Shown here piece after piece: positions 1 through 64,000 of a stretch of 64,000 bases of DNA. Source of the DNA: Candidatus Gugararchaeum adminiculabundum (GTDB taxonomy: Archaea > Micrarchaeota > Micrarchaeia > Burarchaeales > Gugararchaeaceae); contig CABMDC010000004.1 of the NCBI GenBank assembly GCA_902384795.1, positions 65,002 to 129,001 on the forward strand. Direction: 5' to 3'. The position numbers were made by a program, and so were the translations under genes. Under the pieces are notes generated by a model that was given only the letters and a program-made list of their open reading frames with translations, ran no database searches and had not been told where the DNA came from. Numbering within the stretch: position 1 is the stretch's first letter; each line of letters starts with the position of its first letter.

Positions 1-1056
1 GGCATTCGGCCGCACAACAGGCAGCGCGCCGGATAGGACATGCCGTTTCAGGACCGCTTCGGGGATGGCAAGCTCCTTTATTGCATCAGGCTTGCTGATC
101 AGCGCGCTTCTTATCCCCAGGAAATAGCGTATATCCTCCCCTTGCACCAAAAAAGTGGAATGGCCGCCATTGGACTTGGTTGCAGGAAGCCCCATGTTCA
201 TAAAACCTTTAACGAGCCATTTGTCAATGCCCAAAAGCTCCCCAAGCTCTGCGAAAGTGTATGCTCGCTCAGGATTGATCTTGTTTATCGCACCCGCGTA
301 ATCTATTACAATATCGTAGATGTTTGTGAATACCTCCCCTAGCTTAAAACTTGGCGGGAGGTAATGGCGGGTTTTTCCGCTGGGAAATTCAAGAATTATA
401 GCCTCGCTCGGATTATTCGCTATTCGCCTGTCAATTGGGTCCGTGGAGCAATTGAATTCGCGTGCAATCTCTTTGGGTGTCTTGTAACCGCATTCTGATT
501 GCAGAAGCCTGGCCACTTCTCTTCCGGTCGTATTGGGTTTTCCATTAGTCAGCGCTTCGAGCCCGATCTGCGCCAGTTCGTAGGTATGCGTTGCCTGCAG
601 GCGGATTGGGACCAGCTCTAGAATAGGTTTCTTTTTCACAGGCCTCCCGCGCGCGGGCCGCAAACCGGGAGAAAGGGATTCGGCAGGAGGGGGCGCGTTT
701 TCCAAAAGTGCATTTCTTAGGCGGGCGGGCGCCTCTTCGGTTTTCCAGCTTATGCCCAGAAGAATCAGCGATTGCCGGATGGGCGGAAACAGGCTGGCTG
801 ATTTTTCAAGCGCGCGCTTGCTAATGCCGTACTCTTTGGTGATATAACTTGACTTTTTAATCCGTTCAGTCTCGGATTTTTGGGATTCCAACTCGATTAT
901 ATCGATAATTCTTATCAAAGAACTGAGTCTCATCCCGCGCACGGTTCCCAGGCCGATTGCAGTGACTTTGGTGGACATTATGCCTTTCTTAAACTCCGTG
1001 AAAGATTGAGGAAGAGATAGTTTTCCCTGGATTGGCAGTGCAACGGTTTCGGGCAT
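1..1056 (-). CDS. HTH DNA-binding protein, partial (runs off left edge)
   Basis: An open frame of 352 codons starts at ATG 1056 (minus strand) and is still open at base 1, so the C-terminus lies outside the window. I translated it directly. Residues about 200-225 (ALTNGKPNTTGREVARLLQ and the EIAREFNC segment) and about 275-320 (TFAELGELLGIDKWLVKGFM, then a wing-like stretch) look like successive helix-turn-helix units of the excisionase/MerR kind, and a third begins near residue 335. The middle is Pro/Arg-rich (RPARGRPVKKK) and resembles a linker or AT-hook. A TATA box 26 bases upstream gives a leaderless start. The precise role is unknown; a transcription factor or a DNA-organising protein is most likely. 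I see no nuclease or recombinase motif in the visible part. Confidence 0.7.
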   Translation of the reverse strand, partial: MPETVALPIQGKLSLPQSFTEFKKGIMSTKVTAIGLGTVRGMRLSSLIRIIDIIELESQKSETERIKKSSYITKEYGISKRALEKSASLFPPIRQSLILLGISWKTEEAPARLRNALLENAPPPAESLSPGLRPARGRPVKKKPILELVPIRLQATHTYELAQIGLEALTNGKPNTTGREVARLLQSECGYKTPKEIAREFNCSTDPIDRRIANNPSEAIILEFPSGKTRHYLPPSFKLGEVFTNIYDIVIDYAGAINKINPERAYTFAELGELLGIDKWLVKGFMNMGLPATKSNGGHSTFLVQGEDIRYFLGIRSALISKPDAIKELAIPEAVLKRHVLSGALPVVRPNA

Positions 1057-1078
1057 GCATTAATTTGGCGCTTAAAAC

Positions 1079-1086
1079 TATTTAAA
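1079..1086 (-). promoter_or_regulatory. TATA box of the left-edge HTH gene
   Basis: On the minus strand the box reads TTTAAATA. Its centre lies 26 bases upstream of the ATG at 1056, the spacing expected for an archaeal leaderless transcript. Confidence 0.6.
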
Positions 1087-1107
1087 CACTAATACACACT
1101 AAAAGAA

Positions 1108-2478
1108 TCAGAATACCCGGTTGCTGTAATAGTCGTCCAGCGACTGCAAATACTGCTTTTTGAAAATCCCCCTGTCCTTAAGCAGCTTCAGTTTCTTGAA
1201 GGATGAAACCAGCTGCTTCGGAATCCCGTATTGCTCGGGCTTTTTGCGCAGTTCCTCGACCGCATCCTTTGCCGTTACAAGCTTCCTGCTTTTGACCGCC
1301 ATAATTCTGCAGCCCTCGATGTACCTGCTGTGCGAATCAGCGTGCTTTTCCAGGAATTTTTCCACATCTTTGGTGATGTGCACAAAAGGTCCCTGCACGC
1401 TTTTCACTGCAGGCAGTTTTTCATCATGCACCTCGAAGAATATTGCGCATTCCTTCCCGTCGCTCCAGTGGAAATAGCCAAGCGGCCTGAAACCCTCGCA
1501 TTCAAGAAAACGGACGATGATTCCGCAGGATTTTTTCAATTGCGGCCAGAGAATGTCCTCAACCAGTTTCGGCTTTGGCGCCGGGAAAGTCAGAATGAAT
1601 TGGTAGGTTCCGCGCATTTTCACATTCGAAGCCAGCTTTTTCACATTCACTGGCTTCTTTTTTGGGAAGAACAAATCTTCGGATGGATTTTTCAGGAATT
1701 GCTGGCACGCGAAAATGAATTTTGAAAGCGAAGTTGCTGAAACAGCTGCTGCCACATTTCTTTCCCGGTCAACCGGGTCAATTACAATCAATGCAGCTTG
1801 GTCGAACTTTTTCCGCAAATCAATAGTGTGATGCTCTTCGATATCCAGAACCGGCTCGCGCCACTCAGCCGCAGCTTGCACTAGTTCGATAAATGAGCCG
1901 TAACTGAGGATGAGCAGCTCGCACAAATAGCCTGAGAATCCTTCAACCCTTAGTTCTGCGCCATAAACCCCAATCCCTTTCAGGAACCGCTTGAGCAGGC
2001 GCACATCATCGCGCATCTTTTCATTCGTTTTCCCGTTCACGTATTTTGTGTGAAACTGCGTCCGGTCAACGCTGGTTGCGCGCTCGTCAATGGAATTGAT
2101 TTTGTACGCTGGCACAATGTCCAAATGCGCGCCATGCATGTCCGCCTGCAGATACGGGTGCTCGGCATAGCCGATTTCCCACTTGTGCGGCTTGACCGCT
2201 TTTTTCGCCCATTCCAAGCCTAGGTCTACGAGGTCTTTGCGAGAATAGGAATTCGGAAACAGCATGAATACATCAAAGTCCTTGTCTCCGGTCAGGTTGG
2301 TTCCCTTGGCGATCGAGCCTGCGAGCACCACTTCTATATTGGCTGGAACGACTTTTTGCAGGCGCGTGAAAATCTCGCCCACAATTTTCTTCTCCTGCGC
2401 GAGCTCGGCTTTTGAAGGCTTGATTTTTTTGAGAACCGAATTGAGCACTTTCTGCGTATTCGGATGGGGCAAAAGCAT
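1108..2478 (-). CDS. cca: CCA-adding enzyme (archaeal class I tRNA nucleotidyltransferase)
   Basis: This enzyme adds or repairs the 3' CCA of tRNAs from CTP and ATP without a template. None of the three tRNAs in this window encodes CCA, so it is essential here. From ATG 2478 the protein has 456 residues, close to the usual 440-460. The nucleotidyltransferase signature GSIAKGT (54-60) is followed by DKDFDV (65-70), where D67 and D69 are the likely metal ligands, and DIVPAY further on carries the third carboxylate. The remainder fits the central, body and tail domains of class I enzymes. A GTG at 2499 would add seven residues, but ATG 2478 sits 27 bases from the TATA-like CTATTTAATT and is preferred. 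The gene is followed on the same strand by the 2522-3406 gene's promoter region; no operon is evident. Confidence 0.95.
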   Translation of the reverse strand: MLLPHPNTQKVLNSVLKKIKPSKAELAQEKKIVGEIFTRLQKVVPANIEVVLAGSIAKGTNLTGDKDFDVFMLFPNSYSRKDLVDLGLEWAKKAVKPHKWEIGYAEHPYLQADMHGAHLDIVPAYKINSIDERATSVDRTQFHTKYVNGKTNEKMRDDVRLLKRFLKGIGVYGAELRVEGFSGYLCELLILSYGSFIELVQAAAEWREPVLDIEEHHTIDLRKKFDQAALIVIDPVDRERNVAAAVSATSLSKFIFACQQFLKNPSEDLFFPKKKPVNVKKLASNVKMRGTYQFILTFPAPKPKLVEDILWPQLKKSCGIIVRFLECEGFRPLGYFHWSDGKECAIFFEVHDEKLPAVKSVQGPFVHITKDVEKFLEKHADSHSRYIEGCRIMAVKSRKLVTAKDAVEELRKKPEQYGIPKQLVSSFKKLKLLKDRGIFKKQYLQSLDDYYSNRVF

Positions 2479-2521
2479 AGGGAGGATTAGATAAAGCACG
2501 AATTAAATAGGTTTAGTAGGT

Positions 2522-3406
2522 TTAGTGCGTCATTACCCTTCGGAACACTTCAACCCTCAAGCCCGGATTTTGCCTGGCATTTACAAAATTCTGCAAAGCA
2601 ATCATGGTTTTTGGATTGAGCCAGGTCGCGATATTGTAAGTTTTCGCATTATTGTCATCAACTGCAAAGCCCACGGCAACGCGGCCCAACGTCGGGCTCC
2701 TGCTTTTCTTTCCTCCCGCGATATCCACAGGAAAACTGGCGCCCCATTGGTAATGGCCGCCTGTGCGGTCAGTGCTTTTGAAAGAAAGAATGAGCCCTTC
2801 CAAAAGCGGGAGCGGAATGTCTGCGCCCAAGATCGGATCCGCTGCCTCGCGCTGGATAATGCTGAAAGTATAGCCATCATAGCGCACCCTTACCCCCAGG
2901 GTAACGAATTCTGCGCCAGCCCGCTCGCGGCCGCCTGCCAGGTCCCTTAGCTGGAGCCCGATGTCAACCGTATTCGCGAGGTTTCCTGAAATCACAAATC
3001 TTCTTGCGGCTTCCATGAGCCTGACTTCCCTGCTGCCTATTTCGCCCACGCCCAGGGTTCCTTTTAGTTTTCCGGAAATCTCGAACCCATGGCGGTAGGC
3101 CATGGTATCCCCGTTTGCGAATTTGAGAAATGTCCAGCCATCTATGGTGGAAAGATACGCGGGATTGCTGTAGCGCGTTGCAGCTGGGGAAACCGTTGCA
3201 GCAGGAGGCTTTTTGACCGAAGCAGCTGGCTTTGGTTGCGCTGTTTTTTTCGGAGTTGGCGCTGTGGCGGCGGCCTGTAGTTCCGGCACTGAAATGGACG
3301 GAATTTCAAAGCGCTTGCCTGTTTCAATCGGTATGAAGTTTTCGACTTGAGGCGGAACTTTTGCGAATTCAATTATAGCAGGAGGAGTCGCGGGTAATGC
3401 AGCCAT
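2522..3406 (-). CDS. Beta-rich protein with Pro/Ala linker, paralogue of the 3499-5178 gene C-terminal domain
   Basis: I do not recognise a named family. From ATG 3406 the protein has 294 residues. The first 85 are low-complexity Pro/Ala/Lys (KKTAQPKPAASVKKPPAATVSPAA). Then comes PAATRYSNPAY, which matches PAATRWGNPPF in the next gene, and about 200 residues of alternating hydrophobic/polar strands (FVTLGVRVRYDGYTFSIIQ, GRVAVGFAVDDNNAKTYNIA). The end aligns with the neighbour's RAGISLDDNDKVKTNMFLNLG. No signal peptide is visible. The strand periodicity resembles a small beta-barrel or beta-sandwich, but this is inference. A TATA-like ATTAATTAAT at 3429-3440 supports the ATG over the GTG at 3424. 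It has its own promoter and lies downstream of the TrmB-flanked paralogue. Confidence 0.7.
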   Translation of the reverse strand: MAALPATPPAIIEFAKVPPQVENFIPIETGKRFEIPSISVPELQAAATAPTPKKTAQPKPAASVKKPPAATVSPAATRYSNPAYLSTIDGWTFLKFANGDTMAYRHGFEISGKLKGTLGVGEIGSREVRLMEAARRFVISGNLANTVDIGLQLRDLAGGRERAGAEFVTLGVRVRYDGYTFSIIQREAADPILGADIPLPLLEGLILSFKSTDRTGGHYQWGASFPVDIAGGKKSRSPTLGRVAVGFAVDDNNAKTYNIATWLNPKTMIALQNFVNARQNPGLRVEVFRRVMTH

Positions 3407-3498
3407 ACAACCTGTTTTTACCACGTGAATTAATTAATGTTGTGGAAAAGGGAAAAACAGAGAAAGGAGGAAAAAATGGAAAAATAAATTACCTCCGC

Positions 3499-5178
3499 CT
3501 AATGCAAGTTTATCGGTTTTATCGGAATCCCCTTGAAGACAACCATTCGGGTCGGCCTCAGGCTGGATTTCTTCACGTCGTCCCAGTCAACCCGGACTGT
3601 GACGCCCTTGCCCAGGTTCAGGAACATGTTCGTTTTGACCTTGTCGTTGTCATCCAATGAAATCCCTGCGCGGACTATTTTGGACAGGGGCGCATCTATT
3701 CCGATTTCAGTAATTTTCCCTGCGCATGTTTCTTTCAACGAAAGATTTATTGGGCCGTCTTCGGTCTTTCCAACCTGCGCGTCAAACCCGTAGGTCGGCT
3801 TCTCCTTCTGCCCTCCGAACACCCCGAATGTGAGCCACCTGAAAATAGCCATCCTTAATCCGACCCTGGTCGTGGTTGCAGGCGATTTGCCCGGCTTTTC
3901 AGTCTGGGTGGTTGCCACTCCCACGTCCACGTTCTGGGTTTTTCCGACTTTGCCGAGCCTGAGGCCGATTTCCGCAAGGGTGCGGGTCATTTTGTTTCCC
4001 CATTCGCCCTTCATGACGTTCAGGCCGATTTTTTTGTTTATCGAAGGCCCGGTTTCAAACCAGACGCTGTGCTCGCCGTTCTGCCCTGCGAATACCGCGG
4101 CGCCCGGTGCGCCCAAGGGCCTGAAAGGCGGGTTGCCCCATCTTGTTGCAGCCGGATTCTGCGCCACCGGAGCCGGCTTGGGCTTTGGAGCAGGCACTGC
4201 TTTTACTGGAGCTGCAAAAGCGGATTTCGCAAACAGTGAGAGTGCGATTCCGAGCACTATTGACGCGAGAGTTTTCCCGATGCCAAAGCTGCTGATTTTT
4301 CTATTTTCAATTTGGCGTATCCTTGAACTGAACTGCTCTGCAGCGTCCTGTTTTTGTCTGCGGCATTCCTTGTGGTTTGGCATCTGTTGTACTGCCCGTA
4401 GCGCAAGGCAAAGGAATTCCAAATGATTTTTCTCGTGCAATTGGTCCAGTGCGGTGGTTACCAGAGTTTGGTAAGCTTCACCGATTAGTCTATACTTCAC
4501 AAAATCTGATTCCCCTTCTTCAGTTTCCAACTTTTTTGCGTGCCAGAGTGCTAATTGGAAAAGCTCGTCTGCCATTGTTAGCTCGCCTAGTGCCACTCTG
4601 AAGACGGCAATGCGGAAGGTATAACCTGCCCTTGAGGAGCAGTCCTCTATTGTGCCCCCAAGTGCCAATTGCTGTGCTATATCCAAAAATTGCCCGATAT
4701 CCTCGGGTGACTTTCCTGCCCCGGTAACCCATTTAAGAAAAATTTTGGCATAAACCTCGAATTCACCGTCAGAATCTTTCGTGAACTTGCTGTAGGCGGT
4801 AGCTTGCGCTTTGGAAAAAGCGTAATGGAACAGGCGCAAGGCCTCGGATGTTTCTCCACTATCCGCTTTCTTCCGCGCGAATTCGCAGATTATGTCCATT
4901 TTAAAAACGTCAAATGGTTTAGAAGGGTCCTTGCCTGGTTTGGAATGGTTTCCCTCTGAGTTCTTTCCCTCGTCCATTTTTTTAAGAGATTGCGCGAGTT
5001 CTTCATATTCGCGATGATCGCGTATAAGCCATTCCAGGGAATCTCTAGGCGCGTATGCATGAGCCAGAAAAAAATTGGTGATATCTGGATTGCGCACTTC
5101 TGACACTCGCGGTTGAATGTCGCCATGTTCCTCTATCAAGCTTCCGTCTTTTTGTACTGTCACATCTTTTTTTCCCAT
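3499..5178 (-). CDS. TPR-like helical N-domain, central membrane segment, beta-rich C-domain
   Basis: The function is unknown. There are 559 residues in three parts. Residues 1-295 are helical with TPR-like alternation (SEALRLFHYAFSKAQATAYSKF, ADELFQLALWHAKKLE). Residues about 300-325 form one hydrophobic segment, ASIVLGIALSLFAKSAFAAP, which looks like a signal peptide or anchor although it is internal. A Pro-rich linker and a beta-strand-rich domain (about 345-559) follow, sharing PAATRWGNPP and the DDNDK strand motif with the downstream 2522-3406 gene. A cytoplasmic TPR domain tethered to an exported beta domain is one reading. The ATG at 5178 follows a GGGGGGAT ribosome site. A TGTGG-N8-CCACA palindrome 15 bases upstream, and a related larger one in the divergent regulator's promoter, suggest control by that TrmB protein. 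Confidence 0.75.
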   Translation of the reverse strand: MGKKDVTVQKDGSLIEEHGDIQPRVSEVRNPDITNFFLAHAYAPRDSLEWLIRDHREYEELAQSLKKMDEGKNSEGNHSKPGKDPSKPFDVFKMDIICEFARKKADSGETSEALRLFHYAFSKAQATAYSKFTKDSDGEFEVYAKIFLKWVTGAGKSPEDIGQFLDIAQQLALGGTIEDCSSRAGYTFRIAVFRVALGELTMADELFQLALWHAKKLETEEGESDFVKYRLIGEAYQTLVTTALDQLHEKNHLEFLCLALRAVQQMPNHKECRRQKQDAAEQFSSRIRQIENRKISSFGIGKTLASIVLGIALSLFAKSAFAAPVKAVPAPKPKPAPVAQNPAATRWGNPPFRPLGAPGAAVFAGQNGEHSVWFETGPSINKKIGLNVMKGEWGNKMTRTLAEIGLRLGKVGKTQNVDVGVATTQTEKPGKSPATTTRVGLRMAIFRWLTFGVFGGQKEKPTYGFDAQVGKTEDGPINLSLKETCAGKITEIGIDAPLSKIVRAGISLDDNDKVKTNMFLNLGKGVTVRVDWDDVKKSSLRPTRMVVFKGIPIKPINLH

Positions 5179-5192
5179 CCCAATCCCCCCAT

Positions 5193-5211
5193 TTGTGGCT
5201 TATTCTCCACA
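5193..5211. promoter_or_regulatory. Operator-like palindrome upstream of the 3499-5178 gene
   Basis: TGTGG (5194-5198), an 8-base spacer and CCACA (5207-5211) lie just upstream of the ATG at 5178. Read on the minus strand, the spacer carries AGAATAA, the same core found between the arms of the palindrome at 5249-5274. The shared half-sites and core suggest one regulator binds both. Confidence 0.5.
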
Positions 5212-5237
5212 TCTTGTAATGTATTACCACTCGCAAG

Positions 5238-5274
5238 CTATATATACATTTGTGGTGAGAATAAACACCACAAA
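5238..5274 (+). promoter_or_regulatory. TATA box and 9-bp-arm operator of the TrmB gene
   Basis: A TATA box (CTATATATA, about 5238-5246) is followed at once by a perfect inverted repeat: TTTGTGGTG (5249-5257), an 8-base spacer containing AGAATAA, and CACCACAAA (5266-5274). Binding here would cover the transcription start, a typical layout for repression. The adjacent TrmB-family gene is the obvious candidate for autoregulation; this is inferred from position. Confidence 0.65.
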
Positions 5275-5338
5275 ATAGGATGGAGAAGGAAGAACGAGGG
5301 AAGAAAGAACGGTGGAAACAGAAGAAACTGGGGAGAAT

Positions 5339-6109
5339 ATGGCTGGAGAACTGGAAACTCTGGAAGAAATGGGGCTGTCTGCAAACGAGGCCAAGCTTTA
5401 CCTAATGCTGATCAGGGGCGGGGAAATGAAAGCCAACGAGCTTTCAGTGAAATCCGGCCTGCAGAGAAGAACCGTTTATGACACCATGCAGCAATTGGAA
5501 AAGAAGGGCATGGTGGGCAAGGCGGAGATTTCAGGGGTTACGACCTTCTCGGCTTCGCCGCCGGCTGCACTCATGAGCTTCCTGGATGAGAAGAAAAATT
5601 CGCTCGAGAAAATCCTGCCCGAGCTTTCAAAGAGATTTGAAGCAGAAGAGAAAACACAGGTTTCAGTGTTGTATGGGGTTGGCGGAATAAAAACTGTTTT
5701 AGAGGACATTCTGGAAACAAAGCCCGACTGGTATTATTCCTACCACGGGCAGATGCAATTCTATGACCTGATGCCAAAATTCATCCAGATGTTCCATGAC
5801 AAGTGCGCGAAAATGGGGATAAACACGAAGTATCTTTTGCTGGATGTGCCCCAGGCGCGCGAGCGCTCGAAATTAATGAGGCACGCAGAAGTCAAATTCA
5901 TAACTCCAACAACCATCTCGGCGGGAGTATGGTGGACCTACAAAAACAGGCTGATTCTGTTCGTGCTTCCAAAAGAGGGAATTCCGATAACCATGTTCAT
6001 CAAGAACGAGGAGCTGGCAAAAGCGTTCACCAGCTCATTTATGGAAATGTTCAACTCGCACAAAGGCCCGCTTTACCGAGGGGATGCGGTTCCTAGGAAG
6101 AAAGCTTGA
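5339..6109 (+). CDS. TrmB-family transcriptional regulator
   Basis: This is an archaeal winged-helix regulator of the TrmB family. The N-terminal HTH is clear: LEEMGLSANEAKLYLMLI, then the recognition region LSVKSGLQRRTVYDTMQQLEKKGMV, then a wing. A short coiled segment (SLEKILPELSKRFEAEEK) leads into a C-terminal effector domain (VSVLYGVGGIKTVLEDIL to the end) like those that bind sugars or other ligands in this family, though no ligand can be named. ATG 5339 has a GGGGAG ribosome site four bases upstream. A GTG at 5312 would add nine residues that do not belong to the HTH. The gene is divergent from the TPR/beta-domain protein, and two related palindromes lie between them, so autoregulation and control of that envelope-like protein are likely. 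Confidence 0.9.
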   Translation: MAGELETLEEMGLSANEAKLYLMLIRGGEMKANELSVKSGLQRRTVYDTMQQLEKKGMVGKAEISGVTTFSASPPAALMSFLDEKKNSLEKILPELSKRFEAEEKTQVSVLYGVGGIKTVLEDILETKPDWYYSYHGQMQFYDLMPKFIQMFHDKCAKMGINTKYLLLDVPQARERSKLMRHAEVKFITPTTISAGVWWTYKNRLILFVLPKEGIPITMFIKNEELAKAFTSSFMEMFNSHKGPLYRGDAVPRKKA

Positions 6110-6629
6110 ACTCCTTCACATCCTGGTAAACGGGCCCGTTCGGAGTCAGCTCGCTCTTTTTCAAAATGAAGTTTTCCACTTTCTGTTCGCCCAAAATGAA
6201 GCCCGAATTCTTTTCCAGAAACGCCTTTGCCTCGACTTTCCTGCTTGCGCGCGCGATTGTGAGATGCGCGACAAACGGCTTGTCAGGCTTCAGGCCAAGC
6301 CTGCTCATTTTCTTATTCACCTGCGCCGCGAGTTCGCTTAATTCCGCGCTTTCGCAGGCAATCCAGACCACGCGCACGAATTTTTCATTGGGGAAAACAC
6401 CAACCCCTGAGAAATTTAATGTGAACAAAGGCAATGCGATTCCCCTGAGCGATTCAATCGCTTCGTCTGCCTTGTCTTCGGAGATATCGCCCAAAAACTG
6501 GATTGTCAGGTGGAGATTGTCCTTTTCCACCATCTTGAAGCCGGAATCGGATTTAGCCAGCTCCTTCTGGAGCGCGACAACTTTGGTGCGCAATTCAGGC
6601 GCCAGATCAACTGCAATAAAAGCACGCAT
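6093..6629 (-). CDS. thpR: RNA 2',3'-cyclic phosphodiesterase (LigT/ThpR family)
   Basis: This is a 2H phosphoesterase that opens 2',3'-cyclic phosphates on RNA ends. The family was first described as a tRNA 2'-5' ligase. The 178-residue length is typical. Both catalytic HxT motifs are present: H40-L-T42 in NLHLTIQFLGD and H122-L-T124 in AHLTIARAS. The N-terminal MRAFIAVDL is diagnostic. The stop overlaps the end of the convergent trmB gene by 17 bases. The substrate in vivo is not known; cyclic phosphates left by tRNA intron splicing are one plausible source, and an intron-containing tRNA lies just downstream of its start, but that link is speculation. Confidence 0.93.
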   Translation of the reverse strand: MRAFIAVDLAPELRTKVVALQKELAKSDSGFKMVEKDNLHLTIQFLGDISEDKADEAIESLRGIALPLFTLNFSGVGVFPNEKFVRVVWIACESAELSELAAQVNKKMSRLGLKPDKPFVAHLTIARASRKVEAKAFLEKNSGFILGEQKVENFILKKSELTPNGPVYQDVKEFKLSS

Positions 6630-6772
6630 GGAAAATCAACTCATTTTGTTATTGCGAAAATGAAGAAAAACGGCGAGCGAGAAATCGCGAGCCGGTTTTT
6701 CGACACCTTCTTGGTTTCCTCGGTATTTTGAGGGGTTCGGGGCCAAGAGAATAGAACAATGTTGGCCCCGCA

Positions 6773-6975
6773 TGCGGTCGCCGGGATTTGAACCCGGGTT
6801 ATAGGCTTTCTTCTTCCACCACAAAAGTCTTTTCTTTTGGGTTCGACCAGCCTTTTCTTTTTTAAAAGAAAAGGACCCGATTTTCGCCCGAGGCGAAAAT
6901 GGGCGCATTCGAGCAGTGAGCTCGAATAGCGTGGGCTTGGAAGGCCTAAGTCCTACCAGGCTAGACTACAACCGC
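6773..6975 (-). tRNA. tRNA-Gly (TCC) with a 130-nt intron
   Basis: The acceptor stem GCGGTTG pairs with CGACCGC, the D-stem is GTCT/GGAC, the anticodon stem is TAGGC/GCCTA, and the T-stem CCGGG/CCCGG encloses TTCAAAT. The discriminator is A and CCA is not encoded. The anticodon loop reads C-T-TCC-A-A once the intron (6808-6937) is removed between positions 37 and 38. The exon-intron junctions fold as a bulge-helix-bulge: a central CUUC/GAAG helix, with three-base bulges C-A^A and A-A^A each cut after the second base. This matches the archaeal splicing endonuclease rule. The mature tRNA is 73 nt and reads GGA/GGG glycine codons. Confidence 0.9.
6808..6937 (-). other. tRNA-Gly intron (position 37/38) with three perfect hairpins
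   Basis: This 130-nt intron is far longer than most archaeal tRNA introns. It holds three successive perfect hairpins: 6907-6927 (8-bp arms ATTCGAGC), 6880-6900 (9-bp arms ATTTTCGCC) and 6851-6874 (10-bp arms CCTTTTCTTT). No open frame for a homing endonuclease fits in it. Confidence 0.8.
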
Positions 6976-7011
6976 GCATAGTTCACATATTTTGGCAGGC
7001 AATAGTTAAAA

Positions 7012-7094
7012 AAGTAAGTTCAAGGATAGAGAGGAAACTAAAATAGAAAAAGAAAGAGAAAAAAACAGAAAAAGAAAAGGAAAAAAGAACCCGC
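7012..7094 (-). terminator. T-rich terminator after the DsbA-like gene
   Basis: On the minus strand the 80 bases after the stop are runs of T broken by C and A, with no hairpin. This is the usual archaeal oligo-T termination region. Confidence 0.5.
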
Positions 7095-7907
7095 TTACTT
7101 GGCGAGTTCCGCGTCCACTGCCGTCTTCAACGAAGCCCAGTCAGCGCTGACAGGCTTGCCGTTTACAAAGAGCGAGGGTGTTCCGCTCACTCCTGCAGCA
7201 GACCCGTCCTTCATATCCTGCTGGACTTTGCTCGCGTAAGTGTTGCCGTCGATACATGCATTGTACTTCGCCGTGTCCAACCCGATGTCCGCGCCGAACG
7301 TCTTCAGGTTTGCAATCGAGAAATCGCCCTGGTTCTCGCCTTTCTGCGAGGAGAAGAGCTTCACGTGCATTTCCCAGAACTTGCCCTGTACGCCTGCGCA
7401 TTCAGCGGCATTGGCCGCATCAAGGCTCTCTTGGCCCAGGAACGCGTAGTTCTTGAAGATATACTTCACACTTGCCCCCTTTGCGATGTACTCGCTTTTC
7501 AATTTAGGAATCGGGGATTCGTAAGCCGCATATTTGCTCTTCAGGTAATCAATAACGTCCTGTCGTGTGCCCTCAGCCGCTCCGCAGAACGGGCACTGGT
7601 AATCCGCAAACATCACAACTGTTACTTTCGCATCTGCAGGGCCGAGCGAATAGCTTCCGTTCGTGTTTATGTTTACCGCTGCAACATCGGCCTTTGCTCC
7701 GGTGTTTGCCGCTGCGCCCGTATCCGCCGCTGCACCAGTATTAGCTGCCGCGCCCGTAGCCGGGACAGTGGCCGCGGATATCTGCAGGGTTCCGATGGAG
7801 TTCGAGAGCTTGTCAACTGAAACAAACATCACTCCCGCGACCATCAGTGCCGAGACTAGAATTACAATACTTAAGATATACAATGCTCTCTCGTCCAAAT
7901 AAAACAC
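7095..7907 (-). CDS. Membrane-anchored DsbA-like thiol-disulfide oxidoreductase
   Basis: This is a thioredoxin-fold DSBA-family protein that would make or isomerise disulfides outside the membrane. There are 270 residues: one transmembrane anchor (9-29, YILSIVILVSALMVAGVMF), a low-complexity Ala/Thr/Gly stalk with ANTGAAADTGAAANTG repeats (about 45-70), and the catalytic domain with the active site C105-P-F-C108 in FADYQCPFCGAAEG. The cis-Pro loop is GVSGTPSLFVNGK. Two further cysteines (AAECAG, YNACIDG) are typical of archaeal/Gram-positive DsbA forms. It starts at GTG 7907 after a GGGGG ribosome site, with a TATA box near 7948-7957. The giant Cys-rich surface proteins of this window are natural candidate substrates, which is inference. 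Confidence 0.92.
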   Translation of the reverse strand: MFYLDERALYILSIVILVSALMVAGVMFVSVDKLSNSIGTLQISAATVPATGAAANTGAAADTGAAANTGAKADVAAVNINTNGSYSLGPADAKVTVVMFADYQCPFCGAAEGTRQDVIDYLKSKYAAYESPIPKLKSEYIAKGASVKYIFKNYAFLGQESLDAANAAECAGVQGKFWEMHVKLFSSQKGENQGDFSIANLKTFGADIGLDTAKYNACIDGNTYASKVQQDMKDGSAAGVSGTPSLFVNGKPVSADWASLKTAVDAELAK

Positions 7908-8063
7908 CCCCGATTCGCCAACGAAAAGTCGGCAAATATGGTAACCTATATATTGCTATAATTATGGGTAATCTCCTATTTAAACCATTTGTTTTGATTC
8001 GGGGAATAACCAGTTCGCCGGATATTCCCGGACGAATTTCCGGGAGAAACAAAAAAGAAAGAG

Positions 8064-8137
8064 TGCGACCGCCGGGATTTGAACCCGGCTCGCGAAATTG
8101 GCAATCTCGAGTCCTAACCAGGCTAGACTACGGTCGC
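8064..8137 (-). tRNA. tRNA-Gly (GCC)
   Basis: It is 74 nt without an intron. The acceptor GCGACCG pairs with CGGTCGC, the anticodon stem CGAGA/TTTCG carries the loop TT-GCC-AA, and the T-stem CCGGG/CCCGG encloses TTCAAAT. The discriminator is A and CCA is not encoded. It reads GGC/GGU codons. AT-rich sequence at about 8163-8175 is a plausible TATA element. Confidence 0.95.
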
Positions 8138-8257
8138 TCTGATATATATTTTCTGAGGATTTAATTAAAAATACTGTTGCTCGCGGATGCGGGGCCGCGG
8201 CAGGCGTTTTCCGCGCTGTCCAAGCCTGCGCTAAGCTTATATTCGCTGAAATGCAAA

Positions 8258-9343
8258 ATGACAAACATGGCAAAATCAGCTACCATGACCGTGGACATGA
8301 CTTCCTACTACAACAAAATAGGCGAAATCGCACCGCCGCTCAGCGAGAGGATTACGACCCTTACGGACCCTCGCCTGATTGCCCTGAACCGGCAGATTGC
8401 GGGCATAGTGCCAAAAAACTGGGAAAAGAAATACCGATTTTATGTGAAAAACATTGACGCCAACGAATCCGTCGGAGTGAATGAAACTGAAAAATTCAGG
8501 ATTGCGAGCGTGATCAAAGTCCCCTGGGTCATGGCATTCTATCATTGGATTGAAAACGAGGTTCCTGAAAACGAAAAAAAGGGCGAGCTGAAATTTGTCA
8601 GGGACAGGATCCATGGAATTCTGGTAAAGAGTAACAACTATTTTTCAGACGATATCGTTGAGCGACTGGGCGAGAAAAATCTCGGGGCCTGCCTTGCCGG
8701 ATATGGAATCAAGCTGCCTGAGGGGAAACTGACCGAAGCCGAGGCGCGGAAAATTCTCGCAAATCCAAAGCTAAAGCCACTTTTGAAAGAATACACGCTG
8801 CGGCCAAGGAACAGCAACCGGAAAAAAGGCGAGCTGATCGGCTATAGGGAAAACCTGTTCGAGCTCGTTGGCCTGGAAAAGGTCAACCGGATTATGGAGA
8901 CAATGGGGATGGACCTGAAAGTTAAGCAAATTATCCCCGAAAGCGGAAGGGTTTACGAGAATCTTATATCCATGGTGCAGATTTGCAGGGCATTCGAGCT
9001 GCTCTATGCATCGGCTTCCGGAAACGGGCCGATTTCCAAGCAAAGCGCGGCAGAGATGTACACGAACATGAGCAGCAAGGAGAAGCCGCGATTTTTCCCA
9101 AAGCCTTTCGAGGGCAATCCGGTTTACCATAAAACAGGCCTGAATGACCAGGCGGTCAGTGATGTGGCGTTGGTGAATGTCGGGGGCACGTGGTATGCGC
9201 TTGGGTTCAGCCTGAAAGCGGCATCGTTCGGGAAGGAATATGCGCAGGCGAGGTACGATTTTATCAACCTAATAGCAAAGGGGATTGCCGACACGATGAC
9301 AGGACCTTCGGAGCTGGCGAATGTGAGGTTGAGCAGAAGGTAA
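8258..9343 (+). CDS. Serine hydrolase of the class A beta-lactamase / penicillin-binding fold
   Basis: From ATG 8258 the protein has 361 residues. It carries the three active-site motifs of serine penicillin-recognising enzymes: S84-V-I-K87 (SxxK) in RIASVIKV, S125-N-N127 (SxN) in VKSNNYFSDD, and K292-T-G in VYHKTGLND. Domain order and spacing match the beta-lactamase class A-like (PF13354) family. There is no signal peptide, so a cytoplasmic location is predicted, unlike most beta-lactamases. The true substrate in an archaeon without murein is unknown; amide or ester hydrolysis is likely, and antibiotic resistance should not be assumed. A TATA box (TTATATT, about 8237-8243) is 20-30 bases upstream. 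ATG 8267 is an alternative start, while GTG/TTG-type extensions from 8177 run through the promoter and are unlikely. Confidence 0.85.
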   Translation: MTNMAKSATMTVDMTSYYNKIGEIAPPLSERITTLTDPRLIALNRQIAGIVPKNWEKKYRFYVKNIDANESVGVNETEKFRIASVIKVPWVMAFYHWIENEVPENEKKGELKFVRDRIHGILVKSNNYFSDDIVERLGEKNLGACLAGYGIKLPEGKLTEAEARKILANPKLKPLLKEYTLRPRNSNRKKGELIGYRENLFELVGLEKVNRIMETMGMDLKVKQIIPESGRVYENLISMVQICRAFELLYASASGNGPISKQSAAEMYTNMSSKEKPRFFPKPFEGNPVYHKTGLNDQAVSDVALVNVGGTWYALGFSLKAASFGKEYAQARYDFINLIAKGIADTMTGPSELANVRLSRR

Positions 9344-9375
9344 ATCTATAATAATAAAGGAAGCCTAATTTTTTC

Positions 9376-11121
9376 ATGAAGTTTTCGGTTCTGGCGGACG
9401 CATACGAGAAAATAGAGGCAACAGCCGGCAGGCTGGAAATGACGGGCATACTTTCCGAGCTGTTCAAAAAAATGAATTCACCAGCCGAGGCAGAGAAAAT
9501 CGCCTACCTACTCCAGGGGGTTGTCGCTCCCCCGCACAGGGGAATTGAGCTGGGCATGGGCGAAAAATTCGTAATGCAGGCGATCGCGCTCGCATCCGGC
9601 TATGCGCGGGAAGCTGTGGAAAAGGAATACAAAAAAGAAGGCGACCTGGGGCTGGTGGCGCAAAAGCTGCTGGAAAAAAGAAAACAGCAGTCGCTCCACT
9701 CAGAGGAGCTGGCGGTGGACAAGGTGTTCGCAAGCTTCATGAAAATCGCAACCTCTGGGGGCCAGGGGAGCCAGGAGCAGAAAATCAAAATGCTGGCAGA
9801 GCTTCTGAATTCCGCCTCTCCGCTGGAAGCAAAATTCATCACCCGTTTTCCCATGGGAAGAATGCGATTGGGAATCGGGGACCCGACAATTCTGGACGCA
9901 TTTTCCACTTATTCGGCTGGGGACAAGAGTTTGCGCGAGCCGCTTGAGCGCGCGTACAATTTATGCAGTGATTTGGGGCTGGTTTCAAAAACTTTTATGG
10001 ATGGCGGGATAAGGGCGATTCAGAAATTTGAAATGCAGGTGTTCTCGCCAGTGAGGCCTGCGCTCGCAGAAAGGCTGAACTCGCCAGAGGAGATCATGGA
10101 AAAACTGAAGGACTGTGTGGTTGAGGCGAAATACGACGGCTTCAGGATGCAGGTGCACAAAAAGGCGGACAGGGTCATGATTTTCTCCAGAAGGCAGGAA
10201 GAGATGACGCGCATGTTCCCGGAAGTTGTTTCCGCTGTGCAGAAACTTTCCGCCAAGGAGATTGTTTTCGAAGGCGAGGCGCTTTCCATTGACAAAAAAA
10301 CAGGCAAGTTCCTTTCGTTCCAGCAGACAATCCAGCGCAAGAGGAAGTACGAGGTGAAGGAAATGAGCGAGGAATTCCCGCTCAGGATTTTTGCCTTTGA
10401 TTTGCTGTTTTTGAATGGCGAGGATTTGACCGGTGAAAAATATCTGGACAGAAGGAAGAAACTTGAGAAAGCGATTTCCGGGAGCGAACTGATCCAGATG
10501 AGCGAATCAATTAGGACAAAGGATGCGAAGGAGCTGGAGAAATTCTTCAACTTTTGCATAAACAAGGGGCTCGAGGGGATTATCGCCAAGGATTTGAATT
10601 CACCCTATGTTGCCGGGGCCCGTAAATTCGCCTGGATAAAACTGAAACGGAGCTATGGCGCGATGGTGGACACGGTTGACCTGGTGATTGTCGGCTATTA
10701 TCTGGGCAAGGGGCAAAGGGCTGATTTTGAATTTGGCGGGCTTCTTGCGGCAGTGATTGATGACGAGGACGGAAGGTTCAAGACAATTGCGCGCATCGGC
10801 TCGGGTTTCACTGAAGAGGAAATGAAGGATTTGGAGAAAAAGCTGGATGCGATCAAAACAAAACAAAAACCGAAAAAACTGGATTCGGAAGTTGAGCCCG
10901 ATTTTTGGGTTGAACCGAAATATGTGATTACCGCTTCTTCGGATGAGATCACGCTTTCCCCAATGCACACCGCGGGCAAAAGAGGGAGCGACAAGGGATA
11001 CGCGCTGAGATTTCCCAGGATGACCGCGATTCGCGATGACAAGGGGCCGGATGATGCCACCACTGTTTCCGAGATAATTCACATGTATGAGCTGCAGAAG
11101 AAAAAAATGACTGCAAGATAG
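9376..11121 (+). CDS. lig: ATP-dependent DNA ligase
   Basis: This is the replicative/repair DNA ligase of archaea. Its 581 residues are in the normal range (550-600). The N-terminal all-helical DNA-binding domain spans about 1-220. Adenylation motif I is E-A-K252-Y-D-G-F-R with K252 as the AMP-accepting lysine. IVFEGEAL gives motif III, PLRIFAFDLLFLNGEDL gives motif IIIa, GLEGIIAKDLNSPY gives motif IV, and FAWIKLKRSY gives motif V. The C-terminal OB-fold contains LVIVGYYLGKGQRADFEFGGLLAAV and the motif VI region RFPRMTAIRDDK. It stands alone, convergent with the giant surface-protein gene. Confidence 0.97.
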   Translation: MKFSVLADAYEKIEATAGRLEMTGILSELFKKMNSPAEAEKIAYLLQGVVAPPHRGIELGMGEKFVMQAIALASGYAREAVEKEYKKEGDLGLVAQKLLEKRKQQSLHSEELAVDKVFASFMKIATSGGQGSQEQKIKMLAELLNSASPLEAKFITRFPMGRMRLGIGDPTILDAFSTYSAGDKSLREPLERAYNLCSDLGLVSKTFMDGGIRAIQKFEMQVFSPVRPALAERLNSPEEIMEKLKDCVVEAKYDGFRMQVHKKADRVMIFSRRQEEMTRMFPEVVSAVQKLSAKEIVFEGEALSIDKKTGKFLSFQQTIQRKRKYEVKEMSEEFPLRIFAFDLLFLNGEDLTGEKYLDRRKKLEKAISGSELIQMSESIRTKDAKELEKFFNFCINKGLEGIIAKDLNSPYVAGARKFAWIKLKRSYGAMVDTVDLVIVGYYLGKGQRADFEFGGLLAAVIDDEDGRFKTIARIGSGFTEEEMKDLEKKLDAIKTKQKPKKLDSEVEPDFWVEPKYVITASSDEITLSPMHTAGKRGSDKGYALRFPRMTAIRDDKGPDDATTVSEIIHMYELQKKKMTAR

Positions 11122-11156
11122 GAAACAAGAATCCGCCTGTTATTATTTGTCTAATG

Positions 11157-14100
11157 TTAGTTTTCTTTTCCCATTTCGAGTTTCCGTTTTTTGCGCTTCA
11201 AAAGCATGAGGATTAGGAAAACCGGCACGAACATGAAAGCTACCAGTAGGGTTACGGTTATTGCTCCGGGCACGGTGCGGATCAATTCCCAAATTCCCAG
11301 GGAGTGCTCTTCAGGAACCAGGGGCAATGGAGTCGGAGTTAGGAGGTATGTTGATGCCTGCTCTGCAAGATTGCTTGCATTGGCATAATCCCCTATTTGA
11401 TACGCCAGATATGCCTGGCTTAGGAACTTTTCAGCTTCGGTAACCACCTGTCCCTGATTTTTCGCATCGTCCAACTGTTTTTTCACCTTGTCGATTTCTT
11501 TCTTTGTTTTTTCTTTTTCAATTGCAATTTCAGGGGAGGTTGGAACACACGCATTGCTTGTGCATTTTTCTCCGCTCGCGCAGTCGCCGTCGGCGCAGCA
11601 TTCGTAGGGAACCCACACATGGTTTTCAGCATGGCCGCAGGTTCCGGATACTACGGCACAGGAGTTGTCAGTGCAAACGCTGTCGCTCGCGCAGTCCAAA
11701 TTGCTGCAGCAGTCATAACTGGTCCAGGCATGGCCCAGAGCTTTTCCGCACACTCCCGTGATCCTGGTGCATCCGCCAACCAGGCACTTTTCGTCGTCTG
11801 CGCAGTCTGAATCCGAAGTGCAGGGAGGAACAAGGCAGGCAACCGGAGTCATTGTCTCTTCCGCAGACAAGGAGGAATACCTGGCCAGAATTGTGTAACT
11901 TTCAATTGTGAGAGGAGTGAATGATATTTTTCCCTGCGCACCAGTAATCCCGCTGGTTTCAGTGAACCCGCCTATTTGGAACAAAACAACCGCACCAGCG
12001 CGCCCCCCGTCCTTGTCGCTGACTTTTACTTCAACAGCATAGCCTTTGCACACTTTCGAAGGAATGTGAATTGTCAGATTGTTAGGAACGTTGTTATCTG
12101 GAGAAATGACAGACTCGCAATCGATTGAAGAACCGGTGGGGTAGGTTGCATTCAGGAGCGGGGAAAAGATGACAGTTCCAAGAGCAGAATCATCATACCA
12201 GTCATGAATGGTCGCGCTTACGTCAGAACAGTAAGTCGTGCCCCAATAATTGTTTTGGGCATTAACGCCAGCTGCCTGGCCGTTGTAAAGCGAGAAAAGA
12301 GCGTTGAGATAGAAATAATTGTGGGTTATGTTGTTGCCTAAAGATGAATCGAATATGCTCATACCCGCAATTGAATTGAGATATAGGGAATTTTCGATGA
12401 TAGTGTTTTCAGAAGAAGAATCAAGAACAAGGCCGCTTTGGCCATTTTCATGGAGAGAGTTGTTTTGAACGGTTATGTTCAAGGACGATTGGAGATTGAT
12501 TCCGCTGGCAAAGCCCGAAATCATGCAGTTCTTTATGGACGTGTTCTCCTGGCCGGTCATATTCACTCCATAACCAGTTCCATTCCCCATGAGCGCAGAT
12601 CCGTTGCAGTCCAGGATTATGTTGCTTGCGCGCAGGGTCAGCGCAGTGCCGTTGCATATAAGGTCAAAGGGAAGCGTGGTGCTTAGGACGAGAATATCGC
12701 CGCATGCTATGGTGGTTACAACAGTGCCTACTGTAATATTGATTTGTGAGGTGATTGAATTGTCGCTGGAATCGTTCGCAGTGACTGAAATCCGGTAAAC
12801 TCCATTGCCAAGGATAGTGGAGTTGGTGAGAACCCCCGTATTCATGTCCATGGTGAAATTTCCGGTGTCATTTACGAAATAGTAAACAGTGCCGGAATTG
12901 TCACTGGCATCCAGGACATAGGAAAATACCGATTCCAGGGCAACTGCTCTGTTGATTGGAACAGTGTTCCACGTTGGAGCAATGGTGTCCAGCACGGTGA
13001 CATTGAACTGCACGATGTTCGCATTGTTGCTGGAATCATTGACAGTGACCAAAAGAGGGTAAAATCCTACTGCCAGAGTTGTTGCATTGGTCAAATTGCC
13101 GGTGTTGATGTCCATGGCAAAATTCCCGGTGTCATTTACGAAATAATAAACAGTGCCGGAATTGTCGGTGGCGTTCAGGTCATAGAAGAAGGGGAATCCT
13201 ACTTCGGCTGTCTGATTTTCCGGGGTTTCTGCCCATACCGGGGTCAGCGTGTCCAGCACCGTGGCATTGATCTGCGCGGTACGCGGATTGTTGCTGGAAT
13301 CATTAATCGTGACCATAAGAGGATAGATCCCGAGGGACAGGCTTGTTGCATTGGTCAAATTGCCGGTGTTGATGTCCATGGCAAAATTCCCGGTGTCATT
13401 TACGAAATAATAAACAGTGCCGGAATTGTCGGTGGCGTTCAGGTCATATTCAAAAGATGAAACCGAGCCAATGGACTTGTTGACCGGGGTTTCAACCCAT
13501 GCGGGCGCGGTCGTGTCGGTCACATTTATCCGGATGACCGCGGAGATGCTGTTTGAAAATGCTCCGGAAGCAGTAATGTTCAGGGAATAATTTGCCCCCA
13601 GTGGGAGGTAGGTAGCATTTGTAAGATTGCCGTTGCTGCTATTTATTGCAAAATTAGTCGTGTCATTTATCGTATAAGTGGTCGGGAAAAGGTCGGTCGC
13701 ATTGACATCATAGGCAAAAACAGAACCTACTTCGGCCGTCCTGTTTGATAGCGATTCCAGCCATTCTGGAGGCCCGGTGTATTGTATTATTGCGTAGGTT
13801 GAGCCGGGGAAAAGCGAGTAAAGCGCGAGCGTATTGCTTGTGGCGTTCGAAGTGCCGTTCAGCATTGTCCAGCCGGAGGAATTGTATTTCCACAGGTCAA
13901 ACGCTGCCGGGTTGTATTGGCTTGGAACTTCTGCGTCAAACCAGGTAAGGGCGATGTAGTCGATTGAAACCGAAGTAGTGTTTGCAGTGATGTTCACGAA
14001 TTTCTGGAGGAACGAAGTTGTGTTTCCGGGAATCGAGGTTGAGTTCCCGGCCCATTTTATGCTGAACGAGGTGCTGTTTTCAACAGTGTCGATTATGCTC

Positions 14101-17100
14101 AGGCTTGTGTAATTGGTGTAATTGCCATAGACGCAGTCCACCATGAGATTTCTAACATTGAAGGAAAGGCTTGTGATGTTCAATGATGGCAGGATAGCTG
14201 TCTTGTTAACCACAAAATCAACAGTGTTGTTGTAAAGGTGTGTGTTGGTTGCGAGCGTGTTGTTTGAGTTCAGGATATAAATGCCGTATTGCTTGTTCTT
14301 GTATGCTGTGTTGTTCAGCAGGGTGTTGTTGGTGGAGAAATAATCAAGCCAGATACCATGGGCGGTGTTGTTGTACAGGAAATTGTTCGTGACATTGTTG
14401 TTTGAGGAGTTGTAGATGTAGATGCCGGAATAGGTGTCGTTGTAAACATAATTGTCCGTGATATTGTTGCCGTTTGAGAAAGCGTAGATGAGGATGCCTT
14501 CATAGCGGTTGCCGTTGAGGGTGTTGTTCGCAACAGTGTTGTTGTTTGAGCGCAGGTAGAGTTGGATGCCGTACTGGGTGTTCCAGTAGATAGTGTTGTT
14601 GGTGATGGAATTGTTTGAGGCGCCCTGGAGATAGATACCCTGGGTGCCGGAGTAAACAGTGTTATTGGCGACGGTATTGTTCAGGGCGCCCTGGAGATAG
14701 ATGCCGTAGGTATTGTTGTACACGAGATTGTTGGAAATGGTGTTATTGAGCTGGCCGTTATCGAGCACAATGCCGGAGTAAGCATTGTAGACAATGTTGT
14801 TCGCGAGCGTGTTGTTGTTTGACGAGGAACCGAGGTAAATGCCGCGGTAGCCTGAGCCGATGGCCCGGAGGGTGTAGTAGGCGGTGTTGCCATTGAGAAC
14901 ATTGTTTGACGAAATCCAAAGAATGATGCCATAGCCGTTGCCTGACGCCGTGTTATTGTAGGCAGTGTTGTTGGAGAGCGTGTTGTTGTTGGAATAGATA
15001 AGGTAGATGCCGTACAGATTGTCAAACATGGCCCTGCTGTTTTCCAGGAGATTGTAGTACGAGTAAGCGAAGTATACTCCGTAATAGTTCCAGCCGGAAG
15101 TTATGTTTGTCAAGTGCGAATTGTTTGTGTAATGCAGGAGCAGGCCGTTGTTTGTCCGGATGTCCGAGCCGTTTATGAGAATGTTTTCCAAAACCGAGCC
15201 GGTGGCATTGCAAAGTATCAGTTCGGAATAAACTTCATCGCTGCGGGTTGTTTGTGAATTGAAATAGCCTATGGGCCTTCCTGCCGAACCGGTGTTGCCC
15301 TCAATCACGCTTGAGCAAACAGCCGCTCCGTCCACCCACAGGTCCCAGTAGGTGTTGTCCTGCGCGATGTTTCCAGTGAGGTTGCTATCCGAGGAGGTCT
15401 GCAGCCAGATTCCATAGTTGGAATTGTTGTAGGCCGTGTTGTTGACGAGAGTGATGTTGACGGGGCCATTGAGCCAGAAGCCGTTTTTGGTGTTGTTGTA
15501 GGCGGTGTTATTGAACGCCATTGTGCCCAAGCCAGAGAGGACAAAGCCGTTCTGGGTATTGAACGCACTGTTGTTAATGAGAGTATTGTAGTTTATTTGA
15601 TAGCCGCCACCGCCGGTAATATAAAAGCCATAGCCGTTGCTTGGACCGTTTACGGTGTTGTTGATAACATTGTTGTAGTGCGACCAGCGCTGGATGACAA
15701 CGCCGTTATTCACCAGGGTATTGTTTGTAATGAGGTTGTAAGCCGGCCCGTCGCTAAGGTAAATGCCGTAGGTGTTGTTCAAGACGTAATTGTGGACCAT
15801 GGTATTGTTGTTTGAACTGTAGTAGAGGTAGATGCCATAGCCGTTGTTGTAGGCGTAACTGTCCACAATGGTATTGTTGTTGGAATATTGGAAGTATATG
15901 CCGGCGTAGGTTGAGGTCGCGTTTATCCTGGAGAGGCGGGTATTGTTCGTATAGCTCAAAACAAGGCCATTGTTTTTCAGCGGGCCGGAGGGGGTTATGG
16001 TTACGTCTTCCACAACCGAACTGTCCGCATTGCAAAGGAAAAGTTCGGAATAGGTCCCGCCGCTGATTGTTTGCGTTGAGTTGTAATAGGCGATGGGATT
16101 TCCTCCAGTGCCTATGTTGTTCTGAACCACGCTTGTTGAGCAGGCGGGTTGCGAGACGAACAGGTCCCACAGCGAGTTGTTTTGTATAAGATTTCCGCTG
16201 ACATTGGCATAGGGAGAGCTGACAACGATGCCTGAACCGGTGTTGTTGTAAACAGTGTTGTTGACAGCCGTAATGTAGCCTGCGTTATTGGTTTGGGCGA
16301 GTTGGATGCCGTCTGTTGAAATGCCGTGAATAGTATTGTTCGCATAGGTGTTATGGCTGCCATAGCGAAAATCCCAGATGCCACGGTAGCCGTTGGAGAT
16401 GTCGTTGTATACGAAAGTGTTGTAATTGCAGTTATCATTGGAATAAATGCCGGTTGAACTGCCGCGTATGGAATTATTCACAACAGTGTTGTTTGATCCG
16501 CGGCCTTCGAAGTGAATGCCAATCTGGCCGCCGGTGAAGGGGGGGAGTATGTAGAGGGAATTATTGGTGATTGTGTTGTTGTAAGAATAGGATTGGACGA
16601 GGATGCTGTCCTGATAGAGGTTGTATAGGGAATTATTTGCGATAGTATTGCCGCTTGAGTATAGATAGACAGTTATGGCATAGGTGCCGTTGTAGACGCT
16701 ATTATTTATGACATTGTTGTAGCCGGAATAGTTGTAGAGGTAGACGCCATTTGTGTTGTTGTATACGGAATTGTTCTGAATTGTGCTTCCGTTGACTGCG
16801 TTGTAATAAATTCCTGTTGAGAAGTATTTTATCGCGCAGTTCTTCACTGTAACGTTCCTCCTGCTGGTTGCATTTATCCCAATGCCGGTCCAGGAGGAAC
16901 CGGTTATGCTGCGGCCGTTGCAGTTAAGAATGACATCATTGGCTGAAATTATGAAGCAGTTGCTGGAAGAACTCACGTCGCTGGTTAGTGTGTATACGCC
17001 CGAACCGACAATGGTGTTGCACCCGGTCACAGAAAGGCTGCCCCCTCCTGCATCAAGGGAAGCGGAGAGAAGCGTGCTGTTGTTCTTGAATAGGGAGGAT

Positions 17101-17180
17101 AAGGAGGACAGACCGATGGAAACAGATAGGAAAAGAATAATGGCACACATGAAAATTGCTACTTTTTTGTACTCTATCAT
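11157..17180 (-). CDS. Giant surface protein: beta-helix, four cadherin-like repeats, Cys-rich repeats, C-terminal membrane anchor
   Basis: This 2007-residue exported protein is probably an adhesin or S-layer-like surface component. It has a signal peptide (VAIFMCAIILFLSVSIGLSS, 7-26), then VTGCNTIVGSGVYTL, which opens a long parallel beta-helix of NosD/PbH1 repeats (to about residue 1080; short units such as YNNTYGIYL and NNTVANNT). About 1140-1490 holds four roughly 88-residue Ig/cadherin-like repeats with DNSGTVYYFVNDTGNF, and about 1490-1680 holds a second short beta-helix. An Ig-like domain, two Cys-rich repeats (CTSDSDCADDEKC), a coiled coil (KEKTKKEIDKVKKQLDDAKNQ), a TPR-like pair, a transmembrane helix and a KRKKRK tail follow. 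The extreme Asn/Ser/Thr content suggests heavy N-glycosylation. It starts at ATG 17180 with a GGGAGG ribosome site and a TATA box at 17227-17240. It is the intact paralogue of the next gene. Confidence 0.9.
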   Translation of the reverse strand: MIEYKKVAIFMCAIILFLSVSIGLSSLSSLFKNNSTLLSASLDAGGGSLSVTGCNTIVGSGVYTLTSDVSSSSNCFIISANDVILNCNGRSITGSSWTGIGINATSRRNVTVKNCAIKYFSTGIYYNAVNGSTIQNNSVYNNTNGVYLYNYSGYNNVINNSVYNGTYAITVYLYSSGNTIANNSLYNLYQDSILVQSYSYNNTITNNSLYILPPFTGGQIGIHFEGRGSNNTVVNNSIRGSSTGIYSNDNCNYNTFVYNDISNGYRGIWDFRYGSHNTYANNTIHGISTDGIQLAQTNNAGYITAVNNTVYNNTGSGIVVSSPYANVSGNLIQNNSLWDLFVSQPACSTSVVQNNIGTGGNPIAYYNSTQTISGGTYSELFLCNADSSVVEDVTITPSGPLKNNGLVLSYTNNTRLSRINATSTYAGIYFQYSNNNTIVDSYAYNNGYGIYLYYSSNNNTMVHNYVLNNTYGIYLSDGPAYNLITNNTLVNNGVVIQRWSHYNNVINNTVNGPSNGYGFYITGGGGYQINYNTLINNSAFNTQNGFVLSGLGTMAFNNTAYNNTKNGFWLNGPVNITLVNNTAYNNSNYGIWLQTSSDSNLTGNIAQDNTYWDLWVDGAAVCSSVIEGNTGSAGRPIGYFNSQTTRSDEVYSELILCNATGSVLENILINGSDIRTNNGLLLHYTNNSHLTNITSGWNYYGVYFAYSYYNLLENSRAMFDNLYGIYLIYSNNNTLSNNTAYNNTASGNGYGIILWISSNNVLNGNTAYYTLRAIGSGYRGIYLGSSSNNNTLANNIVYNAYSGIVLDNGQLNNTISNNLVYNNTYGIYLQGALNNTVANNTVYSGTQGIYLQGASNNSITNNTIYWNTQYGIQLYLRSNNNTVANNTLNGNRYEGILIYAFSNGNNITDNYVYNDTYSGIYIYNSSNNNVTNNFLYNNTAHGIWLDYFSTNNTLLNNTAYKNKQYGIYILNSNNTLATNTHLYNNTVDFVVNKTAILPSLNITSLSFNVRNLMVDCVYGNYTNYTSLSIIDTVENSTSFSIKWAGNSTSIPGNTTSFLQKFVNITANTTSVSIDYIALTWFDAEVPSQYNPAAFDLWKYNSSGWTMLNGTSNATSNTLALYSLFPGSTYAIIQYTGPPEWLESLSNRTAEVGSVFAYDVNATDLFPTTYTINDTTNFAINSSNGNLTNATYLPLGANYSLNITASGAFSNSISAVIRINVTDTTAPAWVETPVNKSIGSVSSFEYDLNATDNSGTVYYFVNDTGNFAMDINTGNLTNATSLSLGIYPLMVTINDSSNNPRTAQINATVLDTLTPVWAETPENQTAEVGFPFFYDLNATDNSGTVYYFVNDTGNFAMDINTGNLTNATTLAVGFYPLLVTVNDSSNNANIVQFNVTVLDTIAPTWNTVPINRAVALESVFSYVLDASDNSGTVYYFVNDTGNFTMDMNTGVLTNSTILGNGVYRISVTANDSSDNSITSQINITVGTVVTTIACGDILVLSTTLPFDLICNGTALTLRASNIILDCNGSALMGNGTGYGVNMTGQENTSIKNCMISGFASGINLQSSLNITVQNNSLHENGQSGLVLDSSSENTIIENSLYLNSIAGMSIFDSSLGNNITHNYFYLNALFSLYNGQAAGVNAQNNYWGTTYCSDVSATIHDWYDDSALGTVIFSPLLNATYPTGSSIDCESVISPDNNVPNNLTIHIPSKVCKGYAVEVKVSDKDGGRAGAVVLFQIGGFTETSGITGAQGKISFTPLTIESYTILARYSSLSAEETMTPVACLVPPCTSDSDCADDEKCLVGGCTRITGVCGKALGHAWTSYDCCSNLDCASDSVCTDNSCAVVSGTCGHAENHVWVPYECCADGDCASGEKCTSNACVPTSPEIAIEKEKTKKEIDKVKKQLDDAKNQGQVVTEAEKFLSQAYLAYQIGDYANASNLAEQASTYLLTPTPLPLVPEEHSLGIWELIRTVPGAITVTLLVAFMFVPVFLILMLLKRKKRKLEMGKEN
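11548..11648 (-). repeat. 101-bp segment identical to 17667-17767
   Basis: Base-for-base identical to the matching part of the neighbouring giant gene. It encodes the Cys-rich AENHVWVPYECCADGDC region. The flanks diverge at once, which points to recent gene conversion or strong constraint. Confidence 0.85.
13079..13184 (-). repeat. 106-bp internal repeat, identical to 13343-13448
   Basis: Two adjacent cadherin-like modules share 106 identical bases at a 264-bp (88-codon) spacing, covering the NDTGNFAMDINTGNLTNAT region. A third module (about 12815-12920) is similar but not identical. This marks recent tandem duplication of a domain. Confidence 0.85.
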
Positions 17181-17226
17181 CGCCGCCTCCCAAATATCCC
17201 TTTTCTTCTAGGGTATTAGACATGCT

Positions 17227-17240
17227 CTATATATAAATAG
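17227..17240 (-). promoter_or_regulatory. Promoter of the intact giant surface gene
   Basis: On the minus strand the box reads CTATTTATATATAG. It is followed by ATACCCTAGAA and a GGGAGGCGGCG leader directly before ATG 17180. The same arrangement, nearly the same sequence, precedes the second giant gene (29895-29905). Confidence 0.7.
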
Positions 17241-17266
17241 CGCCGAAGCGCACCCGTTGTAAAATT

Positions 17267-20200
17267 CTATTCGATTTTCCCTGGTTTCTCCGCCATTTCG
17301 AGTTTCTGTTTCTTGCGCTTCAAAAGCAGGAGAATCAGGAAAACCGGCAAAAATAGGAGGACTACTAATATAGACACGGTTATTGCTCCGGGCAGGGTAT
17401 GTATCAATTCCCAAATGCCCTGGGACTTGGGCGGAATTGGAGGCGGAGGCAATGGGGCATTGTCCATGAGATATGTCGCCCGCTGTGCAAGCTCGCTTGC
17501 TTTGTTGTAATCGCCGTTCGCATAGGCCGCATCCGCCTGCGCGAGCAGGTTTGCGGCTTCTTCAACCGGCTTGCCCTGCTTCTTCGCCTCGTCCAGTTCT
17601 TTTTTCACATTGTCGATTTCCTTCTTTGTTTCGTCTTTCTTCTTTTCATCGATGATTATTGCAGCGCACGCATTGCTTGTGCATTTTTCTCCGCTCGCGC
17701 AGTCGCCGTCGGCGCAGCATTCGTAGGGAACCCACACATGGTTTTCAGCATGGCCGCAGGTTCCGGAGATTTTGGTGCATGAATGGGATGCGCAGATGCT
17801 GTCGCTCGCGCACTCGGAATCGCTGCAGCATTTATAGCCGGTCCAGGCATGGCCCGCGGCATAGCCGCACACTCCCTCGATTTTGGTGCATCCGCCAACC
17901 AGGCACTTTTCGTCGTCTGCGCAGGCGGAATCCGAAGTGCATTTCGGAATTGGATTGTTGGAGCAGTCAACTGAAGAAATTATGGCGACATCGGCCCTGA
18001 GAAGCGGGTAGGTTGCCAAAATTCGGTATTCCCCGGTTCTTGAAGCGGTTAGCAGCGCAGAACCGCTGGCGCCGGTGGTGGTGGACATTTCAGTTGTTTT
18101 TCCATTGTAGAACAGGGAAACGTCCGCGCTTGTTACTGTCCTATGCTTGTCGCGCACAACAACTTCAAACGGAAAGTTAACGCAGACTTCTTCAGGGACC
18201 GAAATTTTCAGGAAGTTGGGCAAATCGTGCCTGGGCTCGACATTGGGGGAAGAGGAGGATAGAACAGTGATGTTAATCTGCACGTTATTCGGATTGTTGC
18301 TGGAATCGTTCGCAGTGACCGTGATCTGGTAAATCCCCTCGTCAAGGAAAGTGGCATTGGTGAGAACTCCGTTGTTGATGTCCATGGTGAAATTCCCGGT
18401 GTCGTTTACGAAATATTCAACAGTGCCGGAATTGTCAGTGGCGTTCAGATCATAGGAGAACTGCAGGCCCAGGGCTGCTATCTGGTTAACCGGGGTTTCA
18501 ACCCACTCGGGAGGAGTCGTGTCAATCACAGTGAGATTGATCTGCACGGTGTTCGGATTGTTGCTGGAATCGTTCGCAGTGACCGTGATCTGGTAAATCC
18601 CCGGCCCGAGTGAAGTGGAGTTTGTTAGGAATCCGGTGACCATGTCCATGGTGAAATTGCCGCTGTCGTTTGTGAAATATTCCACTAATCCGGAATTGTC
18701 AGTGGCATTCAAATCATAGTAGAAGGATGATGCCGAATAAATTGTCTGGTTGGCCGGGGTTTCGTCCCACACCGGGGGCGTGCCGTCCACGGAGGAGAAA
18801 CTTGTCTGCGCAGTGTCCAGGTTATCGCTGGAATCTAGTGCATACAAAGTTACTGCGTAATCCCCGAAGGCGGTGGTGTCCGGGAAATCAACGCTCCAGT
18901 CAGTGGCAGTGGAGTTTGAAAGCGAATAGTTGACAGCTATGCCGCCCGGGTAGGTCACTTCCGCGATCACCTGCGAAACAAGAATATTGTCGCTGACCAC
19001 CGCGGCTATGGTGACGCTGTCTCCTGCGGACTGCGGCGAGGGGAGCGCACTAAGCGAGGAGATCACCGGGTCGGTGCTGTCCCTTACCTCCACGAGGACG
19101 GGCAGGTCGAAGGTAACGGTCGTGGCAAATTCATCATCGAATAAGAATGCGAATGTCGCATTGCCCGAATAGGAGCCTGGCGGCTGGTTCCAGAGAACGC
19201 TTAGGTTCGTTTCCACGGTTCCGTTCTCCTGCGCGAGTATGGGCAGTGCGCCCACGAAGTAGGAGAGGTTGGTGCTATTGATAATGCCCGAACCGCTTGT
19301 GAGGTTTGAGAAAGTGAGCGTGAGCGCCGATACGTTCGCATTGGTCTCGTCCACATTTGATACGTTTATGCCGAAGGTTGCGTTCTCGTTGTCATACACT
19401 ATTCCGAAATCAATGTCGCCCACTGCCAGCGCAGTCCCGACATCCTTTTCAAAGGTCATGGAATCGCTTGTGTCCATCACCTGGTGGCCGTCATAGTCGA
19501 AACCCTGGCCGCTGATAGTGCCAAAGGACGTTCCGTCCGGCGCGCAGCCCGTGTCCACAAATATTCCGAAAGGAGTTGACCTGCCGTAGCCGATATTTTC
19601 CACCGAGGGCGGGGTGAACGAAACACAGCTGGAAAGCAGGCCGATCAGGTCATTGTATGCAAGCGCGACATTGGAAGCGTTTGCCCAGCCGGAGCTGTCA
19701 TTCATGTTATAGCTTCTGGACATGCCCGAGGTGTAGGAGCTCACTGCGATATGCACACCCGCGGGCGTGATGTTCAGCATCCTGCCGAAGTTCTTGGAAT
19801 CACTCGCCTGATTGTTTGACTCGTCGTATTCCGAAGGCGTTGCATTGGAAAGAACTGCAAACAGCGGCTTGGATTCCGAACCGCAGGTGCCTGTTTCATG
19901 CGTCCAGTTGAAAGCAAGTGTTTCGGAATTCTCAGGGAATGGAAGCAATTTGGCATAATTGAAATCAGCGGTTGATGCGGTGGTGAAAAGCCCGATTCCT
20001 CCGTAGGGGATGGGATTGGTTGTGTCATTGTAAGTCATGACCAGCCGGTTGTTGATGTAAATATAGGAAACATTGCCAACTACGACAACTTTTTCCGTGA
20101 ACCAATCCGAAGCCAGGCTGAAGTTCAGGGATGTTCCCAGGGCCTTGTTTGCGGGCGCGTACTTTGCCAGGTTGACCTTGTAGCCAGTGGCTGCCGCATA

Positions 20201-23200
20201 GCTGATGTAGGTATAATAATAGTGGGTGCTGTTGGCCCTCCGGTAAACCAGCCCCACCCCGTTGCCCGTCACTCTCTTCATCCTGGCTTCATAGGTGTAA
20301 TTTTCCAGGTAGGAACTCACGCCGTTTGCATAGACTATCCTGTTCCCGCTTGCAAGCGACTGGCGCAGGACTCCGCTGGAAACAAGCCAGGTGCCCCCCA
20401 CGTTTGTCCAGAGCACCGGGACCCCGTCAACCTGGTTGAACACGTCATGGAAAAGCGCTCCGCTTAGGTTGCTAGAAACCTGCGAACCTATCAGGTTGCC
20501 CGGATCAACCTCGGTGTGATAAAGGGAAACAAGCACAGTGCCGTTCGCAACCCCTGAATTCTTGATGGACACGTTCAGGGTCACATTGTCGCATTCTGTT
20601 TTGGCGGCGCGCTCAACCGAGAAATTTACAATGGAGAAATCCGACCCGATCACGTTCATGGAGCGCGAAATATTATTGTCCAGTTCGTTCAGTTCATCAA
20701 ACGAATTGTTGGCATCAACAACCAGGGTCACGTTGTAAATCCTTATTTGCGTGAAAGTGTAGTTGATGGAAACGGTCGCATTGGTGCCTGCGCTTATGTT
20801 CACTGCAGTTGAATTCGCAAAGGCCCCGTCCAGGTAGATGCTTATGTTCGTATCGGAGGCGGTGGAACCTCCGGTGTTTGCAATCAGTGCATTTATGGTG
20901 CTCGGGGTGCCAAGAAGCGGCGGAGTGGTGATGTTCATGGAAAGCGGCTTGAGCTCGGGATGCCCGGACATTACCAGGACAATCTGGCGGGGCCAGTCAT
21001 AGGACTGGCCGATGGAGCGCGTGGTCAGGTTCCAGCCAACGCCGGATTTGGACAGGTTGAACGTGTGCGGGGAGTCGTAAAATATTGCATAGGGGTTTAG
21101 GAACTCGGTGGATTCCACATAGGCGACCTTTGGAGTCAGACCATTGACATCGGTAAGTCTGGCTCCGTCAGACTTTGTGCCATTGGACCGGTAGGAGTAG
21201 AAGGTTGCACCCGAAACATTTCCGCCCGTGGAATTTATCGCCTGCACCCTTACTGACCACTCGCGTTTTATCACATGGTTTGCCTGCACTGAACAGAAGG
21301 TGTTGGTCGCATCCAGCGCGCCGCCGCTTTCCCTGGGCGGCGAATCGGTCAGGTAAATATCTATCAGGCGGTTGTAGCAGAATGTATTGTTCCCGATCAT
21401 GGGAGTGGAATTCAAAAGGGCCTGAATCCCGTATGCCGAGCTGTTGTAGAGGGTATTGTTTGCGAGCACGGCCCTGGAGCCTGAAAGATAGACGCCGGCA
21501 TTGGTGCCGGTGGTGCCCCCGTTCAGCGTCAGGTTGTTCAGGATATAGGTGTTATTGGAATTCACATCATATATCCCGTTTATGAGGTTGCCCATTAGCG
21601 AGTTGTTGGAGAACGTGTTGTTGCGGCTGTTGACGCTGGCCGTCCCGTAGTTTCCGGTGGAGATGTTGTTGTCGGCTATCGTGTTGTTGCTGCTAAGATA
21701 GTAGGCACTATACCTGTCCAGGTAAATTCCCCGCGCATTGCCTGCAAGGGTGTTGTTCACAATGCTGTTGTTGGAGGAAGAGCGGAACCGCATGCCCGCA
21801 TAGCTGTTGTTGCGCAGAGTGTTGTTTGAAATTGTGAAGTTGTCGCTGAGCACGATATCTATGCCGACCGCGGTTGAAATCACCAGGTTGTCGGCTATGT
21901 TGCCGCTGGAGTAAGTGTTGAAGAAGATTGCCGAGGCGGTTGATGAATTGAAAATTGTATTGTTTGTCACAGTGATGTTAGCCGAACGGGCATCGATCCA
22001 GATGCCGGCAAAACTTTGATTGTATATTATATTTCCTCTTAGCGCGTTGTTGCTCGAAGTGCTGGTAAGAACAATGGCTGCCCTGTTGCCTCCGATCCCG
22101 TTCAGATAGAGCGTGTTGTTCTCGATCTGGCTCCGTGAAGATGACTGCAGGCGCATGCCGGTAATCCCATTGTCATAAGCCGTGTTGTTGGTGAGCCTGC
22201 CATCGGAAGATGTGGAAAGGACGATTCCATACTGAGTATTATTATAGGCATGATTATTGGAGAGGGTGTTGTTGTTTGAGGCTGAAAGGTAAATTCCGTA
22301 TAGGGAATTGTTGTTGACGGAATTGCCCAGTAGTGTGCTGGTGTTTGTGGAAGCGAGATAAATCCCATACTGGGTGTTGTTGTACACCGAGTTGCTCTCC
22401 AGGGTTATGTTCAGGGATGTCTGGAGATAGATTCCGCGGCTGAAGTTCAAAATCACGCAATTCTTTATGGTGTTGTTCGCCTTTGTGGGCATGTAAATCC
22501 CATAGCCGATTTTGCTCCCGCTGAGCGTGTGCCCGTTGCAATCCAAGACTATATTGCTTGCGCTTATGTTCAGCCCGTTGCCAGGGCAGTCGATCGCATC
22601 CCCGGCCAGGGTCGTGCTCATAGTTATATTAGTGCCGCAAGCAACATCGTACGGGGAATAGGGCCGGGTCAGATAAGGTATGTAAGTGACATTTCCCAGG
22701 GCAGTGTCATTGGCATAGTCATAGATTTTGCTTCTTATTTCATTCGCATCGGAAGTGCCCCAGTAGTTGTAAGTTGCGCTGACATTTGCATACATCCAGC
22801 TTTCAGCGTAGGTGTTGTTGTCCACAAAACTAAGGTTGATGCTGTCAATTATGCTATTGTACTGGAATGTGTTGTTCACTGAATTGTTTTGCACAAGAAT
22901 TCCGATCCCCGCGTAAGTTATGTTATTTTGGATCACGGTGTTGTAGGTGTTGTTTCCATATTTGGCGGGTGTCCATCCAAACATATCGTTCAGCACAATT
23001 CCGGCATAGCTCACCCCTACAATGGTATTCCCGTAAACTATCGTGCCATTTACCGCGTTTGCAAGTACGATTCCCGCTCCGATCTGCGGACTAGACATGT
23101 TTAGTACTGTGTTGTTCTCAATCCTGCCCCCCAGCAAACCTTGCACTACAATGCCGGCAAGCGACGGAACAATGCTTCCGTTAACCGTATTATTGGCGAT

Positions 23201-24400
23201 TACAATGTGGTCTTGGCCCTCGCCCATTGCGTCTCCTCCGATTGTCCAAATTCCTATTGCCACGCTGCCCCGGGTCACCACGGTATTATTTAAGATTGAG
23301 AGGTTCACAACGCCGGTGAATATTCCAATGCTCACCGGGCCCAGGAAGCCTCCCCCTCCGTCATAAACAGTTATATTGTTGTTCTCAATTGTTTCATTCT
23401 CATGTTGCGGGGACGGCGCGTCCAGATTAAACATGAATATTCCATTTGTCACGTCATCTATTGTGTTGCCGTCCACGGTGTTATTTACAAAATGCGGATA
23501 AAGACTGCCATGGCCGGTGAAAATTCCAGTGCTAGCGTTTGTATCTGTGACTCCGACCCGCCCATAAACCGTATTGTTCTGAATCAGCGTATTATTGGTC
23601 CCGACAAAATACACTCCCCCTGTGAAGTACTTTATCACGCAGTTCTTTACAATAATATTCTGCCTGTTGGTAGCAACAATCCCGTATATGTCGCTCACAT
23701 AATCATTCGTGCTTATGGTGTGGCCGTTGCAGTTAAGCACCACATTGTCTTCAGTAATAAGCAGCCCGTTGCCAGGGCAGTCGAGAAGGTCGGTTTCCAT
23801 GGTGCTGCTCGCACCTATGCTATCCCCGCAGTAGGTTATGAACGGGCATGAATCGTCACACACCATGTTGGTCGAAGTATCACAAGTTGAATTGGCAAAT
23901 TCGTTCGAATCGCCGGAATCATCATTGTAAATATCCTTGGAGGGATTGTAGCATGAAGTGATGTTCGTGGCATTGTTGTCCTGGGACAGGGGGCCGATGT
24001 AAACACCATACTGGGTGTTATCGTACACGAAATTGTTTAGGAGGCTGTCGTTTGAAGAGGACTCGAGCCAGATGCCGTTCGTGAAGTTTGAGATTATGCA
24101 GTTCTTTAGGGTGATGTTGTTCCATCCGGTTGAATTTACTCCGGAGCCGTTCTGTTCTCCAGTCAGGGTGTGGTGGTTGCAATCCAGTGTGATGCCATCG
24201 GCTCCGATTATGGCCCCGGATTCATTGCAGTACAGGTTGAAACTCATCGTTGCATTGGTTGTGATCGTATGGCCGCACCTGAGATTTACCATATCCGTTT
24301 CCTCTGTGGAGTAGTTGCTGAAGCCCGACACCTGCGCGACCAGGGTTCCGCCGGAGTAAGAAGTCAGGTTGCACAACGCAGGATCGTTGTCGCATCTCAC
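17267..24400 (-). CDS. Giant surface protein, C-terminal part (after an in-frame stop)
   Basis: This 2377-codon frame from GTG 24400 is the C-terminal part of a larger gene. The frame continues upstream through sensible coding sequence to a TAA at 24713-24715, with no usable start or signal peptide. Order: the end of an Ig-like domain; beta-helix blocks of PbH1 repeats (about 60-1000); a CARDB-like region with N-T-N-I-S-I-Y-L and related strands; a concanavalin-like domain (VFNQVDGVPVLWTNVGGTWLV and onward); Ig/cadherin-like repeats (NDSGNFTMD); two Cys-rich repeats; a coiled coil (KKDETKKEIDNVKKELDEAKKQ); a transmembrane helix (ITVSILVVLLFLPVFLILLLL); and a basic tail. The C-terminal 250 residues are nearly identical to those of the 11157-17180 protein. 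Unless the stop is read through or is a sequencing error, this part would not be exported. Confidence 0.8.
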   Translation of the reverse strand: MRCDNDPALCNLTSYSGGTLVAQVSGFSNYSTEETDMVNLRCGHTITTNATMSFNLYCNESGAIIGADGITLDCNHHTLTGEQNGSGVNSTGWNNITLKNCIISNFTNGIWLESSSNDSLLNNFVYDNTQYGVYIGPLSQDNNATNITSCYNPSKDIYNDDSGDSNEFANSTCDTSTNMVCDDSCPFITYCGDSIGASSTMETDLLDCPGNGLLITEDNVVLNCNGHTISTNDYVSDIYGIVATNRQNIIVKNCVIKYFTGGVYFVGTNNTLIQNNTVYGRVGVTDTNASTGIFTGHGSLYPHFVNNTVDGNTIDDVTNGIFMFNLDAPSPQHENETIENNNITVYDGGGGFLGPVSIGIFTGVVNLSILNNTVVTRGSVAIGIWTIGGDAMGEGQDHIVIANNTVNGSIVPSLAGIVVQGLLGGRIENNTVLNMSSPQIGAGIVLANAVNGTIVYGNTIVGVSYAGIVLNDMFGWTPAKYGNNTYNTVIQNNITYAGIGILVQNNSVNNTFQYNSIIDSINLSFVDNNTYAESWMYANVSATYNYWGTSDANEIRSKIYDYANDTALGNVTYIPYLTRPYSPYDVACGTNITMSTTLAGDAIDCPGNGLNISASNIVLDCNGHTLSGSKIGYGIYMPTKANNTIKNCVILNFSRGIYLQTSLNITLESNSVYNNTQYGIYLASTNTSTLLGNSVNNNSLYGIYLSASNNNTLSNNHAYNNTQYGIVLSTSSDGRLTNNTAYDNGITGMRLQSSSRSQIENNTLYLNGIGGNRAAIVLTSTSSNNALRGNIIYNQSFAGIWIDARSANITVTNNTIFNSSTASAIFFNTYSSGNIADNLVISTAVGIDIVLSDNFTISNNTLRNNSYAGMRFRSSSNNSIVNNTLAGNARGIYLDRYSAYYLSSNNTIADNNISTGNYGTASVNSRNNTFSNNSLMGNLINGIYDVNSNNTYILNNLTLNGGTTGTNAGVYLSGSRAVLANNTLYNSSAYGIQALLNSTPMIGNNTFCYNRLIDIYLTDSPPRESGGALDATNTFCSVQANHVIKREWSVRVQAINSTGGNVSGATFYSYRSNGTKSDGARLTDVNGLTPKVAYVESTEFLNPYAIFYDSPHTFNLSKSGVGWNLTTRSIGQSYDWPRQIVLVMSGHPELKPLSMNITTPPLLGTPSTINALIANTGGSTASDTNISIYLDGAFANSTAVNISAGTNATVSINYTFTQIRIYNVTLVVDANNSFDELNELDNNISRSMNVIGSDFSIVNFSVERAAKTECDNVTLNVSIKNSGVANGTVLVSLYHTEVDPGNLIGSQVSSNLSGALFHDVFNQVDGVPVLWTNVGGTWLVSSGVLRQSLASGNRIVYANGVSSYLENYTYEARMKRVTGNGVGLVYRRANSTHYYYTYISYAAATGYKVNLAKYAPANKALGTSLNFSLASDWFTEKVVVVGNVSYIYINNRLVMTYNDTTNPIPYGGIGLFTTASTADFNYAKLLPFPENSETLAFNWTHETGTCGSESKPLFAVLSNATPSEYDESNNQASDSKNFGRMLNITPAGVHIAVSSYTSGMSRSYNMNDSSGWANASNVALAYNDLIGLLSSCVSFTPPSVENIGYGRSTPFGIFVDTGCAPDGTSFGTISGQGFDYDGHQVMDTSDSMTFEKDVGTALAVGDIDFGIVYDNENATFGINVSNVDETNANVSALTLTFSNLTSGSGIINSTNLSYFVGALPILAQENGTVETNLSVLWNQPPGSYSGNATFAFLFDDEFATTVTFDLPVLVEVRDSTDPVISSLSALPSPQSAGDSVTIAAVVSDNILVSQVIAEVTYPGGIAVNYSLSNSTATDWSVDFPDTTAFGDYAVTLYALDSSDNLDTAQTSFSSVDGTPPVWDETPANQTIYSASSFYYDLNATDNSGLVEYFTNDSGNFTMDMVTGFLTNSTSLGPGIYQITVTANDSSNNPNTVQINLTVIDTTPPEWVETPVNQIAALGLQFSYDLNATDNSGTVEYFVNDTGNFTMDINNGVLTNATFLDEGIYQITVTANDSSNNPNNVQINITVLSSSSPNVEPRHDLPNFLKISVPEEVCVNFPFEVVVRDKHRTVTSADVSLFYNGKTTEMSTTTGASGSALLTASRTGEYRILATYPLLRADVAIISSVDCSNNPIPKCTSDSACADDEKCLVGGCTKIEGVCGYAAGHAWTGYKCCSDSECASDSICASHSCTKISGTCGHAENHVWVPYECCADGDCASGEKCTSNACAAIIIDEKKKDETKKEIDNVKKELDEAKKQGKPVEEAANLLAQADAAYANGDYNKASELAQRATYLMDNAPLPPPPIPPKSQGIWELIHTLPGAITVSILVVLLFLPVFLILLLLKRKKQKLEMAEKPGKIE
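17667..17767 (-). repeat. 101-bp segment identical to 11548-11648
   Basis: Second copy of the identical Cys-rich coding segment shared by the two tandem giant genes. Confidence 0.85.
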
Positions 24401-24712
24401 CCCGTTCTTCAGCAGGAAGGGAACGTCCTCGTCTTCGTAGGGCAGCCCATAGAAAGTGATTTCTGCGCTAGTGTTGAGGTTTGAGAGCCACCCGGTGTCC
24501 GCTATCCCGACCAGGTTGTCCTCCAGGTAAACATTTGTGCCGATTGCAAGGTCAGTAAGGAGGGTGAGATTAGCGGACGGCGCCCAGGATATTTTTCCGA
24601 ACGAATTCTCATAGGTTGGATACTGCGCGCACGTTAGGCTCCCTGTTGAGGAATACTCCAGGGAAAGAGGGGGGTAGCTTGGGGCGATGTGGAAAGTCTC
24701 ATTGAACGCGGA

Positions 24713-27700
24713 TTAATTGTAGGTGAAATCGTTTCCAGCCCCATTTGCAATAAGCACGTCATTGGCAAAGCCATAGCAGGTTACGGGGAAACCTGTGCAG
24801 TTGTCAAAACCAAATGAGCTGTCAAGGTAAAGAGTCGTGTTCATTCCAGAACCGTTCATGTCCGCGCATGCCACATCAAAATTGCGGGCCGTGGAAACAT
24901 TCGCAACAGGCTGGCCGTCTGCGGTGATTATACTCATGGTTTGGATTCCAGAGAGGTTGGTTAGGAAAAACACGCCGGTCGAGCCATATTGGTCTACGCC
25001 ATTGCAGACCCTCGTGCCTGCGATTACAGGAGAGAACGAAGCATCATAGAACACTTCGGTTTCATTGCTGCTCCCACTGTCCTGGACCAGCGTGTTGTAG
25101 AAGCCGTTGTTAGACCAGTCATTGTTGCAGGAGGGGAACTCCAGCTGAACTCCGTAGGTGGTCACGTTCTCCACGCTGTAATTGAGATAGGGAGAACTGT
25201 AGTCGGGAACCAGGCTTATCAAATTAAACGCGTCCGCATGGAACGTATAATTGTTGCCCGGTCCATTCGTGGTGAGCACACCGGGTGCAAGCCCGTAGCA
25301 TATGCCCGGCGCAGCCAGGGCGGTTTCCAGGTCATTGCAGGTATTCCAGCCGAATGTGGTGCTTTCAAAATACATTGTCGCATTATCAAGGCCGTCCACG
25401 CCTCCGAAGTTTACGCATGCCACGCCGTAATCCGCCGAAGTGTTTATGTGGCTGTAAATTTCGCCGTTATAAATGATGTCCACCGGTGAACCTGGCCCTC
25501 CGGCTCCCTCGGGGAGGAGGAATGAAACTGCATTGGAACTGGAATAGCCATTGGTGCATTCCCTTGATTCCGTGGGGGAGATGTTTAGATAACCTGGATT
25601 TTCATAGCCGATTGGGATATGCAAATCCCCGGTGAGGCCGGTGTCATTGAAAGTAAAGTTATTGCCGATTCCATGGCCGACCAGCACGCTCTTTGCAAAA
25701 CCATAGCAAGGTGCGCCGAGCGAATCTGGGTTGCTTATGTCGTCGCAGCTGTTGAAACCAAAGGTGGATCTGAAATAGATAGTGGTGTTGTCAGATGCCC
25801 CTATGCCGGATAGATCCAAGCAGGCAGCATCGTAATTCGCGTTCGGATCTGCGATTCCCAAAATTTCGCCGCCATAGATTATGCTTTGCACTGAAGGCAG
25901 AGTGATGCTTCCACCTTCATCGCCCGTGTAAACATCGTTCCAGCCGCCACTGGCAACGCATACGTCACTGCTGCAATTTGCCGAGCAGCATTCGCCATTT
26001 CCACCGCAAGCCCCATCATTCGCCGTGCAACCCATAAAAGTGTCTGGGCCGCATGCACCAAAACCCCAACCGGTGCAGCATGTTTCGCAAGCCGGTTCGC
26101 CACCCCCTCCGCAAGATTCCCCGTTAAGAACACAGGCCGCGCACACTCCGCCAGCGCAATTTCCCGAGCAGCAATCGGTGCCTGCGCCGCAATTATCCCC
26201 CATGGAAAAACATGCGCTGTCGGTGCTTGTGCATTCATCGGCCTGGCAGATATCGCCGCTTCCCGTGTATCCGCAGCAATTATCATTCCCCAGGCAAGCT
26301 TCCCCCTCATGCACGCAATCCGGGCTGCATACGCCGCCATCGCAGTGGGTTGAACAGCATTCGTCATCGCTACTGCACGACTGCAATGCGAAGGTACAGC
26401 TTGGCGCTCCGCCTCCCCCGCTGCCCATATTATTGAAAAACGAAATAGCATCGGGTATCGCGTAGGGATTTCCTTCGCCATCGAACCCAAACCCATTGGT
26501 GCAGTTCCTTGTGCCCACGGCAAGCGGGGTCAATGATGCGGCATAAAGAGGCGTTGAAACAGGCGAGAGCGAGCTTCGGTATATGCTCATTATTTCGCTG
26601 CTCCCGGTGTTGTTCAGGGTGTTGCCCTCAATCGTAAGATAGCTCGAGTTGTACAGGTAAATCGCGCCCGCGGTTTGATTGAACAGCGTGTTATTGGAGA
26701 TAACGGTGTGCGGGCTGTTCCTCACCATCAGGGCCACTGCGCTGCTGTTGTACAATGAATTCAACGTGATGGTGATGTAGCTATTGCCGTCCAGGTATAT
26801 GCTCGAATAGGTGCTGTTGGAAATCGTATTGTTATCTATGAACGTGTCTTCGCTGTTTACCATATATATTCCATAGCGCCAGCTGTTGTTGATGGTATTC
26901 TGAATCACGTGATTCGAATCGACCCCGTCCAGGGTTATCGCGGCGCCCGAGCCGGTCAAGTTTGCATTTATGGTGTTGTTCTGTATCCAGTTGTTGGCGG
27001 GAGCCGACCCCCCAAAGGAAAAAATGCCGATTCCGCTTGCATCCGAACCTTCCCCTCCGCTTATGGTTATTAGATTGTTTATAATATTATTCGAGGAGCC
27101 TGCGAGTTGAATGCCATAGTAGCCGCCATCCCCGATGAGGGTTATGATGTTGTTCTCAACCGAGTTCCCATCCGCTGATCCTGCTTCGGTCAAAGCAAAT
27201 GCGCTGCCAGTGCTGGTGCTTATGATATTGTTGCGGAATACGCAACTGTCTCCTCCGCTGATTATTGCGTGGTGATTCGAACTCACCGCGGCCCCGTCTA
27301 TCAGCGTACAGTTCTTGACGGTCAGCCCGTTGTAGTTTGCAGTGTTGTTCACTCCATAATTATTTGCAGCCCCGCCGGTCGCATAGGTGATGGAATGGCT
27401 GTCGCAATCGAGCGTCACGCCGCCCGCGCCGATGGTGATTGCGGTTCCGGTGCACACCATATCATCGTTAAGGCGCTTGTTGGAATCGATTACTTCTCCG
27501 CACGAAGGCTGGGTTGAGCAAAGGAAGTAGCAATGCGTTGGTACGCATAGGATGTCGCAGTTCGCACCGGTCGCAATTTGGCAGGTTGTGCCGGAATAGG
27601 AGTTTGAGCCGTCTACGTCGAGTATGTCTTTAAATCCGTTGGCCGTATTTCCGCAGGCAGTGGTGCCGCTGGAGCTGAAGCCCGTGCAATTTTGGACATA

Positions 27701-29746
27701 GAGGCCCCCGTAGCTGTTGTTGAAAGCGGAGTTGTTGAGGAACGAAATGCCCGGGGAGTTGACGAGATAATAGCCGCGGTCTTCGAAGTATACAATGTTG
27801 TTTTTCAAAGTGGTGGAGATAGCCAGGTCAAGGAAAAAACCCCCTTGCGAGTTGTTGTGGGCGAAGTTGCCATCAAAGATGTTGTGTTCCGGCTTGTTGT
27901 TAGCCTCGGAGTACGTGTCATAATAGACCCAGAAACCGAATTCGTTTAGGTAGGCCGTGTTGTTGGTGATATTGTTGTAGTTGGACTGCCCCTCGACATT
28001 GATGCCGCCCCAGTCGCTGCCATATACGGTGTTGTTTACAACAGTGTTGTAGCCTGCGAAATATTCGAGCAGGATGCCTTTGGCATTGCCGTATACGGTG
28101 TTGTTGTCAATGGTGTTGTTTCTGTGGTCATTGTAGTAGTCGCCAGAGACGCCGATGCCTTCTTCCGTGTTGTTGTGGACAATATTACTTGCGACCAGGT
28201 TGTCCATGCCGGATACCCTAATACCCGTGGACTGGTTGCAAACCTCGTTATTCGTGATGGTGTTGTTTGAGGAACGAAGATTGATGCCGTATCCGGTGCC
28301 ATTGCTGCAGATAGTGTTGTTCAGGATGGTGTCGTTGGTTGATGGATAACCACTGAAGTCTGATGGGGCGATGAGGATACCGGGCGTGATGCTGTTTTCC
28401 AGCAAATTGTTCAATGAAGAGTAGAGGGAAATGGAGTAGAAAGTTGTTAGGTTGGTGAAGCGCGAGTTGTCGGTAAAGAACGTGGCAAAGCCGTTGTTAT
28501 TAGGTATGTTCGGATCCCCGACGGTTATATTTTCAAGAACTGAATCGTCGGCATTGCAAAGAATCAGGTCGGAATAAACCTCGTTGCCAATGGTTTGCGT
28601 TGAATTGAAATAACCCACCGGGCTTCCGCCGGAACCAATGTTGTTTTCAATTTTGCTGTCACAGTCGTCCACGCTGGTGGCATAGAAGTAAAAATCAAAC
28701 GCTGAATTGTTATCTGCGGCATTCCCGGTTATATTATTGCCAGTGGAGGAGGAGACGTAGATGCCGTGGCCCGCGTTGTAAGCGTAAGGGGCGTAATTAT
28801 TGGAAAAGTTGCTGTTTTCCAGCAAATTGTTGTTTGATTGGACGATGCTTATGCCGAAATTGTTTCCGCTTGAGGTTATGTTGGTGAAGCGCGAGTTGTC
28901 GGTGTAGTATACGCCAAAGCCGTTGTTGTTCAGGACATCCGAACCTTCTATGGTTATGTTCTCCAAAACTGAATTGTCAGCGCCGCAGAGAATCAGCTCG
29001 GAGTAAACCTCGTTGCTAAGGATCTGCGCTGTTTTGAAATAACCAATGGGATACCCGTTGAAACCGGTGTTGTTTTCCACTGCCATTGATTCGCAGCTAT
29101 TCCCAGAGGACGGATCTCCGACATAGATATCGTTCTCTGAATTGTTCACTACAAGGTTTCCGCTGACATTATTGGCCCAGCCGTCCAGGTTAATGCCGGT
29201 GCCGGAGTTGTTGTAGACCGAATTGTTGGTGAAGTTGCTATAGATGCACGCGAAGTCGATGCCATAGCCGTTATCGTACATTGTGTTATTGAAAAGGACA
29301 TTTTCATCCGGTGTGACGGGCCAGTTGTTCGAGCCGCGGAGCTGAATGGCTTCGCCGTTGCCCACAAAAGTATTGTTGAAAAAGCTGCTGTGCTGGGTAG
29401 CCCACATATTGGCGCCAATGCTGTTGTTCATTAGAGTGTTGTTGATGAATGTGCCATTGGTTAACCCGCTGAACTGCAAGCCGCCCCCATAGCCCACAAT
29501 TATGCAGTTCATTATAGTTATGTTGGCCCGGTTTATCCCAGCTATCCCGCCATTATAATAATCGCCATTTCCAGTTATGTTGTGGCCGTTGCAGTCGATA
29601 AGGACATTGTCAGCGGAGATGTTGAAGCAGGTGCCTGCGGAAGAAACATTTTCAGTCAATGTGTAAACGCCAGGACTGACGATACTGTCGCAGCCCGTTA
29701 CGTCAAGAGCGCCGCCCCCTGCATCGAGAGAGGCGGTAAGGAGCAT
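24713..29746 (-). CDS. Giant surface protein, N-terminal part (ends at in-frame TAA)
   Basis: There are 1677 codons from ATG 29746, with the in-frame signal peptide lying upstream of that ATG. It begins with DAGGGALDVTGCDSIVSPGVYTL, as in the intact paralogue, then a NosD/PbH1 beta-helix (to about residue 760), a second beta-helix after CGEVIDSNKRLNDDMVC (to about 1090), and a Cys-knot-like block with CCS/CC-GNC motifs (about 1115-1275; more than 30 Cys, DDECCSTHCDGGVC-type units). It ends with three repeats of about 130 residues, each with DAACLDL/DVACADM, STFGFNSCDD and CYGFA...GNNFTFN. The TAA falls inside the third repeat exactly where the second has an ordinary residue (TFHADAFN against TYN-stop-SAFN). 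Disulfides would need the DsbA-like protein. Confidence 0.8.
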   Translation of the reverse strand: MLLTASLDAGGGALDVTGCDSIVSPGVYTLTENVSSAGTCFNISADNVLIDCNGHNITGNGDYYNGGIAGINRANITIMNCIIVGYGGGLQFSGLTNGTFINNTLMNNSIGANMWATQHSSFFNNTFVGNGEAIQLRGSNNWPVTPDENVLFNNTMYDNGYGIDFACIYSNFTNNSVYNNSGTGINLDGWANNVSGNLVVNNSENDIYVGDPSSGNSCESMAVENNTGFNGYPIGYFKTAQILSNEVYSELILCGADNSVLENITIEGSDVLNNNGFGVYYTDNSRFTNITSSGNNFGISIVQSNNNLLENSNFSNNYAPYAYNAGHGIYVSSSTGNNITGNAADNNSAFDFYFYATSVDDCDSKIENNIGSGGSPVGYFNSTQTIGNEVYSDLILCNADDSVLENITVGDPNIPNNNGFATFFTDNSRFTNLTTFYSISLYSSLNNLLENSITPGILIAPSDFSGYPSTNDTILNNTICSNGTGYGINLRSSNNTITNNEVCNQSTGIRVSGMDNLVASNIVHNNTEEGIGVSGDYYNDHRNNTIDNNTVYGNAKGILLEYFAGYNTVVNNTVYGSDWGGINVEGQSNYNNITNNTAYLNEFGFWVYYDTYSEANNKPEHNIFDGNFAHNNSQGGFFLDLAISTTLKNNIVYFEDRGYYLVNSPGISFLNNSAFNNSYGGLYVQNCTGFSSSGTTACGNTANGFKDILDVDGSNSYSGTTCQIATGANCDILCVPTHCYFLCSTQPSCGEVIDSNKRLNDDMVCTGTAITIGAGGVTLDCDSHSITYATGGAANNYGVNNTANYNGLTVKNCTLIDGAAVSSNHHAIISGGDSCVFRNNIISTSTGSAFALTEAGSADGNSVENNIITLIGDGGYYGIQLAGSSNNIINNLITISGGEGSDASGIGIFSFGGSAPANNWIQNNTINANLTGSGAAITLDGVDSNHVIQNTINNSWRYGIYMVNSEDTFIDNNTISNSTYSSIYLDGNSYITITLNSLYNSSAVALMVRNSPHTVISNNTLFNQTAGAIYLYNSSYLTIEGNTLNNTGSSEIMSIYRSSLSPVSTPLYAASLTPLAVGTRNCTNGFGFDGEGNPYAIPDAISFFNNMGSGGGGAPSCTFALQSCSSDDECCSTHCDGGVCSPDCVHEGEACLGNDNCCGYTGSGDICQADECTSTDSACFSMGDNCGAGTDCCSGNCAGGVCAACVLNGESCGGGGEPACETCCTGWGFGACGPDTFMGCTANDGACGGNGECCSANCSSDVCVASGGWNDVYTGDEGGSITLPSVQSIIYGGEILGIADPNANYDAACLDLSGIGASDNTTIYFRSTFGFNSCDDISNPDSLGAPCYGFAKSVLVGHGIGNNFTFNDTGLTGDLHIPIGYENPGYLNISPTESRECTNGYSSSNAVSFLLPEGAGGPGSPVDIIYNGEIYSHINTSADYGVACVNFGGVDGLDNATMYFESTTFGWNTCNDLETALAAPGICYGLAPGVLTTNGPGNNYTFHADAFNLISLVPDYSSPYLNYSVENVTTYGVQLEFPSCNNDWSNNGFYNTLVQDSGSSNETEVFYDASFSPVIAGTRVCNGVDQYGSTGVFFLTNLSGIQTMSIITADGQPVANVSTARNFDVACADMNGSGMNTTLYLDSSFGFDNCTGFPVTCYGFANDVLIANGAGNDFTYN

Positions 29747-29894
29747 TCCATTTACTTTGCCTTGGAATAGGGAGGACAGATAGATGGAAACAGATAGAGA
29801 CAGGATAACGGCACAGACAAGAATTGCAATTTTTTTAGATTCTATAACCGCCGCCTCCCACGAGTTTTTCTAAGGGTATATTGCACTGACGGGG

Positions 29895-29905
29895 TATTTA
29901 AATAG
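29895..29905 (-). promoter_or_regulatory. Promoter of the second giant surface gene
   Basis: CTATTTAAATA on the minus strand, followed by ATACCCTTAGAA and the GGGAGGCGGCG leader. It parallels the promoter at 17227-17240, so both paralogues were duplicated with their control region. Confidence 0.6.
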
Positions 29906-29977
29906 TGCGGGAAATGCAAATGGCACGAGAATTAGGGGATAGCACGATGAATTGCACTGGAATTAGGAACCCGTGAA

Positions 29978-30574
29978 TTATTCCCCCAAAGAAAGGAACA
30001 GGAATTTCGCCTTTTTGAATTCCTCGTTTTTCAGGAATTCCTTTTCCTCGTCATACGCACGGAAGAAGAACCTTTCCATGCCGCTCCAGATCAGGAACCA
30101 GCCGACTACCAGGAAAAGATCGACCCCCACTTTGGAGATGAATGAAAGCGGGAACTCGAACTGGAGATAGCTCTGCAGGAAAAGGAACGAGATTCCCGGG
30201 GCCACGAAAAACAACGCCCTTCTTCTCGAATCCCTGATTTTCTTTTCCAGCTCCGCGGCGCGGATGGTGAAATGGTCCCTTAGCCTTTTTTCTATTTTTT
30301 TCTCCTCGGCCTCGTTGCGGAGATTTTTAGGCATGATGAACCGTATCTCGGCCCCGCCGCTCGGATTCCGCACATAGCGGTTAGTCAGCTCAAGGAGCAG
30401 GTCTGATGAAAGCATGCGCTCGGAATAGGGGCGCGGGTCAAAGTCCGAGAAGATATCATCGTAGGTGTCAAGGGCTATGCTGATTTCGCGGATATCGGAT
30501 GAAAGCTCGGAAGCCGCCGCCGACTGCGCTGGCTGTTTCTCATTTTTATCTTTTTTTCTGTCCAGAAATGACAT
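29978..30574 (-). CDS. Unknown protein with two transmembrane helices
   Basis: I do not recognise a family. There are 198 residues. The first 105 are soluble and charged (RKKDKNEKQ; DIREISIALDTYDDIFSDFDPRPYSERMLSSDLLLELTNRY), and KKIEKRLRDHFTIRAAELEKKI forms an amphipathic helix. Two hydrophobic segments, RALFFVAPGISFLFLQSYLQF (about 121-141) and VGVDLFLVVGWFLIWSGMERF (about 149-169), form a hairpin with both ends predicted in the cytoplasm. The tail is Lys/Glu/Phe-rich. The 50-base gap and same strand as the 30625 gene suggest the two are co-transcribed, with the larger membrane protein first. Confidence 0.75.
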   Translation of the reverse strand: MSFLDRKKDKNEKQPAQSAAASELSSDIREISIALDTYDDIFSDFDPRPYSERMLSSDLLLELTNRYVRNPSGGAEIRFIMPKNLRNEAEEKKIEKRLRDHFTIRAAELEKKIRDSRRRALFFVAPGISFLFLQSYLQFEFPLSFISKVGVDLFLVVGWFLIWSGMERFFFRAYDEEKEFLKNEEFKKAKFLFLSLGE

Positions 30575-30624
30575 GAAATAGTGCTAGGATTCAACTATTC
30601 TTAATCCTTTTCGTCTGGTCTCGC

Positions 30625-31575
30625 TTAGCCTCTTTTCTCGTTTTCATAGTCCTTCACATAATACCTTTGCTCGGTTGCGATTGTGCGCACAATGAACGCG
30701 GTGAAGCTCAGGAACATCAGCACCGAGAATCGTAATCCCTCAAGGCTTCCCTTGAGCAGCGGGGCGATGAAGCTGTAGGTCAGCACAACGGGTATGCCCA
30801 CATAAAATGATTTCCAGTAGCCGATGTTGAAGTTTCTCCTTTTTTCTTCCTCGGGCATGTCGGTCCTTTGGAGCCGTCCCTCGGCCTTGTCGCGCACCAT
30901 AAGCAGGAACCAGTAGTAGGGGATCATGACCAGGTTCATAACGCAAAGAGTGACAAGCGCTATCCCCAGGTAACTGGGCGCGTAATTTTTAGAGATGAGG
31001 CTTGCGAGCGGAAGCGCGTTTGCGGTTATCAGGCCGCTGAACAATGCGCCGGTCCAAACAGCGGTCTTTGCCGCGCGCGAGCAAATTTTGCGCCAGTGAT
31101 TTTTGATTGTGCCCACCCAATTCGATTCCTTGTCATAGAGGCCTGTCTGGCCATAGGCATCGGCGATGAATTTCATGCAAAAGCCCAGCACAATCGTGCT
31201 TGCGGAGATTGTCACTAAATTAAGTGCATCGCTTAGCACGCCTGGGGCTTTTGACAAATGGATGTTCATGGGATCCAAAATTTGCGGAAGATGCACGTGC
31301 AGGATTTCCACCTTGCCCAGTTTGCGGGATAGGTTGTCCGCAGTGAAATAGGCTGTGAGCATTATTCCGAACAGGGGCCAGTTCTGCTTCAAATTCCTTT
31401 TGAAAGTCTGCGGGGAAAGCTGGGCTTCCTTTACTATTAATTTGGTGGCCTGCCCCAAAGCCGTGCTTGAAAATTTTTCTTTTGCTGTTTTCTTTTTTGG
31501 AGAACAACTTATCCTTGCATGCTGGTCGCTGTCCGGCTTGCCGTAAAAAAAATTGCGCCTTGAATCTGAGAGCAT
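30625..31575 (-). CDS. Unknown polytopic membrane protein
   Basis: There are 316 residues, with a basic N-terminus (KKKTAKEKF) and about six hydrophobic segments: LFGIMLTAYFTADNLS, ALNLVTISASTIVLGFCMKF, TAVWTGALFSGLITANALPLA, LGIALVTLCVMNLVMIPYYWF, YVGIPVVLTYSFIAPLL and FSVLMFLSFTAFIVRTIA. No transporter or enzyme signature is visible. The start is taken at TTG/ATG-type codon 31575. It sits upstream of, and probably in an operon with, the two-helix membrane protein, so a joint membrane complex is a reasonable guess. Divergent from ftsZ across a 330-base control region. Confidence 0.7.
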   Translation of the reverse strand: MLSDSRRNFFYGKPDSDQHARISCSPKKKTAKEKFSSTALGQATKLIVKEAQLSPQTFKRNLKQNWPLFGIMLTAYFTADNLSRKLGKVEILHVHLPQILDPMNIHLSKAPGVLSDALNLVTISASTIVLGFCMKFIADAYGQTGLYDKESNWVGTIKNHWRKICSRAAKTAVWTGALFSGLITANALPLASLISKNYAPSYLGIALVTLCVMNLVMIPYYWFLLMVRDKAEGRLQRTDMPEEEKRRNFNIGYWKSFYVGIPVVLTYSFIAPLLKGSLEGLRFSVLMFLSFTAFIVRTIATEQRYYVKDYENEKRG

Positions 31576-31908
31576 TTTTGCCCTGCTGAAAAAGTCAGAA
31601 AAGGCCGGGACTCCAAATGGCGGTTGCGCTGGCCTTCGAATCTGGAAAAAACCGGGCGGTGAAAAGAATTCATTGTGTTGAATTATGTGAGTTTGGGTTT
31701 AATAGCATTTGCACGCCGCATTTTTTTATTTCTGGTTTACTGTTGCAGTTTACTGGAAAAAAATTGCGCGGAATACTTGCACAGTAAACCGCGCGCGTTT
31801 TTTTCCATATTTTTTCCATATTTTTTCGGTTTTTATTTTTCATTTTTCTCTCGTACCGAGAGAAACCAAGGGAAAAGTATTTAAACCCCTTTTAGTTTAG
31901 ATAAGGGC
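31576..31908. promoter_or_regulatory. 333-bp control region between a membrane-protein gene and ftsZ
   Basis: No gene is seen here. It contains GTTTACTG twice in direct order (31735-31742, 31748-31755) and once inverted as CAGTAAAC (31782-31789), two copies of TTTTTTCCATA, and a perfect palindrome TTTCTCTCG-TAC-CGAGAGAAA (31845-31865). The palindrome lies just upstream of the ftsZ TATA box TATTTAAAC (31878-31886). The layout suggests regulated transcription of the division genes. Confidence 0.6.
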
Positions 31909-31920
31909 TTGGCGATCAGC

Positions 31921-32994
31921 ATGGATAGTTTGATCAAAAGTGTTATTGGAGAGCAGGAGCCGGCTCAACAACAGGATTTTGGCTCGGACCAGATAAAGAT
32001 AGTAACCATCGGAATCGGTGGTGCAGGTAACAACACCATGAACCGCCTGGTGAAGGCAGGAGTCAAGGGTTGTGACCTGGTTGCCGTCAACACTGACAGG
32101 CAGCACCTGGGGATGCTCGACGAAAAGATCAAGAAAATCTTGATCGGAAAGAGCATAACCAAAGGCCTCGGAGCAGGGGGTTACCCTGATATCGGAGCCA
32201 AGGCTGCTGAAGTGGACAGGCAGTTGCTCGAGAAAGAGCTCAGCGGGGCCCACCTCGTTTTCCTGTGTGCAGGAATGGGAGGAGGAACCGGTACTGGAGC
32301 AGCACCCGTAGTCGCAGAAATCGCGAAAGAGCAGGGTGCGATCACCGTAGCAATGGTTACTTACCCGTTCTCCCTGGAGAGAGCGAGGAGGCTGAAGGCA
32401 GACGAGGGTATTGCAAAGCTGAGGAAGGTAACTGACTCGGTAATCATCCTCGACAACAACAGGCTCGCAAAGCTTGTGCCAAACCTGCCCATGAACGAGG
32501 CATTCAGCGTTGCCGACGAAATATTAGCAAAGGCAATCGTTGGATTGGTTTGGACAATCACCCAGCCCAGCTTGATCAATATTGACTTCGCGGATGTGAG
32601 GTCTATCATGGCTGGCGGAGGCGTTGGATTCATCGCAGTCGGAAGCGGAAAAGGAACCGACAAGGTGACCGGCGCGGCCGAGGGAGTCCTGAAGAACAGG
32701 CTGCTGGATGTTGACTTCGAGGGAGCAAGCGGCGCATTAATCCACATTTCCGGAGGAGCGGACCTGACACTCGGTGACGCAATCAAGGCAGGAGAAATGG
32801 TCACAGAGAGAATGGACCCGCAATCCAATGTCAAGTGGGGAGCACGCCTTATCCCTGGTTTCGAGGGCAGACTGGAAATAGTCTCCATCGTAACAGGAGT
32901 CAAGGGAGCTAGCATTGCAGGAAAGACCTATTCCGAACCAGCGGCAGCGTCTGCGGGCTCAGGATTGCTTTCCGACATTGAAGTAATTGGCTAA
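31921..32994 (+). CDS. ftsZ: Cell division protein FtsZ (first copy)
   Basis: This tubulin-family GTPase polymerises into the division ring. From ATG 31921 the protein has 357 residues. The GTP-binding motifs are all present: [13 protein letters not shown], the tubulin signature [25 protein letters not shown], and the T7 synergy-loop segment [12 protein letters not shown] short N-terminal tail precedes the GTPase domain, and the C-terminus ends soon after it. The TATA box (31878-31886) predicts a transcript start near 31908. TTG 31909 is a possible alternative start. A second ftsZ lies 180 bases downstream on the same strand. Most archaea with FtsZ carry two types (FtsZ1 and FtsZ2) with distinct roles, but I cannot assign which type this is. 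Confidence 0.96.
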
Positions 32995-33009
32995 GCCATT
33001 GAACTTGGC

Positions 33010-33042
33010 CAATTATTTTATTTTTTTTCTTTTTTTTCATTT
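33010..33042 (+). terminator. T-rich terminator after the first ftsZ
   Basis: TTATTTTATTTTTTTTC-type runs directly after the stop, without a hairpin, as is usual for archaeal termination. Confidence 0.55.
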
Positions 33043-33177
33043 TAGCGGGAAGGAAGCGAGAAAGCAGGAAAGTGAAGCAGTAGAATAGTAGTAAGCGACC
33101 AGAAGAAAGCAAAATGAGCAGAGGATTACCGGAAGCAAGGGGGTGGCCCCTGAGCTTGCGGATTGGAGGATGACAAA

Positions 33178-34338
33178 ATGGGAATCGAAGATTTCGTTAA
33201 ACAGGCATTGAGCAGCAATGCGGCAAGTGCGGCGGTAAGTTCCAATGTTTCACAATCACAACCGCGGATAGGAGCGGCATCACAATTGATCACCGAAAAC
33301 GCAACTCCGGCCCAGGTGGACGAGGCGGACAGCAATGAGAAAATCAACATTACTGTCATAGGGGTCGGAGGAGGCGGGTGCAACACGATCAACCGCATAT
33401 CCAAGGGCGGAATCAAAACCGCGAGAACCATTGCCGTTAACACGGATGCAGTGCACTTGAGGGCAACTGCTGCGGACGCAAAAATACTAATCGGAAAGGA
33501 CCAGACGCGAGGTTTGGGCGCTGGAGGATACCCTGAAGTGGCAAAGAGGTGCGCCGAAGCAAGCAGGCATGAGGTTGAGGAAGCCCTCGGAAGGACCGAA
33601 CTCGTTTTCCTGTGCGCAGGAATGGGAGGAGGAACCGGCACCGGTGCGACACCGATTATCGCCGACATTGCGAAAAAATCAGGCGCCATAGTGGTGGCGG
33701 CTGTCACCTACCCGTTCGCGCTTGAAAGAATCCGCGCAAAGAAGGCGCTGGTTGGAATTCAGGAGCTGCAAAAAGTATGCGACACGGTAATTATAATTGA
33801 CAACAACAAGCTCGTGAGCTATGTTCCAAACTTGCCAATCAATGATGCGTTCAATTTGGCGGACGCGATTACTGCCCGCGCAGTAAAGGGAATTGCGGAC
33901 ACGATCATCCTGCCGAGCCTGATCAACATTGATTTCGCAGACATAAAGGCGATTATGGGCAAGGGCGGAATTTCCATGATTTCAGTTGGCGAAGGAAAGG
34001 GGACCAACAGGATCGCGGACGTGGTGAGAAGCACCATCAACCAGCCGCTGCTGGACGTTGACACCTATGGGGCAAAAGGGGCGCTGCTGCACATCTGCGG
34101 AGGCGACTCGCTCACACTTGGTGAAGCGTTGGAAGTCGGCGAGGGGCTGACAGCGGAATTTGATGAAAAGGCGAATGTGATTTGGGGAGCAAGAATCGAC
34201 CCGCAGATGAAGGACGAGGTATATGTCACATCCATCATTACGGGCGTGAAATCCCCGAACATATTGGGCAATTACGAAAAGGAGAAAGAGGACAACAAGG
34301 TTCCTATGCCGTCCGAATTGAGAAGCATAGGATTCTAG
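33178..34338 (+). CDS. ftsZ: Cell division protein FtsZ (second copy)
   Basis: This is the second FtsZ, 386 residues from ATG 33178, which has a clear GGAGG ribosome site at 33165-33169 (the upstream TTG at 33163 is inside that site). The N-terminal extension of about 55 residues is Ala/Ser/Gln-rich and absent from the first copy. Motifs: [38 protein letters not shown] and NIDFADIKAIM. The C-terminus ends with a short conserved-looking peptide, PSELRSIGF, after a charged linker. This could be the site for membrane-anchor partners such as SepF. The two copies are roughly half identical by eye and so belong to different FtsZ groups, not a recent duplication. Confidence 0.96.
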   Translation: MGIEDFVKQALSSNAASAAVSSNVSQSQPRIGAASQLITENATPAQVDEADSNEKINITVIGVGGGGCNTINRISKGGIKTARTIAVNTDAVHLRATAADAKILIGKDQTRGLGAGGYPEVAKRCAEASRHEVEEALGRTELVFLCAGMGGGTGTGATPIIADIAKKSGAIVVAAVTYPFALERIRAKKALVGIQELQKVCDTVIIIDNNKLVSYVPNLPINDAFNLADAITARAVKGIADTIILPSLINIDFADIKAIMGKGGISMISVGEGKGTNRIADVVRSTINQPLLDVDTYGAKGALLHICGGDSLTLGEALEVGEGLTAEFDEKANVIWGARIDPQMKDEVYVTSIITGVKSPNILGNYEKEKEDNKVPMPSELRSIGF

Positions 34339-34347
34339 ACTGACCGC

Positions 34348-34380
34348 CATTTTCTTTTTTTATTTCTTTTTATTTTCCTA
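34348..34380 (+). terminator. T-rich terminator after the second ftsZ
   Basis: Several runs of five to seven T on the plus strand between the ftsZ stop and the convergent gene at 34410. Confidence 0.5.
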
Positions 34381-34409
34381 ATGGAAACTAGTTTTCTTTT
34401 TTCAAATGA

Positions 34410-35012
34410 CTAGCCAGGGGCAGGTTGATTTGCCACATCCGTTGCTCCCTGCTTGTGGAAAAATGTCTTGGCTGCCGGCATATGTTCGCTGAAGAAAGCA
34501 TCAAGCGCGGAAATGAACTCGGGAAATCTTTCCTCCGAGATAAGGATGGCGTCGGTGCCATCAGTCGGATGAATTTCCCTTACTTTCAGGTACCTGCCTT
34601 GGATATTTTCCCTAAAATCCATGAAAATGATTATGCCGCAGGTGATTATCTCGATTGAACAAAGAGTGGCTTCCCCCCGTATGTTGCGTTTTTCCTGGCT
34701 CCCCAGGTTCCTTTGGTTTAGGAGAAAGCTGATCTGCGGGTTTTCTTCGAGATCAAGGTAAATTTTCTTTCCTAGCAATGTTTTCTCGTGAAAATGAAGC
34801 GTTTCAAGGGCTCTCCTGAATGCAGGAAGCGCTTCTTCTGGCAGAAATATGAAATTGGGGGGTTTGCCCGGGGTGCTGTATTTTTCCTTTATTCTCAGGA
34901 GCTTTTTGCCGTTTTGTTCGAAAAAATTCAGATAAAATGTCTTATACTTGCAGTGTATGGATGAGGAATAGATTGGGCACCCGATTGGAGAACGCTTGGG
35001 AGAGAACGGCAA
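34410..35012 (-). CDS. PUR-repeat-like nucleic-acid-binding protein (two repeats)
   Basis: Two internal repeats share one pattern: KTFYLNFFEQNGKKLLRIKE...FIFLPEEALPAFRRAL (about 24-72) and IIFMDFRENIQGRYLKVREI...ILISEERFPEFISAL (about 128-172). The order strand-strand-GxxLxIxE-strand-LPxxxLxxFxxAL matches PUR repeats of the PurA/Pur-alpha family (single-stranded DNA/RNA binding). The assignment is by eye. Residues 78-125 form a linker. No ATG, GTG or other TTG fits before the first repeat, so the start is TTG 35012, 33 bases downstream of CCTATATTATT. Alone and convergent with ftsZ. An ssDNA or RNA-binding role is the best guess. Confidence 0.65.
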   Translation of the reverse strand: MPFSPKRSPIGCPIYSSSIHCKYKTFYLNFFEQNGKKLLRIKEKYSTPGKPPNFIFLPEEALPAFRRALETLHFHEKTLLGKKIYLDLEENPQISFLLNQRNLGSQEKRNIRGEATLCSIEIITCGIIIFMDFRENIQGRYLKVREIHPTDGTDAILISEERFPEFISALDAFFSEHMPAAKTFFHKQGATDVANQPAPG

Positions 35013-35103
35013 TTGCTGCGTTTGCTGGATAAAAACACCAATAATATAGGGAAGCAGAACAATTTAAACGTTTCATTTTATGGATTTTAATGTATTCGGC
35101 TTT

Positions 35104-35811
35104 TTACGCTGCCTTGAAAAATGCCTCGATGAGGAAGAACGCCAGCGCGCCAAGGACCACGCACATAACTACTTTCCAGTTGAATTTCTCGTGCGCATCG
35201 GGCAGAAGGTCGCTCGCACCGATGTAGAGGAAATCGCCTGCAACGAAAGCCAGCACGGCCGGGTGCATTACGACCGGGATAAAACCGGCGAGCGCGGCGC
35301 CGATAGGGTAGAGCAGGCCCTGCAATGCGGCAAACCCGATGATTGCTTTCTTCTTGAATCCGCTCCTTTTCAATATGAGGCCGCTGGAAATTCCCTGGGG
35401 TATCTCGTGCATTACAACCGCGATGGCGATGAGCACTCCGGTAAAGGGGGACATCGCATAGCCCACTGCAATGCCCACCCCGTCGATTATGTTGTCGCTC
35501 CCCATGCCAAGGACCGTGACCCAGCCGGCCTTGTGCTCCTGCTCGCACTCCCCATGCTGGCAGGAGTGGAGCATCACGAACTTTGACAGGAGGTAGAATG
35601 TGAAGAAGCCGAGCGCCACGAACATGAACGTATGCGTGGCGTCTATGTCCCCGAGCATTTCGAAGAAAAATACACCGAGAACCGAGCCTGCCGCGAACCC
35701 TATTATATAGCGCTCCCACTCCTCCTTCATTTTCACAAAGAGCGGAATGCTGCCCGAAAACAGGTCTGAGAGCCCGGCGACAAACGCCAGCGCCACTGCG
35801 GCAAGTTGCAT
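35104..35811 (-). CDS. ZIP-family metal ion transporter
   Basis: This 235-residue membrane protein with about eight transmembrane helices imports divalent metals such as zinc, iron or manganese. The helix IV motif GSDNIIDGVGIAVG and helix V motif H135-E-I-P-Q-G (VVMHEIPQGISSGLIL) form the binuclear metal site of ZIP proteins. The cytoplasmic loop after helix III has HSCQHGECEQEH, a Cys/His/Glu cluster suited to metal sensing or capture. The C-terminal helices include FVAGDFLYIGASDLLPD. The length is at the short end, like ZupT/GufA-type bacterial and archaeal members. Single gene, no metal regulator next to it. Confidence 0.93.
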   Translation of the reverse strand: MQLAAVALAFVAGLSDLFSGSIPLFVKMKEEWERYIIGFAAGSVLGVFFFEMLGDIDATHTFMFVALGFFTFYLLSKFVMLHSCQHGECEQEHKAGWVTVLGMGSDNIIDGVGIAVGYAMSPFTGVLIAIAVVMHEIPQGISSGLILKRSGFKKKAIIGFAALQGLLYPIGAALAGFIPVVMHPAVLAFVAGDFLYIGASDLLPDAHEKFNWKVVMCVVLGALAFFLIEAFFKAA

Positions 35812-35900
35812 GGAGATTGTTTCGGGTCAATAATTATTAAGCCTAACGAGGGCGAAAGCTGGCGGAAGAATTAGCTGTTATAATTAGCGTTTGATGATGG

Positions 35901-35911
35901 AAAGGTATATA
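35901..35911 (+). promoter_or_regulatory. TATA box of the 35944 gene
   Basis: GGTATATAAAGG lies about 38 bases upstream of ATG 35944. It is a near-consensus archaeal TATA box and implies strong transcription. Confidence 0.6.
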
Positions 35912-35943
35912 AAGGGGGAAATGGACAAGTAATATGGGTAAAT

Positions 35944-36891
35944 ATGGCTGAAAATGGAAACACAGTAAGCGCCGTGCAGGCGGCTTTGCAACTAAAAGGC
36001 ACGGTCACCACTAAATTAGGCGCTTTGAACGGCAACCCAGGCGCACGCATCACTTATCTTAAGAATTTGCATACCGCCCTTGGAATCGAAAGCGAAAAAA
36101 TCTCCGGGCCATTGGCGGCCGAGAACAAAAAATGGCTAAAGGTAATTACGCTTGATGAAGTGAAAGAACTTTTAAGGCTGCAGAAATTTGAAGACGCGAC
36201 AAAGCTTATAGAAGGCACAAAACCAGAAGACGCAGCACCTCGTTTGCTGGAATACAAGGAAATCCTGCCTGATTTGTCTGTTGAAGACCGCGCAGGGCTG
36301 GCGAATGCGTCCCTTAAGGCCCTGGTGGCGCTTGCCGATCTTCCGATTAATTTGCGTGTTCAGACACTGAACAAACTTCCGGAAACAAGGGTAGCTGCGC
36401 TGATAGGTGAGCTTTACATGGATACCGCCAAATTGGTAGAAATGGCCGGGCAAATGCCTGCCAGCAAGTTGGCCGCCATAGCCACTATTGTAAGTGAAAC
36501 GCAGGACCATGTTTTTATGACCGTAATCGGGCTGTTGGAATTTACCGCGCTGGCGGATTCCGGGAAATTGACGAACATACTGCAGGAACTTGGAAATACT
36601 GCAATTCCTGTTGTTTTGCCCTCTATTGAATTGGGGCTGTGCGCCCAGGCGCTGGAATCCATAGAGAACGGAAGGCTTGCGGAAATAGGGAGAATAGTCG
36701 CGGAAAATGATCTCAAGTTGGCCGGAAATATCGCGAAGGAGCTTACTTCGCGGCCTTTGGTAAGATTTATCAGCGGAATACCCGTTCAGCAGCGGCTCGC
36801 CCTGGTGCGCACCATCCCTGCAAAGAAATACAGCCTGGTGCTAAACGAAATCACTAACGGCGACATCGAAATTTTCAAGTGCAGGAAATAA
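35944..36891 (+). CDS. Unknown all-helical protein
   Basis: I do not recognise this 315-residue soluble protein. It is almost wholly helical, with short repeating helical pairs (LSVEDRAGLANASLKALVALADLPINLRVQTLNKLPETRVAALIGEL...). The spacing is about 32-35 residues and recalls the MgtE N-terminal or other alpha-solenoid folds, but there is no membrane domain. The first 60 residues are Ala/Thr/Asn-rich and include LGALNGNPGARITYLKNL. A strong TATA box suggests good expression. A scaffold or protein-binding role would fit a solenoid; nothing more can be said. Confidence 0.7.
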   Translation: MAENGNTVSAVQAALQLKGTVTTKLGALNGNPGARITYLKNLHTALGIESEKISGPLAAENKKWLKVITLDEVKELLRLQKFEDATKLIEGTKPEDAAPRLLEYKEILPDLSVEDRAGLANASLKALVALADLPINLRVQTLNKLPETRVAALIGELYMDTAKLVEMAGQMPASKLAAIATIVSETQDHVFMTVIGLLEFTALADSGKLTNILQELGNTAIPVVLPSIELGLCAQALESIENGRLAEIGRIVAENDLKLAGNIAKELTSRPLVRFISGIPVQQRLALVRTIPAKKYSLVLNEITNGDIEIFKCRK

Positions 36892-36961
36892 ACGCTATTT
36901 TTGGGAAAAACCGCCCTTTGCTCTTAATTAATTTTCGCTATTAAAAATATGCAAATACAGT

Positions 36962-37033
36962 GGGCTCGTAGTCGAATGGTAAGACGCTACCTTCGCAAGG
37001 TAGAGACTCCGGGTCCGATTCCCGGCGAGTCCA
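36962..37033 (+). tRNA. tRNA-Ala (CGC)
   Basis: It is 72 nt without an intron. The acceptor GGGCTCG pairs with CGAGTCC, giving the G3:U70 pair that specifies alanine. The anticodon stem CTACC/GGTAG carries TT-CGC-AA. The T-stem CCGGG/CCCGG encloses TCCGATT, so position 55 would be C instead of the usual U. The discriminator is A and CCA is not encoded. It reads GCG codons. Confidence 0.92.
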
Positions 37034-37075
37034 CTAGCTATTTTTTCTGATTTTATCTCACGTTAGCGATTTCAT

Positions 37076-37390
37076 TCAGCTGTTCAGCGCGTTGAGTTTG
37101 CCTACAAGCTCCCTAAACACCTTCTGCTTCTTTTCCCTTGTCAGTGAGAATAATGTCTTTGAGACCATGGCTTTCGAGATCGTGAACAGGTAGTTTAACT
37201 TTATCACGCTGTCTTTTATTGCCCCTTCTTTTTTAGTCAGGGTGATTCCACTCATTTCCAGATTGCTGGTTACTCCTGCAATGACCACTTTGTCGATTTC
37301 TTCAAAAAGCACGACCGCCGGCCTCATTTTGACTTCAAAAGTGTCGGTAAACTGGACTTTCGCAAGTATCACATCGCCGGGCTTAAGCAT
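37076..37390 (-). CDS. MazF/PemK-family endoribonuclease toxin
   Basis: This 104-residue toxin of a type II toxin-antitoxin pair probably cleaves mRNA. The N-terminal PGDVILAKVQFTDTFEVKMRPAVVL fits the MazF/PemK fold: a first strand PGDVI, an S1-S2 loop, and the RPAVVL strand with the catalytic Arg. VVIAGVTSN corresponds to the next conserved strand, and the C-terminal helix is KKQKVFRELVGKLNAL. Its start overlaps the antitoxin stop by eight bases, so the pair is translationally coupled with the antitoxin first, the usual order. The catalytic Ser/Thr equivalent (V-T-S-N) is present. Confidence 0.85.
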   Translation of the reverse strand: MLKPGDVILAKVQFTDTFEVKMRPAVVLFEEIDKVVIAGVTSNLEMSGITLTKKEGAIKDSVIKLNYLFTISKAMVSKTLFSLTREKKQKVFRELVGKLNALNS

Positions 37391-37628
37391 GCTCCCAATC
37401 CTCGTCCTCTTTAGTGCCCCACAATTCCTTCATTTTCTGCTGCTGAACCTTGTGCAGGAATTCGTCGTACTGGTTCCTGGTTTTCGCGCTCTTGAAAACA
37501 TTGGCCATTTTGGAGATCAGCTCGTTGTAGGTCTGCCTCGGGTATTCGCGCATTTTTTTCAGCGAATCGACTACGGATTTGTCAAGCTGTATCGTGGTTA
37601 CCGCGCTTGTCTTTTCCACTATAATCAC
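37383..37628 (-). CDS. Antitoxin partner of MazF, ribbon-helix-helix type
   Basis: There are 81 residues. The N-terminal KTSAVTTIQLDKSVVDSLKKMREYPRQTYNELISKM is a ribbon-helix-helix DNA-binding domain: a beta strand followed by two helices. The C-terminal half (KTRNQYDEFLHKVQQQKMKELWGTKEDEDWEHA) is charged and probably disordered until it wraps the toxin. A perfect palindrome covering the promoter lies just upstream (37637-37658), as expected for autoregulation by the antitoxin or the complex. Confidence 0.85.
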   Translation of the reverse strand: MIIVEKTSAVTTIQLDKSVVDSLKKMREYPRQTYNELISKMANVFKSAKTRNQYDEFLHKVQQQKMKELWGTKEDEDWEHA

Positions 37629-37636
37629 CTATAGTG

Positions 37637-37658
37637 TATATATAACTGGTTATATATA
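37637..37658 (-). promoter_or_regulatory. Palindromic operator/TATA of the MazF toxin-antitoxin operon
   Basis: The arms are TATATATAAC (37637-37646) and GTTATATATA (37649-37658), separated by two bases, a perfect 10-bp inverted repeat. It starts nine bases upstream of the antitoxin start (37628) and includes the TATA box, so binding would block TBP. Confidence 0.75.
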
Positions 37659-37666
37659 AGGCTTTC

Positions 37667-38503
37667 CTATTTCACATTCGCAATTTCTCTCAAAACCTCG
37701 GCGTGAATCTTGCCGTTGCTCGCGCAAATTTCCTTTGAATCGGGGTTGAGCGCATCCCCTTTCAGATCCGTGATTATTCCCCCTGCTTCTTCCACTATCA
37801 CGCTCGCGCCGGCCCAGTCCCAGTATTCCCAGCAGGTTGCTGTCGCGGAATCAAACCTTCCTGCAGCGACATAGCACAGGTCCAATGCCGAGCCGCGGAT
37901 ACGAGTAGTTTTGGCTTTTGAGTAGAATGTTCCGACTAATTTCTTTCCGTATTCCAGAGCCGGAAGCGAAGTGTGGTGCGAGGTGCAGTAGACGCAGATG
38001 CATTTTTTCATGGGCTGCATTTCGCTCACATAAATCCTGTCCCCGTTCATGAACGCGCCCCTGCCCCTGCTCGCCGAGAACAGCTCGTTTCCGCAGGGCT
38101 TGTAGACCGCGCCAACGACTATTTTTTTGTTTATTTCAAGCGCAATCGAAATGCAGAAATAGGGAACGCCTCTTGAATAATTCATCGTCCCATCAAGCGG
38201 GTCGATAATCCACCTGTATTTGCTTCCGTTTTTGCCGAAGTTGCCGCCCTCTTCCCCGAGAACGCAGTGGTCAGGGAATTCACCTAGAAGAAGATCGGTC
38301 ACCGCCTTTTCCGCTTTCTCGTCCACTTCAGTGACCACGTCATCGTTGAATTTCAGCCTGGGGCCGGTGGTGAGCTTGTTAAAGTGCTCGAGCTGGATGA
38401 CCCCTCCGATTTTGCACGCCTTGATCGCCGCCTGCTGGAATTTCTCCAGTTCTTTCTCATCGACCAACAGGTGTTCCTCAAGGGTTCTCTGGTGCTTTTC
38501 CAT
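37667..38503 (-). CDS. suhB: Inositol monophosphatase-family phosphatase (IMPase/FBPase)
   Basis: This is a Mg2+/Li+-sensitive sugar phosphatase; archaeal members hydrolyse inositol-1-phosphate, fructose-1,6-bisphosphate or both. There are 278 residues (family 250-280). Metal-site motifs: GEEGG (83-87, E84/E85), IIDPLDGTMNY (99-109, D101 and D104 with the backbone of L103), and the C-terminal WDWAGASVIVEEAGG with the third Asp. Its helices and strand order match the superfamily. It is divergent from the ABC transporter permease gene with about 60 bases between. The substrate cannot be decided from sequence alone, and the gene symbol is by family only. Confidence 0.88.
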   Translation of the reverse strand: MEKHQRTLEEHLLVDEKELEKFQQAAIKACKIGGVIQLEHFNKLTTGPRLKFNDDVVTEVDEKAEKAVTDLLLGEFPDHCVLGEEGGNFGKNGSKYRWIIDPLDGTMNYSRGVPYFCISIALEINKKIVVGAVYKPCGNELFSASRGRGAFMNGDRIYVSEMQPMKKCICVYCTSHHTSLPALEYGKKLVGTFYSKAKTTRIRGSALDLCYVAAGRFDSATATCWEYWDWAGASVIVEEAGGIITDLKGDALNPDSKEICASNGKIHAEVLREIANVK

Positions 38504-38562
38504 ATCTTATTTTTGTGCCGTAATCTTTAAAACAAGGAAGCACTCCAAGGAATAGGATTCAA

Positions 38563-39795
38563 ATGGCAGGCGAATTGGGAAAAATCTGGGAAATGTTCAG
38601 GCGGGAGCTTTTGAGCACCAGGAAGAACACGCTGATTCTGCTTCTCATACTGATATTGCCCGTTTCCCTGGGGCTCATGTTCGGCACATTCAAGGAGATA
38701 GTGCCCACTGGGGCGCCGGCGATAGTTGTGCCGGAAAACGCGAACACGACCCAGCATGATTTGGAGTATATCAACAGCATCTCGTCATTCTTCTCCAAGC
38801 CCACGATTGAGCAGGCCCCTGATTTCAACAAGCTCTACCGCGAGGAGGCATACTATATAATAGAGGTCCCGCCAGGGACCAGCGTGCAGATCAAGAGGCT
38901 GGAGATTTTCGTTGACGCCTCCATGTCCCCGGTTGCCGAGATAGCCGACCCCTATGTGAAGGAAATTTTCCTCTATGAATTTGAAAACCGGTGGAACGTC
39001 CACGGGATTGAAATAAACATCCACAAGGTCGGGAGAAAGGTGATGCCCTTCGAGTATTTCGTTCCCGGGGTGATAATCACCCTGCTCGCGATTGTAGGGC
39101 TGATTGTGATTCCGTTCGCCACCTCCAAGGATGCGGATGTTTTCCGAAGGCTTTCCACCATGACCCGGATCGAGTCCATCGCCGCGAGCAAGATAATGTT
39201 CGCGCTTGCGCTGGCGTTTTTCCAGATTTTCCTTTTGCTCGCAACGCAGGTCTTCGCAGGCTCGCGCGGAAGCGATGCGGTTAATGCGATAACTTCCATG
39301 TTCACGCTCAACTTCTCGCCCATGGGCGATTTGCTGGCAAACACCCAGCAATACGCGCTGATCAACGTCAGCCCTGGCACCATCTTGGTGATGCTCCTTT
39401 CCGCGATATTTTTCACTGCGGCCGGGCTGGCAATAACTTTCTGGACAAGATTCTCCGAGGCAGGGAAGCAGGCGAATGCGCTCCTGTTTGGCGGGGTGGT
39501 GCTCTTTTCCGGAGCATTCTACCCCATTGGATTTTTCCCTGCGCTTCCTGCGCAGCAGATTTTCGGCTGGATGTTCGAACCGGTGCGGGGCTGGCTCCTT
39601 TCCTGGGTGCCGACATTTTTCCAGAGTATTTCAAGGGTTTTCCCGAGCTATTATGCCACCATTGCGCTGCGGGGGTTCGGGGTCCGCAACCTGGCTTTCG
39701 GCGTTCTTCAGGATTATGTTTTGATAATTGCGGTTTCGGCGCTCATTGCGCTTGGGATTTTATACTACAGCATTGTGAGACTGAGGAATGAGTAA
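38563..39795 (+). CDS. ABC-2 type transporter permease
   Basis: This 410-residue permease has the classical ABC-2 layout: an N-terminal transmembrane helix (TLILLLILILPVSLGLMFGTF, about 25-45), a large external domain (about 46-170), then five helices from FVPGVIITLLAIVGLIVIPFA onward (ALALAFFQIFLLLATQVFA, GTILVMLLSAIFFTAAGLAITF, LLFGGVVLFSGAFYPIGFFPAL, VLIIAVSALIALGILYYSI). LFSGAFYPIGFFP is the typical ABC-2 signature. The ATPase gene begins at the very next base after its stop, so the two form one exporter. The cargo is unknown; lipids, polysaccharide or peptides are usual for this class. Confidence 0.92.
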   Translation: MAGELGKIWEMFRRELLSTRKNTLILLLILILPVSLGLMFGTFKEIVPTGAPAIVVPENANTTQHDLEYINSISSFFSKPTIEQAPDFNKLYREEAYYIIEVPPGTSVQIKRLEIFVDASMSPVAEIADPYVKEIFLYEFENRWNVHGIEINIHKVGRKVMPFEYFVPGVIITLLAIVGLIVIPFATSKDADVFRRLSTMTRIESIAASKIMFALALAFFQIFLLLATQVFAGSRGSDAVNAITSMFTLNFSPMGDLLANTQQYALINVSPGTILVMLLSAIFFTAAGLAITFWTRFSEAGKQANALLFGGVVLFSGAFYPIGFFPALPAQQIFGWMFEPVRGWLLSWVPTFFQSISRVFPSYYATIALRGFGVRNLAFGVLQDYVLIIAVSALIALGILYYSIVRLRNE

Positions 39796-40539
39796 ATGGG
39801 CGAAACAACTACAACTCGAACCGATGCAGGGGGGCGAACGGAAACGGAATACGCCGTAAGAATCTCCGGCATCGGCAAGCGCTATGGAAGCAGGCTCGCG
39901 CTGGACGACGTCTCGCTCAATGTGGAGAAGGGAACCGTTTACTGCATCGCAGGCCCGAACGGAAGCGGCAAAACAACCCTGCTCAGCATCATCGCTGGCG
40001 CGCTCAGGCCCTCGAAAGGGAGCGTGAAAGTTTCAGGGAGCGTCGGCTATGCGTTCCAGGTTCCCCGCCTTTTCGGGGACCTTACAGTAAGGGAGAACAT
40101 GGAATTTTTCAGGAAGCTGACGCGCGATGGCAAGCGGGACGGCGAGGGATGGATGGAGAAATCCATGAAAATCCTTGAGCTTGATGAATGGCTAAACGTG
40201 CCCTGTGAAAGGCTTTCCTCAGGCGCAAAGAAAAGGGTCGAGCTGGGGATTGCGCTTTTGCAGGATCCGGAAATTTTATTGCTGGACGAGCCGACCGCAG
40301 GGCTGGACGTGGACTCGCTGGACGAGGTTGTTTCCCTGGTCCAGAAATTAAAACAGGTCAAGACCGTAATCATTACGACCCACCAGATACGCGATTTCGA
40401 AAGGGCGTGCGACACGCTTTGCATAATCCTTGCAGGAAGAAAAGTTTACGAGCGGAAAATAAATGAAATCGGAAAAGGGCAGCTGGAGCAGACCTACAAG
40501 GATTTCATCGGAAAGAGCAGGGGCAACGGAAAACAGTGA
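39796..40539 (+). CDS. ABC transporter ATP-binding protein
   Basis: This 247-residue ATPase partners the permease immediately upstream (no intergenic base). Walker A is GPNGSGKTT, the Q-loop is in YAFQVPRLFGDLTV, the signature is LSSGAKKRVELG (an atypical LSSGA in place of LSGGQ), Walker B with the catalytic Glu is ILLLDEPTAGLD, and the switch His is in TTHQ. It begins with a hydrophilic Thr-rich stretch (TTTTRTDAGGRTETE) before the core. The C-terminus (EQTYKDFIG) is like that of drug/lipid exporters of the CcmA class. Confidence 0.95.
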   Translation: MGETTTTRTDAGGRTETEYAVRISGIGKRYGSRLALDDVSLNVEKGTVYCIAGPNGSGKTTLLSIIAGALRPSKGSVKVSGSVGYAFQVPRLFGDLTVRENMEFFRKLTRDGKRDGEGWMEKSMKILELDEWLNVPCERLSSGAKKRVELGIALLQDPEILLLDEPTAGLDVDSLDEVVSLVQKLKQVKTVIITTHQIRDFERACDTLCIILAGRKVYERKINEIGKGQLEQTYKDFIGKSRGNGKQ

Positions 40540-40557
40540 GCGAAGCTGATTCTTGGA

Positions 40558-40622
40558 AAAAACTAGGTTAGACAAATAAAAAAATAAACTAAAAAGAGAA
40601 AAAATAAAAAAAGAAAATAAAT
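40558..40622. terminator. Shared A/T-rich terminator between convergent genes
   Basis: The sequence is purine-rich A runs on the plus strand and hence T runs on the minus strand, directly after the 40629-41675 stop. It probably ends that lipoprotein transcript. Confidence 0.45.
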
Positions 40623-40628
40623 GGCTAC

Positions 40629-41675
40629 CTAGTTGTAGCCGGTTGAGCCGCTGTTGTAGCCGCTGCCTGCGCCGCTTGAGGCCGCCATCAGCGCCTGGAG
40701 ATCCTGGATCTGCTGCTTGGTTATCTTCAGGCTAAGCACCAATGTGTCTCCGCTTACGGATGTCTGCAGGTTCTTCAGAACAGTGGTCAGGACTTCCCCT
40801 CCCTGCTGCCCTTCCAATGCCTGCCCGTAGAGGGTTATTGTCGAGTCAATGACTTTCTTTGACTGGGTGGCATCTGCCTCGCTTCCAAGCTTTCCTGCAA
40901 TAACGTAGGAGTAAGTGTCTCCGCTCTTGCTCATTGATAGCCCGCCTGCCTGCAATGACTTGAAGGACTGGAAGGATATTCCGCCCTGCGCGTCCGGCTG
41001 CTGCTTCAATGAAGCCTTTGCCGATGCGGGCAATTCCGCAACAGCGATTATCATTGCGCTGGAATCGAGCTTGCCCCTTACGGCGGTCAAGGTTGCGCTG
41101 TTCATCGCCTTGGCCTTGCCCGAGGAAACATCCGCTATGTCCTTGGCAACTTGTTCGGTTGCGCCAACTGCAACAATGTCGCCCGGAAGGAATACCAAGC
41201 CGCCCGTGCCTCCCTTGGAGGTGTAGATGGATGCGGTCCCGTAAGTTGTTTTTGTGAATTCGGATCCGCCCTGTTCCTTGGCCTGCTTGTTCGCAGCCGC
41301 AATGAACTTTGCCTCGTCAATTTTTACCTTTGCGATAAAGCCGACATAGCCGGCCGAGCTTTGGTCATTCACGTCCATGAAAATTACCAGCTTGTCAACG
41401 GACAATGGGTCGACGCCCATGGCCTTGATCTGGGCCAAAGACTGCTCGTAATTAGTTCCGCTTGCAGCCATTTGCGCTTTGACCTCAGGGTCGTTCAACA
41501 CGTCCTTGAGCTTGACCTCGACGTACGCGTTCGCCTTGGCAGGAATGAGCGATAGTGGATCACCGCTGCCGCCACTGCCTCCGCCTACGCCTGGAATTCC
41601 ACCAGTGCATCCCAGAAGCAGTATTCCTGCGACTAGGAAGATTCCTAAAATATGCGATTTATTCAACAAAACCAC
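40629..41675 (-). CDS. Lipoprotein, paralogue 1 of 3
   Basis: An exported lipoprotein of unknown role. The signal peptide with lipobox LLLGC (FLVAGILLLGC, Cys about residue 23) is followed by a Gly/Ser linker (GGIPGVGGGSGGSG). The conserved body opens with LSLIPAKANAYVEVKLKDVLNDPEVKAQM. Shared with the two downstream-coordinate paralogues are the segments VDKLVIFMDVNDQSSAGYVGFI, VAVGATEQVAKDIADVSSGKAKAMNSATLTAVRGKLDSS and KLGSEADATQSKKVIDS. The C-terminus is Gly/Ser/Tyr/Asn-rich (SGYNSGSTGYN). This one lacks the C-terminal Ig-like domain of the others. GTG 41675 is the longest start; TTG codons three and four codons later sit better after the AGGAGG ribosome site. Confidence 0.8.
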   Translation of the reverse strand: MVLLNKSHILGIFLVAGILLLGCTGGIPGVGGGSGGSGDPLSLIPAKANAYVEVKLKDVLNDPEVKAQMAASGTNYEQSLAQIKAMGVDPLSVDKLVIFMDVNDQSSAGYVGFIAKVKIDEAKFIAAANKQAKEQGGSEFTKTTYGTASIYTSKGGTGGLVFLPGDIVAVGATEQVAKDIADVSSGKAKAMNSATLTAVRGKLDSSAMIIAVAELPASAKASLKQQPDAQGGISFQSFKSLQAGGLSMSKSGDTYSYVIAGKLGSEADATQSKKVIDSTITLYGQALEGQQGGEVLTTVLKNLQTSVSGDTLVLSLKITKQQIQDLQALMAASSGAGSGYNSGSTGYN

Positions 41676-41750
41676 CCTCCTAAGTTGCTTAGCTTACTAA
41701 AAAAGGAAATATAAACATTCCCCTGGGCTTGGCAAAACTCGCGCTGTGGT

Positions 41751-41839
41751 AAAAAAAGATTAGAAAAAGGGAAAAACGGAAAAAGAAAGAAAAGAAAACG
41801 AAATAAGAAAAATAAGAAAAACGAAAAGAAAAAAGAAAA
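41751..41839 (-). terminator. T-rich terminator after the 41840-44005 lipoprotein gene
   Basis: Ninety bases of oligo-T on the minus strand, interrupted by single C and G, directly after the stop; no hairpin. Confidence 0.5.
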
Positions 41840-44005
41840 TTAGGACACTTTCCCTGTCACTGTTCCCACATTCATGTAGTCTAATCCGGTCCCGGTGTCG
41901 GTGTAGGTGATTTTCACAGCAACTGAATACGGATCCCCTGTTGCCGGCGGGTTTGAGAATGTGCCGATGGGAAGAATCTTGGACTGCACGTCGTTTGCAA
42001 GGACGGTGGCGGGCGAGGAAGTGATGGTCTGCGTTCCCAAGGTCGCCTCGATTTTTGTGATATTGACTTCGCCGCCTGCGTTGTTTTTCAGGTTCAGGTA
42101 AAACACTCCGGCAGGGTCGATTCTCCACCCGGTCGCACGAATGCTCAGGAATCCGGTTGCTTTTGAGCTTGCTGAACCGGAAGCGGTTGAGCCGCCATAC
42201 ACATCGGTTGGAGTCATGAGCCCTTCCAGCAGCGAAGGCAGTGCTTGAACCTGCTCCGGCCTGCTCGGGCTGATTTTGATGTTCACGAATCCGGATGCGT
42301 ACTTCGCATTTTCAGGCGCGCAGTCAGGCGAATCAACGCAGTATTTCACGTAAACCACGCCAATGAAGCGCTCGCCCGCCTTCTGGTTGACCGCATCCCC
42401 GTAGGAGTACTTGCAAATTGCCTGCGGGTTTTGCGCGCTGGTGTCCGCATCTCCGTTTTCCGGAATCGGAATCGGCTCGGGGAAAACAGTGTCAATGTAT
42501 TCCGATGACTGGTCGGCGCTCTGCGTGCCCATATTATAGACATAGAGCGTCCTGCACCCGTATCCCAAAAGATAGGCGGTGCCGTTGCCGGCATCATTGT
42601 TGCCGGTTTCCTCGTTCCCCAAAGCCAGAAGCGGCACAAGCTTCCGGTATTGAAGCGCAATGTCCAGTTTGACTGCGCCGTTTTCGGAATTTGCCGAAAC
42701 GCCTTTGCAGCTTAGGTAGGAACTTCCGAGCATCATTTCCGAGGCGGTCGGCGAAACACTGCAGAACTCGAGCTTGTCGAATTCCTGGAAAGCTTTTTCG
42801 AGCTGGGTTGAAACCTGCGCCAAATCTCCCGGCGTCACGGTGGATTTCATCCACATGACCGAACCTTCTGATTTCACTTCAATCCTGTCGAGTATCCCTT
42901 TCATGTACTGGGAATCGGCTGGCATTCTGACCCCTTCGGAGTAGAGAACCAACCCGGACTGGATTGTTTTCGCTGCGCGCTCGGCATTGGCATCTGCTGC
43001 GAACTTGAATGCCATGTCCAACCGCAATCCATCAGCCTCGGTCTTGTCAAACGAAATCCCATAGTGGGTGATGTTGCTCAACGGGCTCTGAGAGCCGGAT
43101 TTGCTTTTGCTGGTGGAAGTTCCGAGATCGATTACTGGCACCTTGCCAACCAGATAGCCCCAGGAATCGGTTTTTAATTTTGCCTTCACCTGGTCCAGGC
43201 CTGCGTCGCCCAACGGCCTTGCCTTGCCATTGTACACGTCGATTATATCCTTGATTCCTTGATCGGAAAACGCGCCAATGACAAGGTTGTCACCAAGTGC
43301 GCCCATATAATAGGAGAACTGAAAATCAACCTTCCGGGTTTGGTTGTACGGATTTTCCATATTGAACTTCATGATAATTTTATAATAGGAAATTCCGCCA
43401 TAGGATTTTTCCTCGGTATTCCCGAAAGTCATCATCTTTGCATAGGAGGCGGGCAGGGATTTGCTGATGAACTCGGTATAGTTCTTGCCCATGTACTGCT
43501 TCATGTTGCCGTCGTAAACATAGATGAACCCCAGATTGGAATCCTGGTAAACCTTCAAAACACGGGTGATGGTTTTTTGGTAGTCGTCTTCCATGGAAGC
43601 CGAGACCGCGCTCGGATCTTTTCCTGCATATTCAGAGCTTATTTCCGCGCCCATCCGCACAATGCCATCGGCCAGCGACTGCGCATTCAGGAAAATAACC
43701 GCCTTTTTCGCAGTGGGGAACTGTCCTGTTTTTTTCGCATAGTAATCGAACTCTGTTTTAAAAGTCGGAATCAGGCGCGTCATCAGATTCATGAAGGTTT
43801 CGTCACTGCCGGTTTTTTCCATATCAATTACTGCGTAGGTGTCCGCGGTCGCCGGAACCAGGAGCTCGGGATTTTTCTTGTAATCAGGAGTTCCGCCGAT
43901 TCCCATGCATCCTGAAACCAGGATCGCAGCCAGCGCTATTGCGAATAGCGCAATGCCCGCGCTGAATAATTTTGTTTTGTTTAATTTTTCCATGCGCATC
44001 ACCAA
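41840..44005 (-). CDS. Large lipoprotein, paralogue 2 of 3, with C-terminal Ig-like domain
   Basis: There are 721 residues. The signal peptide ends in lipobox LVSGC (about residue 33). The first 430 residues correspond to the paralogues: LLVPATADTYAVIDMEKTGSDETF, NLVIGAFSDQGIKDIIDVYNGKARPLGDAGLDQVKAKLKTDSWGYLVGKVPVID, FKFAADANAERAAKTIQSGL. An insert of about 200 residues (450-610) with several Cys (GYGCRTLYVYNMG, KYCVDSPDCAPENAKY) is unique. The last 85 residues (GWRIDPAGVFYLNLKNNAGGEVNITKIEAT...) are an Ig-like beta domain common at the end of archaeal pilin-like and secreted proteins. It lies 15 bases after the 44021-45430 stop on the same strand, so they share an operon. Confidence 0.82.
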   Translation of the reverse strand: MVMRMEKLNKTKLFSAGIALFAIALAAILVSGCMGIGGTPDYKKNPELLVPATADTYAVIDMEKTGSDETFMNLMTRLIPTFKTEFDYYAKKTGQFPTAKKAVIFLNAQSLADGIVRMGAEISSEYAGKDPSAVSASMEDDYQKTITRVLKVYQDSNLGFIYVYDGNMKQYMGKNYTEFISKSLPASYAKMMTFGNTEEKSYGGISYYKIIMKFNMENPYNQTRKVDFQFSYYMGALGDNLVIGAFSDQGIKDIIDVYNGKARPLGDAGLDQVKAKLKTDSWGYLVGKVPVIDLGTSTSKSKSGSQSPLSNITHYGISFDKTEADGLRLDMAFKFAADANAERAAKTIQSGLVLYSEGVRMPADSQYMKGILDRIEVKSEGSVMWMKSTVTPGDLAQVSTQLEKAFQEFDKLEFCSVSPTASEMMLGSSYLSCKGVSANSENGAVKLDIALQYRKLVPLLALGNEETGNNDAGNGTAYLLGYGCRTLYVYNMGTQSADQSSEYIDTVFPEPIPIPENGDADTSAQNPQAICKYSYGDAVNQKAGERFIGVVYVKYCVDSPDCAPENAKYASGFVNIKISPSRPEQVQALPSLLEGLMTPTDVYGGSTASGSASSKATGFLSIRATGWRIDPAGVFYLNLKNNAGGEVNITKIEATLGTQTITSSPATVLANDVQSKILPIGTFSNPPATGDPYSVAVKITYTDTGTGLDYMNVGTVTGKVS

Positions 44006-44020
44006 ATTTCAACTGCAACT

Positions 44021-45430
44021 TCAAGTGCATTTTCCGATTAAATCCTTGTCCCCGATTTCCTGCTTTCCGAGAAGGTTCCTCGTATTGTAAGTGAACACCA
44101 CGTGGTAGGAATAGGACGCGCCCGGGCTGCCGCAGATTACGCCCTCGCGGACCGTTCCGCTCACTGTTTTTCTCTGCCCTGCGGAAAGATTCGCATCGGT
44201 CAATCCGGTGAGCTCGGTTCCGGCAAAAGTTATCGAGGTGATTGTGATGTCCTCGTTCAGGACATTCTGCAAATCAAGCTGAGCAAACCCTGTCTCGCTG
44301 GAAACGGTGTAGCCCATAATGCTTATCGGAGTCATGCTCTTCCAGTAGAGTTTGCTCTGGTCCGCGGTTACAGAAGAGGATGGGGAGGGGCCTGCGAATG
44401 ACGCATACAACAGCAAAATCTGGGCCACCCCTGCCGAGGAGTATTCCAGGCCTGAATCGTATTTTAGCATGACCACATCACCGCTGCTGGAGACGGACAC
44501 GCTGGAAAGGATTGCCTCCAGCGCCGCCTTTTCAGTCTCATCGCGGGCAATCTGCGAAACCATGCCGCCTTCAAGAACAAGATTTCTTCCTGCATCCAAA
44601 ACTTTCTGCGATTTGGACGCGTCGGCTTCGCTTCCGAATTGCATTGCGATTTCGCTGGTGAAAACTTTTCCGCCCTTCTTTGAAATGGACGCGCCAACCG
44701 CTTCCACTGAAGCAAAGGACTCGATTGAAACTCCCTGGTAGGATTGGGAGGATGACTGCTTGAGCTGTGATTTCATGCTGTCCGGAATCGCCATGGCGAC
44801 ATAGGCCCAGCCATTGGAATCGATTTTTCCTTTTACCCTGTCCAGCGCGGCATTATTCAAGGGCTTTGCGTTTCCCTTGTAAACATCGATCACGTCCTTG
44901 ATTGACTGCTCGCTTCCAAGCACCGTGAAACCGTCGCCAAGAAATGCGATGTGCAATCCCTGGGTTAGCGGATCCCAACCCTGATCATAGTAAATGCTGT
45001 AGCCATTGTAGGAAGTTTCCCCAAGGACCCTGCTGCCGGAACCCTGCTGCTTGAGATAGGAAACGAACTTGGAACCGTCAATCCCGCCTTTGATGATTAA
45101 TCCGAAGTAGTTAGAATCTGAAGAATACTGCGCCTGGTTTGAATTCAGGAACAGGACCGCGCTCTCGATTTTTTCCAGGTCAATGCCCGCATCGGTGTAT
45201 TGCTTCATCGCTTCCTCGTAGGCAGGCCCGCGGAATTGCGCCTTCACATCGGCATCGGCCATTATGTCCTTCACTTTCACGAGAATATAGCCATTGGCTT
45301 TTGCCGGAATCAGCGAGATTGCTTCTTTCGCGCTTCCACCGCTTCCGCCATTTCCTGCGCACCCAAAAAGCAAAAGTGCAGAAACCGCCATTACCAATAA
45401 TAGACCGGATAACCGCCCACAGTTTACCAT
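44021..45430 (-). CDS. Lipoprotein, paralogue 3 of 3, with C-terminal Ig-like domain
   Basis: There are 469 residues, signal peptide with lipobox LLFGC (Cys about 24) and a Gly/Ser linker. The body is the same family as its two neighbours: ISLIPAKANGYILVKVKDIMADADVKAQF, FTVLGSEQSIKDVIDVYKGNAKPLNNAALDRVKGKIDSNGWAYVAMAIP, MQFGSEADASKSQKVLD. The C-terminal 110 residues (GFAQLDLQNVLNEDITITSITFAGTELTG...VVFTYNTRNLLGKQEIG) are the archaeal Ig-like tail with two Cys. It is first gene of a probable operon with the 721-residue paralogue. Function unknown; the repeated body resembles surface lipoproteins of the DUF3352 type, by eye only. Confidence 0.82.
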   Translation of the reverse strand: MVNCGRLSGLLLVMAVSALLLFGCAGNGGSGGSAKEAISLIPAKANGYILVKVKDIMADADVKAQFRGPAYEEAMKQYTDAGIDLEKIESAVLFLNSNQAQYSSDSNYFGLIIKGGIDGSKFVSYLKQQGSGSRVLGETSYNGYSIYYDQGWDPLTQGLHIAFLGDGFTVLGSEQSIKDVIDVYKGNAKPLNNAALDRVKGKIDSNGWAYVAMAIPDSMKSQLKQSSSQSYQGVSIESFASVEAVGASISKKGGKVFTSEIAMQFGSEADASKSQKVLDAGRNLVLEGGMVSQIARDETEKAALEAILSSVSVSSSGDVVMLKYDSGLEYSSAGVAQILLLYASFAGPSPSSSVTADQSKLYWKSMTPISIMGYTVSSETGFAQLDLQNVLNEDITITSITFAGTELTGLTDANLSAGQRKTVSGTVREGVICGSPGASYSYHVVFTYNTRNLLGKQEIGDKDLIGKCT

Positions 45431-45501
45431 GGGGAGAGATGGGGAGTTAAAATTAATAAGTGAATACGCCCTAGTCTAGTTGCAATTGATGTGATGACAC
45501 C

Positions 45502-46020
45502 ATGAAAGCACTATTCGTCGGACGATTCCAGCCATTTCACAACGGCCACCTGAAAGCCATACAGCATATAGCAAAGGAGTGTGGCGAGGTGATTGTGCTC
45601 GTCGGAAGCTCGCAGAAATGCTACGAAGTGCAGAACCCGTTCACCGTGGGCGAGCGCATTGAGATGATCGACCTGGCGCTCAAGGAGGCGAAGGTCAAAA
45701 ACTACCTTATTCTCTCGATACCGGACATAGCCAACAACGCCCTGTGGGTGAACCATGTGGACTCGCTGGTGCCTCATTATGATGTGGTTTACTCCAACAA
45801 TTCCTTGACGAAAAAGCTGTTCGAGGATGACGGGAAAACGGTGCGCTCCATACCCTTCCACGACCGGGCTGCCAACGACGGAACAAAGATCCGAAGATCC
45901 ATGCCAAAAAATGACCAATGGAAAAAATTGGTGCCCCCTGCGGTGGCGAAATTCATAGTCAAAATCAAAGGGGTCGAAAGGGTTCGCTCCGTCGGAAAAA
46001 CCGACAAATATACTGACTAA
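45502..46020 (+). CDS. nadM: Nicotinamide-nucleotide adenylyltransferase
   Basis: This enzyme makes NAD+ from NMN and ATP, the last step of NAD synthesis. Its 172 residues match archaeal NadM (about 165-185). The nucleotidyltransferase HxGH motif is in GRFQPFHNGH (8-17). EVQNPFTVGERIEMIDLAL is the archaeal NadM signature, IPDIANNALWVNHV follows, and NDGTKIRRSM occupies the second ATP-binding position (ISGTxIR in relatives). The start ATG 45502 is the only candidate. It is divergent from the lipoprotein operon. Confidence 0.96.
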   Translation: MKALFVGRFQPFHNGHLKAIQHIAKECGEVIVLVGSSQKCYEVQNPFTVGERIEMIDLALKEAKVKNYLILSIPDIANNALWVNHVDSLVPHYDVVYSNNSLTKKLFEDDGKTVRSIPFHDRAANDGTKIRRSMPKNDQWKKLVPPAVAKFIVKIKGVERVRSVGKTDKYTD

Positions 46021-46031
46021 GTAAAACGTAA

Positions 46032-46041
46032 CTATTTATAT
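46032..46041 (+). promoter_or_regulatory. TATA box of a candidate non-coding RNA
   Basis: CTATTTATATA about 12 bases after the nadM stop, with no open frame of matching phase beneath it. It predicts a transcript starting near 46058-46062, where a strongly folded sequence begins. Confidence 0.55.
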
Positions 46042-46057
46042 ATGGGAAAATGAAGTT

Positions 46058-46195
46058 CTAGTTGCGACCAAGATCGAAAGACGCAGAAGAGGCTGCTCAA
46101 ACCCATCATCGACCGCACGCACAGGGTTTGGGCAAAGAGCTATCATGCTTCGATCGTCGCCCGGGGGCAAAACTCTAATTTTCGCCCCTCGGTCT
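46058..46195 (+). ncRNA. Candidate structured non-coding RNA
   Basis: A long-range helix pairs GCGAC (46064-46068), a CAA bulge and GATCGAA (46072-46078) with TTCGATCGTCGC (46149-46160), 12 pairs in all. It encloses a hairpin with ten pairs, GCTCAAACCC (46095-46104) with GGGTTTGGGC (46124-46133), a 19-base apical loop and a large internal loop on both sides. A third hairpin follows (GGGGCAAAA 46164-46172 with TTTT and GCCCC to 46188). A TATA box is correctly placed. The large internal loop recalls guide-RNA pockets, but I find no ACA tail or C/D boxes. It does not match RNase P or SRP RNA as I know them. Confidence 0.5.
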
Positions 46196-46210
46196 TACTT
46201 CTTTCAACCC

Positions 46211-46777
46211 TTAGATGCCCCGCTTTCGCGACTCCATTATGCCGACAATCGCGTTGCGCGAGTAGAGCGCAATATTGCTGCTCCTCCGGTCGTTCTGGAT
46301 TTCCTCGTTGAGTATTCTGTGCAGGCTGCCGTAGCCGCGCCTGTCGCCTGCAACATCAAGGAGCGGAATCAGGATCAGCATTTCATTTTCATCAGTTACA
46401 GCTTTCAGTTCTCCGAGCATCTTGATAACATTGGGAACCGCCAGGTTGCGCGCCTTTTTCAGGTCTGCGGACGCGCCCTTGTTCTCAGGATAGAACCGGG
46501 GATCGTCCAGGTAATTCCGTTTTGCGTATTTTATGGAGCGGAATACCTTGTCGATTTCGTCTCCTGCTTTTGCTTTTTCGCCCGAATCAGAAGCCGATTT
46601 AAGCGTGATCATTGCCGCCCTTAATTTTATGATATTGTTCGATTCCTGCTTTCTGCGGAGATGGATGAAACCGTTTTCATTCAGCGCAGGCTTGAAGAAA
46701 GCTGAAAGGTGCGATTTTAATTGGGAGACAACTGGAGATTGCCTTGCCCTAGTTACTATTGCCATGTCATTTGCCAT
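46211..46777 (-). CDS. Unknown helical protein, tandem paralogue A
   Basis: There are 188 residues, wholly helical by composition and with no membrane segment. It shares its start (MAND-AIVTRARQ-P) and body (HLSAFFKPALNENGFIH, IIKLRAAM-TLKS, ARNLAVPNVIKMLGEL, EMLILIPLLDVAGDRRGYGSLHRI) with the adjacent 46838-47413 gene, roughly 45 percent identical by eye. The repeated short helices around LAVPNVIKML and LLDVAGDRRG suggest an Armadillo/HEAT-like stack. No catalytic motif is visible. The promoter (ACTTTTATAAGT, about 46800) is close in sequence to that of the paralogue, and the leader is short. Confidence 0.7.
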   Translation of the reverse strand: MANDMAIVTRARQSPVVSQLKSHLSAFFKPALNENGFIHLRRKQESNNIIKLRAAMITLKSASDSGEKAKAGDEIDKVFRSIKYAKRNYLDDPRFYPENKGASADLKKARNLAVPNVIKMLGELKAVTDENEMLILIPLLDVAGDRRGYGSLHRILNEEIQNDRRSSNIALYSRNAIVGIMESRKRGI

Positions 46778-46837
46778 GTTATAATAAGTGGGGATTGATA
46801 CTTATAAAAGTATGGTTGCGCGGGAGCGGTTGCCTAA

Positions 46838-47413
46838 CTAGATGCGCTGCTTTTGCAGGCTCTCTATTTCACAAGTAGCGTTTTGCGCGGCGATCCAAAC
46901 ATCTCCGCCAATCTTGTTGGGGTTACCGGGGGACTCGTCTGCGCGAATTTTCGCCAGGACGTTCAGGCCGCGCCCGTCTCCTGCGAGGTGGAGGATGGGA
47001 ATCAGCATCAGCATTTCCGGCTTGTCTGTTCGCGAGGTCATTTTTTTGAGCATCTCAACCACGTCTGGAACAACCAGGTTGCGCGCGGCTTTCAGCTCTG
47101 CAGGAGCGCCCTTGCAGTAAGCAAAAACTTTAGGAGATGACTTGTAACTCTTTTTTTCTGTTTTTAGGGAGCCGATTACATTGAAAATGTCCTGAACCGC
47201 TTTTGCTTGCTCGTCTGGGCTAGGATTTGTTGACTTAAGCGTGTTCATTGCTTCCCGTAATTTTATGATTCTTGTTGTTTCCGGCTGTGGGCGGCAGTGA
47301 ATAAAGCCGTTTTCGTTTAGCACAGGCCTGAAAAAAGCTGAAAGATGCTTCGTTAGTTGGGGAGCGAAAGGAGTTTGCCTTGCCCTGGTTACTATTGCAG
47401 TGTCGTTTGCCAT
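46838..47413 (-). CDS. Unknown helical protein, tandem paralogue B
   Basis: There are 191 residues, paralogous to the 46211-46777 product (MANDTAIVTRARQTPFAPQLTKHLSAFFRPVLNENGFIH; ARNLVVPDVVEMLKKM; EMLMLIPILHLAGDGRGLNVLAKI). The C-terminal third differs more (GGDVWIAAQNATCEIESLQKQ). The first 15 codons are unusually conserved between copies at the DNA level, as is the promoter element CATACTTTTATAA. That indicates a rather recent duplication including the promoter. Function unknown. Confidence 0.7.
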   Translation of the reverse strand: MANDTAIVTRARQTPFAPQLTKHLSAFFRPVLNENGFIHCRPQPETTRIIKLREAMNTLKSTNPSPDEQAKAVQDIFNVIGSLKTEKKSYKSSPKVFAYCKGAPAELKAARNLVVPDVVEMLKKMTSRTDKPEMLMLIPILHLAGDGRGLNVLAKIRADESPGNPNKIGGDVWIAAQNATCEIESLQKQRI

Positions 47414-47506
47414 TTCGTAGTAGATGCGGATTAATTATTATAAAAGTATGGCTGGCTGGAAGGCAACGGGTCACACTTAAATACACGCACACCCATAAAC
47501 TAACTC

Positions 47507-48415
47507 ATGCAACCCATGTTTGGCGGTGCGGTTACTTTTCGTTCCTTCCAGGAGATGGAAGTGCTGGTTGGCATGTATAGCGATGCAGGCGGAGAAATAA
47601 TAATGGCCAAGCCAAAGATGCACGAGCTGGATGCTAACAGGATCGAGGATACGGTGGGCAGATTCCTTGAGGTGTGCGGCAAATTCAATATGCCTGTTTT
47701 TTTCCACCCACAGGAAGCGCGGAGCGAGAAAGGATACCGGGAATGGCTTGTTGCCAATGACAAGAAAGATATGGAACTGATAGTCGAGTCCTATGCGCGG
47801 CTCATGCAGGCGCTCAAGGGAAAGAAAGGCACCTATCCGCTGTTCATAACCCATGGCGGAAGGCTCCATGTGAATGGCCGGCAGATAAACGGAAAGGACA
47901 TGGAAACGCTGGAAGAGGCCATCTCGGGCACTAAACAATATTTGGAGAAACTTTACATTGCGAAAATGAATATTTTCGGAAATGAGGAATTCATAATTCT
48001 ATTAGAGAACATGCCAGCGCCAGGAAGGAACAAGGGCGAGGAGCCTGTGCCGTACTCTGTGGAACAAATAGCCGAGGTAATCGCTTTCTTAAATGGCAAT
48101 GTTGAAGCATGCCTTGATGTGGGGCATTTGCAGATGACCGAAGAAGAAGTAATGAGATATATCCTGGCAGGCGTACCAATAAGATGCACGCATTTGCACG
48201 GGAATGACACGACCGATGACCAGCACTTTTTGCCCTATGGCGAGCTGATGAAAAGGGTTGAAGGGCTTGGAAAATTCCTGCTCGACGACAAAATGGTGCA
48301 CATACTTGAGATAAGAAGGTCGGTTCTCCGTAACACCCATCCGCTCGAGCTGAAAAGGGTGATCACTTCACTTAAAAATGGAAGATTGCCGAGCCTGCAA
48401 AAAGCGATTATCTAG
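47507..48415 (+). CDS. Xylose isomerase-like TIM-barrel protein (AP endonuclease 2 superfamily)
   Basis: There are 302 residues. Metal-binding strands of the superfamily can be seen in order: [22 protein letters not shown] (Glu), [12 protein letters not shown] (Asp, His), [22 protein letters not shown] (His-x-His, then Asp/His) and HILEIRR (Glu at the final strand). These fit a divalent-metal site used by endonuclease IV and by sugar isomerases. The function could be DNA repair or sugar-phosphate isomerisation; the lack of DNA-binding loops typical of Nfo makes the latter, or an uncharacterised hydrolase, as likely. A TATA box (CTTAAATAC, about 47474) is 30 bases upstream of ATG 47507. ATG 47516 is possible. 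Confidence 0.8.
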
Positions 48416-48427
48416 CCCGAACCACCG

Positions 48428-48586
48428 GTTCTGCAGAAAACTTCGCAGGCAGCAGCGTGCCGGGCGCTGCCGCCACCAACTGCGGCGACCGCTTGAGCGG
48501 TCGGTCGCGCTGGAGCGCGACTGCCTCCAGGCACCGCAGGCGCAGCGCCCATTTGGCGACGCTGCTGCCAATGATTTCTGCAGAAC
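48428..48586. repeat. 159-bp multi-branched palindromic element
   Basis: Four nested inverted repeats pair the ends inward: GTTCTGCAGAAA (48428-48439) with 48575-48586; GGCAGCAGCGT (48448-48458) with 48559-48569; GGGCGCTGC (48462-48470) with 48542-48550; CTGCGG (48480-48485) with 48534-48539. All are perfect. Inside the last are three tetraloop hairpins in a row: 48487-48502 (GACCGC/GCGGTC), 48504-48521 (GTCGCGC/GCGCGAC) and 48522-48533 (TGCC/GGCA). The GC content is far above the surroundings. It begins 12 bases after one stop codon and ends just before the trpB2 promoter. It could be a folded RNA or a hairpin-based mobile or recombination element. Confidence 0.8.
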
Positions 48587-48654
48587 TGCCCCACCTTAAC
48601 TATTTAATTACCGCGCCCCTAATTCTTTTTCAAAATCGTGTGCGGGTGATACGA

Positions 48655-49962
48655 ATGGACAGGGTAAAAGTTACACTTAAGGAAGACGAGATGCCAACCA
48701 AGTGGTATAACATATTGCCTGATTTGCCTGGCAGTTTTGCGCCTCCTCTTCATCCTGGAACCAAGCAGCCCATAGGCCCGGACGATTTGAAAGCTATTTT
48801 TCCCATGTCGCTCATTGGGCAGGAAGTCAGCGACCAGCACTATATTGATATCCCGGAGGAAGTGCGGGAAGCCTATCTGAGGATTGGAAGGCCGACTCCG
48901 CTTTACCGCGCCACTCGATTGGAGAAAGCGCTCGGAACTCCTGCGAAAATCTATTACAAGCGCGAGGATGTTTCATTCGTCGGCTCGCACAAAACCAATA
49001 CCGCGATTCCCCAGGCGTACTATAATATGAAGGAGGGAGTTGAGCGCCTTTCCACTGAAACCGGAGCAGGCCAGTGGGGCTGCGCGCTTTCGCTCGCAAC
49101 CAAGATGTTCGGCTTGAAATGCCTGGTTTACATGGTGAAAGTTTCCTTTGAGCAGAAGCCCTACAGGAAATATGTGATGAACATGTATGGGGCGAATGTG
49201 ATTCCGTCTCCAAGCATGACAACCGAGTCAGGCAAGAAAATTTTAGCGGATGACCCGAAATCCACCGGCTCATTGGGAATTGCGATTTCCGAAGCAGTGG
49301 AAGTTGCTGCCAAAGACCCGAAAACCAATTACGCGCTTGGAAGCGTGCTCAACCATGTGATGCTGCACCAGACCGTGATCGGGCAGGAAGTGCAGAAGCA
49401 GTTGCAGATGTTCGGGGCCCAGCCCGACATCATGATCGGCTGCGCAGGAGGAGGCTCGAATTTCGCTGGCTTCACTTTCCCGCTTGTGGGCGAGAAAATC
49501 AAGAAGAAGAACAACATTGATTTCATTGCGGTTGAGCCGAAAAGCGTTCCCTCAATGACCGGAATCAATTCAGGAATGTCCAAATTCGACTATGATTTTG
49601 GAGACACTGCCGAGTTGACGCCACTTTTGAAAATGTACACGCTTGGGCACAAATTCAAGCCAGACCCGATTCACGCAGGCGGATTGAGGTACCACGGAAT
49701 GGCGCCCACTGTCTCGCATCTGCTTGACCAGAAAGTCATCCGCGCAGAGGCCTATGAGCAGAATGAGACTTTTGATGCCGCCAAATTATTCTCGCAAACA
49801 GAGGGGATAATTCCGGCGCCCGAGTCCAGCCATGCGATTGCGTGCGCAGTGAAATATGCGCGCCTTTGCAAGCAGAAGAACGAGGCGAAGACCATAGTGT
49901 TCAACCTGAGCGGCCATGGGCTGCTTGATTTGGGCGGCTATGCCTCGGTGTTCAAATTATAA
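48655..49962 (+). CDS. trpB2: TrpB2-type tryptophan synthase beta subunit
   Basis: This PLP enzyme condenses indole and serine to tryptophan. At 435 residues from ATG 48655 it is the longer TrpB2 form found in archaea and some bacteria, which often lacks a TrpA partner. The PLP lysine is K113 in VGSHKTN. The phosphate-binding glycine loop is GCAGGGSN, and the region [17 protein letters not shown] is typical. TrpB2 marks include the N-terminal [17 protein letters not shown] and [27 protein letters not shown]. The longer frame upstream (from 48457) passes through the palindromic element and is not coding. GTG codons at 48640 and 48646 are alternatives. No other trp gene is nearby, so indole salvage or serine deamination are possible roles. 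Confidence 0.95.
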
Positions 49963-49973
49963 CGGTGATTTGC

Positions 49974-50537
49974 ATGAGACTTAAACCCGAAATTGTAACC
50001 CTTGGAATTCTTTCCATTCTTTTTGTTTTAATGGGGGCTGCTTTCCTTAATGTCACGCTTGGCTCGTGGTGCTGGTGGATTTTGGTTGCGGCTGCGATTG
50101 GATTTTTCCTGTATGAGCTCAAGGTGAATGAAATAGGCATCACTTCGGAGTTGGCGAAAAAGGCGCTCCTGGTCGGCCTGTTCCTGATGCTGTTTGATTT
50201 CGGGGTCGAGAATACCGGATGGATTCTTGGCTACTGGCACACACAGAACGGGATAATTGCGGTTGGCACTGTTCCGCTTGCCGTGATGCTTGTCTGTTTT
50301 ATTGGAGGAGCCGGCTGGGCGCTTTATCTCCCGAAGAAATTCGATTTGGGATTTTCGCTCTATGATTCCCTGGTTTTCGCATTCTGGGGAGCGCTGGGAG
50401 AATGGGTGCTTAGCACCCAGGGATTGATGGTCTACACCAAGGGCTGGACTTCGGCTCTTGCGTTTGGCGCTTACTTCATAACCTGGGCCGTGCTCCACTG
50501 GGTGCGCTACAAATCCCCGCTGAAAATAAGCGAATAG
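49974..50537 (+). CDS. Unknown polytopic membrane protein
   Basis: From ATG 49974 the protein has 187 residues, with a GGTGAT site ahead; a GTG at 49965 is also possible. About six hydrophobic segments: IVTLGILSILFVLMGAAFL, WCWWILVAAAIGFFLYEL, KKALLVGLFLMLFDFGVEN, GIIAVGTVPLAVMLVCFIGGAGWALYL, LVFAFWGALGEWVLSTQG and ALAFGAYFITWAVLHWV. DFGVENTGWILGYWHTQNG has the look of integral membrane carotenoid/lycopene-cyclase-type proteins, but without a firm match. It starts only 11 bases after trpB2 and is probably co-transcribed. Function unknown. Confidence 0.75.
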   Translation: MRLKPEIVTLGILSILFVLMGAAFLNVTLGSWCWWILVAAAIGFFLYELKVNEIGITSELAKKALLVGLFLMLFDFGVENTGWILGYWHTQNGIIAVGTVPLAVMLVCFIGGAGWALYLPKKFDLGFSLYDSLVFAFWGALGEWVLSTQGLMVYTKGWTSALAFGAYFITWAVLHWVRYKSPLKISE

Positions 50538-50562
50538 AAATTAGAATCGGATGGAGATGAAA

Positions 50563-51573
50563 TTAGATCTCTAGCTTTGGCCCTTCGGTTCCAATCCTGG
50601 TTTCAAAAGACCTGAATCCGCCGAGCGAAAGCCCTTTTACTATTGATTTGGCCGCCCTTATTTTACAGTAGACCAGAAGGGCTCCGCCTCTTCCGCCAGC
50701 GCCGGTCAATTTTGCGCCATAGGCGTTTTTGCAAATGGCAATGTTCCTTGCATCCTCAATCTCATAAGTGGAAACTCCTGCCGCCCTTAGCAACTCGTGG
50801 TTCTTGTTCAGCAGATCCCCGAGCCTGGCCCCATTGCCATTGGGCTTCAATTCGGCCAGAACTCCCTTGTAAATATGCTCGTATTCTACGAATAATGCGT
50901 TCCTGATTGCCGAGGTCAGTTTGTCCGGAGGCTTTTCGATTTTATTTGCAACTGCGAACTTCTGAATTTGGTCAGCGGTCGTGTCCCTGGCATTCTTGAA
51001 AGTGTCAACCACCAGGAAACAGGTCCCATGGGGAAGAACGAGGTTCACGCTTTTCATTACGCATTTGGTCGGGTTGAATTTCTTTTCAAAAATCTGGGGC
51101 CTTCCCTCGACCACTGTTGCCGCATCGATTCCGCTGGGCAACCCTCCATGTGAAATTTCCTCGCCTGCCTGGGTCGCATCGAATAGGAATTTCTTGTCTG
51201 CTTTTATCCCGTACAATTTGCACAGGGCTACGGAGAATGCCGCTGCAGCTGAAGCGCTGTTTCCCATTCCCTTGGGCGCCCCCGAGTGGTGGAATTTCGC
51301 CTTGAAGCCGGTGAACTTCTTGTTCTTTGATTTTGAAAAAACGTATTTGTGGACCGCGTGCAGGCATTCGATTACCTTTTGCCCTGAGAATTCCCCGTCC
51401 TTGGAAATGGACCCGTTTCCGAAATTTGTTTCCAGCACTATTTCGTCGGAATTGGTTTCCTCCAGCTCCACGGTGTTCCTGGAATCAGTCGGAATGGAGA
51501 TAGCTGGCGCACCGTAGACCACATAGTGTTCTCCGCACAGTATCAACTTGTTTGGAGCGCTCGCACGTATCAT
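50563..51573 (-). CDS. mvk: Mevalonate kinase
   Basis: This GHMP kinase phosphorylates mevalonate to mevalonate-5-phosphate, the first step from mevalonate toward isoprenoid (archaeal lipid) precursors. There are 336 residues from ATG 51573. Motif 1 is APNKLILCGEHYVVYGAPAI. The ATP loop is PKGMGNSASAAAAF, with Asn where most relatives have Ser. The catalytic Asp is in GGLPSGIDAAT and motif 3 is KLTGAGGRGGALLV. It is divergent from the mvaD-PMK operon, and a single AT-rich box between them is equally spaced to both starts, so the pathway is likely co-regulated. Confidence 0.95.
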   Translation of the reverse strand: MIRASAPNKLILCGEHYVVYGAPAISIPTDSRNTVELEETNSDEIVLETNFGNGSISKDGEFSGQKVIECLHAVHKYVFSKSKNKKFTGFKAKFHHSGAPKGMGNSASAAAAFSVALCKLYGIKADKKFLFDATQAGEEISHGGLPSGIDAATVVEGRPQIFEKKFNPTKCVMKSVNLVLPHGTCFLVVDTFKNARDTTADQIQKFAVANKIEKPPDKLTSAIRNALFVEYEHIYKGVLAELKPNGNGARLGDLLNKNHELLRAAGVSTYEIEDARNIAICKNAYGAKLTGAGGRGGALLVYCKIRAAKSIVKGLSLGGFRSFETRIGTEGPKLEI

Positions 51574-51593
51574 CAATAGGAGTTTATCGGGTA

Positions 51594-51611
51594 AGAATTA
51601 TTAAATGAATT
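51594..51611. promoter_or_regulatory. Bidirectional promoter of the mevalonate genes
   Basis: AATTATTAAATGAATT is nearly symmetric and reads as a TATA element on both strands. Its centre (about 51602) is 29 bases from the mvk ATG at 51573 and 28 from the mvaD ATG at 51630. One box may therefore serve both genes as leaderless transcripts. Confidence 0.55.
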
Positions 51612-51629
51612 GGCGCCAATAAGCAATCT

Positions 51630-52718
51630 ATGGCAATGGATTTTGCGACGGTTGAGGCTACGCCCAATATTGCATTGGTGAAATACTGGGGGAAAAGGAA
51701 CGAAGAGCTTGTGCTCCCTGTTTCCGGAAGCATCAGCGCTACCATGAGTTTTGAATTGAAAACTCGCACGTCAATTGCTTTTTCGGACAAAATTTCCTCG
51801 GATGAAGTTTATGTGAACGGAGAGAAAATTACAGGCGAGCATTTGCTCGGGGCGGGCAAGTGCCTTGATTTTATTAGGAAAGCGGCAAACGTTCGCAACG
51901 GAAAAAAAGCGAGAATTGCTTCCATCAACTGTTTCCCAACAGCGGCTGGTTTGGCTTCTTCGGCGAGCGGCTATGCCGCACTCGCGTGCGCTGCCAATGC
52001 CGCGCTTAATGCCGGCTTGAAAGGCGAGCAGCTTTCGATTGCTGCTAGACTTGGTTCGGGTTCTGCTTCTCGCTCGGTTTACGGCGGATTCGCTGAATGG
52101 CTGGCTGGCAAGAAAAATGACGGCAGTGATTCCTATGCCGTGCAAATAAAAGATGAAAAGCACTGGCCTGAATTTCGCAATGTGATTGGCATTATTGGAA
52201 AGGAGAAAAAGAAAGTTTCATCCCGCGCAGGCATGAAAGAAACTGTGAAAACGAGCGCGTACTATAAAGAGTGGATGGCGCGCCATGATTCCGTTTTGGA
52301 CACTGCGCGCAAGGCAATTCTTTCCAAGGATTTGAGCAAGCTGCTTGCAACAATTATGAAGGAATCCGATGACATGCACCACTCCATGGCTGACACGACC
52401 CCGCCCATAATTTACATGAATGAGCTGAGCCACTCGGTTGTTAAAAAAATCAGGGAGTTCAATGATTCGCTTGGCTCAATTGAAGCGGGTTATACTTTTG
52501 ATGCCGGCCCAAACCCTCACGTTTACACCGTTCAGAAGCATGCAAAAGCAATTGAGAAAATCCTGCTTGAAGTGGATGGAATGCAGGATGTGATCACCTG
52601 TTCGGTTGGAAGCGGACCGCGCGTTTTGAAGGATAAGAAAGAAAGTTTGCTTGACGAGAACGGGAATGCGAAGAAATGCTCGTACGATGAGATTAAAAGA
52701 AAAATCATAATTGAGTGA
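51630..52718 (+). CDS. mvaD: Diphosphomevalonate decarboxylase
   Basis: This enzyme converts mevalonate-5-diphosphate and ATP to isopentenyl diphosphate. There are 362 residues. N-I-A-L-V-K18-Y-W-G-K is the diagnostic N-terminal motif, INCFPTAAGLASSASGYAAL is the ATP loop, GSGSASRSVYGGFAEW carries the Arg/Ser that grip the diphosphate, and YTFDAGPNPHVY has the catalytic Asp. These features, together with an ERG8-type kinase gene overlapping its stop by four bases, argue for diphosphomevalonate use and not the phosphomevalonate decarboxylase of haloarchaea. ATG 51636 is an alternative start. Confidence 0.95.
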   Translation: MAMDFATVEATPNIALVKYWGKRNEELVLPVSGSISATMSFELKTRTSIAFSDKISSDEVYVNGEKITGEHLLGAGKCLDFIRKAANVRNGKKARIASINCFPTAAGLASSASGYAALACAANAALNAGLKGEQLSIAARLGSGSASRSVYGGFAEWLAGKKNDGSDSYAVQIKDEKHWPEFRNVIGIIGKEKKKVSSRAGMKETVKTSAYYKEWMARHDSVLDTARKAILSKDLSKLLATIMKESDDMHHSMADTTPPIIYMNELSHSVVKKIREFNDSLGSIEAGYTFDAGPNPHVYTVQKHAKAIEKILLEVDGMQDVITCSVGSGPRVLKDKKESLLDENGNAKKCSYDEIKRKIIIE

Positions 52719-53902
52719 AACTGATGGACAAATTTTCAGCTCCTGGAAAAATCCTTTTGCTTGGCGGCTACTCAGTCCTGGAAAAGGGAAACGTGGGTTA
52801 TGTGATTGCACTGGACCGGAGAGTGAGGGCCAGCGCAGAAGCAATTGACGGGGGAATTGTCGAGATTGAAATGCCCCAGTTCAATATTTCCGCTTCAGGC
52901 GAATTTGACACAGTTGGCTGGAAAATAAAATTGGATTCCGCTGACGAGTGGCAGGCCCAGCAGACCAAATTCGCGCGCGCATGCATTGAAAACACTCTCC
53001 GCTATTATGCAAGCAAGGGGAAGAAAGTGCGCGGAATACGGGTCACTGCCCAGAATGACGAGGGTTTCACATTCAAGGCCGGAACCCTGAAAAGCGGATT
53101 CGGCTCAAGCGCTGCTGCCACTGTTTCCATGACTTTTGCAATTGCAGATGCGCTTGGGGTTGACGCGCTAAGGGAGCTGAGAATTAATCACAGGCTTGCC
53201 CAGTATTCGCATTCTTCCGCGCAGGGGAAAGTGGGCTCTGGCTTTGATGTCGCTTGCTCAACTTTTGGAACAATAAAATGGCAGAGGTATTCGCCTGAAT
53301 TCGCTTCAGGTGAAATCCCGCAGACCATTGACAAAACCTGGGACTGCAATGCTGAGAAAGTGGCGCTTCCTCCGGGCTGGATTCTGGAAGTTGGGTTTAC
53401 CGGAAAAAGTGCGAGCACTAGTTCCATGGTGAAACAGTTGTATGAATTCAAGGCCAAGGAGCCTGACGCCTATTCCGCTTACATGAAAAAAATCAATGGC
53501 GAGAATTTGAAGGCGATAAGCGCGCTGGATGAGATTGGAAAGTTTGCCAAGAATGACCCGAAAGAGTATGAAAAAGCGTTGGCTGAACCGGCTTCCAACC
53601 CGCTTCTTCTCAAATTCCATTCTTCGTTTGTCTCTGGCCGCGAGCTCCTGAAAGAATTAGGCGAGAAATCAGGCGTTGCAATTGAACCCCAGGAACTTTC
53701 AGGGTTGATTGAAATTGCCGAAGGGCGCGGAGCTTTCTGCGCCAAATTGCCAGGAGCAGGCGGAGGGGACTCAGTGGTTGCAATCTGCTTTAGCAAAGAA
53801 GGGCAGGCAAGCGTAAGAAGCGCCTGGAAGAAATTGGGAATCACTCCGATTGATGTTTCTGCTTCAAGCGAGGGAGTGAAAAAGGATTTGCACCTAATCT
53901 AA
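52715..53902 (+). CDS. Phosphomevalonate kinase (ERG8/GHMP type)
   Basis: This GHMP kinase phosphorylates mevalonate-5-phosphate to the diphosphate. There are 395 residues from GTG 52715 (overlapping the mvaD stop as GTGA; ATG 52724 is the other candidate). Motif 1: SAPGKILLLGGYSVLEKGNVGYVIALDRRV, where GGYxVLE is typical of ERG8 kinases. ATP loop: LKSGFGSSAAATVSM. AQGKVGSGFDVACSTFGT is the ERG8 SGxGxDVA motif. Motif 3: AKLPGAGGGDSVVAI. Full mevalonate-to-IPP conversion by three ATP-dependent enzymes is common in eukaryotes, some bacteria and Sulfolobales; most other archaea use modified routes. Confidence 0.9.
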   Translation: MKLMDKFSAPGKILLLGGYSVLEKGNVGYVIALDRRVRASAEAIDGGIVEIEMPQFNISASGEFDTVGWKIKLDSADEWQAQQTKFARACIENTLRYYASKGKKVRGIRVTAQNDEGFTFKAGTLKSGFGSSAAATVSMTFAIADALGVDALRELRINHRLAQYSHSSAQGKVGSGFDVACSTFGTIKWQRYSPEFASGEIPQTIDKTWDCNAEKVALPPGWILEVGFTGKSASTSSMVKQLYEFKAKEPDAYSAYMKKINGENLKAISALDEIGKFAKNDPKEYEKALAEPASNPLLLKFHSSFVSGRELLKELGEKSGVAIEPQELSGLIEIAEGRGAFCAKLPGAGGGDSVVAICFSKEGQASVRSAWKKLGITPIDVSASSEGVKKDLHLI

Positions 53903-53936
53903 TAGCTTTTTATTCCCTGAATTCCCAATATCATTG

Positions 53937-55242
53937 ATGAAACCTTCCCTGCGGTCAGAGGCGCTCAAAAACCTGAAGATTTCCGATTTGGCGCCAGAGC
54001 ATCTGGAAACCATCCAGAATGTGCTTGAACAGGTTGGCGCTGAAGTGAATCTTTCATCCAAAAAAGACCTTTCCTTTATATCCGCGATTTGGAAAGCTGA
54101 AAAGCGCAGGGGAAGGAAGGCGGACCAGAGAAATTTGAAACTTGTGGAAACCATGGCAACTTTTGCAGCGAACATCCAAGCGAATACGATTAGAGCCGCT
54201 AGGCAAGTCCCTGCGAAAGTAGATCCGAGAATGGCAGAGGTTGCCGTGCAGGTGCGCAAAGCGTTTGAGCTGCAACAGGGAAAGGGAATGACAGGCACCA
54301 TTGCAAAGGGGGAAAAGGGGCTTGATGAAAAATTCGGCATTGTGCGGCTTTGTGAAGAGAATGTTTCTGAGAAGCCAAGGGCGCTGGGGAAGCTGGAATT
54401 TGATTATTTGTTTGACCAGCTCTGGAAACTGCTCACGGCCAATTTCCCGGATTCTGAAATCGAAACCAAGGCGCAGTACAGGGCATATTTTTATGACCCG
54501 TACAGGGAAACGTTCCATGCGGACGTTGCAGTGACTGAAAACGGGGAAGTGATAGGCGCGTGCCTGTGGAGCCATCCTAAGGGCAAGAACCTGATAATGC
54601 CGAACATCATAGTGACAAAGGGCAAAAGCAGGATGAACAAAGTGTCGGCAGCGCTTCTCGGGAACATGATGGTGCAGGCGAATGACACAGCAAAAATCGA
54701 AAGAGGGGAGAAGCAGATTGACTACATTATTGCTGAAATTGAAAAACCGGACGGGGCTGAAAAGGACATTGAGATGCGGGAGCTCCGCTTTATGCGCGCC
54801 GAATTCCATGATACTTTTACGCACGTAAAGACCGTGAAATGCGAAAACGGGCAGCCGCTTGAATACTGGATACCGGACATGAAAGCCAAGACGAAAAAGA
54901 GGAAAGACCCGAATGCGAAGCTTGACGAGGAGAAGCCTGCTGTTCACATTCATCAAAGTCGGAGAAACCGGAGGAGTCCCTGCGCGCGAAACAGGCGGGC
55001 TTGTTTACTGGTTTTACAAGGACTATTTGGGGGAGGAATGCGCGGACGTAAGGGAGGAGGACATTAACAGGCTGCTTGCGAGGACTTTGAACCAGCTTGG
55101 CCCTTCGAAGAAAATCACCGCCGGAATGATTGAGAAGAAGGGGAAGGAAGTGCTTAAGCTTATTTCTGAAGAAAGATTGGAGCCAATGACAATAATGGAA
55201 ACAGCCATTAATTTGGACCAGAGGCTTAGGCCAAGGGGATAG
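53937..55242 (+). pseudogene. GNAT-like protein gene with a frameshift near 54930-54945
   Basis: Two overlapping frames are parts of one gene. The first, from ATG 53937, is coherent to about DPNAKLDEEKP: a helical N-domain, then an acetyltransferase-like core (FHADVAVTENGEVIGACLWSHP, NIIVTKGKSRMNKVSAALLGNMM, ELRFMRAEFHDTFTHVKTV). It then turns into Arg-rich nonsense (QSRRNRRSPCARNRR) until 55067. The next frame, entered by skipping one base (+1), reads SLLFTFIKVGETGGVPARETGGLVYWFYKDYLGEECADVREEDINRLL and on to 55242, which looks like real protein. A one-base insertion, a programmed +1 shift, or a sequencing error would explain this. A separate downstream gene from ATG 54913 is less likely. 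Function uncertain. Confidence 0.65.
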
Positions 55243-55257
55243 GCGAACGGGTTCTGT

Positions 55258-55881
55258 TCAACGCTTGAGATCTTCGAGCCGGACTAATTTACCTGGAGTA
55301 TTGTTCTCGATATCTCGATCTAATTCTTCTACCAATTTCTTTTCCCTTTTTGTCAGCACATAGCCGAATCTCCTTAAATCCGCATTTATCTGCGCCTTTG
55401 AAGCGAATTTTCCATAGGGGGTTTGCCTGATCCTTTCCTTTTCAATTCTGCTCCGCTCGTGAAAAACTATTTCATTTCCGTAGTATGAAAGCAGCTTTGC
55501 GATCTTCTTTGCCCGGTATGTTCCCTTTTCATTGTTTCGCTTTATTCTGTCTGAAATGACCAACCTTGCACTCATCTTCTTGTTCACCACGTGGATTTGA
55601 TTTGACTGGGCCCAGGAAATTCCCAAGGCTTCCTGCGCAGTGGAGCAGCTGTAGTAAAAGTCATTGCTCTTTAGGAACAGGGCTATTGCTCCGGACAATA
55701 CCCTGAGGGGGCTTTCGATGAACTGTCCCCTTCTTTCCTCGGGCAATGGAACGTAGTAGATTCCCTTGAAAGGGGTCGGAAAGAGCTTTAGCCCGGAGTA
55801 CATGTCTGTAATCTGCTTTTTGGTGTAACCCTCTTGCAGCAGCTGCTCAAAACTAATTACCTGCTTTGGAAGCATTTTCAA
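55258..55881 (-). CDS. AbiEi-like regulator/antitoxin candidate
   Basis: There are 207 residues. The N-terminus (ISFEQLLQEGYTKKQITDMYSGLKLFPTPFKGIYYVP) is a winged-helix/HTH of the kind in AbiEi antitoxins and related type IV regulators. The middle (SPLRVLSGAIALFLKSNDFYYSCSTAQEALGISWAQSNQIHVVNKK) matches the AbiEi-like pattern of sensing whether the partner is present. The C-terminus is basic. The start is TTG 55881 or ATG 55875, and it overlaps the end of the upstream nucleotidyltransferase gene by 20-30 bases. In classic AbiE systems the antitoxin gene comes first; here it is second. Confidence 0.7.
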   Translation of the reverse strand: MKMLPKQVISFEQLLQEGYTKKQITDMYSGLKLFPTPFKGIYYVPLPEERRGQFIESPLRVLSGAIALFLKSNDFYYSCSTAQEALGISWAQSNQIHVVNKKMSARLVISDRIKRNNEKGTYRAKKIAKLLSYYGNEIVFHERSRIEKERIRQTPYGKFASKAQINADLRRFGYVLTKREKKLVEELDRDIENNTPGKLVRLEDLKR

Positions 55882-56455
55882 TCACCTTGCTGAAAAAATC
55901 CCGGTCCTCCTCGTTCAGCGTAATGTTTCGTATCTCGCCGAAATTTTTAGGAAAACCGAATTTTGCAATCAGTTCCCTGATTTTTTCAAATCCTTGTTTC
56001 TTGCTCTTTAGGATGAAAATAATATCGTACAAATCCCTTGCTTCCATTCTTTCGGAATAGCTCTGCAATTTCATCTCAAAGATATCGTCCAAAGATGCGA
56101 CTCTCAATTTTGCATTTCCAAAAGAGTGCTCGTCGAATTTCTTTATTTTGTAATCCGGAATGAAAACTTCCACTTTTATGCTGGTGTCCTCAAACTGGAT
56201 GACGAACTGATTTGTGTACACTCCGCTGCTTGTCCTGAATCCTTTCCTGCTCAGGCATCCCTTCAATGTTTCTTTCATTTTTGCCGCATTGCCTTCAAGC
56301 GGAACAAAATCCAGGTCAATGCTAATCCTGTGCTTCAGATGGAAAAGCGCCAATGCGGTTCCGCCAACAAGGATGAACTTCTTTTGTGTGCACTCGGCGA
56401 CATCTGGAAGGATTTCCAGCACCCGCTTGTACTTGGAGTAAAACCGCTCATCCAT
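55853..56455 (-). CDS. AbiEii-type nucleotidyltransferase toxin candidate
   Basis: There are 200 residues of the AbiEii/AbiGii (DUF1814) nucleotidyltransferase family. The signature KFILVGGTALALFHLKHRISIDLDFVPL holds the GG(T)A motif and the D-x-D metal site. DTSIKVEVFIP and VASLDDIFEMKLQSYSERMEARDLYDI (K...R..RDLYD) are the other hallmarks. Known relatives transfer nucleotides to tRNA or other targets and act in phage defence. The TATA box GCTATTTATAGG lies about 25 bases upstream, and a 25-bp palindrome stands just beyond it. It is the first gene of the pair. Confidence 0.85.
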   Translation of the reverse strand: MDERFYSKYKRVLEILPDVAECTQKKFILVGGTALALFHLKHRISIDLDFVPLEGNAAKMKETLKGCLSRKGFRTSSGVYTNQFVIQFEDTSIKVEVFIPDYKIKKFDEHSFGNAKLRVASLDDIFEMKLQSYSERMEARDLYDIIFILKSKKQGFEKIRELIAKFGFPKNFGEIRNITLNEEDRDFFSKVIENASKAGN

Positions 56456-56494
56456 GCATGTATTCTGGCAGAACCCCTATAAATAGCTTTTGGT

Positions 56495-56519
56495 CTAGAT
56501 TAAAGAATCTTTAATCTAG
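56495..56519. promoter_or_regulatory. 25-bp palindrome upstream of the AbiE-like operon
   Basis: The arms CTAGATTAAAGA (56495-56506) and TCTTTAATCTAG (56508-56519) are perfect with a single central A. It lies upstream of the TATA box of the AbiEii gene (about 56478-56488) and about 90 bases from the divergent NUDIX gene. It is probably the operator for the AbiEi-like protein. Confidence 0.65.
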
Positions 56520-56612
56520 CAGGGAAACTTCCGAGAGAAGCCAATTTTGGGCTATTTGTAGTGGGGAAGAGTTGACTGGAAACTTAAAAATCAGTAGGCA
56601 CTACAAATATGC

Positions 56613-57122
56613 ATGGGAAAAGTTTACCGCGTTAATGACAAGCTGGAGTTATTGGAATTAGTTGACTTTAAGGAAGCGGATGAAAAGGAGATTCCGCAGG
56701 CTGTTTCTTTTGTGATTGTTGAACGAAAGGATGGAAAGGTGTTCCTTCAGTATAGGCCTAAGGGAAGAGTGCGCAATCCCCTCAAATTCACTTCTTCCGC
56801 TTCTGGCCACGTTGATGAAGATGAAGACTATCTGGAAGCAGCTGGACGCGAATTGCGCGAAGAATTGGGGATTACAGTGGAGCAGAATAAGCTGAAGCTG
56901 ATTGGCACTGTTCCCAAATTTACGCATCGCGGCAAGGTTTACCTTGTTCGGACTGATTCACCCCTATTCCCAGACCCTGGCGAGGTTGATGCCGCTGGCT
57001 CTGGCTGGTTTTCCCTAGCTGAAGTGAAGGAAATGGTGGAGAAGACTCCGGAGAAATTCACGCGCGGTGGATTGCAGGCATTCCAGGCCTATTTGAAACA
57101 CTCCCACGTAGGAAAGGCTTAG
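56613..57122 (+). CDS. NUDIX hydrolase
   Basis: This 169-residue hydrolase cleaves nucleoside diphosphates linked to another group. The NUDIX box GX5EX7REUXEEXGU is intact: GHVDEDEDYLEAAGRELREELGI. FLQYRPKGRVRNPLKFTSSASGHV resembles the region before the box in isopentenyl-diphosphate isomerase (type I), which is also a NUDIX protein and would suit the nearby mevalonate genes. The isomerase's catalytic Cys and His-pair context is not present (SSASGHV), so IDI activity is unlikely. The specific substrate is unknown. Confidence 0.9.
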   Translation: MGKVYRVNDKLELLELVDFKEADEKEIPQAVSFVIVERKDGKVFLQYRPKGRVRNPLKFTSSASGHVDEDEDYLEAAGRELREELGITVEQNKLKLIGTVPKFTHRGKVYLVRTDSPLFPDPGEVDAAGSGWFSLAEVKEMVEKTPEKFTRGGLQAFQAYLKHSHVGKA

Positions 57123-57183
57123 GGACTTTGTTTGATGCCCGAATTGTGAAAATTATTTAAACATGCATAGCCCATATCTAACA

Positions 57184-57993
57184 ATGTACACTATTTTCGC
57201 GCCACCGCCAGGCATAAAAAAAGTTTCTGGAGGAGAGGCAGGCTTCAGGGAATTAAATATCCTGGAGAATTTACTGAACAAAGAGCAGCACAGGCTGTTC
57301 TGCAAGGCTGACGGCCTCATGAAACTGCACCTGTTGAAGCTTTCCGGATCTCTTCGAAGAATCAATGTGGAATTTTTCTCAGTGCATCCTTCTGAGGAAG
57401 TGGGGCAGCTGGTCGAGCATTATTCACAGGCGCATACGATACTTGTGAGAACTGACGCTGCGCACGTTGAGGTGAACGCTGAACAAAGGTGCGCGCAGCC
57501 CAGGGAAAAATTCGTGCGCCAGGGAAAAGCCGGGAGCGGGGAGAACGCGGCAAAACTTGAAAAGTTTTTGAAGAAGATTGAAGACTACGAGAAAAAATAT
57601 GGGATCAGGCTGAACGCGGTTGTTCTCCATTTGCCTGAATTCAACTACTCCTATATCGGAAGCGTGCAGATTGACCACGAAAACGGCCTGATTGAGTTCA
57701 ACCTGATGGAATTCCAGGAAGACACCGGGCGCCATGTAACTTTCAGGAAAATCGAAACCCAGAAGCCGCTGGCTTACCTGGAAACCGTAAAAGAAGGGAA
57801 GTCTTGCGTCACCATCGATAACGGGAACCCGAAAAACTCCTTTTTGGCGGAAAGCCTGAGGGAAACCGCATTTGAACTCCTAGAGCTGTACAGCCAGGGG
57901 TTTACGGAGATGGGATTTATTGTATACGAGGAAAACCCAGTGCCAACAGCGTACGACTGGATCAGGAAGGAAACCTTTGATCGGGTCGGCTGA
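57184..57993 (+). CDS. Unknown protein
   Basis: I do not recognise a family. From ATG 57184 the protein has 269 residues (ATG 57163 lies only about 10 bases after the TATA element TTATTTAAA and is too close to be used). It is soluble and mixed alpha/beta. A central Ala/Glu/Lys helix, GENAAKLEKFLKKIEDYEKKYG, separates an N-terminal domain (RRINVEFFSVHPSEEVGQLVEHYSQAHTILVRTDAAHVEVNAEQ) from a C-terminal one (AVVLHLPEFNYSYIGSVQIDHENGLIEFNLMEF; FELLELYSQGFTEMGFIVYEENPVPTAYDWIRKE). No motif suggests an enzyme class. Confidence 0.7.
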   Translation: MYTIFAPPPGIKKVSGGEAGFRELNILENLLNKEQHRLFCKADGLMKLHLLKLSGSLRRINVEFFSVHPSEEVGQLVEHYSQAHTILVRTDAAHVEVNAEQRCAQPREKFVRQGKAGSGENAAKLEKFLKKIEDYEKKYGIRLNAVVLHLPEFNYSYIGSVQIDHENGLIEFNLMEFQEDTGRHVTFRKIETQKPLAYLETVKEGKSCVTIDNGNPKNSFLAESLRETAFELLELYSQGFTEMGFIVYEENPVPTAYDWIRKETFDRVG

Positions 57994-58120
57994 AACCCAC
58001 AAATCAAAACGGATTTAACGACGATAGATAGTCACATTTATATTCTATGGCGTTGTTAATACTGTACTGTTTCTAGTAGAAGATTATTGCCTAGCAATAG
58101 TGCCGGGTGGGGTTGGGAGT

Positions 58121-59146
58121 ATGAGAATTGATCTGGTAGAGGAAAAGTTCACTTACGACGACATACTTATAGTGCCGCAGCACACTACGATTGGCAGCAG
58201 GACCGAGATTTCCACTGACCACATATTTGCTGGCATCAAAGTCGGCCTGCCAGTGATAAGCGCTGCCATGGACACTGTTACTACCTTTGAAATGGCCAAA
58301 GCGCTTCAGGCAAAAGGCGGACTTGCTGCCTTTCCCCGCGAATCCAAGATTGAAATTGCCCGCCAGCTTGCCAAGGACAAGGTGATTACCTCATCTTTCT
58401 ACTCCATTGGGGTGAATTACAAGCCCAATGAGCTTGAGGCACTGGACATTCTATCCCAGGCAGGCGGCAAGCAGCTCATCAACATTGACATTGCCCATGG
58501 AGACTGCGCCAAAATGGAAAAGGCGCTTGACTTCTATTCAAAGAAATACCCGAGCTTCATCCTGATGGCAGGGAATGTGGCAACCCCGGATGCTGCTCTT
58601 CGCCTGTCCAAAGCAGGGGCGGACATAGTGAAAGCCGGGATTGGGCCAGGGGCTGTTTGCTCCACGCGCATCAATACCGGAGTGGGGTATCCCCAGGCAA
58701 GCGCCATAATGGAAGTGCGCAAAAAGTACGATGGCGCGCTTGTTGCCGATGGAGGGGTGAATTACATAGGGGATGTGTGCAAGGCGCTGGCAATTGGCGC
58801 TGATGCGGTGATGATTGGAAGGCTGTTTGCGCAGACATCCGAATCCGCTGGCAAGATTGTCGAGATTGGGGGAAAGAAGTTCAAGGAATACAGGGGAATG
58901 GCCTCGCCCGCTGCCAAGGCGAACAGGAATGAGAAGGATTCAAAGCGGTTTGTTGAAGGGGAATCGTTCATGGTCCCTATTGAAGGCTCTGTTTTGACTG
59001 TTTTGGACAATATACGGGACGGATTGCTTTCCGCCATGAGCTACTCGGATTCGCGCACTATTAAAGAATTTAAAACCAAGGCTGATTTGGTTCGTATTTC
59101 TGGTGCGACTGCGCGCGAGAACTCGATACGGAAGGAATTGAAATAA
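58121..59146 (+). CDS. guaC: IMP dehydrogenase/GMP reductase family protein, GMP reductase-like
   Basis: This enzyme interconverts purine nucleotides on a TIM barrel. There are 341 residues from ATG 58121; no CBS domains are present, and the length is that of GMP reductase (about 345). FTYDDILIVPQHT and VISAAMDTVTTFEMAKAL are family N-terminal motifs. The active-site loop is GIGPGAVCSTRINTGVGYPQ with catalytic C180; GVGYPQ is GMP reductase-like. VADGGVNYIGDVCKALAIGADAVMIGRL follows, and YRGMASPAAKANR is the flap. GMP reductase (GMP to IMP) is more likely than IMP dehydrogenase, but a CBS-less IMPDH cannot be excluded. Its last 31 bases before the stop's final base are duplicated at 62102-62132. 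Confidence 0.88.
   Translation: MRIDLVEEKFTYDDILIVPQHTTIGSRTEISTDHIFAGIKVGLPVISAAMDTVTTFEMAKALQAKGGLAAFPRESKIEIARQLAKDKVITSSFYSIGVNYKPNELEALDILSQAGGKQLINIDIAHGDCAKMEKALDFYSKKYPSFILMAGNVATPDAALRLSKAGADIVKAGIGPGAVCSTRINTGVGYPQASAIMEVRKKYDGALVADGGVNYIGDVCKALAIGADAVMIGRLFAQTSESAGKIVEIGGKKFKEYRGMASPAAKANRNEKDSKRFVEGESFMVPIEGSVLTVLDNIRDGLLSAMSYSDSRTIKEFKTKADLVRISGATARENSIRKELK
59115..59145 (+). repeat. Repeat A: 3' end of guaC (copy 1)
   Basis: These 31 bases encode the last residues of GuaC (RENSIRKELK and the first two bases of the stop). They recur exactly at 62102-62132 and in part at 60305-60324. Copy 1 is the one inside the intact gene, hence the likely original. Confidence 0.85.
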
Positions 59147-59243
59147 GCTGGAACTATAATCGAGGATACTAGGGCGAGGACTGGATGCCCGAGAGAAAGA
59201 AAACAATTTAAATAGTACAGCTAATACAGTAAATGGGCATCGT

Positions 59244-59450
59244 ATGAAGGCAGATTTGGAAGTGCTGAGGGCTAAATTTCTGAAGGCGTATTCGTCAGTT
59301 CCGGATAAGCTTAGGGATGATGTAGTCGCCGTGGTAGACGACAAAACTTATAGCTGGAATTCTGCATTCATAGAAGTTAACGGAAAAACTCCCCTGGGAG
59401 ATAAGATTATTAGGAAGCTCGAAGAAATAGGTATGTTTGGGCAGAAGTGA
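59244..59450 (+). CDS. Small unknown protein, first gene of the peptidase trio
   Basis: There are 68 residues (MKADLEVLRAKFLKAYSSVPDKLRDDVVAVVD, then YSWNSAFIEVNGKTPLGDKIIRKLEEIGMFG). It has a helix-strand-helix layout and no membrane segment. I recall similar short proteins in archaeal genomes but know no function. A TATA box (TTTAAATAG, about 59205) is 35 bases upstream. The next gene begins with a GTGA overlap of four bases, so translation is coupled. Confidence 0.7.
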   Translation: MKADLEVLRAKFLKAYSSVPDKLRDDVVAVVDDKTYSWNSAFIEVNGKTPLGDKIIRKLEEIGMFGQK

Positions 59451-59686
59451 TCCGTATGGGCGAAGATTACGTAAAAGAACTTGTTATAGCACGATTGCGG
59501 ACTATTCCGCCGAATATTGGCTTTTCCGTAGGTTCCCATGGGGACTTCACAAGGGATGAAATAATCAATCAGGTCAGCAAAGGAACGGACATAGGAAAGG
59601 AGTTTGCTGCGATTGAAATCAAAATGCTTATTGATACCCCGAAGCTGGTTGGTCGGTTAAGTGGAAAAACGCCTTCTTCTCACTAG
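59447..59686 (+). CDS. Small unknown protein, second gene of the peptidase trio
   Basis: There are 79 residues from GTG 59447 (ATG 59456 is an alternative). It is helical with a GFSVGSHGDFTRDEIINQVSKGTDIG centre, which has the look of a compact HTH or adaptor. It overlaps the gene before it by four bases and the peptidase gene after it by 26 bases. The tight nesting of three frames argues that the products act together. It may be the switch or substrate of the CHAT-like peptidase, but that is a guess. Confidence 0.7.
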   Translation: MIRMGEDYVKELVIARLRTIPPNIGFSVGSHGDFTRDEIINQVSKGTDIGKEFAAIEIKMLIDTPKLVGRLSGKTPSSH

Positions 59687-60302
59687 GTCAAGGCACGATA
59701 TCGCCAACCAATACTTGTATGCTTATTCTGAGGAGATAATAGCAGAGGCGGATAGTTTAGGGTGGAAAACGGACAGAGTTGAAAACGAGAAGAACCAGAG
59801 GAAAGAAGTGGAATCCAGATTAACGAAAAGCGCCTATGATTTCGTATTCTTTAACGGCCATGGAACGGATGAGTCTGTTTCCGGCCATGGAGATGAAAAA
59901 CTTGTTGATGCCGGTTCGGCATCAATTTTGAAGGATAAGATAGTGTTTGCCCGGAGCTGTTCCGCGTTGAATACACTTGGAAAAGAAGCTGTCAAAAAAG
60001 GATGCAAAGCGTTCATAGGGTATAACGGGCTTTTCTTTATTTCTTATACAAATGAATACCAGTCAACGCCGCTGAAAGACCCTACTGCAAGGCCGGTGAT
60101 GGAAGTTTCAAATTTGGCAGGGAAGTTGATACTGAAGGGAGATACTGTTCAAACAGCAGTTGAAGCCGCCCAGCGCAAGGCAGGAGATTTAATCCTGAAA
60201 ATGCTGGCTTCAAAAGAACCGTATGATGCTGGAACTTTCAGGGCGCTTTACCAGAATTATATGACGTTTTCTTTTACGGGAGATGGGCAGGCGAAGGCGT
60301 AA
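59661..60302 (+). CDS. Caspase/CHAT-like cysteine peptidase
   Basis: There are 213 residues from GTG 59661. A caspase-fold dyad is visible: H67 in FVFFNGHGTDESVSGHG (the NGHG motif of clan CD) and C100 in KIVFARSCSALNTLG (a strand ending A-R-S-C-S-A). KGCKAFIGYNGLFFI adds the next strand. The rest of the sequence fits a CHAT-type peptidase, which in bacteria and archaea often belongs to gene-cassette defence or programmed-death systems. Repeat B starts two bases after its stop. Membrane segments are absent. The cleavage target is unknown. Confidence 0.75.
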   Translation: MEKRLLLTRSRHDIANQYLYAYSEEIIAEADSLGWKTDRVENEKNQRKEVESRLTKSAYDFVFFNGHGTDESVSGHGDEKLVDAGSASILKDKIVFARSCSALNTLGKEAVKKGCKAFIGYNGLFFISYTNEYQSTPLKDPTARPVMEVSNLAGKLILKGDTVQTAVEAAQRKAGDLILKMLASKEPYDAGTFRALYQNYMTFSFTGDGQAKA

Positions 60303-60304
60303 AT

Positions 60305-60353
60305 TACGGAAGGAATTGAAATAAACTAGGGACGGGGATATTGGGGACGAAGA
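60305..60353 (+). repeat. Repeat B: guaC 3'-end-like repeat (copy 2)
   Basis: TACGGAAGGAATTGAAATAA (60305-60324) matches the end of guaC, and the following bases to 60353 (ACTAGGGACGGGGATATTGG and on) match copy 3 with one inserted base and one mismatch. It starts two bases after the peptidase stop codon. Confidence 0.85.
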
Positions 60354-60429
60354 AGGGATTGACGGACACTATTCAGCGGCAACGTAGACTAGTGACGTTT
60401 TTATACTACTTGAATTCCTATTACCGGTT

Positions 60430-61281
60430 ATGTTCAGAAGGCAGAAAGTGTTGTTGTACCTGATGTTTGCGCTAAATCGCCGCGGAAAAAAGATAACAAA
60501 GACCTATTTAGACAAACTACTTTTCGTTTTGAGGAAAGAAACAAACATTGGAGATTTTGTCAAGTTTTACAATTTTTTCCCTTACAATTACGGGCCTTTT
60601 TCTAACCAGTTTTATTTTGATTTGGCTGATTTGTACAGCCATGCTTATTTGGCGGATGAATTCGAAGTAAAACTGCCTGCAAAAGAGGTAGAAGATTTTT
60701 TGAACGCCGAAGAAAAACAGCTGGCAAACAAAATCATAGAGAAATATGGTGATTATTCTACTGACCAGATTAAGGACTACGTCTATTCGACTTATCCGGA
60801 ATACGCCCAAAAGAGCTTATTGAAAGCCCAAAAAGAGCAGGAAGGGAAACCAGGTATTTTTTCGATTGGCTACGAGAAGAAAGACATTGACCTGTTTTTG
60901 GATTTGTTGGTACAGAATGGCATTGATACGCTGGTGGATGTGCGGGCCAATGCATTCAGCATGAATTTCTCCTTTACAAAATCAAAACTTGTGAATTACC
61001 TTGAGAAGGTGGGAATTGAATATTTGCATGTCCCGGAATTAGGGATTAGCGGCGAATTCAGAAAAGGCCTGGATAGTGATGCTGATTATGTTAAGCTGTT
61101 TGAATTTTATCAAAGCAGCATTTTGCCAAAACAAGCGAAAAAAGTTGAAGAGGTATACGAGCTTGGCAGGAAAAAGCGGATTGCACTGCTGTGTTTTGAA
61201 CAGGATAAGGGGCACTGCCACAGGGGAGTGCTAAGCAAAGAGCTGGAGAGATGCTACGGCGTGCAGGTGACGCATTTATGA
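60430..61281 (+). CDS. DUF4065 (SocA-like)-DUF488 fusion protein
   Basis: There are 283 residues in two domains. Residues 1-135 (FRRQKVLLYLMFALNRRGKKITKTYLDKLLFVLRKE...FYNFFPYNYGPFSNQFYFDL) have the YGP motif and helical pattern of the DUF4065/Panacea (SocA-like antitoxin) domain. Residues 142-283 are DUF488: IFSIGYEKKDIDLFLDLLVQNGIDTLVDVR, then NYLEKVGIEYLHVPELGI, then ALLCFEQDKGHCHRGVLSKEL with conserved Cys-His-Arg. The stop overlaps the next gene's start (ATGA). Fusion of a putative antitoxin-type sensor to DUF488 suggests a defence or stress role; biochemical activity of DUF488 is unknown to me. Confidence 0.8.
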   Translation: MFRRQKVLLYLMFALNRRGKKITKTYLDKLLFVLRKETNIGDFVKFYNFFPYNYGPFSNQFYFDLADLYSHAYLADEFEVKLPAKEVEDFLNAEEKQLANKIIEKYGDYSTDQIKDYVYSTYPEYAQKSLLKAQKEQEGKPGIFSIGYEKKDIDLFLDLLVQNGIDTLVDVRANAFSMNFSFTKSKLVNYLEKVGIEYLHVPELGISGEFRKGLDSDADYVKLFEFYQSSILPKQAKKVEEVYELGRKKRIALLCFEQDKGHCHRGVLSKELERCYGVQVTHL

Positions 61282-62045
61282 AAGAGAGATTGCTGGTGCT
61301 TGCCAAAGCAGCGCCGGAAGCAAGCCAAAAGTACGAAGAGCTCATTTGTGTTGCGGGGATTACAGACAAAGGAGAATGGAGGCGGATTTACCCAATTCCG
61401 TGGGAACTTTTTTTGAAGACAAGCGCTTCAAGGTTTAGAAAAAAATGGTGGATTGAATACGAGCTTGCTTCGGATAAACCTTCAGATTACAGGCCTGAGA
61501 GCAGAAAAATAAAGTTTGAGACCATAAAGCCAGTAAGAGAAGCGTCGTTTAAAGAAATAGATGCGCTGCTTTCGCAAAGAGTCCAAACACTGGACGAAAT
61601 AGGGGAAAAAGGAGTGAAAATCCAGTCGTTGGGCGTTGTGCAGCCAAGAGAAGTTTTAGATTTTCTTCCTTCAGACAACCCACATTATGAAAAACTAGTA
61701 ACGATGGGCAAACAACAGGATTTGTTCGGCCAATCGGCAATGAAACTTAACCCGCCTAAATTCAAGTACAGATATAGATTCAAAGATGATGCCGAGGGAA
61801 AAATACACGAAAATCTGTGTGAAGACTGGGAGGCCGTAATGCTTTACATAAACTGCGAAAGAATGCGGCTTGCAGGAAGATATCCTGACGAAAAAACGGT
61901 CCATGAAAAAGTAAGGCAGAAAATGCTCAGGGACATATTCAAGCAGGGGAAAGTATACTTCATAGTCGGATCGCATTACAGGTTTCCGACATTCATGATA
62001 GTTGGCGTCGTTTATCCGAAGAAAGAGGATATGAAACGTGGTTAG
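61278..62045 (+). CDS. Unknown partner of the DUF4065-DUF488 protein
   Basis: From ATG 61278 the protein has 255 residues and overlaps the preceding stop by four bases. MKERLLVLAKAAPEASQKYEELICVAGITDKGEWRRIYPIPWELF opens with a beta-rich module. RIYPIPW and SRFRKKWWIEYE are distinctive. The C-terminal half holds Arg/Lys-rich helices (NCERMRLAGRYPDEKTVHEKVRQKMLRDIF) and ends YFIVGSHYRFPTFMIVGVVYP, a beta strand with a conserved-looking GSHxRFP. No enzyme family can be named. It is translationally coupled to the DUF488 fusion, so the two form one module. Confidence 0.7.
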   Translation: MKERLLVLAKAAPEASQKYEELICVAGITDKGEWRRIYPIPWELFLKTSASRFRKKWWIEYELASDKPSDYRPESRKIKFETIKPVREASFKEIDALLSQRVQTLDEIGEKGVKIQSLGVVQPREVLDFLPSDNPHYEKLVTMGKQQDLFGQSAMKLNPPKFKYRYRFKDDAEGKIHENLCEDWEAVMLYINCERMRLAGRYPDEKTVHEKVRQKMLRDIFKQGKVYFIVGSHYRFPTFMIVGVVYPKKEDMKRG

Positions 62046-62101
62046 AACTGTTTGAAGCATCCTTCTGGGCAATAAACAGTTAAGGTATCCTGCGGCTGGG
62101 A

Positions 62102-62160
62102 GCGAGAACTCGATACGGAAGGAATTGAAATAGAACTAGGGACGGGGATATTGGGGACGG
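62102..62160 (+). repeat. Repeat C: guaC 3'-end-like repeat (copy 3)
   Basis: The first 31 bases (62102-62132) are identical to the guaC end (59115-59145), and the remainder to 62160 matches copy 2. It lies 56 bases after the stop of the second cassette's last gene. It is a non-coding remnant here. Confidence 0.85.
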
Positions 62161-62220
62161 AGATTGGATCTCCGGACCTTAGATTTTTTATTCGTTTCTC
62201 ACCAAATACAATGCGATTGA

Positions 62221-63654
62221 ATGTATAACGTAAAAGAAATAGATGAAAACGAAGCCATTGCAATTTTGTCTAAAGATGAGAGTCACTTTTTAGATTTCAA
62301 ACATAGAAAAGTAAGCGGCAATAAATTCCAGAGAATTGCGTGCTCTTTTGCAAATTCCGATGGTGGCGAGATTTACGTAGGGATCTGTGATAAAAAAGAA
62401 ACACCGGTATCTAATCAGCTTGACCTTTGGGACGGACTAGAAAACCAGGAGGAAGCAAATACATTGCTTCAAAACCTGTATAACGAAATATCTCCCTCGA
62501 TAGAACCGCGAGATGCAGAATTTTACAAAATTAAGGGAAACGACCAGAAAGGTTTAGTTCTGAGAATTTTGATAGATAAGAGCCCTAAAATTCATTATAC
62601 CTCTGAGAAAAAAGTGTGGGTGAGAAAAAATGCGCAGTGTATAGAAATTCCTCCACAAGGAGTAGTTGACCTACAATTGTCAAAAGGAGTGACATCTTAC
62701 GAGACACAATTTGTAGAAAATTTTGAAACAGAGAACTTGGAATCTTCTACTGCCTTAAGAAAGTTTTTGGATTACTATTCTCCAAAAAGCGAACCAAGCG
62801 AATTTTTGCGCAAGCAATATCTAATAAGAAAAAAAGATGGCAAGGAATTTGCTACTTACGCAGCAGTTCTGCTTTTTGCAGAAACCCCTTCTGCGATTCT
62901 ACCTAAAAAATGTGCAGTAAAAATAAGCAGATACAATACTTCAGAAAATGAACCGGAAAGAGAGCACTTGGGGGAGCAGACAACCGTAGAAGGCCCGTTG
63001 TATCAACAGATTAGTGATGCGATTTCAAGTATAAAAACAACTATAGGGGATATTTCTGTTTTGACTAGAGATGGCATGGCAAAAGCCGAGTATCCGGCAG
63101 ATGCGATAAAAGAGATATTGGTAAACGCAGTTATTCATAGAGATTATAATATTTCTGAGGATATTCAAGTTTTTATCTTTAATAACAGAATTGTCATTAA
63201 GAGTCCTGGCCTTCTTGCCGGACATGTAACTACCCGGAATATTCTAGAAGAAAGATTTTCGCGTAATAATACAATCGTTAGGATATTGAACAAATTTCAA
63301 AATCCACCAAATAAAGATATCGGAGAAGGTTTGAATACTGCATTTCAAAAAATGAAAGAGGTTAAATTAAAACCGCCGATAATTGAAGAAAGGGATAACT
63401 CAGTGCTAGTTACATTACCACACGAGTATCTGGCAGCACCGGAGGACATGGTTCTTGAATATCTGGAGAAACATGGGGAGATAACGAATAGTATTGGTAG
63501 AACACTTACTGGCATCAAATCAGAAAACAAAATGAAAAATGTCTTTCTTAAATTGGCGAAAAGGAATTTGGTGGAGAGAGTCCCGGATAAACAGAGCATA
63601 AACTCGGCGTGGAGAAAGAAAAGGATTGAACAGCCGATTAAACCCTCAACCTAA
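62221..63654 (+). CDS. Schlafen AlbA-domain ATPase-like regulator
   Basis: There are 477 residues. N-terminal Schlafen AlbA_2 domain: ESHFLDFKHRKVSGNKFQRIACSFANSDGGEIYVGI, with the conserved SFANSDGG and IYVGI, to about residue 135. Centre: FATYAAVLLFAETPSAILPKKCAVKISRY and then a GHKL/HATPase-type domain, with YPADAIKEILVNAVIHRDY as the N-box region and IGEGLNTAF as a lid-like motif. C-terminus: a winged-helix region (DMVLEYLEKHGEITNSIGRTLTG). This is the RecG-like/ATP-binding Slfn protein architecture often found in accessory and defence regions. The only methyltransferase gene of the window follows 70 bases later. Confidence 0.85.
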   Translation: MYNVKEIDENEAIAILSKDESHFLDFKHRKVSGNKFQRIACSFANSDGGEIYVGICDKKETPVSNQLDLWDGLENQEEANTLLQNLYNEISPSIEPRDAEFYKIKGNDQKGLVLRILIDKSPKIHYTSEKKVWVRKNAQCIEIPPQGVVDLQLSKGVTSYETQFVENFETENLESSTALRKFLDYYSPKSEPSEFLRKQYLIRKKDGKEFATYAAVLLFAETPSAILPKKCAVKISRYNTSENEPEREHLGEQTTVEGPLYQQISDAISSIKTTIGDISVLTRDGMAKAEYPADAIKEILVNAVIHRDYNISEDIQVFIFNNRIVIKSPGLLAGHVTTRNILEERFSRNNTIVRILNKFQNPPNKDIGEGLNTAFQKMKEVKLKPPIIEERDNSVLVTLPHEYLAAPEDMVLEYLEKHGEITNSIGRTLTGIKSENKMKNVFLKLAKRNLVERVPDKQSINSAWRKKRIEQPIKPST

Positions 63655-63696
63655 AAGGATAGAATCAATCTTCACCGGCATAAAACCCCGCCAAGC

Positions 63697-63706
63697 TTTA
63701 AATAGT
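63697..63706 (+). promoter_or_regulatory. TATA box of the methyltransferase gene
   Basis: CTTTAAATAG, centred about 27 bases upstream of ATG 63728, predicts a leaderless transcript beginning close to the start codon. Confidence 0.65.
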
Positions 63707-63709
63707 GTG

Positions 63710-63729
63710 ATGTGTCAATTTTGACACAT
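63710..63729. promoter_or_regulatory. Palindromic operator covering the methyltransferase start codon
   Basis: Perfect inverted repeat: ATGTGTCAA (63710-63718), TT, TTGACACAT (63721-63729). The last two bases are the first two of the start codon at 63728. A protein bound here would block both the transcription start and the first codon of the gene. The gene's own N-terminal ribbon-helix-helix domain is the obvious candidate. Confidence 0.75.
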
Positions 63730-64000
63730 GGCGAAGAAGATACAGGTAGTCTTTACAGACGAACAGTGGGATGTGATAGACACCCTCCGCGGCAGGATGG
63801 GGGAGAGCGACGCGGACCTGGTCAGGAACATCGCGATAGCCTGGATGTCGGAAAAGTCCATGATAAAGCCGCGTGGGAATTCCGATGGAAAATTCTATTT
63901 TGTGGATCTTTTCAGCGGAGCCGGCGGGCTTTCGAAAGGTCTTGAGATGGCTGGACTGACCTGTGCCCTGGGGGTCGACTTTGATAAGACCGCCATCAGG
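63728..64000 (+). CDS. DNA cytosine-5 methyltransferase with N-terminal ribbon-helix-helix domain, partial
   Basis: An open frame of 91 codons runs off the right edge. Residues 1-46 (KIQVVFTDEQWDVIDTLRGRMGESDADLVRNIAIAWMSEK) form a ribbon-helix-helix DNA-binding domain of the archaeal CopG type. After a short linker, FYFVDLFSGAGGLSKGLEMAGLTCALGVDFDKTAI is motif I and motif II of an m5C methyltransferase (SAM-binding FxGxG: LFSGAGG). The catalytic PC motif lies outside the window. It is probably a solitary or restriction-modification methyltransferase. The N-terminal domain together with the palindrome over its start suggests self-repression. Confidence 0.9.
   Translation, partial: MAKKIQVVFTDEQWDVIDTLRGRMGESDADLVRNIAIAWMSEKSMIKPRGNSDGKFYFVDLFSGAGGLSKGLEMAGLTCALGVDFDKTAIR

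Follow-up and report, generated by a model that had tools for sequence, protein, structure and literature searches.

Introduction

Integrons reuse one shared attC-type site. Where prophage e14 lies at icd, 165 bp of the gene end are duplicated, with 12 nucleotide changes and two conservative amino-acid changes (PMC11148124), and Islander recognizes integrase islands by a restored target together with a displaced fragment of it (PMC4383910). Restriction-modification (R-M) genes of Helicobacter pylori are reported to be inserted with a long target duplication, with no recombinase and by a mechanism that is unknown (Nobusato et al. 2000; PMC1643837, PMC2749054). The minimal mobile elements of Neisseria (PMC3082526) are a further described system. 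How small, integrase-less defense and toxin-antitoxin modules spread in reduced archaeal genomes is poorly known, and a limited literature search returned no description of integrase-less gene-end cassettes in DPANN archaea. Here, we describe a guaC-like gene of Candidatus Gugararchaeum adminiculabundum that is followed by two small inserts, each ending in a copy of the gene's own 3' end, and similar arrangements at other genes.

Repeats of the guaC 3' end

The window, a stretch of 64,000 nucleotides, was analyzed together with the rest of the genome (1.47 Mb in 26 contigs). The genome has an archaeal-type SSU rRNA match, to an Rfam model that also scores in bacterial controls, and it encodes the archaeal proteins Cdc6, an Mre11-like enzyme and a presenilin-type protease. 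The guaC-like gene (58121-59146, forward strand) belongs to the IMP dehydrogenase/GMP reductase family (PF00478, E = 2.3e-77); its IMPDH relatives are about 40% identical at best, and a search through IMPDH for named relatives returned only distant bacteria and one Nanoarchaeota contig.

Three forward-strand copies of the end of this gene were aligned. Copy 1 (59104-59190) is the intact guaC 3' end with about 45 nt of diverged downstream sequence, copy 2 (60305-60367) comprises the last 18-19 nt of the coding end, the stop codon and about 45 nt beyond it, and copy 3 (62091-62177) is a C-terminal stub of guaC (..ENSIRKELK and stop) with its downstream sequence. The order at the locus is guaC, insert 1, stub, insert 2, stub. 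Between 59104-59145 in copy 1 and 62091-62132 in copy 3, 39 of 42 nt are identical (93%), including an uninterrupted stretch of 31; copy 2 is identical at 22 of 23 nt (60305-60327). Past the stop, some 45 nt can be aligned in all three copies, with copies 2 and 3 closest and copy 1 less well matched; downstream of the repeat, copies 2 and 3 are alike over a further 44 nt at 86%. Searched against the whole genome, the match between copies 1 and 3 has an E-value of 1.8e-11 and that between copies 2 and 3 one of 4.6e-17, and an 18-mer of the repeat is present three times in the window, where 0.08 occurrences would be expected. A sequence-only reading of the window had already proposed the exact 31-nt recurrence, the partial middle copy and the shared sequence following copies 2 and 3, and all of these are confirmed. 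It had also placed each copy just after the stop of a small gene set, which agrees with copy 2 beginning 2 bp past 60302 and copy 3 about 45-57 bp past 62045.

No fourth copy of the guaC end was found across the 1.47-Mb genome, and no further copy along the contig scored above shuffled sequence. The repeat is therefore a property of the guaC locus and not a dispersed, genome-wide element, a possibility that the earlier reading had kept in view.

Contents of the inserts and their neighborhood

Both inserts are GC-poor (0.44 for insert 1 and 0.42 for insert 2, against 0.52 for guaC and about 0.50 for the genome). Insert 1 (59244-60302, forward strand) consists of three small ORFs of 68, 79 and 213 aa, none of which matches a family in Pfam or NCBIfam or a structure in the PDB. 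The motifs FNGHG and FARSC suggest that the 213-aa protein is a candidate caspase/C25-like peptidase; its structure model is a low-confidence fold (pLDDT 51). The designation of this insert as a peptidase trio was not upheld, the motifs standing by themselves beside that fold and the lack of a family match.

Insert 2 carries two forward-strand genes. Gene A (60430-61281) has a SocA/Panacea-like N-terminus joined to DUF488 (PF04343, 7.9e-26; PF13274, 1.6e-5) and matches PADLOC PDC-M19A at 7.1e-75, and gene B (61251-62045) matches PDC-M19B at 1.2e-42. The two homologs lie in tandem, as the PADLOC candidate defense system PDC-M19 requires. Of the earlier label, a DUF488 pair, the DUF488 domain stands for gene A, and the pair as a whole is reassigned to PDC-M19A/M19B.

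The guaC neighborhood is defense-rich. Past the last stub lies a gene for a protein with Schlafen AlbA_2 and HATPase_c_4 domains (62221-63654, forward strand; Pfam PF04326 and PF13749, also matched in PADLOC; GC 0.376), a defense-island neighbor that is not bounded by the guaC repeat. It is followed by the start of a C5 DNA methyltransferase gene (63728-64000, forward strand; Pfam) and, outside the window, by a candidate restriction gene and a Vsr-type nuclease (L004:8028-9195). An AbiEi/AbiEii pair lies upstream of the locus. Neither the guaC end nor PDC-M19A was found on viral contigs, and a search of phages and plasmids returned partial DUF488 matches only.

Recombinases

No recombinase gene is present in either insert or among the ORFs around the locus, and no integron integrase was found there. 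The sole tyrosine recombinase of the genome (PF00589; C7:53975-55129) sits on another contig, C7, unlinked to guaC, and the genome contains no serine recombinase. That no recombinase is visible at the locus had been remarked on in the sequence-only reading.

Loci L279, L280 and L281, from other families of the phylum, have relatives of PDC-M19A/B immediately following a tyrosine recombinase that carries a C-terminal zinc ribbon, and two of these loci adjoin tRNA-Val and tRNA-Gly genes. This adjacency, twice at a tRNA gene, marks the PDC-M19A/B cargo as mobile. Of 196 genomes of the phylum, 70 have members of this recombinase family, and the present genome has one; wherever its members could be placed, they adjoined tRNA genes and not protein-gene ends. 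Searches for att sites of the recombinases in a relative of the same order (G054) and in the C7 region found no tail repeats near the integrases, and relatives of the recombinase in IMG/VR showed no stub.

Gene-end stubs at other loci

Is this arrangement peculiar to guaC? Genome-wide, local non-paralogous direct repeats fall at 19 gene 3' ends (some genes sharing one pair), at six 5' ends and once in mid-gene, and inverted repeats at gene 3' ends occur once. An in-register C-terminal search, with gene tails paired with random other regions as its null, detected stubs downstream of purN, cdc6, the mre11-like gene, the presenilin-like gene, a DUF1931 histone-fold gene (identified through PDB 9qt0, E = 3.6e-7) and guaC. 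The null produced nothing at scores of at least 48 and, at 40, 0.4 matches per round; the score of guaC was 46. Each of the stubs other than that of guaC is parted from its intact gene by a compact insert, for a count of two inserts at guaC and one each at about five other genes. The purN insert holds a pair that is RelBE-like by sequence, with no family match, and the cdc6 insert an RHH-like protein with a ParE toxin, so that two of the five non-guaC inserts are toxin-antitoxin-like pairs.

Two relatives of the same order, G054 and G038, were sampled in part and have stubs at rfcS, fttA, a papain-like gene and an Lrp-like gene. The rfcS insert encodes an AbiEi-like (AbiEi_2) protein and a partner; the fttA insert encodes RidA, an RHH-like protein, a ParE-type toxin and a TPR protein. 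Gene-end inserts are compact, 0.54-3 kb, with a recombinase in none. The repeats of different loci share no common core, every target carrying its own gene's end, and 3' stubs outnumber 5' stubs by 10 to 1. Stubs were found at 9 of 2237 ORFs against 0 of 986 in a bacterial control (p = 0.065), a difference that is suggestive only, given a control that is mixed and small and has incomplete loci.

Three loci first grouped with these (C1:163688, C7:38011 and C18:64397) were dropped as members of a dispersed 110-bp repeat family, represented in the genome by 31 BLAST pieces. Another candidate, L040, was dropped as a likely tandem duplication, and C4:20646 is retained as a weak candidate only.

Differences between gene end and stub, pooled over loci, fall at codon positions 1, 2 and 3 in the numbers 16, 12 and 48, and 41 of the 64 changed codons are synonymous. 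When only loci detected by nucleotide scan are counted, with no protein-level search involved, third positions account for 35 of 58 differences (p = 2e-5). From this pooled third-position bias it follows that both copies diverged while coding, as would be expected if one of them came from the allele of another lineage. The guaC stub taken alone has three nonsynonymous and no synonymous differences, and so lacks the signal of allelic divergence.

Discussion

How does a small cassette come to lie behind a gene that remains intact? Anatomy and statistics together suggest that these arrangements are insertions, and because the arrangement recurs at other genes, in this genome and in relatives of the same order, insertion at gene 3' ends appears to be real and a general pattern. 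On the side of gene-end insertion we count the confinement of the guaC repeat to its locus, the bias of direct repeats to 3' ends, stub scores above the null, the stubs of the relatives, the third-position bias and the compact, recombinase-less inserts. For guaC itself, the proposal that insertion at the 3' end was repeated at one site is supported, since the two GC-poor inserts end in locus-specific copies of the guaC end.

Our best explanation, which we hold tentatively and at somewhat less than even chances, is homology-directed insertion at the gene end with a displaced stub. A small cassette would arrive with a related copy of the 3' end of its target, here guaC, and recombine at that end. 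Restoration of that end would leave the target gene whole, the cassette would come to lie past its stop codon, and beyond the cassette the displaced end of the gene would persist as a short, silent stub. Two rounds at guaC would yield the observed order, the side of copy 3 being, on this reading, the native flank of guaC, and the same process would account for the single inserts behind purN, cdc6 and the DUF1931 histone-fold, mre11 and presenilin-like genes. The route could be a single crossover with a circle or fragment carrying the cassette and the 3' end, or one homologous and one illegitimate join. A repeat peculiar to each target, with no common core, is what a homology-addressed process would be expected to leave, and insertion directed by homology, with no dedicated recombinase, would explain the many unrelated targets and the lack of both a shared core and a recombinase in the inserts. 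Against it stand the guaC stub, with its wholly nonsynonymous differences, and the shortness of the homology, 19-100 nt, which is little for homologous recombination of the ordinary kind. Nor does homologous recombination alone readily explain the excess of 3' over 5' stubs, though selection may disfavor 5' stubs, which would be expressed.

We weigh this route only slightly above one driven by a tyrosine recombinase, which is itself a serious though not the favored candidate. Elements with substitute 3' ends would have been inserted by an integrase later lost or acting in trans, and their remnants would have stacked at guaC in a CIME-like accretion. Such a history has a precedent in e14 at icd; a restored target with a displaced fragment is the very mark of integrase islands (PMC4383910), and the strong 3' bias and short stubs fit as well. 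The placement of PDC-M19A/B relatives directly behind a tyrosine recombinase, two of three at tRNA genes, and the presence of that family across the phylum and once here point the same way. However, no gene-end insert contains an integrase, the inserts look minimal and not like decayed elements, and the family has been placed at tRNA genes, not at protein-gene ends. The core moreover differs at every target, and one enzyme is not expected to recognize them all.

Two further accounts fare worse. In one, which we judge improbable, an unknown process adds a cassette and, in situ, makes a second copy of some tens of bases of its target. The anatomy and the type of cargo are those reported for the R-M genes of Helicobacter (PMC1643837, PMC2749054), and such an origin is compatible with the guaC copies, whose core is exact over 31 nt and whose differences are all nonsynonymous. 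A silent duplicate should, however, decay irrespective of codon position, which is the opposite of what the pooled stubs show; these look closer to icd/icdC at prophage e14 than to a decaying target duplication. The other account, less probable still, dispenses with insertion altogether in favor of tandem duplication and decay, or of a dispersed repeat or terminator element. Some local repeats are indeed dispersed, as the 110-bp family illustrates, and L040 does resemble a tandem duplication, but the guaC repeat is confined to its locus, the stubs stop short of the gene body, the inserts are unrelated to their targets and several of them are GC-poor defense or toxin-antitoxin genes.

A bolder extension of homology-directed insertion, to which we give perhaps one chance in several, is a lineage-wide, recombinase-free cassette economy. 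Defense or toxin-antitoxin cassettes of 1-3 genes would use the 3' end of a housekeeping gene as their address, pass from one diverged lineage to another through short-homology recombination and be able to stack in tandem. Whatever the route, the stubs provide a simple signature: each marks a single transfer event, identifies the gene that was targeted and preserves the second allele as a fossil, so that gene acquisition becomes countable and datable from single genomes. If insertion is addressed by homology, it would be a generic mechanism with no enzyme of its own; if an integrase drives it, the icd/e14 mode would reach essential genes of archaea, among them cdc6, rfcS and fttA. The recurrence at other genes is the part of the finding worth following.

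Comparison with known systems

Like integron cassettes, the guaC inserts are small, successive and set between repeated boundaries. They differ from integrons in that there is no IntI at the locus and no attC-type recombination site common to the loci; the boundaries are gene ends, the guaC repeat is restricted to guaC and other loci carry their own gene ends. The likeness to integrons drawn in the sequence-only reading is accordingly set aside. Neisseria minimal mobile elements are likewise small cassettes with no genes for mobility, swapped at positions between core genes; those elements are not known to leave a stub of the flanking gene.

CIMEs with their tandem accretion, and islands of the guaA type, come nearer: att-like copies bound integrase-less tandem segments at the end of a housekeeping gene, and direct repeats of the target 3' end lie at both boundaries with the target intact. 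Unlike in CIMEs, no cognate integrative element or integrase was found at guaC or in the inserts, the one tyrosine recombinase of the genome being unlinked. Defense-type cargo between long direct target repeats with no recombinase, as found at guaC, is also reported for Helicobacter pylori; unlike there, the present repeats lie at gene 3' ends, and their pooled differences look allelic and not like those of a duplication made in situ.

A close parallel is icd-icdC in E. coli K-12, where a largely synonymous version has taken the place of the gene's own end, which survives, displaced, as a C-terminal stub on the other side of the insert (PMC11148124). Unlike e14, a prophage with its own integrase, intE, the present inserts are about 0.5-3 kb long, lack an integrase and lie at many target genes. 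Unless the route proves to be enzyme-free, we regard them as a variant on known gene-end insertion.

A short distance upstream of guaC, the IMPDH/GMP-reductase-like gene whose 3' end recurs behind two inserts, an AbiEi/AbiEii-type pair lies on the minus strand (55258-56455). Elsewhere in the source genome, two neighbouring genes on contig C4 (20060-21830) have a common C-terminus, KKASELKL. They may represent an additional gene-end case, one where the ORF that was inserted continues into the stub, the short C-terminal copy beyond an insert. Three copies of a papain-like gene end, placed around helicase, Fic and AbiE genes and a single-gene insert, possibly form a second tandem array in the same-order relative G038 (stretch L267:6800-13107).

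The source genome also carries a dispersed intergenic repeat family of ~110 bp, detected by BLAST as 31 pieces (C1:163688-163798, C7:38011-40071 and C18:64397-66219, among others). In some places its copies form direct pairs flanking 1-4 genes, and the repeat itself has no match in Rfam.

On contig C1 of G054, another same-order relative, one integrase gene occurs three times, near 341071, 367060 and 393049, at a spacing of exactly 25,989 bp. Either a 26-kb segment has been triplicated in tandem there, or the pattern is an artefact of assembly. Relatives of PDC-M19A, from the candidate defence pair that forms the second guaC insert, adjoin a tyrosine recombinase with a C-terminal zinc ribbon in three loci from other families of the phylum (L279, L280 and L281). 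PDC-M19B accompanies PDC-M19A in L279 and L281, a tRNA gene adjoins the arrangement in two of the three loci, and L280 additionally contains a reverse-transcriptase-like ORF.
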